From: Fibrobacter succinogenes
GTDB lineage: Bacteria; Fibrobacterota; Chitinivibrionia; Chitinivibrionales; Chitinivibrionaceae
Reading direction: 5' to 3'
Assembly: GCA_020726425.1 (NCBI GenBank)
Contig: DYSA01000004.1
Location: 1 to 32,125 of the forward strand
DNA length: 32,125 nucleotides
How positions within the stretch are numbered: position 1 is the stretch's first letter; every line of letters starts with the position of its first letter. Below, piece after piece: positions 1 to 32,125 of the stretch. The notes beneath the pieces are model-generated. The model ran no database searches and had not been told where the DNA came from. It saw nothing but the letters and a program-made list of their open reading frames with translations. The position numbers were made by a program, and so were the translations under genes.

Positions 1-24
1 GTAACAGGTCTGGAAACCTGTTAC
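1..24. repeat. Perfect inverted repeat (GTAACAGGT-ctggaa-ACCTGTTAC), possible terminator hairpin for the Tex-like gene
   Basis: 9-bp perfect stem with 6-nt loop, about 55 nt downstream of the minus-strand stop at 80. The downstream U-tract, if any, lies outside the window. Confidence 0.45.
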
Positions 25-79
25 GACTGTTTATGCCAAGTTCATTGATTGTAAAGTACCTGAGTAGTTACCTGTCAAT

Positions 80-2335
80 CTATCGACGATTAAAGAAACT
101 TGCGAGGTCATCAATCTGAGTCCGCGATGCACGGATACGAAGACCACTGTTTCCAGCACGTTTCATAGAAAGAGAAATGCGCCGTTTTTTACCATCAACT
201 TCAATAACTTTTACTTTGACTGAATCGCCAACCTGCACAACTTGTTCCGCAGATTCGACATACTCATCAGTCAATTCAGAAATATGAACAAGACCATCAG
301 ACATCGCATTGATATCTACAAACACTCCGAACGCAGCAATGTTAGTTACACGACCATCAAGAATCGCATCAACTTTCACCTCGTCCATACGCAACTTGCG
401 TTTCGGACGACTGCTCAACGACACAAAGCGTTTTGCCGCGCGAAGCTGTTCTGAAATCTTCTCCGAAACAAAACGAGCAACAAACTCATCTGCCGCAACA
501 AATTTTTCAAGAAGTGCAAGGTCACGGCAAAGATCTTCAGGTGTTGAACCCAACTCATTGCAAATACTTTCAACAAGCGAAAACTCAGCGGGGTGAATTG
601 TCGACTTATCGAGAACAAAATCACTGTTCGAAAAGATAATGTATCCTGCAGCATTGTGATAATCGCTCTCTGTAAGTTCTTCGAGATCGCGAATATCATA
701 CTTACAATTAAGCGTTGCCTCTTTGCGTTTAGTACGAAGGATTTCAAGTTTTTCTTGAGTAATACCAGCGCGCAAAAGAAGCTCGTCCTGTTTTTTGTTC
801 AACTCAACACCGCGACGCAATGAAGCGGCCGTGAACAGTTCAGTAGTCACTTCAGCCATTTTCGCTTCACCAAGAAGAGACTGCTTAGGGTGAACTGTGA
901 AATTTTCACTTCCAATTTCGATCAACAGGTTCACGGGAATGATTGTCGCAACACCATACGCATAAGTTTTAAGAGTATTCTCTTCAAGTTGAGCAGCGCT
1001 CTCTTTGAAAAAATCTGACTTTAACAATGCTGCAATTTTTGTAGTCGAAGAAACTGCAAATACTTCAGGTGTTGAAATCAATGAATCAACCGTGAGTTTC
1101 ACAATATCAGTCACAGAAGTGCCCAGTTTATTTCCCAGAACTGCGATGCGTGAAGGGTGATACTGTTCAACCATCTGCTTAAGTTTTGCGGAAATAAATG
1201 GACGGCCAAAATCGCGTACATTCTCACGGGTTGCACGAAGTAATAATCCATTACTATCTACAGTGACCAACTCAATTTCGGTTTCACTATATGCGGCAAC
1301 CATCATCAATGACTGTTTTCCCGCAGAAATATATTCATTCACCAATTTGCCGAGATCAGTACGAATTTCACGCGCTAAACGGTTTTCTGCACGACGAATA
1401 ATCTCTTCTTTTAGCACTTCTTCAACCATCGGCTGAAGGTGACGCGTCCAAGCTTCATGAATTGAGTCAAGAATTACTGAAGCACCAATAGCATCGTGGT
1501 TTTCCAAGAAATATTCGCCGAGAAGGTCATCAATCTGGAAAAGAGGCGCACCGATTTTTACTTTGATATCTTTTTTCAATTCACCATCTCGAAGAAGCAA
1601 AACATCTTCATAGGTAAGGTCGCGAATCAATGTTTGTTTATCTCTAAAAAGATCGTATTTTTTTGTTTTCTTTTTGAAAGAGAGTTCAATGTAACCCTCA
1701 TCTTCGACAAATTCTCGAACCACAATACGTGCATGCTCATCGAACCCGTAACGTTCAGAAAGAATATCAATCACTCCAGATTTAACCAAATCAACAGGAG
1801 TAAATTCTGCTACACTTTCAGAAGACTCTGACTGTTCTGAATTTTCATCAACTACAACATCGGAAGATTCAGTCGAAACTGAAACCGGAACGATCTTGCT
1901 AGCGTACTCCGCAAACAACGCATCAAGATCACCTTCGGACTTCTGATCGTCGATTTCATCCGCACATGGCAACAAACCTTTTGCAATGGCCAAAGCTCCA
2001 CGAGTACGGACATTGGTACGGTGAGACATAGCAAGGTCATCGAGTTCAGCCGCACTGATACTCATTTCGACTTTATAGTCCATATCTTCGTCGTAAACGT
2101 TCGCTTTACGAAGAATTGTGCGTACTTTTTCTCTATGGGGAGCAAGAGCTTTTTGACGATTGAGGAATTCATAAATTTCAGACACCGTATCGAAGTCTGT
2201 TTGTGTAGCGACGTTAGGTACATAATCAGTAATAAAATAGAGAGAATCTCCTTGAGCAAAATGTGAACAGATTGTTTCTGCCACGTCTTCCGGAATGCTC
2301 CATGTTTCACTGATAAATGCTGCAAACTCTATCAT
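80..2335 (-). CDS. Divergent Tex-family / S1 RNA-binding domain protein
   Basis: 751 aa ORF. C-terminal S1 domain (VDAILDGRVTNIAAFGVFVDINAMSDGLVHISELTDEYVESAEQVVQVGDSVKVKVIEVDGKKRRISLSMKRA). Upstream segments align by eye with Tex (ARIVVREFVEDEG, RGVELNKKQDELLLRAGI). Confidence 0.8.
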   Translation of the reverse strand: MIEFAAFISETWSIPEDVAETICSHFAQGDSLYFITDYVPNVATQTDFDTVSEIYEFLNRQKALAPHREKVRTILRKANVYDEDMDYKVEMSISAAELDDLAMSHRTNVRTRGALAIAKGLLPCADEIDDQKSEGDLDALFAEYASKIVPVSVSTESSDVVVDENSEQSESSESVAEFTPVDLVKSGVIDILSERYGFDEHARIVVREFVEDEGYIELSFKKKTKKYDLFRDKQTLIRDLTYEDVLLLRDGELKKDIKVKIGAPLFQIDDLLGEYFLENHDAIGASVILDSIHEAWTRHLQPMVEEVLKEEIIRRAENRLAREIRTDLGKLVNEYISAGKQSLMMVAAYSETEIELVTVDSNGLLLRATRENVRDFGRPFISAKLKQMVEQYHPSRIAVLGNKLGTSVTDIVKLTVDSLISTPEVFAVSSTTKIAALLKSDFFKESAAQLEENTLKTYAYGVATIIPVNLLIEIGSENFTVHPKQSLLGEAKMAEVTTELFTAASLRRGVELNKKQDELLLRAGITQEKLEILRTKRKEATLNCKYDIRDLEELTESDYHNAAGYIIFSNSDFVLDKSTIHPAEFSLVESICNELGSTPEDLCRDLALLEKFVAADEFVARFVSEKISEQLRAAKRFVSLSSRPKRKLRMDEVKVDAILDGRVTNIAAFGVFVDINAMSDGLVHISELTDEYVESAEQVVQVGDSVKVKVIEVDGKKRRISLSMKRAGNSGLRIRASRTQIDDLASFFNRR

Positions 2336-2469
2336 CCCAGCCCATTTCTTTAGATTATTTCATCGAATTTTTCAAGCTTTAAATTAAACAATGGGTGAAA
2401 ATAAATCAATCTAAATAGTCAGATTGAAATATTCAGCAAAAAAGAGGAAAAAAGGCGTGAAAAAATCGG

Positions 2470-3333
2470 CTATTTCCCCGCTACCATTTTGGTATCAGCT
2501 TCCAATTTTTGAAATCTAGCTTTTGGAGCATTGCGTGCTTCAAGTACACTTTTTCGAGTAGCAAGAGAAGCTTTTGCATCATCGTATTTCCCTTGTTTGT
2601 ACAGGGCAAAAAAGAGATACTCTAGCGCAACAGTATTCGTTCCGTGCTTCGAAAGAATTGTTTTGGCGACTGACTCGATTTTGGCGTATTTTTTTTCGTC
2701 TGCATACATTTCAAGAAGATCATACAGTACTACTTGCGATGTAAAAATGCCACTTTGAGAAACTTTTAACAGATCGTTAAGCGCTCGTGGCCGCTCATCT
2801 TTTGCATCTTCCATCCAAAACAGGGCTTTTACATTTGCACCAACCCAATAATCATATACCGCTACACCATACAGTGCATCAACATTACCTTGATTTTTAA
2901 GTGGTCGAAAAACGTCGATAGCTCGCCAACCAAGCTTTAGTGAAGTCACCAAACGATTTTGACCGCGTTCGTACGCACCGCGAATCCCAAGAACAGCAGC
3001 ACCAAAAAAGCGATCCCATTCAGCAGTTGATGATTCGCCGAGTTTTGCACCTTGATCACAAGCTACATAAAATTGGGTAACAAATGAGGTATTACCTAAA
3101 TCCCGCATTTGATGATGATAAACTGCAGCTTTTAAAAAATAGCCAGCAGGAGATTTGGGGAATTTTTTAATAAGCGCATCCGCTTCACGATGGGCAGCCT
3201 CATAATTATCATCAAAAACGAGCGATACACATTTCTGACCGCTACTTTTTAATGAACCATCAACCGCTGCAGACCCGATAAAAAAACAAAGCAAGATGAG
3301 AACTATGCTAATTTTGAATAATTTTATACTCAT
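2470..3333 (-). CDS. Secreted TPR-containing protein
   Basis: 287 aa ORF with N-terminal signal-like segment (MSIKLFKISIVLILLCFFIGSAA) and TPR-like helices (ADALIKKFPKSPAGYFLKAAVYHHQ; YLFFALYKQGKYDDAKASL). Confidence 0.7.
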   Translation of the reverse strand: MSIKLFKISIVLILLCFFIGSAAVDGSLKSSGQKCVSLVFDDNYEAAHREADALIKKFPKSPAGYFLKAAVYHHQMRDLGNTSFVTQFYVACDQGAKLGESSTAEWDRFFGAAVLGIRGAYERGQNRLVTSLKLGWRAIDVFRPLKNQGNVDALYGVAVYDYWVGANVKALFWMEDAKDERPRALNDLLKVSQSGIFTSQVVLYDLLEMYADEKKYAKIESVAKTILSKHGTNTVALEYLFFALYKQGKYDDAKASLATRKSVLEARNAPKARFQKLEADTKMVAGK

Positions 3334-3637
3334 TATGATACCGATCCCACTTTTGCATATCTAAAACTAGACGGTACTTTCGCTCAATTCTAAAGCATTT
3401 ATCTTTAAGGAAATAAAAATCAACAACAGAATTGCAGCTATACTTGCTTTTTTCAAACCATGTAATTTCACGAATTGTAAAATACGGTTTATCTAATAGC
3501 AAGCTCGAATCTAGCCCTTCTGTTATAACTCGAAGATCATCAACTAGCAACAGGTTCAAATCTTTCTCCGCTTGAGCGTGAGAGTAGTTTGAGCAAGATG
3601 CAGTCATTAGCATAAAAATAATTACCAAAAATCTCAT
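3308..3637 (-). CDS. Small putative lipoprotein, hypothetical
   Basis: 109 aa; MRFLVIIFMLMTASCSNYS has a lipobox-like Cys. Start overlaps the ATPase stop by 4 nt (ATGA), consistent with translational coupling. Confidence 0.6.
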   Translation of the reverse strand: MRFLVIIFMLMTASCSNYSHAQAEKDLNLLLVDDLRVITEGLDSSLLLDKPYFTIREITWFEKSKYSCNSVVDFYFLKDKCFRIERKYRLVLDMQKWDRYHNEYKIIQN

Positions 3638-4749
3638 CTGAATCCTCCGAGAATGTTCGTATTCGTAGATTCATCAAACAAATGGATATGAGAAGCATCC
3701 ACAAAAACTTCAACCGGTTTTCCAATAACGATAGGTTCTAAGCGATTCACAAAGAATCGAACCGTTTCCCCTGAACTTGTTTTTGCTATTACAAGATTTC
3801 TATCACCAGGAGTTTCAACAAAAACCGGTGTTACGTTAAACACGGTACACCAAAAGTGTAGCTCTCTTTTTCTCGTCAAATGAATATCTTGTGGACGAAT
3901 ACAAACTCTCACGGCTCGCGTGCCACTATTTACTGCTTCAACAGGAAATCCTTCTGCAAGTCGCAAAAAACCAAGTGGCGTATGAACGACGGGCAACCCA
4001 TTGTAAATACCGAGTGTTGAACTAAATGAATTGGCCATTGGGCTTCCAATAAACTCCGCAGTAAATCGTGTTGCAGGCGCATCATATAATCGCATCGGCT
4101 CAGCATATTGCTCAAGATTCCCTTTATTTAGCACTGCGATTCTCTGGCTCATGCTCATTGCTTCTGCCTGATTATGAGACACATAGATAATTGTTTTTCC
4201 TACTTCAGAGTGGATCCGCTTCAGTTCTTCCATCGCAAGTTCACGAAGTGCTGCATCGAGATTACTGAGCGGTTCATCCAAAAGAAGTACTTCGGGATCA
4301 AGAACGAGTGCCCTCGCAAGAGCTACACGTTGCCTCTGCCCACCAGAGATTTCTTTGGGTAGTCGATTTTCTAACCCTTCCAAACCAAGAAGAGGAATAA
4401 CCCAATCGAGTTTTGAAAATATCGCATGCTCTTCCATTTTCTGAATTTTCAGTCCAAATGTGATATTGTTCTTCACATTCATATGAGGAAAAAGCGCGTA
4501 ACTCTGAAATACCATACCGATTGGCCGTTTCTGTGCTGGCAACCCTTGCATCGGTTTTCCACCAATCCACAGTTCGCCACTATCGATCTTTTCTAGCCCC
4601 GCTATCATTCTCAAGAGTGTTGTCTTCCCACACCCAGAAGGGCCAAGCAGTGTAACAAATTCACCCGACTTGATATGAAGGTCAAGATCGTGAATCACGG
4701 AATGATTCCCATAGCTTTTTTTAATATTTTTCAGAACCAAATCGGCCAT
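3634..4749 (-). CDS. ABC transporter ATP-binding protein, MalK/UgpC-type carbohydrate importer family
   Basis: Walker A GPSGCGKTT, signature ISGGQRQRVALARAL, Walker B VLLLDEPLSNLD, C-terminal TOBE-like extension. Confidence 0.93.
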   Translation of the reverse strand: MADLVLKNIKKSYGNHSVIHDLDLHIKSGEFVTLLGPSGCGKTTLLRMIAGLEKIDSGELWIGGKPMQGLPAQKRPIGMVFQSYALFPHMNVKNNITFGLKIQKMEEHAIFSKLDWVIPLLGLEGLENRLPKEISGGQRQRVALARALVLDPEVLLLDEPLSNLDAALRELAMEELKRIHSEVGKTIIYVSHNQAEAMSMSQRIAVLNKGNLEQYAEPMRLYDAPATRFTAEFIGSPMANSFSSTLGIYNGLPVVHTPLGFLRLAEGFPVEAVNSGTRAVRVCIRPQDIHLTRKRELHFWCTVFNVTPVFVETPGDRNLVIAKTSSGETVRFFVNRLEPIVIGKPVEVFVDASHIHLFDESTNTNILGGFR

Positions 4750-4758
4750 ATTTACACC

Positions 4759-5604
4759 TTACTTAACAGCACCAGAAACGACACCGGAAACCATATACCG
4801 TTGAACAACAAATGTGAACACCATTACCGGCACACTAAGACAAACTGAAATTGCAGCGAGTACATTCTGCGGTGGGGAAAATGAAAGATTCTTGTTCAGA
4901 TACAATGTCAGAGTTTGAATCTGACCACCTGTATCAAGGAGGAAATGAGCAAAAATAAACTCATCCCATGAGAGTAAAAAAGTGTATATCGCACCTGCAA
5001 TTAACGAGGGAAAAACCATCGGAACAAGAATTCGCGTAAATATCGTTACACGATTTGCCCCGATAACACGTGCTTGTTCTTCAATATCCTTAGGCACGAA
5101 TTCAAAAGCTGTTGTAGCCATAAAAATAACATAGGGCAAGGACAACAGAGTATGTGCTAAAACAACCGATATAAATGATGAGTGCAGATTCGCTCGAACA
5201 AAAAATGTAGCAATCGGAATAACAGAAGAGATATCGGGGAAAAGTCGAACTGAAATTAAAAGAATGAGAAAAAAACGTTTCAGAGGGAAATTATAACGTG
5301 CAAGTACATACCCTGCCGGAATACTCAAGAGTGATGTCAACAGAACCGTTAATGTTGCAATTATTGCGCTATTACTGACAACACCCCAAAATTCACGATC
5401 ACGGAAGAGATACAAAAAGATATCAAATGTCGGACGATTAGGCCACAAAGGGATCGGGCGTCCACCGGTGTTCATTGTCGACGGATCACTTATTGAATAC
5501 TTTATCAGCAGATAGATCGGCGCTATTATCCCAATAATCATCACGATGACACAAATCGCCCATACAATTCGCTTACCGATTTCATCTCTGTCAATATAAC
5601 TCAT
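4759..5604 (-). CDS. Carbohydrate ABC transporter permease, MalG/UgpE-like
   Basis: Multi-TM protein with EAA-type motif (EEQARVIGANRVTIFTRILVPMVFPSLIAGAIYTFLLSWDEF). Adjacent to a second permease and SBP. Confidence 0.9.
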   Translation of the reverse strand: MSYIDRDEIGKRIVWAICVIVMIIGIIAPIYLLIKYSISDPSTMNTGGRPIPLWPNRPTFDIFLYLFRDREFWGVVSNSAIIATLTVLLTSLLSIPAGYVLARYNFPLKRFFLILLISVRLFPDISSVIPIATFFVRANLHSSFISVVLAHTLLSLPYVIFMATTAFEFVPKDIEEQARVIGANRVTIFTRILVPMVFPSLIAGAIYTFLLSWDEFIFAHFLLDTGGQIQTLTLYLNKNLSFSPPQNVLAAISVCLSVPVMVFTFVVQRYMVSGVVSGAVK

Positions 5605-6497
5605 TTTGAATTAACTCCAGAATTAACAAGAACCCTTTTAATTCGGCCAGTTATTTCGACAATAACCACCAGTGTTAGAATGGTTAGTCCGACGAGTACG
5701 AGTGCAACAACAGCCGCTTCACCTGGATCACTTCCAAATCCATACAATTTTTCGATAAGAGTACCGAGAAGTGGATAATTCCCCGCAAGAATATAGGGAA
5801 AAATGAACTCTTTCCACATCTCCACAGATCGTAGAAGAAGCACAGTGGTCATCGCAGGGAATATAAGTGGTAGGATAATTCGTTGTAAACGAACACGAAA
5901 TCCAGCACCCATGGTTTTTGCCGCATCGATGAGTTCTGGTTCAATTGAGTTAAGCCCTGACAAAATGATCAGCATTGAAATCGGCATATCGCGCCAAACT
6001 TTCCCTAGCATTGAAACAGAGAGTGCAAGATATTTACTTCCTCTCCAAGCGACATCGTGATCTATGATTTTGGGAAACAGCCAGTACTGACCTTGAAAAA
6101 GATGGTTAGCGAATCCGCCTTGAGAGTCAAAAAGGATGAATAATAGTGTTGCAATAACTAATCCAGGGAAAGCGAAAGGTATCACAAATATCGTTCGTAC
6201 AAATGATTTACCCCAATATGAGTTATACACCAGCAATGCCGCGAATAATCCTGCAAATAATTCTAATGGCGTTCCAATGGCGACAAATGCGAGAGTATTT
6301 AGGAGGGCGTTGTGAAACTCTCCATTTTTAAGAATTTCAACTGCCGGTTCGAGTGTGGGAAAAACATTAGTCTTTGTAAGGCTGATTGTAAACAATTCAA
6401 TTAGTACAAGGAGAAAAAAGAAAGAAAGAAATATGGCCGCTGGGAACAGTGGCCATATTTCACCCATTTTTTCTACAAAACGGTCATAACGCTTCAA
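5601..6497 (-). CDS. Carbohydrate ABC transporter permease, MalF/UgpA-like
   Basis: Multi-TM; EAA motif (IDAAKTMGAGFRVRLQRIILPLIFPAMTTVLLL). 4-nt ATGA overlap with the next permease. Confidence 0.9.
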   Translation of the reverse strand: MKRYDRFVEKMGEIWPLFPAAIFLSFFFLLVLIELFTISLTKTNVFPTLEPAVEILKNGEFHNALLNTLAFVAIGTPLELFAGLFAALLVYNSYWGKSFVRTIFVIPFAFPGLVIATLLFILFDSQGGFANHLFQGQYWLFPKIIDHDVAWRGSKYLALSVSMLGKVWRDMPISMLIILSGLNSIEPELIDAAKTMGAGFRVRLQRIILPLIFPAMTTVLLLRSVEMWKEFIFPYILAGNYPLLGTLIEKLYGFGSDPGEAAVVALVLVGLTILTLVVIVEITGRIKRVLVNSGVNSK

Positions 6498-6503
6498 ATG
6501 TAT

Positions 6504-8009
6504 TTACTTTCCAGCCTGTGTCGGATAGCGATCGCCAAGAATTTCTTTGGCTTTCACACGATACACCGCATCAAGAGATTTTACAACTTCAGGTTTACCG
6601 ACAGGTTTATTTGCCTTTACAACACCAACACCGATGTCATACCAAGCATCAATATAGTTATCAGACATTTTAGAATAATCTTTATCGATAGGCACAACGG
6701 TAATAATTGAATCCGAGAGTTGGCTTGAAATCTGATCAACAGAAACCTTATAAATATTACCAACCCAACCTTCTTCAAACACGTTGCTCAAGTTATCAAG
6801 AAGATCTTTGCGTACAGGAATCATACCAAACTGAGATGACTCTTTAGCATTATTAGTCTGACTTGTAATAAACAGAGCAAGTTCATACGCAAGCTTACTC
6901 TTCGGTGCAGCAGTTGGAATACCCCACCACCAACCACCAGTACTAATCTTACGAGTACCTTCGATTACTGGTTTACCTTCTGCATTCAATGTCAACGAGA
7001 CACCTTGAGGAATTACACAAACACCCATGTCTTCAGGTTCTTCCAAGTACGATGGCATACCTGGATCTTCTGGCCACCCATGAATGTTAAACAAGTCAAT
7101 CTGCTGTACGTACGCAACAAACGCTTTACCATCTTTAATCGCATTATAGATGTGTGAACCTCTCCATGGATCTTCCCAAGCACCAGGATTGTACAATCCA
7201 TTTTTAATAAATGCCTGTTCCCAGAAGAATGTTTCTTCTACTGCCTGCCCTTTCATAGTGCGAATTTCATCCTGAGTCGCACCAAGTGTATATGCGCGGT
7301 CAATGATATTCTGTGAAGTACCGTTATATCGTGCACCGCGAAGAGCTATACGACCTGTTTTCGATCCGTTATAGGTTTCGTTTGCCCAAATCGCACCGGC
7401 AACATACAAGTCATATACATCCCACTGAGCTGGATCTGCTTCGAAAGCATACGCACTTGGGAGACCATAACCATTCAGCGCTTTCAATTCCGCATCAATC
7501 CGTGCTTTACTCGCTTCAAATTTCTGGAATGCTTCAGCAACTTTTGATTTACGATAGAATAATACACGAGTTTCTAATTTTCTCGGCACATAATACGCTT
7601 CACGATTTACCATTGCCAGTGCGGCAGCTACAGGGTGATATGTGGCCATATCTTTTTCAACCTGATCCTTAGAAACAACTTGATCAAGCTTCTGAACAAG
7701 TCCTTCTTCTGCAAGTTGACGAGTAATTTCAAAGGGAACTTTAACCAAAGAAATTGATGGTTCTTGCTTACGAGCATCAAGTTCAAGCATCATCTTAAGA
7801 TCAGCTTCATTATTGAACGTGGTAAGCTTGATTTTACAATTGTGTTTTTTCTCAAAGGCTGGCAAGATTTCATTTTTAAAGTATCTCTGCTGAGCTGGCA
7901 TCATACGAATAAGTACGGTCATCTCCTCTTTAGGACCTTTCCCACAAGATCCAAGAACCAAAAACGCAGCAACACCAACAGCGACATAGGCCAAGCGTCT
8001 TAATTTCAT
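6504..8009 (-). CDS. Extracellular solute-binding lipoprotein of carbohydrate ABC transporter
   Basis: Start placed at MKLRRLAYVAVGVAAFLVLGSCGKG, preceded by GGAGGAG, rather than the ORF-track start at 8054. Lipobox LGSC. SBP family 1-like body, adjacent to permeases. Confidence 0.88.
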   Translation of the reverse strand: MKLRRLAYVAVGVAAFLVLGSCGKGPKEEMTVLIRMMPAQQRYFKNEILPAFEKKHNCKIKLTTFNNEADLKMMLELDARKQEPSISLVKVPFEITRQLAEEGLVQKLDQVVSKDQVEKDMATYHPVAAALAMVNREAYYVPRKLETRVLFYRKSKVAEAFQKFEASKARIDAELKALNGYGLPSAYAFEADPAQWDVYDLYVAGAIWANETYNGSKTGRIALRGARYNGTSQNIIDRAYTLGATQDEIRTMKGQAVEETFFWEQAFIKNGLYNPGAWEDPWRGSHIYNAIKDGKAFVAYVQQIDLFNIHGWPEDPGMPSYLEEPEDMGVCVIPQGVSLTLNAEGKPVIEGTRKISTGGWWWGIPTAAPKSKLAYELALFITSQTNNAKESSQFGMIPVRKDLLDNLSNVFEEGWVGNIYKVSVDQISSQLSDSIITVVPIDKDYSKMSDNYIDAWYDIGVGVVKANKPVGKPEVVKSLDAVYRVKAKEILGDRYPTQAGK

Positions 8010-8086
8010 CAACTCCTCCAACAATTTACACAGGTTTGATCTATTTATTATCAATATACTACAGATTTTCGTTTACGACTGAAAAA

Positions 8087-11000
8087 TTACTGACAATTAC
8101 TGTCAGAGACTGACTTTTGCAATCGAACAACTTCATCGTGACTCGTTTGAAGCTTTCTCCCAAGCACTTGTAAAAACGTATTAGCTAGTTCTGGAATCTG
8201 CGACACCATTTTTCGAAGATAACTTCTGCTCAGAACATACACTCTACAACGACTTGTAGCAATCACTGTTGCAGAACGAATATCTTGATTAAAAAGCCCC
8301 ACTTCACCATACGCTTCGCCAGAAACAAGCTCTCCAAATTTTACCGGAAAACTCCCATTCCCAACGACGAGATCGGCTGTTCCTTCTTTAAGTAAATAGA
8401 GATGGTTAGCACGATCTCCTTCACGAGAAATAAGTGCACCATCCTCATAAATTACTTCCTGAATACCTTCGGCTAAACTCATCAATCGCACAGCGCTTAC
8501 AGAAGCAAATAGTTCATTTCGTTTTAAAAACAAAACTCGATTTAACACTTTTATTGCTTCATTACTTTTCACACTATCAACTCCATCTGAATTCATTGCT
8601 ACCAATGAAAGTGTTTGAATAATCTCATTTTTAGAAGTACTTAGTTCGTTCAAAAGAGATTCGATGTTGAACAGATCTCGATCAGATTGTTGTAACTGCA
8701 AGTACAACCACAATGAACTACTGACAACAAGCGTGTTGGATGATTCAAAAATACGTTTTGGCAAAACGAAATTCCTAAGTCTCGTGGCAGTCATTTCTGC
8801 ATAAACAGAAATATCGAACGACTCTAAGATCGGTATCGTTAAATCTTTCAGAAGAGAATCAGCCGAGGTCTCCAACAACTCAATAAGCGCAACTCGCTCT
8901 TCAGGCTCTTCGACACGCAAATCGCGTCGACCTTCCGCAATAAAACCGGTTTCGTCAAGTATTGCAAGAGAATCAATCGCACATTCGGCGGCAAAAAGCA
9001 TCTGATCTTTCAAGGCTATATCAACAAGTTTAAAACTCTCATCTTCTCGATACTGAGCAGGAATTTGATGTAAAGCAGCGGCTATTTCATACACATCAAT
9101 AAGTTTAGATTCAGCATATAATTTTACACCATCCAGTTTGGAAAGTACTTTCAAATTGTGGTTCGTTTGAACGCTACCTAGTGCTCTTATGAGCAAATTT
9201 GTTTTTTCTAGTGGTAATTGACAACAATTGAGCATTGCGTCGACAGCAACTACTGCTTTCTCTGCAGATCTATGAATTTCGCGAAATAACAGTTCAAAAT
9301 TGCGCTCATGATCGGATGCAAGTATTCCTGACAACAACTCGAACTTCGACTTTTCACTTCCAACTTCAAATATATGACGGATTACTATTTTTGAGACATC
9401 TGAACTGATTTGCGATAATGATTGAATGGATCTCGATTCCCATTCTTCAAGTTGTAAAACAGTTAAACCAAGTACTGCAAGTTCTATACTACAATTCTGA
9501 TCACTTTTATAGAGTGAATCTAAAAACGATCGTAGATGTGGAAGATCACTCGATTTTTCATTACTACATAAATACATTCCCGAATACACGCGATCTTCTG
9601 GTTCTCCCACCCAAAAATATCGAGTTAAATGGGTGCGGAATTCAGATAAATATGTCTTGTTTAGAATGAGTGATAACACAGCTCTATGCCATACTTTGGG
9701 ATCTTCGTGCTCCACAAGAAAATAGAGCAGAAAAATATTATTCTTAATTTCCCCGGCATAACGTGCAGCTTCACGAATAAGAAGAATATCATTACTTTCC
9801 ATCACTAAACGATTTAAAGCGCCTTTGCTCTCATTTCTATCCATTTTCACCAAAAATTTTATTGCAGCTCTTTTCATATCTTGTGAACTGAACTCAGCAA
9901 ATTGATGTATTAAATCGATACATTCAGATTCTATGTTTGAGCCAATATTCATCACCAATGAATCAATTCCATCACCATTTTGATTTTGCGGTCTCACAAG
10001 ACTTTTCATGTATGCATGTTTAATCTTCAATGCTTCAATAAATAGCAAAAGTGAAGTTACACAAATAACCGATACCAGAACGACACTATGCTTATTAATT
10101 ATAAAAATAAGAATCGAAGCAGAAATGATCGCTAACGGCTTAACCACACCTTCAATGACCGTTTTAGCTCGACCACGCTTCTCTTTTTCCACAGCAGCAA
10201 AAAACATTTGATAAATCGGGGAAAAAAAGTTTTCAAATGCGAGATACCTAAATAGCTGCCATAACAATAAGATTGAAAATGTTAGTCTATTCAGACCCCA
10301 AAAATGTATCGTGGTGAGATACAAAATTGATCCTAAAAAAAGAGTCATAGGGAGATATGAAAAAATCCGAGTAAATCCCCGTAACGCAATCAAATCAGGA
10401 GTAACATAGCGCAATAAACCAATTGTAATAAGACTGTGAAAAACATAGAAACCGTACTGAAACTGCGATAACTTTCCAGCACCGGAAAATGTTGAATTAC
10501 ACTGTTGCCAGAAATGGTAGTCCACGAGAAATATGGATACAAAAATTCCAAAGTGAAGAACTGCAATATTCCTAACGAGTGAATTCTTAAAAACCTCCTG
10601 CGCATCGGAGAACAGCGTTCTAAAATGATTCGAACTTGAACTAGGAAGTGCTTCTTTAGGTATAAGTTTGTCATTGTATGAAGTAACAACTCGATTTACC
10701 GAAAAGTATGAAACAAGATAGAGTATCGACCAAAACAGAAGCATCAATTCAGCTTGGATAAAATTCAAAACAATCCACGACAGGATCGCGCCTGATAAAC
10801 CACCGATAAAACCCGATGAAGCGATGCGAGGAAAAATTGTTTTCGTTTCTGCCGGTTCACTGATATCTGTAGCCATAATCCAAAAGGTTAAGAAGAGAAT
10901 CGTTTTCAACAGATACGAAACTGGATAGAACAGTATCAGTACAAATCGTGAGGAATTAGGATATACAGAATCAGTTATCTCATAAATGACAAAGAGAAAT

Positions 11001-11248
11001 GCGATTAGAACTGTTGCAATTTTGAGTACATTTTTTAATAGATCACCGCGATTTATGTGATCAATTTTCTTAAAGAAAAGAAGTGGCAAGAGTAATAAGA
11101 TAGCACCATTCAACAAATACAATTTGCCGAGGATTTCACTGCCAAATGAAGAAACGATCAAAGAAGTGACCGCGGTTTCACCAACAATAGTAGCTCCAAA
11201 AATAAAAAAGTGCAACCGTGACAGAAGCTGCTCTTTGCGCAATAGCAT
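8087..11248 (-). CDS. NTT/MFS-like membrane protein fused to HEAT-like repeats and C-terminal cyclic-nucleotide-binding domain
   Basis: 1053 aa. N-terminal ~400 aa multi-TM with NTT-like segment (FWIMATDISEPAETKTIFPRIASSGFIGGLSGAIL); helical-repeat middle; C-terminal cNMP fold (ISREGDRANHLYLLKEGTADLVV...SGEAYGEVGLFNQDIRSATVIATSRCRVYVLSR). GGGGGA RBS upstream. Confidence 0.8.
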   Translation of the reverse strand: MLLRKEQLLSRLHFFIFGATIVGETAVTSLIVSSFGSEILGKLYLLNGAILLLLPLLFFKKIDHINRGDLLKNVLKIATVLIAFLFVIYEITDSVYPNSSRFVLILFYPVSYLLKTILFLTFWIMATDISEPAETKTIFPRIASSGFIGGLSGAILSWIVLNFIQAELMLLFWSILYLVSYFSVNRVVTSYNDKLIPKEALPSSSSNHFRTLFSDAQEVFKNSLVRNIAVLHFGIFVSIFLVDYHFWQQCNSTFSGAGKLSQFQYGFYVFHSLITIGLLRYVTPDLIALRGFTRIFSYLPMTLFLGSILYLTTIHFWGLNRLTFSILLLWQLFRYLAFENFFSPIYQMFFAAVEKEKRGRAKTVIEGVVKPLAIISASILIFIINKHSVVLVSVICVTSLLLFIEALKIKHAYMKSLVRPQNQNGDGIDSLVMNIGSNIESECIDLIHQFAEFSSQDMKRAAIKFLVKMDRNESKGALNRLVMESNDILLIREAARYAGEIKNNIFLLYFLVEHEDPKVWHRAVLSLILNKTYLSEFRTHLTRYFWVGEPEDRVYSGMYLCSNEKSSDLPHLRSFLDSLYKSDQNCSIELAVLGLTVLQLEEWESRSIQSLSQISSDVSKIVIRHIFEVGSEKSKFELLSGILASDHERNFELLFREIHRSAEKAVVAVDAMLNCCQLPLEKTNLLIRALGSVQTNHNLKVLSKLDGVKLYAESKLIDVYEIAAALHQIPAQYREDESFKLVDIALKDQMLFAAECAIDSLAILDETGFIAEGRRDLRVEEPEERVALIELLETSADSLLKDLTIPILESFDISVYAEMTATRLRNFVLPKRIFESSNTLVVSSSLWLYLQLQQSDRDLFNIESLLNELSTSKNEIIQTLSLVAMNSDGVDSVKSNEAIKVLNRVLFLKRNELFASVSAVRLMSLAEGIQEVIYEDGALISREGDRANHLYLLKEGTADLVVGNGSFPVKFGELVSGEAYGEVGLFNQDIRSATVIATSRCRVYVLSRSYLRKMVSQIPELANTFLQVLGRKLQTSHDEVVRLQKSVSDSNCQ

Positions 11249-11261
11249 TACGTAAATCCCC

Positions 11262-11299
11262 CAAAAAATCTAAAGGATTGATACACCGTATCAATCCTT
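11262..11299 (-). terminator. Intrinsic terminator downstream of the outer-membrane protein gene
   Basis: Perfect 12-bp stem AAGGATTGATAC/GTATCAATCCTT with 3-nt loop (11273-11299), followed on the minus strand by a TAGATTTTTT tract. Confidence 0.85.
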
Positions 11300-11322
11300 C
11301 AAAATAGTTTTAGCTCAACACA

Positions 11323-12579
11323 TTAAAAAGAAAAGGTTGCACTAATCTTCGAACTGAAATGATGGCTGTTTCCACTGAAAAGATTGCTGAATGTGTAGAG
11401 CATATTTTCAGCGACTACTGCATCAACTTTAAAACGATCTTCAATATTTACACCCATACCAAATGAAACATGATCATCTTCGCTATTTTCTACCCAATAG
11501 CTGGTAGCATCACCTTCATTAAGTTTTTCATAAGCGAGAAGTTTAGCACCACCTACACGCCAAACAAGCCAGTCAGTCAGGATATTGCGTTCAATACCAA
11601 AAGATACTTTACCACCAATGCGGCTTCTAGTGCCTATTGAATCGGCAAATAATCCTAAAGATGAACTATCTCTGAAATTTTTCAGAATTGAATATGAGTC
11701 ATTCTGATAAATTCCTTCGATACCACCCCAAAGGAATCCACGGTCGATATTTGAATTGAGACCAACTCCACCGTTGAAATCCAAAATTGATTCATCGACA
11801 TGGTGTTTAATAATATTTGCCTGAATATGTGGAACAAATTTACCATTAATTGCGGGCATATCAGCAAATGCACGGACATCGGCAGTAATCACCATATCTT
11901 TATCAGCAGAAGAAACAGTTTCAATGCCTATTGCCTGAGGTCCTTTTAAGGTAATTGATCCAACTGAAAGACCTGCTTCAAAATCAAGGTTATCAGAAAC
12001 TGACCCTGCAACACCAAGATTTACTTTATTAAAACTGGTCTTTGCCTTATCTACGCCTTTTTCTTTTTCAGTCTGGAAAGCCATATAAGTTCCGACACCG
12101 ATCGTAAGACCATTTTTAAGTGTCACACCAGCAAGAACATCAGTTTTTCCAACCATTTCTTCAACAGGAATAAACTTTGCACCTGATTCTTTAGGTGCAC
12201 CAATGTAGTACTGGCTACCAGCATCAAGATATTTAAGCATTGGATCATAACGATTGAACATCGCTCCAATGGTAAATTTTGATTTTGACTCTTCACTTTC
12301 ACCAAATGATACAGTAGCACCAAAATTGGGTTTCATCGCATCGCGATTATACTGCTGAGAATACGCATCGGCAGCCGAATCTTCACCGATTTTTGTGTAA
12401 GCGCCGAAGGATCCCATGAGAAGTCGGCCATAACCACCAACTGTCGCTGGATTGACAAAAATTGACTGGTCATCTTTCATGAAACTGTGAGTTCCACCCA
12501 TAGTTTCAACTCGTGCATCGGTAGCGAATACTGAAGCGGCACATACAGAAACCGCAATAAGAGATAAATAACTGCGCAT
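11323..12579 (-). CDS. Outer-membrane beta-barrel-like protein, hypothetical
   Basis: Signal peptide (MRSYLSLIAVSVCAASVFA), alternating amphipathic strands, terminal ...SSKISATFSF ending in Phe. Start at the second Met is supported by a GGAG RBS. Confidence 0.65.
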   Translation of the reverse strand: MRSYLSLIAVSVCAASVFATDARVETMGGTHSFMKDDQSIFVNPATVGGYGRLLMGSFGAYTKIGEDSAADAYSQQYNRDAMKPNFGATVSFGESEESKSKFTIGAMFNRYDPMLKYLDAGSQYYIGAPKESGAKFIPVEEMVGKTDVLAGVTLKNGLTIGVGTYMAFQTEKEKGVDKAKTSFNKVNLGVAGSVSDNLDFEAGLSVGSITLKGPQAIGIETVSSADKDMVITADVRAFADMPAINGKFVPHIQANIIKHHVDESILDFNGGVGLNSNIDRGFLWGGIEGIYQNDSYSILKNFRDSSSLGLFADSIGTRSRIGGKVSFGIERNILTDWLVWRVGGAKLLAYEKLNEGDATSYWVENSEDDHVSFGMGVNIEDRFKVDAVVAENMLYTFSNLFSGNSHHFSSKISATFSF

Positions 12580-12617
12580 ACATTTCTCCATTTTACACTA
12601 TGATATGTTTTATTCTG

Positions 12618-12649
12618 ATAAAAAAGGCAGGATCGATTTGACCCTGCCT
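12618..12649 (-). terminator. Intrinsic terminator downstream of the AgmX/TonB-like gene
   Basis: Minus strand AGGCAGGGTC-aaatc-GATCCTGCCT (10-bp stem with one G-U wobble), then TTTTTTATC. Confidence 0.85.
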
Positions 12650-12660
12650 CAACGTTAGAA

Positions 12661-14004
12661 TCACTGAGTAAATACAAAAGGATAAACAACTTCCGTCACA
12701 TCACCCGGTTTGTCAATTTGACCGAACGCCCAAAGACTAATTTTTTGAACGATAATTGCTTCTAAATCGGGGTCATTAATAGTTGAACTAATAACCTTAC
12801 AGAAAAGAACTTTACCAAATTCATCAATTGCCCATTTAACGGTAATTTTACCTTTTAAATCGGGATTATCAGCAAGTCGACGGTTGTAAGCGTACTTAAG
12901 AGATGCCATATTCTGTTGAACGACACGCATAATATTTGCACGACTACGTCCTCCAGTAAGACCAGCTCCATCTGCACCAGAAGGATCTTTCATTTTCAGC
13001 TCACCGCGTTTTTTCATCTCAACTTTGCTTCCGCCACCTCCGCCCATAAGGCTTCCGAGAAGGTCGTCAACACCACCTGAGCTTCCGCCGAATCCTGAAC
13101 CGTAGCCAGATCCGAATCCAATACCAGCTTCACCTTTACGTCCAGTTCCGCCACCGCCACCTTTTTGAAGACCTCCGACTCCGGAGAGAACAGCATCAAT
13201 ACCAGACGCATATCCACCTTTACCGAAAATATCAGAATTGGCAGCTGATTGACCAGTTACAGCACCGGAAATAATCCCGAGAACGCCTTTTTTGGTAACC
13301 ATCGCTTTTGGATCACCACCACCACCGGTTTTACCACCAGATCCAACAGGAGTTTCTTTGAGCTTTTTCTTCTCTTCTTTAAACTCCTCTTTTTTCTCTT
13401 CTTTTTTCTCCTCAAGATTTTTAGTAAGGTCGATCTCTTCTGAAAGAGAAACCGTTTTTTCCTGAAGTTTATTGTAGAAGTCTGGTGCAATAGTCATAAG
13501 ACTTACTTTGGTAAGAAATATCCCTACAGCAAGCCCGGCAACTGTTACAATCGGCATAATAAATCTGAGACGACGGTCTTTTTCAGCGACGAAAATGTCC
13601 ATACGCTGATTAAGCGCTTTTACATATTCTGCCTCAGTAAGCAATCTTCCATCATCTTCGTCTTCATCATCATCTTCATCATTTTTAGGTTTCGATGCTG
13701 CTGGTGACGCTTTCTTTTTATCAGTTACTGCGGCAGAAGCTCCAGCAACTTTTGAAGTGACAGGTTCACTAGTAGCAACAACCGAAAGATCTTTTATAGA
13801 AACCTCTGCACCGAGAGATTCAAATCGCGCTTTGAGTTCAAGTGCTTTCTCCTCTGAGAAATCTTTCCCGATAGAAATAGATTTCGAGGTAACAGCACTC
13901 ATAATCTGTTCAGGAGCAGCACCAGACATAGATGCGACTTCCTGAGTCACGTTTGCAGCGATTTGTTCGTTTGCACAGCGTTTCAAAATTACTTGATAAC
14001 TCAT
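12661..14004 (-). CDS. AgmX/PglI C-terminal (TonB-like) energy transducer with N-terminal L7/L12-CTD-like domain
   Basis: 447 aa. C-terminal RVVQQNMASLKYAYNRRLADNPDLKGKITVKWAIDEFGKVLFCKVISSTINDPDLEAIIVQKISLWAFG is TonB/AgmX-like; single TM (RFIMPIVTVAGLAVGIFLTKV); Lys/Glu- and Gly-rich linker; next to ExbD/ExbB. Confidence 0.85.
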   Translation of the reverse strand: MSYQVILKRCANEQIAANVTQEVASMSGAAPEQIMSAVTSKSISIGKDFSEEKALELKARFESLGAEVSIKDLSVVATSEPVTSKVAGASAAVTDKKKASPAASKPKNDEDDDEDEDDGRLLTEAEYVKALNQRMDIFVAEKDRRLRFIMPIVTVAGLAVGIFLTKVSLMTIAPDFYNKLQEKTVSLSEEIDLTKNLEEKKEEKKEEFKEEKKKLKETPVGSGGKTGGGGDPKAMVTKKGVLGIISGAVTGQSAANSDIFGKGGYASGIDAVLSGVGGLQKGGGGGTGRKGEAGIGFGSGYGSGFGGSSGGVDDLLGSLMGGGGGSKVEMKKRGELKMKDPSGADGAGLTGGRSRANIMRVVQQNMASLKYAYNRRLADNPDLKGKITVKWAIDEFGKVLFCKVISSTINDPDLEAIIVQKISLWAFGQIDKPGDVTEVVYPFVFTQ

Positions 14005-14006
14005 AA

Positions 14007-14501
14007 TTATTGTTCCCGCATCATCACTGCAAATTTCATGTTGACATATCCGTTACGACCGCAAAGGCGCATGATCTTGTAAAGAATATCAAAATTGATA
14101 TTTTTATCAACCTGCACTACGATCTCTCCTTTTACTTCATTCAAAATCCCCCGTTTTACCATCTCTTCTTCGGCGCGCATATGCTTTTTAAGCTGAGCAT
14201 CCAACAAAGAGAGAGTATCAACGTCGAATTTATCTTGAACAGTCTCTGATAATTTCATTGTCGATTCTACAGTGGCATTATCAATCAGAATCGAATCTGA
14301 AGTTACCGCCAACTGAAGACTAACTTCTTCTGGTCTTTTATTCGAAACAGAATTCGGAAGAGCTAAGTCATCCGCATTCGTAAGCATCGAACCATCTGCA
14401 GAGAAACTCTTAAGAAGGAACAGAAGAATAATCGTGAACATGTCCATCATTGATGTAATATTCAGGGACGTCGAACCTTTAATTTTCTTGATTTTCGCCA
14501 T
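14007..14501 (-). CDS. ExbD/TolR-family biopolymer transport protein (Asp-containing)
   Basis: 164 aa; N-terminal TM with SLNITSMMDMFTIILLFLLKSF, retaining the ExbD/TolR TM Asp; periplasmic domain GEIVVQVDKNINFDILYKIMRLCGRNGYVNMKFAV. Confidence 0.88.
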   Translation of the reverse strand: MAKIKKIKGSTSLNITSMMDMFTIILLFLLKSFSADGSMLTNADDLALPNSVSNKRPEEVSLQLAVTSDSILIDNATVESTMKLSETVQDKFDVDTLSLLDAQLKKHMRAEEEMVKRGILNEVKGEIVVQVDKNINFDILYKIMRLCGRNGYVNMKFAVMMREQ

Positions 14502-14510
14502 AATCCCCTC

Positions 14511-15395
14511 CTACATCCGCAGTTTTGCAATTGAAATATTTTTCAAATTGGCAGTTCTGCCGACATCCATAAGCTGAACAATTTTATCGTAAACCATTTG
14601 ATCTTCAGCAGCAATAATCAAGTCATTGCGATCTTCCGCATCGGGATAACGATCGCGAACCTGAACAAGCATACTTTTCATCAAATCGTATGCAGAAAGA
14701 TCACGTTGCTCAAAATCAGCAGGATTTTGAATGGTAATTTTTCTCCGTGTTACGACTTCTTCATCTTCAGTTTTATCAGCATCAGCTTCCGATACCGGGC
14801 TCATACGAGTAGTCAATGCATAAACAACGTCACCAGGTTTAATGGATTTCAAAGGAGCACCGTTCTCATCAGTAAGCAGTTCGCTAAATTGAATCGAATA
14901 ATACCCTTTTTTAACCGCTTTGAAGTCATCTTCCATTGCATACAAGTAGATTTCTTCACGATCCTGAGGCGTAAATGCCTTCCCACTTTTGGGATCAATT
15001 GGAAGCGCTGAATATTTCATCGTTTTAGGATCCAATTTTTCAGGGAAATACTCTTCCATCGGAAGAACAGTTCCCGTTTCTTTGGAAACATACTTGTGAT
15101 ACTCTTTATAGAATATCGACGGTAAGAAATTACTTTTTGCACCGATTGTCATTGCAGAGTCAGACAAGAGAACGGTCAAAACGAGTTTGTTCGGTTCTTC
15201 TTCCGGCTTCTGCGTTTGCGTCGATGTAGTCTGAGATCCACGAGGACCTTGAGGAAGACTAACATCCACAGTAGCAATCTTTGCAAACTCTGCAGAAGCA
15301 AGAAGAACAGGGATCAATACCACCATGAGATTCATGAAACTGGTAAGATCAAGCTCTTTCATTTCAGCTTTGCTACGTCTTATTTTATTTGCCAT
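14511..15395 (-). CDS. ExbD/TolR-like protein, extended (294 aa), TM Asp apparently replaced by Asn
   Basis: ELDLTSFMNLMVVLIPVLLASAEFAKIATVDVSLP matches ExbD (INVTPFIDVMLVLLIIFMVAAPLATVDV). C-terminal NDLIIAAEDQMVYDKIVQLMDVGRTANLKNISIAKL is ExbD-like. Confidence 0.85.
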   Translation of the reverse strand: MANKIRRSKAEMKELDLTSFMNLMVVLIPVLLASAEFAKIATVDVSLPQGPRGSQTTSTQTQKPEEEPNKLVLTVLLSDSAMTIGAKSNFLPSIFYKEYHKYVSKETGTVLPMEEYFPEKLDPKTMKYSALPIDPKSGKAFTPQDREEIYLYAMEDDFKAVKKGYYSIQFSELLTDENGAPLKSIKPGDVVYALTTRMSPVSEADADKTEDEEVVTRRKITIQNPADFEQRDLSAYDLMKSMLVQVRDRYPDAEDRNDLIIAAEDQMVYDKIVQLMDVGRTANLKNISIAKLRM

Positions 15396-15428
15396 ACAGG
15401 ATTTCCTTGTATAATGTTACGATTCTGA

Positions 15429-16061
15429 TTACTCTTCGATGAGGTTAATCAGCTTCGCAGACTTTTCATCAAGGTCTTCAAGTACTTTGTCTGATTGTGC
15501 AGCAAGGATACCCTGACATAGAACTCCAGGAATCGCTACCATAAGTCCAAAAAGCGTGGTTGACATCGCAACCGAGATACCTTTTGCAAGTTCAGTTGCA
15601 CGCTGTGCTGCAGGAGCATTTGCCACCGCGTCGAACGCCATCATAAGACCGAAAATTGTACCCATAAGTCCCAACATAGTTGCGATATTCGCCATATTAT
15701 TAACCATTGGAATCATCTTTGTCACTTTGGGAGCTTCAGAAAGGAATACTTCATCAACACGTTTCTGAACTGTTTTTGTAGATTGACCTTTATTTGCAAG
15801 AATTACTACAACTGCTTTAGCAAGAGGCATTTTCTTTTTTGATTCTGCGAATTTAATAGCTTTGTCAAACTGTCCCTGCTTCATGAATTTAGCAATACCA
15901 TCCATAAATTTTGCCGCTCCGCCAGCAGAACCATAGAGATAAATAGCACGTTCTACAACAACCGCGAACAGAGCTATTCCAACAAGAAGAATAAGCCACA
16001 TTGCCCAAGAACCACTTTTGTCCTGGAAACCCACTGCGATGAAATTAAACAAAGTACCCAT
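15429..16061 (-). CDS. MotA/TolQ/ExbB proton channel family protein
   Basis: 210 aa; NNMANIATMLGLMGTIFGLMMAFDAVANAPAAQRATELAKGISVAMSTTLFGLMVAIPGVLC is the classic TolQ/ExbB TM2-TM3 region. Confidence 0.95.
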   Translation of the reverse strand: MGTLFNFIAVGFQDKSGSWAMWLILLVGIALFAVVVERAIYLYGSAGGAAKFMDGIAKFMKQGQFDKAIKFAESKKKMPLAKAVVVILANKGQSTKTVQKRVDEVFLSEAPKVTKMIPMVNNMANIATMLGLMGTIFGLMMAFDAVANAPAAQRATELAKGISVAMSTTLFGLMVAIPGVLCQGILAAQSDKVLEDLDEKSAKLINLIEE

Positions 16062-16121
16062 TAGAAGCTCCTTCTGTTAATTAAACAGGAAAACAATAAT
16101 ACAGTTAGTTATTCGATACAG

Positions 16122-16139
16122 AGCGGGAATTACCCCGCT
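16122..16139. repeat. Intergenic hairpin between exbB-like and giant TPR genes
   Basis: AGCGGG-aattac-CCCGCT inverted repeat, 6 bp, without an adjacent T-run on either strand. Confidence 0.5.
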
Positions 16140-16144
16140 TAAAT

Positions 16145-19100
16145 TCATTTTAATTTCGTCAGTTGCTCTTTAGCTTTCGCAATTTTTTCTTCTTCATCCA
16201 AAATTGATCTTTTTGCAACATTTTCAATTTCTGTCAACTTTGCAAGTTTTTCAGAATCATCACTTCCAGAACTCATTACAGCACTAATATTTGAAAGTGC
16301 CTGTTCCAATCCACGCTGAACTTCAGCCTCGACTGAATTGGTTACACGCTGTTCTTCATTGATAGTTTCAAATTGTATTGTCATCGCTTCTGAAGTCGGG
16401 TCGATATATTCGATACGACTTTTCACACTATCAACCCAGACGTTACGTGAAATACCGATTGCTTTCGCGGTATTCAATGCTTCTTCGAATTTCGGAAGGG
16501 CGGCATCAAGAGCAGTCAAATATTTTTCATCGAGAGCATCCCGATACTCCTGTTCCTCATCTGCCGTTAATCCATCAGGGATCGGAGCATCACGGAAAAT
16601 TTCACCTACTTCTTCAAGAAGACGACCTTTTCGATATCCCATCTCCATATAGGCTATTTCAGATTTACGAACATACTCATTACTAATTCCCTGTTTCTGA
16701 GCAGTTTCGATATTCCAGCCAAGTTTTTCTTGAGCACGTGAATAATACTGTTCAAGTCCAGAAACAAGCTGAATTTTCGCGGCCAATTTTTCATCGCGAC
16801 TACCAAAGAGTTGCTGATCGCGAAGATCACTCGCAAAATTTACATAGGTCATACCGATTGCATAGGTTGATTTGAATGTCCACTCTTCAATACCCATTTT
16901 GATAGCTTCTGCATATGATTCAAGTACAGGTTTGAGCGCCTTAACTTTAATATCAAGTTGCTTTTTAACGGCTGCTGGATTTGCACCAACAAGCTTGATC
17001 GCTTCAACTTTCGCACGATTCAACTCACCGAAGATATAGTAACTTTTTGCACCGATATCACTTGAGAGTTCATCTTTTTTCGCATATTTCTCATATACTT
17101 TAATGGCAAGTGAAACATTCGTCTCTGCAGCAGAAATCTGTTTCAACTCAATAAATGCCTCAGTCGCTAACAGATACGCATTAATCTGTTTCTGACGTGG
17201 TTCTGGGAATTTATTTGCATAATCAACAAAGGCATTCGCCATATCTGATTTGCGTTCCATTTTCTGATAACAGTATCCAATCGAGTAATATCCTTCAGCT
17301 GCGAATTCTGTTTCTGTGTATTTCGTTCCAAGAATGGTATACACATCAATTGCTCGCTGGAAATTTTTCGCTTTTTCATACGCAAGACCGGCATTGTAAA
17401 GAGCTGTTGGGGTATTCACAGCGGTTGGATACAGTTTATATGCGAGATAAAACGCATCACCCGATTTCGTGTCATTGCCAGCTGTCTTGTAATACTCCGC
17501 GGCTTTCGCCAAAGCACCGATCGCAAATGCAGTGTCCTTAATCGTAGATCCAGCAAGCTCCATCACCGTCGCTGCTTCAGTAAACTTATTGAGCTTCACA
17601 TAATTTTCACCTGCACGGCCATAGGCTTGCGGAATAAGCTTAGAAGCAGGGAACTGCTTAGCTAAGGCTACAAATGTTTCAGCAGCTTTTATTCCATCAT
17701 TTCCTGTTTCATATGACGCCGCAGCTTCAAACCAAGCTTTTTCAGCCACAACACTTGATGGATACTTCGAAGCAACGCTCATAAATGCAGTTGCCGCCGC
17801 AGGATATCCACCATTGGTACGCAATGCATCTGCTTTCAGGAACAGGGCACCTGCCGCGAGATCGATATACTTCTTATACTCTTCCGAGTTTTTCTCAGTC
17901 CGAGCGAGCAGCACATCATACGTTGAAATTGCAAGGTCAAACTGTTTGCTCTTTGTATATGCATCAGCCTTGAGCTTTGTTGCACGAGTAAAGAGATCTT
18001 TGTCCGAACCGTATTGCAATACAACTTTTTCACATTCAGAAATTGTTGTTACATAATCTTCACCAGTGTACATAACATCAGCAGCAAGCATCAACACTTC
18101 TGGAGCATTGGGGCTCTTAGGGAATCTTGATTGGAATCCACGTACATATCCAAGGAATTTCTGAGTTGCTGGAAGTTGATACGCAGCAACACCGGTAAGA
18201 TTTCCGTTTTTAACTTGGATTTTACGCAAAGTATCAAGTGCAACAATCGAGTTAAACCCTGCATCCATCTGTGAAATATCTACAGGTGAACTTTTCTTTT
18301 CTTTCTTTGCTTTTTCTTGTTCTTCTTGCGAAAGTCCAAGAGTGTCAATGTCAGACTTGAACGACGGATACTTTGTCAAATCAGCATTCGCAACGAAATC
18401 GTAGTACTCTGCAGCTTTTTCGAACTGCCCGAGAGTTGAATACGCTTCTGCTGCATTGTAGTGATATTCGTATGTTGCCCATTTGTCTTCAGGATACATA
18501 CTAATGAATTGTTCATATCTTTTAAGAGCTTCAGCAAACCAAGCACTCTTTTTTTCAGGCTCTTTTGAAGACTGCGCCATAGAGTGATAGTAAATCGCGA
18601 TCTGACCAAGAGCTTTGCGAACTTCAAGATCAGCTTTTGCAATTCCTACCTTATTAGAGGCATTCTTTTGCGCCCATGGCCCATTTTTACCATAAACATC
18701 AACCAATTTTTCGCGTGCTTTAGCAGCATCTTCGTTTTTCTTACGAATCACATAACAGTTCACGATATTTGTCTGAGCCCGAGGTGCATCTTCGAAATCT
18801 GGGAATTTATCTATTGCACGAGACAACGCAAGAACCGCAGCTTCGTACTGGCCATGGTCATAATTTTTCATACCAACAGCGTAGGTCACAGTGTCTTCAT
18901 ACGTCCGTTTCCCCTTAGACGAGAAATAATCAAGTGCCTTTTGTGCACCATTATCCATATCTGAGAAACAAACAGAAAGATACTCCATTGCCTCTGGGCG
19001 GAGGTCGCGTTTAGGAAACTCAAGGCGGTCACACTTGTCAATATACTGACCAAAGTACTCAGCACCTTTTTCAAAGCTACCAATATTGTAGTATATTTCC

Positions 19101-19825
19101 GCGGTTCTAAAATGAGCCACTTCACGAGTTGCATCATTGAGATGAGCCTGATTAATAGCATTCAAGTGTTTTAGAGCTTCAGTATACTCGCGTTCAGAAA
19201 AGTGAATTTCCGCAAGACGATAGCGAGCTGCCGCAGCACGAACATCTGTCGGATTTACTTCTACAAGCTTGTTATATGACTCAAGAGACTTATCAATTTC
19301 GCCACGCAGATAGTAGATATTACCCACTTGATAATAGGCTTCGCCAACAAGTTTTGAAGTTGGATACTCCTTAATACCGCGCTTATAGCTAGCTAACGCC
19401 TTACTATAATCAGGAGCAGGAGAAACAGGCTCTTTACCTACAGGATTTTTCTGATATTTGATCATGCCCTGCTCGTAAGCTTCCTGAGCTTTCACAAAAT
19501 CATCTTGCGATTTATTGTAATAGAACTTACTAACCGAAAAGAGAGCATCGGCACAACGTTCATTGACTTGACCTACACAGTTTTTTGTCAAATAAGACTC
19601 GTAACGCGCAATAACTTCTTCGGGACTTGCGGTAGTAGTTTGAGCACTCTCAACCTTGCCTAGCAATTTTTCTTTGTCTTGCTTCGCTTTTTCAATCTGC
19701 ATAAGAAGCTCTTGGCGCTTCTTATCCTTCTCTGCATCTGTAAGCTCTTTACCTGCCAACACCGTCGCAAACTGAGCGCACACGACCACTGCCATCATAA
19801 TTATTGGAAACCGTTTCATAAACAA
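16145..19825 (-). CDS. Large secreted TPR-repeat protein, likely partner of the Ton/Agl-like complex
   Basis: 1226 aa; signal peptide (MFMKRFPIIMMAVVVCAQFATVLAG); many TPR/Sel1-like repeats (AYYQVGNIYYLRGEIDKSLESYNKLVEVNPTDVRAAAARYRLAEIHF etc.). Confidence 0.85.
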   Translation of the reverse strand: MFMKRFPIIMMAVVVCAQFATVLAGKELTDAEKDKKRQELLMQIEKAKQDKEKLLGKVESAQTTTASPEEVIARYESYLTKNCVGQVNERCADALFSVSKFYYNKSQDDFVKAQEAYEQGMIKYQKNPVGKEPVSPAPDYSKALASYKRGIKEYPTSKLVGEAYYQVGNIYYLRGEIDKSLESYNKLVEVNPTDVRAAAARYRLAEIHFSEREYTEALKHLNAINQAHLNDATREVAHFRTAEIYYNIGSFEKGAEYFGQYIDKCDRLEFPKRDLRPEAMEYLSVCFSDMDNGAQKALDYFSSKGKRTYEDTVTYAVGMKNYDHGQYEAAVLALSRAIDKFPDFEDAPRAQTNIVNCYVIRKKNEDAAKAREKLVDVYGKNGPWAQKNASNKVGIAKADLEVRKALGQIAIYYHSMAQSSKEPEKKSAWFAEALKRYEQFISMYPEDKWATYEYHYNAAEAYSTLGQFEKAAEYYDFVANADLTKYPSFKSDIDTLGLSQEEQEKAKKEKKSSPVDISQMDAGFNSIVALDTLRKIQVKNGNLTGVAAYQLPATQKFLGYVRGFQSRFPKSPNAPEVLMLAADVMYTGEDYVTTISECEKVVLQYGSDKDLFTRATKLKADAYTKSKQFDLAISTYDVLLARTEKNSEEYKKYIDLAAGALFLKADALRTNGGYPAAATAFMSVASKYPSSVVAEKAWFEAAASYETGNDGIKAAETFVALAKQFPASKLIPQAYGRAGENYVKLNKFTEAATVMELAGSTIKDTAFAIGALAKAAEYYKTAGNDTKSGDAFYLAYKLYPTAVNTPTALYNAGLAYEKAKNFQRAIDVYTILGTKYTETEFAAEGYYSIGYCYQKMERKSDMANAFVDYANKFPEPRQKQINAYLLATEAFIELKQISAAETNVSLAIKVYEKYAKKDELSSDIGAKSYYIFGELNRAKVEAIKLVGANPAAVKKQLDIKVKALKPVLESYAEAIKMGIEEWTFKSTYAIGMTYVNFASDLRDQQLFGSRDEKLAAKIQLVSGLEQYYSRAQEKLGWNIETAQKQGISNEYVRKSEIAYMEMGYRKGRLLEEVGEIFRDAPIPDGLTADEEQEYRDALDEKYLTALDAALPKFEEALNTAKAIGISRNVWVDSVKSRIEYIDPTSEAMTIQFETINEEQRVTNSVEAEVQRGLEQALSNISAVMSSGSDDSEKLAKLTEIENVAKRSILDEEEKIAKAKEQLTKLK

Positions 19826-19940
19826 TTGCTACTCCTTCGCTTTTGTCTCAACTGTATTCAGATTAGATCGATTCAGCAAATAATCTACAACATCGAATCT
19901 AAAATTGCATAATTTTATCAATAAGCTTATCATTTTTGTT

Positions 19941-20786
19941 TTAGAGAGACTCAACAACCATGCTATTAGAAAATAATCCAGCAGAATCACGAACTTTGTC
20001 TATACTCGAAAACACGCCAACCATCGTGGATCCAGACCCAGACATAAATGATGTATCAGCACCACATTGCAACAGAGAATCGCGAATATTCACCAACTCC
20101 GGATATCGAGGAAACACCGACAATTCAAAGTCATTGTGAAGCAACCCGATCAAATCGCCGTATTTTTTCCCCTGTAATACATCTTTTATTTTATTTGTGT
20201 CAGATATCCTTTTTCCGACAAGATCATAGTCAATTCCTCGATATGCATCTGCCGTAGACACCCCAAATGGTGGAACAACTAAAAGAAAATAGAGTTTCAT
20301 ATCATGAGAAAAAGGATCAAGAACCTCAGTCGCTTCACTGTCAAATGCGGTCCCTCCCGTAAAATAAAACGGGACATCCATGCCAAGTTTTCGACCCAAA
20401 CGAACTTTGTCTTCATAGGTCAACCCAATGTTCCAAAGCTCATCAAGCAGATTTATCACTGTTGCAGCATTGGTACTTCCACCAGCCAGGCCCCCCTGCA
20501 CTGGAATCACCTTGTGAATATCTATTGAAACATCAGAACCCACACCACATTCACTCCGAATGAGATCAACTGCTTTCCAGCAGATATTCGCCTCATCTAA
20601 AGGGACTCCCGAGTGGTTGCAACTAATTGACATCTCATCGGATTCGGCTATAGTAATCGTATCACCAAGGGATATCTTCTGTTTAATCAAACCCAATTCA
20701 TGATATCCAGCATAAGGACCACCAGTTAACTTGCGAACGATATCTAACGCCAGAGTCAAACGAGTATATGAAACTGCACTAACCAC
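19941..20786 (-). CDS. ispE: 4-diphosphocytidyl-2-C-methyl-D-erythritol kinase (GHMP kinase family)
   Basis: IPVQGGLAGGSTNAA ATP-binding loop, MDVPFYFTGG, FMSGSGSTMVGVF. Overlaps rsmA by 8 nt. Confidence 0.85.
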   Translation of the reverse strand: MVSAVSYTRLTLALDIVRKLTGGPYAGYHELGLIKQKISLGDTITIAESDEMSISCNHSGVPLDEANICWKAVDLIRSECGVGSDVSIDIHKVIPVQGGLAGGSTNAATVINLLDELWNIGLTYEDKVRLGRKLGMDVPFYFTGGTAFDSEATEVLDPFSHDMKLYFLLVVPPFGVSTADAYRGIDYDLVGKRISDTNKIKDVLQGKKYGDLIGLLHNDFELSVFPRYPELVNIRDSLLQCGADTSFMSGSGSTMVGVFSSIDKVRDSAGLFSNSMVVESL

Positions 20787-21597
20787 GACTCACTCCATAT
20801 ATTACAGAATACAAATTAACCCAATCAGCAACCGAAAGCTCCTCAGGACGAACATCCACAGAAATACCTGCGGCAAGTAGTTGCTCTTCTGCCCCGACTT
20901 TACCTCCGGTTTTTGACTGAATGTTGTTACTCAACTTTTTGCGACGTGTTGCATACGCAAACGAAACAAACTCCACAAAAGGCACCCAATGATCACGAGG
21001 AAGACGGCCATAGTGAGAATCGTCAAGAACTATCCGAAACACAGAAGATACAATTTTAGGTTTCGGGAAAAATGCACCCGGAGGCACATCAAACAATTTT
21101 TCAGCTACACCAAAATAGCCGCACAATATCGACAGAAATCCAATATCTTTGCCACCGGCACTTGCGCAGATTCGTTCCGCAACCTCCTTCTGAACCATAA
21201 AAGTAACAGATTTCAAAAGAGGAGCTGTAAAAAGGATTTTCTTTATTATATGAGAGGCCACATTGTATGGCAAGTTTCCAACTGCATGATACGAATCACC
21301 CAAGCAAGAATAATCATATTTTACGGCATCACCATTTACAATCTGATATAACGAGTCGCCCAATTTTTCTTTCAAATAAGGAATAACGTCTCGATCCATC
21401 TCAATCATAGTGAACTGAAAATCTTTTTTAACCAAGTACGAGCTCAAAGCACCTTTACCGGGGCCAATTTCCACGACAACATCACCACTATTAGCAGGTA
21501 CTGACTCTACAATTTTTTCTATATAGTAAGGCACAGTGAGAAAATTTTGACCAAACTTCTTCTTTGGAACATGACCTTCAGACAACACAAACCTCAA
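20779..21597 (-). CDS. rsmA: 16S rRNA (adenine1518-N6/adenine1519-N6)-dimethyltransferase
   Basis: KKKFGQNFL, VVEIGPGKGALSSYL, VGNLPYNVASHII, VPPGAFFPKPKIVSSV: characteristic KsgA/RsmA motifs. Confidence 0.95.
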   Translation of the reverse strand: MRFVLSEGHVPKKKFGQNFLTVPYYIEKIVESVPANSGDVVVEIGPGKGALSSYLVKKDFQFTMIEMDRDVIPYLKEKLGDSLYQIVNGDAVKYDYSCLGDSYHAVGNLPYNVASHIIKKILFTAPLLKSVTFMVQKEVAERICASAGGKDIGFLSILCGYFGVAEKLFDVPPGAFFPKPKIVSSVFRIVLDDSHYGRLPRDHWVPFVEFVSFAYATRRKKLSNNIQSKTGGKVGAEEQLLAAGISVDVRPEELSVADWVNLYSVIYGVSRG

Positions 21598-21667
21598 TCA
21601 TCGTTGACATTCTTTGTTCTTACAATGTAGTTTTGTAAAGAATATACACCAATCGAGAGGATTACCG

Positions 21668-22081
21668 GTGAACAGATTTACTCTAATAGCTGTTTCTGCT
21701 GCACTATTAATGTCTAGTTGCGGCGCAAAAAAAGAACAAGTTCAGACCGAACCAACACCTGCGCCCGTAGTTGAACCGACTCAAACAGCTACCCCATTTA
21801 CACCAAACGAAAACGGCCAAACCACGCTGCTTCAGGTGAAATTTTGGAAACTAGCAAACTCTCCCCTTGATTCTATTGCGGCAGCGTACGCAGAACAACT
21901 ATCGACAAAAGATACTGTCGCGTACAAAACTTCAGTTGAGGCATTTACCACTGCCCGCGAGTCAATTTGCAAAAACTCTGGAATCTCGGGAGGATACGAA
22001 GAATACCTCTGGATTTCTCAAAATATTGGCAATCCAATCAACCGACCTTTACTCGATTCTCTAAATCTACAATCGATGTAA
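21668..22081 (+). CDS. Small putative lipoprotein, hypothetical
   Basis: GTG start at 21668 after GAGAGG; (M)NRFTLIAVSAALLMSSCGAKK has a lipobox. 137 aa. The ORF-track ATG at 21614 would precede the signal peptide. Confidence 0.65.
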   Translation: MNRFTLIAVSAALLMSSCGAKKEQVQTEPTPAPVVEPTQTATPFTPNENGQTTLLQVKFWKLANSPLDSIAAAYAEQLSTKDTVAYKTSVEAFTTARESICKNSGISGGYEEYLWISQNIGNPINRPLLDSLNLQSM

Positions 22082-22132
22082 TTTTTCCTTGTATTTTTAA
22101 TATTCACACACTATTTTTGCGTCGTTGGTTAA

Positions 22133-22209
22133 GGGAGATTAGCTCAGTTGGTTAGAGCGCTACATTGACATTGTAGAGGTCGCTGGTTCGAACCCAGTAT
22201 CACCCACCA
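22133..22209 (+). tRNA. tRNA-Val(GAC), CCA encoded
   Basis: Cloverleaf: acceptor GGGAGAT/ATCACCC (one A-A mismatch), D-arm GCTC/GAGC, anticodon arm CTACA-TTGACAT-TGTAG (anticodon GAC), T-arm GCTGG-TTCGAAC-CCAGT, discriminator A, CCA. Confidence 0.93.
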
Positions 22210-22337
22210 CTATACTTACAGACTCCGTGGTTCACTGTTCACCTATGAGTCGCGCTTTAAATGCGTAAATAATCAAGTTCAGTAGTTTTCAAATTCGATT
22301 TTACCACACACAAACGGAAAAAACTTACAGTATTGGA

Positions 22338-24254
22338 ATGAGTATGAAAGTTTATTTGCCAAATGGCAGTGAGCTCATGCTCGACGATGGCGCAACAGCA
22401 TTCGAAGCTGCTAGCATCATTAGTCGTGGCCTTGCACAAAATGCGCTCGCAGCAAAAATAAATGATGTTGTTGTTGATCTTTCACGCACTCTTTCAGATG
22501 GCGACAATCTCGCCATTCTGACATTTGATGATGCTGAAGGAAAAAATGTATTCTGGCATTCTTCTGCGCATATTCTTGCAGAAGCGGTTCAAAACCTCTA
22601 TCCTGGTACCAAGATTACGATTGGCCCAGCGATTGAAGCCGGATTCTACTATGATTTCGACAAAGAAACCCCTTTTACGCCTGACGACCTAGTGAAAATC
22701 GAAACAGAGATCGCCCGAATTGTTTCTGAAAAGAAACCATTTGTTCGCTGTGAGATGAGTCGCGAAGATGCAGAAAAGCAGTTCGTAGCATCAGGAGAAA
22801 CATACAAGACAGAACTTCTTGCAGATATTGAAGGCAATCCTTCATTCTATTCAAGTGGATCGTGGAGCGATATGTGTCGCGGACCTCACGTTCCGAACAC
22901 CGGTGTTGTTAAAGCGGTTAAACTTCTCAGTGTCGCTGGTGCATATTGGCGCGGGGATGTGACAAAGAAAATGCTTCAACGTATTTATGGCGTTTCTTTC
23001 CCGAAAAAGAAAGATCTCGAAGAGTATCTTCACCTTCTTGAAGAAGCAAAAAAACGCGATCACCGCAAACTCGGGAAAGAACTCGATCTCTTTTCATTCC
23101 ACGATGAAGGCCTTGGCTTTCCATTCTGGCATGCAAAAGGATCGATCATTTATAACGAAGTTGCAAACTACAGTCGTGGTGAGCATTTCAAACGGAACTA
23201 CGATGAAGTTCGCACTCCAGTAATTCTCAACGAAGAGTTGTGGCATCGCAGTGGTCACTGGGATAAGTACCAAGAAAATATGTACTTTGTATCCATTGAT
23301 GACAAAGCACATGCGATTAAGCCTATGAACTGCCCTGGCGGACTTCTTATTTTCAAGAATTCACCGCGCTCATATCGCGATCTTCCGATTCGAAATTTCG
23401 AATTTGGGCTTGTTCACCGTCATGAAAAAAGTTCTGCGATGCACGGATTATTCCGCGTTCGTCAGTTTACTCAAGACGATGCACATATTTTCTGTACACC
23501 AGAGCAGATCGAACCGGAAATCAATGATGTTATAGATTTCATTTTCTCTGTATATCAAACTATGGGATTCGATGATTTCTTCATTGAACTTTCTACTCGC
23601 CCTGATAAATTTATCGGCGATCTAGAAGTGTGGGACGTTGCTGAAAAAGCACTTCAAAGTGTCCTTGAAGCAAAAGGTATTAAGTACAAACTCAATCCTG
23701 GCGACGGCGCATTCTACGGGCCAAAAATTGACTTCCATATTCGCGACTCGCTGAAGCGAAGTTGGCAGTGCGGAACAATCCAGCTCGATTTCTCAATGCC
23801 TAAACGTTTTGAACTTGAATATGCTGATTCCGATGGTACAAAGAAAACTCCGGTGATGATTCACCGTGCACTTCTCGGTTCAATGGAACGATTTATCGGA
23901 ATTATGATTGAGCACTATGCAGGATTCCTTCCTTTATGGCTCTCTCCTGTTCAGGTAAAAGTGATGACAATTTCTGATAAGTTTAACACTTTTGCAGAGG
24001 AAGTCACCGCAAAACTTCGATCTTTCGGTATTCGTGCTGAAATGGATTACCGAAGTGAAAAAGTTGGATATAAAATCCGCGATGCAGAAACTCACAAAGT
24101 TCCGTATATGGCTGTTATCGGCGAAAAAGAGATGGAAGCAGGATCGGTATCGGTTCGTCTTCATAAAAAAGGTGACCTTGGTGTTTTGACAGTTGACACC
24201 TTTATCGCTCAGTTACAAGATCAAATTGTCAACAAAAAAGCATACGAAGAGTAA
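22338..24254 (+). CDS. thrS: Threonine--tRNA ligase
   Basis: 638 aa with TGS domain, editing domain (HSSAHILAEAV), catalytic motifs (MNCPGGLLIFKNSPRSYRDLPIRNFEFGLVHRHEKSSAMHGLFRVRQFTQDDAHIFC). Confidence 0.98.
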   Translation: MSMKVYLPNGSELMLDDGATAFEAASIISRGLAQNALAAKINDVVVDLSRTLSDGDNLAILTFDDAEGKNVFWHSSAHILAEAVQNLYPGTKITIGPAIEAGFYYDFDKETPFTPDDLVKIETEIARIVSEKKPFVRCEMSREDAEKQFVASGETYKTELLADIEGNPSFYSSGSWSDMCRGPHVPNTGVVKAVKLLSVAGAYWRGDVTKKMLQRIYGVSFPKKKDLEEYLHLLEEAKKRDHRKLGKELDLFSFHDEGLGFPFWHAKGSIIYNEVANYSRGEHFKRNYDEVRTPVILNEELWHRSGHWDKYQENMYFVSIDDKAHAIKPMNCPGGLLIFKNSPRSYRDLPIRNFEFGLVHRHEKSSAMHGLFRVRQFTQDDAHIFCTPEQIEPEINDVIDFIFSVYQTMGFDDFFIELSTRPDKFIGDLEVWDVAEKALQSVLEAKGIKYKLNPGDGAFYGPKIDFHIRDSLKRSWQCGTIQLDFSMPKRFELEYADSDGTKKTPVMIHRALLGSMERFIGIMIEHYAGFLPLWLSPVQVKVMTISDKFNTFAEEVTAKLRSFGIRAEMDYRSEKVGYKIRDAETHKVPYMAVIGEKEMEAGSVSVRLHKKGDLGVLTVDTFIAQLQDQIVNKKAYEE

Positions 24255-24277
24255 GTTACTAAACCTGGAGGATTAGT

Positions 24278-24919
24278 ATCGCAAGAAAATTTAGAGGCCT
24301 GCCTCAAAGAGAATTAGATGACACTCGTATCAATGATATGATCCGGGATGCAGAAATTCGCGTAATTTCAGCAGATGGTGAAGACCTTGGACTTATGACT
24401 AGTAGCGCAGCACTGGCACTGGCAGAAGAAAAAGAACTTGATCTCGTTGAAATCGCAGCTGCGGCTCAACCGCCTGTTTGTCGTATTATGGACTACGGAA
24501 AGTTCAAATACGAAAAAGCGAAAAAAGCGAAAGAGTCAAAGAAGAAGCAGGTAAAGGTTCAGAATAAAGAGATTAAACTGCACCTTAAAACTGACAAGCA
24601 TGACTATGATTTTAAAATGAAACACGCTGTTGATTTCCTCATCAGAGGTAATCGAGTAAAAGTAACTCTCGTTTTCCGTGGACGCGAAATCGTTTACAAA
24701 GACCTTGGGCTTGCAATTATGGAACGTGTTGATGCTGATCTTAGTCAACTTGCATCAGCTGAACGCAAGTTTGTTATGGAAGGCCGTAATATGATCAGTA
24801 ACTATGTTTCTGATAAGGCTAAAGTAAAAGCTTACGAAAAAATCCATGGCGTGAGCAAACCGCTTCCACCAATGGAAAATGACAGTGATGAGTTTGATGA
24901 ATCTGATGATGAAGAGTAA
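24278..24919 (+). CDS. infC: Translation initiation factor IF-3 with probable AUC start
   Basis: The ORF track starts at the internal ATG 24338. In-frame upstream codons [20 protein letters not shown] belong to the IF-3 N-terminus, with GGAGG at 24267-24271 spaced 6 nt before ATC 24278. The body is canonical IF-3 ([53 protein letters not shown]). Confidence 0.92.
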
Positions 24920-24951
24920 ACAAATCAATTAATTGCTATAGGAGACTTGAC

Positions 24952-25146
24952 ATGCCAAAAATCAAGACTAGAAGCGGCGTTAAAAAGCGTTTCAAGCTTA
25001 CCGGAACCGGTAAAGTTAAAAGAAGTAAAGCGTTCGGTAACCACATTCTTACAACAAAGAGTGCAAAACGGAAACGTAACCTTCGTAAGAGTGCACTTGT
25101 TCACTCTACGCAGATGAAAAAAATTAAAGCTATGCTGAACGCGTAA
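24952..25146 (+). CDS. rpmI: 50S ribosomal protein L35
   Basis: [50 protein letters not shown]; position between infC and rplT. Confidence 0.97.
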
Positions 25147-25165
25147 GGTTTAGAGGAGATTAGAA

Positions 25166-25513
25166 ATGCCAAGAGCTAAAAATAGAGTCGCATCACGTGA
25201 AAGAAGAAAACGTATCCTTCGTTCAAACAAAGGTTACTTTGGTAAAGGTAAAAATGCTATCAAAACTGCGAGTGACGCGTTTTGGCGGGCTGGCGTATAC
25301 GCATATCGCGACCGTCGCCAGAAAAAACGTCATTTCCGTGCACTTTGGATTCTTCGTATCAATGCGGCAGTTCGCGAACATGGTATGAATTATTCAACTT
25401 TCATCGCTTCGCTTAACAAAGCTGGCGTTGAACTCAACCGCAAAGCACTTGCTCACCTTGCAGTGCATGAACCTGCAGCTTTCGCAGCTGTTGTAGCTTC
25501 AGTTCGCGGCTAA
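25166..25513 (+). CDS. rplT: 50S ribosomal protein L20
   Basis: [80 protein letters not shown]. Confidence 0.98.
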
Positions 25514-25537
25514 TCAGTTATTCTGATTACAACAATT

Positions 25538-25569
25538 AAGGGAACCTTCAATCGAAGGTTCCCTTTTTT
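25538..25569 (+). terminator. Intrinsic terminator after rplT
   Basis: Perfect 12-bp stem AAGGGAACCTTC-aatc-GAAGGTTCCCTT followed by a T-run. Confidence 0.93.
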
Positions 25570-25588
25570 ATATTCTTGCAAGATAAAA

Positions 25589-26620
25589 TTACAGGCGACT
25601 TAAAATCTCTGCTTTCTTGGAATCAAACTCTGCTTGGGTAATCAAGCCATTATCTACAAGCTGTTTCAGTTTGGTAAGAGCAGCCATTGGATCATCAGCG
25701 ACCGGAACTGCCTGCGCTTGAGGAGCCGGTTGCCCCATCATCGATCCACCCATTGCCCCCGCCATCATGTTCCCAAAACCCATTCCAGCACCGAGTCCCA
25801 TTCCAATGCCCGCTGCACCACCCTCGTTGCGAGCAGCATCGCGCATTGCATCAAGTTGTTGCATTTGCGCGTAGTTCAACCCGACAGCCTGAGCTGCATG
25901 AGCCTCTGCTGTCATATCAGCGATACGATTGATACGTTTCATAGTATCTTCATCAAATGAAGTACCTTCGACACGGAAATCAGACATTTCAAAACCAAGA
26001 GTAGCAAATAGTGGTGCAGTTTTCACCGACAAGCCAAGAGCAATCTCTTCGCGATTTGCATCAATTTCCGCATAGGAGAATTTACACTCTGCTAAATAAT
26101 CAGTAAGAGGTTGTATAATACGACTTCCGATTACTTCACGAAACCGATCAATGGTAAAATCAACTCCACCACCGATGATATTTACATAGAACTCTTCCGG
26201 CTGAGTGATCCTAAATGAGTAGTTCCCATATGCACGAAGGCCAACGGGAAACTTATACTTCGGATCATCATACTTAATAACCGAAGAGGTTCCCCACCGT
26301 TGATTCAGAATGACTGTTGTTTTGAAAAAGTAGATTCCAACTTTATGCTCACTTTCAAAAGCCTGCATAAATTTGGAAATCGTTGTCCAGAACGGAATGT
26401 TATCGGTTTTTAAATCAACCATTCCCGGCTTTGTAATTACGGACTTAACCTGTCCTTCATAGACAAAGATGCACCCCTGACCGGGGTTTACAATCAGCTT
26501 AGACGCATTCTTAATTTCATTTCCATCGGCACTCCACTGTGAAAACAGCGCATTTTCTGATGGATTTTCCCATTCAATAACAGACCGTAACTGGCTTTTA
26601 AGTGCACTAAAAAGTCCCAT
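25589..26620 (-). CDS. SPFH/Band-7-like (virion core protein-like) protein with C-terminal SHOCT domain
   Basis: Start MGLFSALKSQLRSVIEW preceded by GAGG. C-terminal DDPMAALTKLKQLVDNGLITQAEFDSKKAEILSRL is a SHOCT motif; middle is SPFH-like; Gly/Met/Ala-rich linker. Confidence 0.85.
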   Translation of the reverse strand: MGLFSALKSQLRSVIEWENPSENALFSQWSADGNEIKNASKLIVNPGQGCIFVYEGQVKSVITKPGMVDLKTDNIPFWTTISKFMQAFESEHKVGIYFFKTTVILNQRWGTSSVIKYDDPKYKFPVGLRAYGNYSFRITQPEEFYVNIIGGGVDFTIDRFREVIGSRIIQPLTDYLAECKFSYAEIDANREEIALGLSVKTAPLFATLGFEMSDFRVEGTSFDEDTMKRINRIADMTAEAHAAQAVGLNYAQMQQLDAMRDAARNEGGAAGIGMGLGAGMGFGNMMAGAMGGSMMGQPAPQAQAVPVADDPMAALTKLKQLVDNGLITQAEFDSKKAEILSRL

Positions 26621-26766
26621 TATAACCTCGTCTATAGGGTTTATATTCACAACGTCGATTTCTACTCATAGAATCACATGCATAAGTATACAACAGTTAC
26701 AGTTTTCATGCAAGAATCAGAATTTACGATAATTGCAGATTCTATATTCGAAATAAAGGGGGGCAG

Positions 26767-27681
26767 ATGAAAGAACGAATTAAATATCTTGCTCGTTCAC
26801 TTGGATTTTCAGGGTGTGGCTTTGCTTCTACCACTGAACTAACATCTGAACGCACTTCGTTAATGGAATGGCTAGCCTCTGGATTTCACGCCAACATGAA
26901 TTATATGGAAAATCATTTCGAAAAGCGACTCAATCCTTCACTTCTCGTCGAAGGATCCAAAACCGTTATTTCCCTAACATTCCCCTATTTTCCAGATAAA
27001 ATCCAAGACTCTTCAACCTTCCAAATCGCAAAATATGCCTACGGAGAAGACTATCATGATGTTCTTAAGGATAAACTTAGAATTCTTCTGGAACAGATAG
27101 ACATTGAGTTTGGCCCCGTGTCTGGAAGAGTTTTCACCGATTCTGCCCCAATTCTGGAACGTCCTCTTGCTGTTCGCTCTGGGCTTGGCTGGATTGGACG
27201 CAATTCTCTCTTGATCACCAAAGAGTCTGGATCATTCGTTTTCATCGCTGAAATACTATGTGATCTTTCGATTGACCCAGATACTCCATTTGATAACAAT
27301 TTTTGTGGTACTTGCCGAGCTTGTATTGACAATTGTCCCACTTCAGCGATCATTGCAGATGGTGTGATTGATAGCAACCGCTGCCTCTCTTACTGGACCA
27401 TTGAACACAAAGGGGAAATTCCAGAAGAAATCCAAAACTTGAATCGCAATAGAATGTATGGGTGTGATATTTGCCAAGATGTCTGCCCTTGGAACCGTCG
27501 CGCTCAAAAGACGACTGAACCACGATTTCAGCCGCATCCTGAACTTCTGGAATTTACAAACGAAGATTGGAAGAATCTCACAGAAAATGAATACAGCCGA
27601 CTTTTTAAAAAGTCGGCTGTTAAAAGAGCAAAATTTGGAGGGTTGCGAAGAAATATCGACTCGCTTACTTCTCAGCTTTAA
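26767..27681 (+). CDS. queG: Epoxyqueuosine reductase
   Basis: Two 4Fe-4S motifs (CGTCRACIDNCP; CDICQDVCPWN) and typical QueG features (LNPSLLVEGSKTVISLTFPYF; FKKSAVKRAKFGGLRRN). Confidence 0.95.
   Translation: MKERIKYLARSLGFSGCGFASTTELTSERTSLMEWLASGFHANMNYMENHFEKRLNPSLLVEGSKTVISLTFPYFPDKIQDSSTFQIAKYAYGEDYHDVLKDKLRILLEQIDIEFGPVSGRVFTDSAPILERPLAVRSGLGWIGRNSLLITKESGSFVFIAEILCDLSIDPDTPFDNNFCGTCRACIDNCPTSAIIADGVIDSNRCLSYWTIEHKGEIPEEIQNLNRNRMYGCDICQDVCPWNRRAQKTTEPRFQPHPELLEFTNEDWKNLTENEYSRLFKKSAVKRAKFGGLRRNIDSLTSQL
27593..27620. repeat. 28-bp perfect palindrome inside queG
   Basis: ACAGCCGACTTTTT|AAAAAGTCGGCTGT is perfectly self-complementary. It lies 45 nt downstream of the mlaD stop on the minus strand. 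Confidence 0.95.
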
Positions 27682-28585
27682 CGTCAGCTACTTTCTTCCG
27701 CAAAATCCGTAATCTCTGGGCTGATTTCACAAGAATTTTTGTTTCATCCAGATCTTCATTGAGCAATGCTAACGATCGAATCACTTCAGGGGGAACTGTA
27801 TCGGCGGCATTAACTAATGCTGTTAACTCGATCACCGCAGAATCTGTTCGTGCGACAAGCATTTCAACATCATCAAACAGTTTCGGTGTCCTCACTGCGA
27901 TCACCGAATCCATAACATTACTTCCACTCTTGAGTATTGCATTCCCCTGATCCAATGCTTCATTCATCGATTTCAGCCCGGTACGAATGGACGCAAAAGT
28001 TTCAGAGGCACGATTGTTCAGTGTTGTATCGCTTTTCAGTAATCGACTTATTAACCCATCTCCATGAGCAATCGTGTCAAGTATTTCATTTACCGTACTC
28101 GTTATCGAAATTACTTGATCACTCATCTCTTGAAGATTGAGCGGTGGTACCAGATCAAGAGTATCGCCATCCTCGATCATAGAATAACCCAGCCCACCAA
28201 TTTCAATTTCAACTTGCCAATCACCAACGAACATATTCTTTTGTTTCACACGAATTTTGGAATTGGAACGAATCAGTTTTCGATACTGTTCGTCTATTCG
28301 CAATTTAACGGCGACAAAACCTTCTGGATCGAGTTGCACAGAACGCACTAAGCCAACTCTTTTACTCAAAATGTAAACTTCATTACCTTCATTCAGTTGA
28401 ATATTTAATTTGTGAGTAAAGTTCAACTCAAACCGTTCACGTGCCCAGTCTGATCGAATAACGATCGCCGCAAGAACAATTGGTATCAGCAAAATTGGAA
28501 TAAGAACAAACAGCCCCACAACTAATTCGCGATACTTATAATATATCGGATCTTCATTGTGATATTGGCTTGCTTTCACTTTCAT
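27665..28585 (-). CDS. mlaD: MlaD/MCE-family lipid transport protein
   Basis: 306 aa; single N-terminal TM followed by MCE domain (FELNFTHKLNIQLNEGNEVYILSKRVGLVRSVQLDPEGFVAVKLRIDEQYRKLIRSNSKIRVKQKNMFVGDWQVEI). Operonic with mlaF and mlaE. Confidence 0.85.
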   Translation of the reverse strand: MKVKASQYHNEDPIYYKYRELVVGLFVLIPILLIPIVLAAIVIRSDWARERFELNFTHKLNIQLNEGNEVYILSKRVGLVRSVQLDPEGFVAVKLRIDEQYRKLIRSNSKIRVKQKNMFVGDWQVEIEIGGLGYSMIEDGDTLDLVPPLNLQEMSDQVISITSTVNEILDTIAHGDGLISRLLKSDTTLNNRASETFASIRTGLKSMNEALDQGNAILKSGSNVMDSVIAVRTPKLFDDVEMLVARTDSAVIELTALVNAADTVPPEVIRSLALLNEDLDETKILVKSAQRLRILRKKVADVKAEK

Positions 28586-29244
28586 AATTCAACCTTTGGA
28601 TTCAGGTTTAAAATTGACAATCCTTCACGGGAAAAAATCTTTGGATCATCTGTTGCGATAACAACGGTCATCGATTCGTCGGCAACAAGTTCTTCAAACA
28701 GAGGCTGAAAGAGCTTTCTCTGCTCATCATCAAGGCCATACGTTGGTTCATCCATACAGATCATTTCAGGAGAAATCGCCAGTGCGCGCGCAATCGAACC
28801 AAGTCTGCGCTGACCTTCCGAGAGTGACTCCGGGAGATTCCAAGCGACGCGGTGAAGCTGTAAACGACCAATCAACGATGAGACCTTTTCATCAATCTCA
28901 GCCTTCGTACCCCGCCGATGATGCCTGAGTGGCAAAGCGATGTTTTCAAAAAGAGGCAGATATGAAATCAGTGCGTGTTGCTGAAAAACAACGGCACTTC
29001 GCAGTTCTAATCCAGCGACAACAACTCGAGGTGCAGTCGCAAGATCATGATCATCCCAAATCACCGATCCGCTTTGAGCCGGCAAAACTCCGGCGATCGT
29101 TTCCAAAAGAGTGCTTTTACCTGACCCACTCTTGCCTGTAATAATCTTTGCTCCACCGGCTGGAATTGTGACATTGATCTTTTCGAACAATATCTGCGTT
29201 CCATACTGGCATCTAATATCCGCCAAGCGTACTTCGAACGACAT
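28582..29244 (-). CDS. mlaF: ABC transporter ATP-binding protein, MlaF-like
   Basis: Walker A GKSGSGKST, signature LSEGQRRLGSIARAL, Walker B MICMDEPTYGLD. Start MSFEVRLADIRC at 29244 preceded by GGTGG; the ORF-track start at 29304 lies in mlaE. Confidence 0.85.
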   Translation of the reverse strand: MSFEVRLADIRCQYGTQILFEKINVTIPAGGAKIITGKSGSGKSTLLETIAGVLPAQSGSVIWDDHDLATAPRVVVAGLELRSAVVFQQHALISYLPLFENIALPLRHHRRGTKAEIDEKVSSLIGRLQLHRVAWNLPESLSEGQRRLGSIARALAISPEMICMDEPTYGLDDEQRKLFQPLFEELVADESMTVVIATDDPKIFSREGLSILNLNPKVEL

Positions 29245-30022
29245 GATATACCACCGATAAAGGAATACTAATAAGTAAAATTGCAGAAATTGAAGTGACC
29301 ACACTCCGATACACAGCGCGAGGAACTATACGAAAGCTGGTCACCACAAGACCGTGATAACTACTAACAACGGCGATAATAATCCCGTACAGAATGCTTT
29401 TAAAAATCGTGAATGGGATATCACTCCACACCATGGCGTCGAGAATTTGAGATGAGTAGATAGCAAAAGAGATCCCTTTTGTTATTTTCGCAAAGAACAC
29501 ACCACCCACAAGAGCGACGATATTGAAATAGAAATTCAATGCGATAAGGGAAAGAATCATGCCAATAAATGCGGGAAGTACGAGATATTCAACAACATCA
29601 ATCGCCATGCTTTCCAAGGCGTCAATTTCGCGGCACACTTTCATATTTCCTAAGAAAGTAGTAAGAGCAGACCCGGAACGACCCACCACAACGACAGCCG
29701 TTAGCAGCGGAGCCATTTCGCAGATAATGGAATAAACCATGAGAATGCCAAACTGATTGCTCACCCCAAGATTATCCATATTTTCAAAGGAGACGTAAGA
29801 GATTGCTATACCAGCTAACAAACCGATAACCAAATTGATTATCAGCGAATCAACTCCAATAAAAAGGATCTGATTGGTCAGTTGTTTGAGCGGAACTGAT
29901 CGGCCTTTTCCGCGAATGAGAGATATCAGTGTATCGTAGAAAAGGCCGACCATAGAGTGGTAGCTTTCAAACTTACCAATCATCCCTCTTCCAAGATTTA
30001 ATATCAGACTATTTCCACGCAT
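29213..30022 (-). CDS. mlaE: MlaE-family lipid ABC transporter permease
   Basis: 269 aa multi-TM; EMAPLLTAVVVVGRSGSALTTFLGNMKVCREIDALESMAIDVVEYLVLPAFIG is the hallmark MlaE region. Confidence 0.9.
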   Translation of the reverse strand: MRGNSLILNLGRGMIGKFESYHSMVGLFYDTLISLIRGKGRSVPLKQLTNQILFIGVDSLIINLVIGLLAGIAISYVSFENMDNLGVSNQFGILMVYSIICEMAPLLTAVVVVGRSGSALTTFLGNMKVCREIDALESMAIDVVEYLVLPAFIGMILSLIALNFYFNIVALVGGVFFAKITKGISFAIYSSQILDAMVWSDIPFTIFKSILYGIIIAVVSSYHGLVVTSFRIVPRAVYRSVVTSISAILLISIPLSVVYHVVRSTLGGY

Positions 30023-30124
30023 ACAATCCTCATCTTCTCAAGCCATGCGAATATACAATAGGGTACTATTTTTTACTATTCAGATCAACTACTTCGTACT
30101 TGAATATGAACGAAGGAGGTTCGT

Positions 30125-30478
30125 ATGCGTACAAACAAAGATGATGTCGACGCGTACATCGAGACTCTTCCAACAGATCAAGCGGAGAATCAAACGGTTA
30201 TTCGTGATCTCATAAAAAACCGATTCGACAGAGAAGTGGAAGAGTCGATGCTATTTTCAGTTCCCACCTACCATATTCGGGGGAAAATGAGGTTCAGTGT
30301 CCAGACCGCGTTCCACTACACGGCCCTCTATCTCTATGACCGTTCCCTTCTGGAATCATTTTGTGATGCATTTAATGAATATCAGTCAGGAAGGAACTGT
30401 ATTCGCATCAAAAAAACGGAAGATCTGAACCAAAAGATCAACTGGATTCTCACTGCATTACAAAACTGTTTAGATTAG
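30125..30478 (+). CDS. DUF1801-like (YdhG-type) protein
   Basis: VDAYIETLPTDQAENQTVIRDLIKNRFDREVEESMLFSVPTYHIRGKMRFSVQTAFHYTALYLY resembles DUF1801; strong RBS GAAGGAGG. Confidence 0.75.
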   Translation: MRTNKDDVDAYIETLPTDQAENQTVIRDLIKNRFDREVEESMLFSVPTYHIRGKMRFSVQTAFHYTALYLYDRSLLESFCDAFNEYQSGRNCIRIKKTEDLNQKINWILTALQNCLD

Positions 30479-30488
30479 ACAACACCAT

Positions 30489-30513
30489 GGCAGACAGAGA
30501 GGTCTGCCTTTTC
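30489..30513 (+). terminator. Intrinsic terminator downstream of the DUF1801-like gene
   Basis: GGCAGAC-agagag-GTCTGCC 7-bp GC-rich stem followed by TTTTCC. Confidence 0.75.
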
Positions 30514-30527
30514 CATATCCACAAAAA

Positions 30528-30947
30528 CTATCTCATTTTTTTCTCTAAAATATCCTCAAACGAATCTTTTTCTACCAAGCGATATCCACAACTCTCTTCG
30601 AGAACCGCCCCCATTCCAAATATGGAACGATGAGGATAGGTTTTGCAGATTTCCGGTCGCGATTCATGAACAGAACAACGATTTCCCTCCTGATACTTAC
30701 AACTAAACGTCAATGGTATACTTTCACTCTGAACGTCGTCCACGACAAACCGTTCGTATGTCAAACGATCCCATCGCAGAAGTTTTTCATACTCTTTCAT
30801 CGTATAGACCGGTCGCTTGCGATACGTAAGAATCAGTGAACGGCAACAATTGCCACATTGGACACAATTTCCACGAATTCGCAGATAGGGATCACGAAAT
30901 TCGCTGTACTGATTTTTCAAATGTTTCACTAATTGACCAATATCCAT
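30528..30947 (-). CDS. YkgJ-family cysteine cluster protein
   Basis: Cys pattern CVQCGNCCRSL...CKYQEGNRCSVHESRPEICKTYP, typical of the Zn/Fe-chelating YkgJ family. Confidence 0.9.
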   Translation of the reverse strand: MDIGQLVKHLKNQYSEFRDPYLRIRGNCVQCGNCCRSLILTYRKRPVYTMKEYEKLLRWDRLTYERFVVDDVQSESIPLTFSCKYQEGNRCSVHESRPEICKTYPHRSIFGMGAVLEESCGYRLVEKDSFEDILEKKMR

Positions 30948-31099
30948 TGCAAATGTTCCTGCTGAAATCCTGTAACGGAAGCGAATGTTAAAAATAGATC
31001 ATGCAGAGTTTCCATTCGCCCTTTGCGCAAAGCAGATAATGAAGCAACGTATCCCTCGGTGAAATATTTGTCACATATTTTTTCTATTTGAGTTAACAT
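30929..31099 (-). CDS. Possible 56-aa small protein upstream of and overlapping the YkgJ-like gene
   Basis: Below the ORF-track cutoff: MLTQIEKICDKYFTEGYVASLSALRKGRMETLHDLFLTFASVTGFQQEHLQWILVN*. The stop overlaps the YkgJ-like start by 19 nt. No strong RBS. Confidence 0.35.
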   Translation of the reverse strand: MLTQIEKICDKYFTEGYVASLSALRKGRMETLHDLFLTFASVTGFQQEHLQWILVN

Positions 31100-31126
31100 A
31101 AGGTTGTTTCACTTATTATATTTCTT

Positions 31127-31174
31127 ATACCTTCATCACGTATTAATAGAATCCCTGCGGTGAAGGTATTTTTT
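31127..31174 (+). terminator. Terminator-like hairpin immediately upstream of the 31200 CDS (possible attenuator)
   Basis: ATACCTTCA ... TGAAGGTAT 9-bp perfect outer stem, 25-nt loop, followed by TTTTT. Ends about 26 nt before the ATG. Confidence 0.5.
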
Positions 31175-31199
31175 CAAACAACATAACCAAGGAGAACCC

Positions 31200-31979
31200 A
31201 TGAAAACGGTCACCCCCCAAAATCTCGCCACGTACATTTACACACTGACCCCAAAAAACACTTCCCGCCCCATTGCAATTACCACAGCGGAGCTCGATTC
31301 AATCCACAATGTAATCCAAAAACACATTGATGATTTCACTCACCGTGGACTTACGGTCGATTTCCTCAAATTGGCAGCTCCCACCTCTAACCTTCTCGCC
31401 GAGGCAGAACACGCATGGCTTGCGGGACGCTTTGATCATCCCGAAGCAATCAAAATGTGGAAAAAGAGTTCTGTCGAAGGGTTTCTCCTCCACGATGATT
31501 TCCAGAAAGATCTCGAACTTGCCCTGGAAGATTCAGACGAAGCCATGAGAAGTCTCAAACTACTCCGTGAAAATTCCGGGCCGGAAAATATGCTCAATGA
31601 TCTTGCCGCTCAGGTTACCATTGCGAGAAAATATCTCCACATCGTTACTGCTGGAGGCATATCGGAAGCGAGAATCGATGAGATTGAACAATACTGCGAC
31701 GAACTTCGCACTCTTTTTGCCCAAGCGAACAGTGTTCCAGAATCCAAACAGGAGTTGAAACTAAAACGCGATCAAATTCGCACCTTTGCGGTAGAGTATC
31801 TCGCCACAATCCGTCGATATGCAAACCGAATCTACAAAGATGATGAACAAACACGGCTTCTTTTTACCAGTAAATATGACGCCGAAAATAATAGAGCTCA
31901 CTATTTGAAACAGAAAGCCAAAAAGGAAGCTGAAAAAGCTATAAAAGTAGCCGAAAAAGCGGCAGAGAGTCAAATATAA
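31200..31979 (+). CDS. Hypothetical protein, helical with Lys/Ala/Glu-rich C-terminus
   Basis: 259 aa ORF with good RBS (AAGGAG) and own downstream terminator; no family recognised. Confidence 0.75.
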   Translation: MKTVTPQNLATYIYTLTPKNTSRPIAITTAELDSIHNVIQKHIDDFTHRGLTVDFLKLAAPTSNLLAEAEHAWLAGRFDHPEAIKMWKKSSVEGFLLHDDFQKDLELALEDSDEAMRSLKLLRENSGPENMLNDLAAQVTIARKYLHIVTAGGISEARIDEIEQYCDELRTLFAQANSVPESKQELKLKRDQIRTFAVEYLATIRRYANRIYKDDEQTRLLFTSKYDAENNRAHYLKQKAKKEAEKAIKVAEKAAESQI

Positions 31980-31986
31980 ACGCAAT

Positions 31987-32020
31987 AGAGGGGAAATCAA
32001 ATCGATTTCCCCTCTTCTCT
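31987..32020 (+). terminator. Intrinsic terminator downstream of the 31200 CDS
   Basis: Perfect 12-bp stem AGAGGGGAAATC-aaatc-GATTTCCCCTCT followed by a T-rich stretch. Confidence 0.85.
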
Positions 32021-32049
32021 ATTCTCTTATTCTTACATTTATCCACAAT

Positions 32050-32125
32050 ACTATCATAAATACTCGAGAGACTATCATAAATACTCGAGAGACTATCATA
32101 AATACTCGAGAGACTATCATAAATA
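32050..32125. repeat. 21-bp tandem direct repeat, truncated by window end
   Basis: ACTATCATAAATACTCGAGAG x3 exact (32050-32070, 32071-32091, 32092-32112) plus 13 nt of a fourth copy. Confidence 0.98.

Follow-up and report, generated by a model that had tools for sequence, protein, structure and literature searches.

An L12-like N-terminal domain as a candidate cytoplasmic docking head on a Glt/AgmX-class energy transducer of Chitinivibrionales

The window analysed here, a stretch of 32,125 nucleotides from a bacterium deposited as Fibrobacter succinogenes and placed in the order Chitinivibrionales of the phylum Fibrobacterota (contig DYSA01000004.1), encodes on its minus strand a protein of 447 amino acids (12661–14004) whose N-terminus (residues 1–75, 13780–14004) resembles the C-terminal domain (CTD) of the ribosomal protein L7/L12. 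This resemblance is real in sequence and in predicted fold, and the sequence signal is strongest in the C-terminal half of the domain. We suggest, with a probability of about 0.65, that the domain is a flexibly tethered cytoplasmic docking head which was added by fusion to an ExbB/ExbD energy transducer of the GltG/AgmX class in the ancestor of the order. We favor a docking role since the domain is small and tightly conserved, is held by a flexible acidic linker at the predicted cytoplasmic end of the protein and is reused on unrelated envelope proteins. Transducers of the TonB, TolA and Glt types usually have little cytoplasmic part, and it is largely an open question how cells control the place and time of action of these motors. 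The combination of an L12-like head with a Ton/Glt-type transducer appears to be undescribed, as no report of it was found in a literature search of incomplete coverage.

Resemblance of the head to the L7/L12 C-terminal domain

The L7/L12 CTD pattern that the earlier note had recognized at the N-terminus is borne out by profile searches. The Pfam family Ribosomal_L12 (PF00542) aligns over its full length, positions 2–67 of 67, to residues 4–71 of the transducer, with E=8.8e-5 for the isolated head (residues 1–72, 13789–14004, minus strand) and E=0.006 for the full protein. The score of the head is under the curated cut-off of the family (23.2 vs 25.9 bits), the match still being full length and significant. 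The NCBIfam L12 model matches the head with 2.5e-4, and 25 of the 28 aligned head sequences match PF00542 individually. When the whole genome was searched in six frames with PF00542, the true bL12 ranked first (107 bits), the transducer locus second (22.2 bits, E 5.6e-4) and the EF-Ts region third; the true bL12 gene lies elsewhere in the genome, adjoining other ribosomal protein genes. Across the order the transducer repeatedly ranks next after bL12, mostly by means of profile positions 33–66.

Profile–profile comparison agrees with these searches. An hhalign comparison of the heads with 18 bL12 CTDs of the same order gave a score of 29.1 (E 2.5e-5) in an alignment limited to the 35 C-terminal columns, whereas 150 column-shuffled controls reached a mean of 10.0 and a maximum of 17.9. 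In the reverse direction, a search of 168 genomes with the head profile returned, after the head itself, mainly bL12, identified by its coordinates. The shuffles, the reverse search and the structural comparison described below rule out a chance motif match. Nor does the likeness rest on the TGLGL motif alone, which is the case for EF-Ts: EF-Ts covers only profile positions 15–38, the head 2–67. A wrong start codon or spurious N-terminal extension is excluded by the conservation and the dN/dS of the head.

AlphaFold2, run on the head from the alignment, predicted a beta-alpha-alpha-beta-alpha-beta structure with a pLDDT of 86.8 (strands 3–7, 43–49 and 68–72; helices 13–27, 31–40 and 51–63). 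In a Foldseek search against the PDB, L12 CTDs rank first (2zjq, 1ctf, 1dd3) with an E of 9.7e-5 and TM scores up to 0.80, which is the alpha/beta fold that had been anticipated, and structures of ClpS come next. The predicted fold thus places the head in the L7/L12-CTD/ClpS-like superfamily; L12 CTD and ClpS are grouped together in SCOP (PMC544345).

The second place of ClpS in the structural ranking gives rise to another reading, namely that the head is a ClpS-like peptide-binding domain which catches a short linear motif or a protease component and in this way controls turnover or localization. Among the most conserved positions of the head are C10, D12, K41 and C44, located in the beta-1/alpha-1 loop and at the start of beta-2. 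The N-degron holding site of ClpS lies near the region matching these two elements, so that the conserved residues would be close to it. On the other hand, ClpS ranks below L12 and its structures share only ~10–19% identity with the head, and the ClpS Pfam family is absent from the matches of the head, both with the single sequence and with 28 aligned sequences. We therefore regard a ClpS-like function as very unlikely.

The transducer and its operon

The remainder of the protein corresponds to the charged linker, single TM helix and TonB/AgmX-like C-terminus that had been read from the sequence before. The head is followed by a flexible linker of variable sequence (residues 73–118, 13651–13788), rich first in Ala, Pro and Lys and then in Asp and Glu, by a conserved juxtamembrane segment with the pattern GRxLTxxEY...RxDIFxxEKDRRLR (residues 119–145, 13570–13650) and by a single TM helix found by hydropathy (residues 146–164, 13513–13569). 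Beyond the helix there are a charged stretch, a conserved Gly-rich region, predicted to be periplasmic (approximately residues 223–345, 12970–13338), and an AgmX/PglI (TonB-like) C-terminal domain (residues 354–445, 12670–12945; NF033768, E 1.2e-22), all on the minus strand. The single N-terminal TM helix, the AgmX/PglI domain and the linkage to ExbB and ExbD identify the protein as a Ton/Tol/Glt-type transducer. The positive-inside rule, which predicts an N-in orientation from the positive charges on the N side of the helix, and homology support the earlier placement of the head and the juxtamembrane segment on the cytoplasmic side.

The transducer gene belongs to an operon on the minus strand which starts with a large TPR protein of 1226 amino acids (16145–19825; TPR Pfam matches), continues with an ExbB/TolQ/AglR-type proton channel (15429–16061; PF01618, 1.6e-22) and two ExbD/TolR-type proteins (14511–15395, PF02472 1.5e-12; and 14007–14501, of the ExbD/TolR/AglQS type, PF02472 1.3e-14), and has downstream of the transducer a porin-like outer membrane protein of the PopA family (11323–12591; NF053618, 3.9e-9). 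The outermost two genes are also identified by their conserved neighbourhood, as the order TPR–ExbB–ExbD–ExbD–transducer–porin is kept across the order and in Fibrobacter, where the transducer has no head. In the order, the operon is often followed 3′ by a TM/cNMP-binding protein and then by a sugar-type ABC importer. In the window the former is a membrane protein of 1053 amino acids (8087–11248, minus strand) with a HEAT-like region and a C-terminal cyclic-nucleotide-binding domain, and it is kept between the motor operon and the importer. The importer was dropped as a functional clue, since ABC genes are missing beside some head-bearing operons.

In F. succinogenes an ExbB–ExbD–ExbD–TonB gene set is upregulated on cellulose, and a role in driving the uptake of cellodextrins has been proposed for it (PMC6851124). 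As the gene order agrees, the present operon may be the counterpart of this set, and uptake or envelope work appears as plausible a task for it as gliding.

A few related loci deserve mention. One locus of the order (L112, 1770–6274, plus strand; G008) has a pair of ExbD genes flanked by two head-bearing transducers, and in another (L070, 587–1917, minus strand; G026) the transducer reading frame is broken between head and TM helix, probably by an assembly frameshift. A von Willebrand factor A-like protein adjoining a transducer (L110, 5752–7695, minus strand) holds a copy of the Gly-rich motif, and several proteins of the order with open frames of 900–1400 amino acids match the C-terminal half of the transducer.

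Distribution of the head and its recurrence on other proteins

The genome that contains the window is a draft of 3.4 Mb and the genomes compared are mostly drafts, so that an absence from any single genome carries little weight. Homologues of the transducer are present in 159 of 168 genomes of the phylum. Within the order, 33 of 40 genomes have the head, whereas among the remaining 128 genomes it occurs on no transducer; one further match of the head profile is bL12. The Fibrobacter transducers from operons of the same gene order begin just before the TM helix and have no head, and a paralogue of the transducer in the same genome as the window also lacks it. A sample of Myxococcota-related genomes, searched for a wider origin, gave weak matches only (21–26 bits), mostly to short open reading frames of the size of bL12.

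In closely related pairs the dN/dS of the head is ~0.03–0.15, that is, strong purifying selection, whereas constraint on the linker is weak where enough codons could be aligned, and much lower than on the head. Within the head, conservation peaks in strands 1 and 2 and in the beta-1/alpha-1 loop and is lowest in alpha-2. Because purifying selection acts on the head, which the Fibrobacter orthologues and the paralogue lack, it represents a functional addition and not a part of the motor core.

The same head is not restricted to the transducer. It forms the start of two tyrosine autokinases of the Wzc/CpsD type (L104, 1805–2926, plus strand; L108, 1515–2696, minus strand), which have no TM helices and are encoded beside Wzz-like chain-length proteins, and also of a TM-TPR protein. 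In addition, a homologous head is borne by a second bitopic family, which this genome (C137) shares with most of the order and of which some Fibrobacter have a related form. By hhalign its head matches those of the transducers over 76 columns with E 7.4e-12 and bL12 with E 6.6e-7, the shuffles being far below, and AlphaFold2/Foldseek again rank L12 first. Further Fibrobacter TM-TPR proteins begin with L12-like heads. Every such head either precedes a TM helix or belongs to a soluble kinase, which is consistent with a cytoplasmic role. The L12 CTD fold is hence reused outside the ribosome, and that kinases and TPR proteins carry it as well suggests a common interaction system in the cytoplasm. 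Tentatively, an as yet unnamed family of cytoplasmic L12-CTD-like heads may have been exchanged between bitopic envelope proteins in the Fibrobacterota (motor transducers, TPR proteins and tyrosine autokinases) as a shared cytoplasmic docking code, by which a proton-driven envelope motor would be linked to other machines of the envelope, among them polysaccharide export, although we would not yet put much confidence in so general a scheme.

Clear L12-CTD domains, one or two per protein, are also carried by Ser-rich Fibrobacter proteins that seem to have a lipoprotein signal peptide (L196, 2260–3789; L197, 1795–3357; L199, 1254–3488; in G064, G108 and G124), with scores above the Pfam cut-off and up to 70 bits. 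On exported proteins such domains are unexpected.

The head could also be a self-acting part of the motor which lies against the cytoplasmic side of the ExbB pentamer, or against the juxtamembrane segment, and controls how the stator assembles. It is encoded beside ExbB and ExbD in the main operon and the juxtamembrane segment is highly conserved, but the orthologous Fibrobacter motors are kept without it, and kinases and TPR proteins carry the same head without an ExbB neighbour. Such a role appears rather doubtful to us. As a caveat to the docking reading, the head might just stabilize the transducer or pack on ExbB.

For the docking head that we prefer, position, tether and recurrence of the domain suggest the following scheme. 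The protein would serve as energy transducer in an ExbB/ExbD machine which is driven by protons and related to the GltG/AgmX class. We infer that the head joined the orthologous transducer in the ancestor of the order, most likely by fusion from a pool of L12-like heads that other bitopic envelope proteins in the phylum already carried. The presumably disordered acidic linker would let the head reach a cytosolic or membrane-peripheral partner, the motor would thereby be placed, gated or coupled to this partner, and the TM helix and the AgmX/PglI tail would transmit force towards the outer membrane.

Proposed GTPase docking and comparison with known systems

The earlier note had further suggested that the head could recruit a cytoplasmic regulator or a GTPase, in the way that L12 recruits translational GTPases. 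On this reading the helix pair used by bL12 would bind either a GTPase of translation or a small one, for instance MglA. Three points speak for this proposal: the head shares its fold with the bL12 CTD in the Foldseek search, the genome and most others of the order encode MglA together with a Roadblock/LC7 neighbour, and in Myxococcus MglA docks on the Glt/Agl machinery. However, the bL12-type docking residues are not retained. In E. coli L12 we take the contact residues of helices 4–5 to be K65, V66, I69, K70, R73, L80 and K84. At the positions of K65, I69, K70, R73, K81 and K84 the heads show Q/E, A, E/A/D, A, D/E and Y/L/F, respectively, in an alignment whose first half is of low confidence; the contact positions are replaced in 37 aligned heads and invariant or nearly so in the 18 bL12 of the order. 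Moreover, alpha-2 is the least conserved element of the head, and kinases of the Wzc/CpsD type carry the L12-like domain as well. Finally, MglA homologues occur in 138 of the 168 genomes, with or without the head, so that MglA presence is independent of the head and its co-occurrence was dropped as support; matches at ~60% identity show that the MglA query worked. Binding through the GTPase face of bL12 is thus unlikely and a different face is probably used. The partner may be cytosolic, and even a GTPase bound through this other face. MglA homologues of the order (L120, 3878–5557, and L121, 2043–3686, both minus strand; the latter in G000:C91) have long Pro/Gln-rich C-terminal extensions of ~350 amino acids and a Roadblock/LC7 neighbour.

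Compared with bL12, the head has the fold of the CTD, the full-length profile match and the EEA..LK..FE..GA.VE motif, but it is not a ribosomal bL12, as it starts at residue 1 without the N-terminal dimerization domain, is joined to a TM transducer encoded in a motor operon and not in a ribosomal operon, and lacks the GTPase-contact residues. With ClpS it has the overall fold in common, but it is not a free adaptor and has no detectable sequence similarity to that family.

The transducer resembles GltG/PglI and GltJ/AgmX of Myxococcus in its AgmX/PglI tail, its ExbB/ExbD-type partners and its TPR neighbour. Published work (PMC3169522) traces the core complex of GltD/E/G with AglRQS as far as Fibrobacter and describes an FHA domain in GltG. 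The present protein is not a GltG equivalog, as it has the L12-like head in place of the N-terminal FHA domain and the GltG model covers only residues 192–447 with 89.8 bits against a cut-off of 650; a gliding machinery would here be putative. GltG and GltJ have no L12-like head, their models matching the C-terminal part only. The orthologous Fibrobacter transducer is alike in operon order and C-terminal region and differs in the lack of the N-terminal head, and the head-bearing motor and its headless orthologues offer a natural plus/minus comparison.
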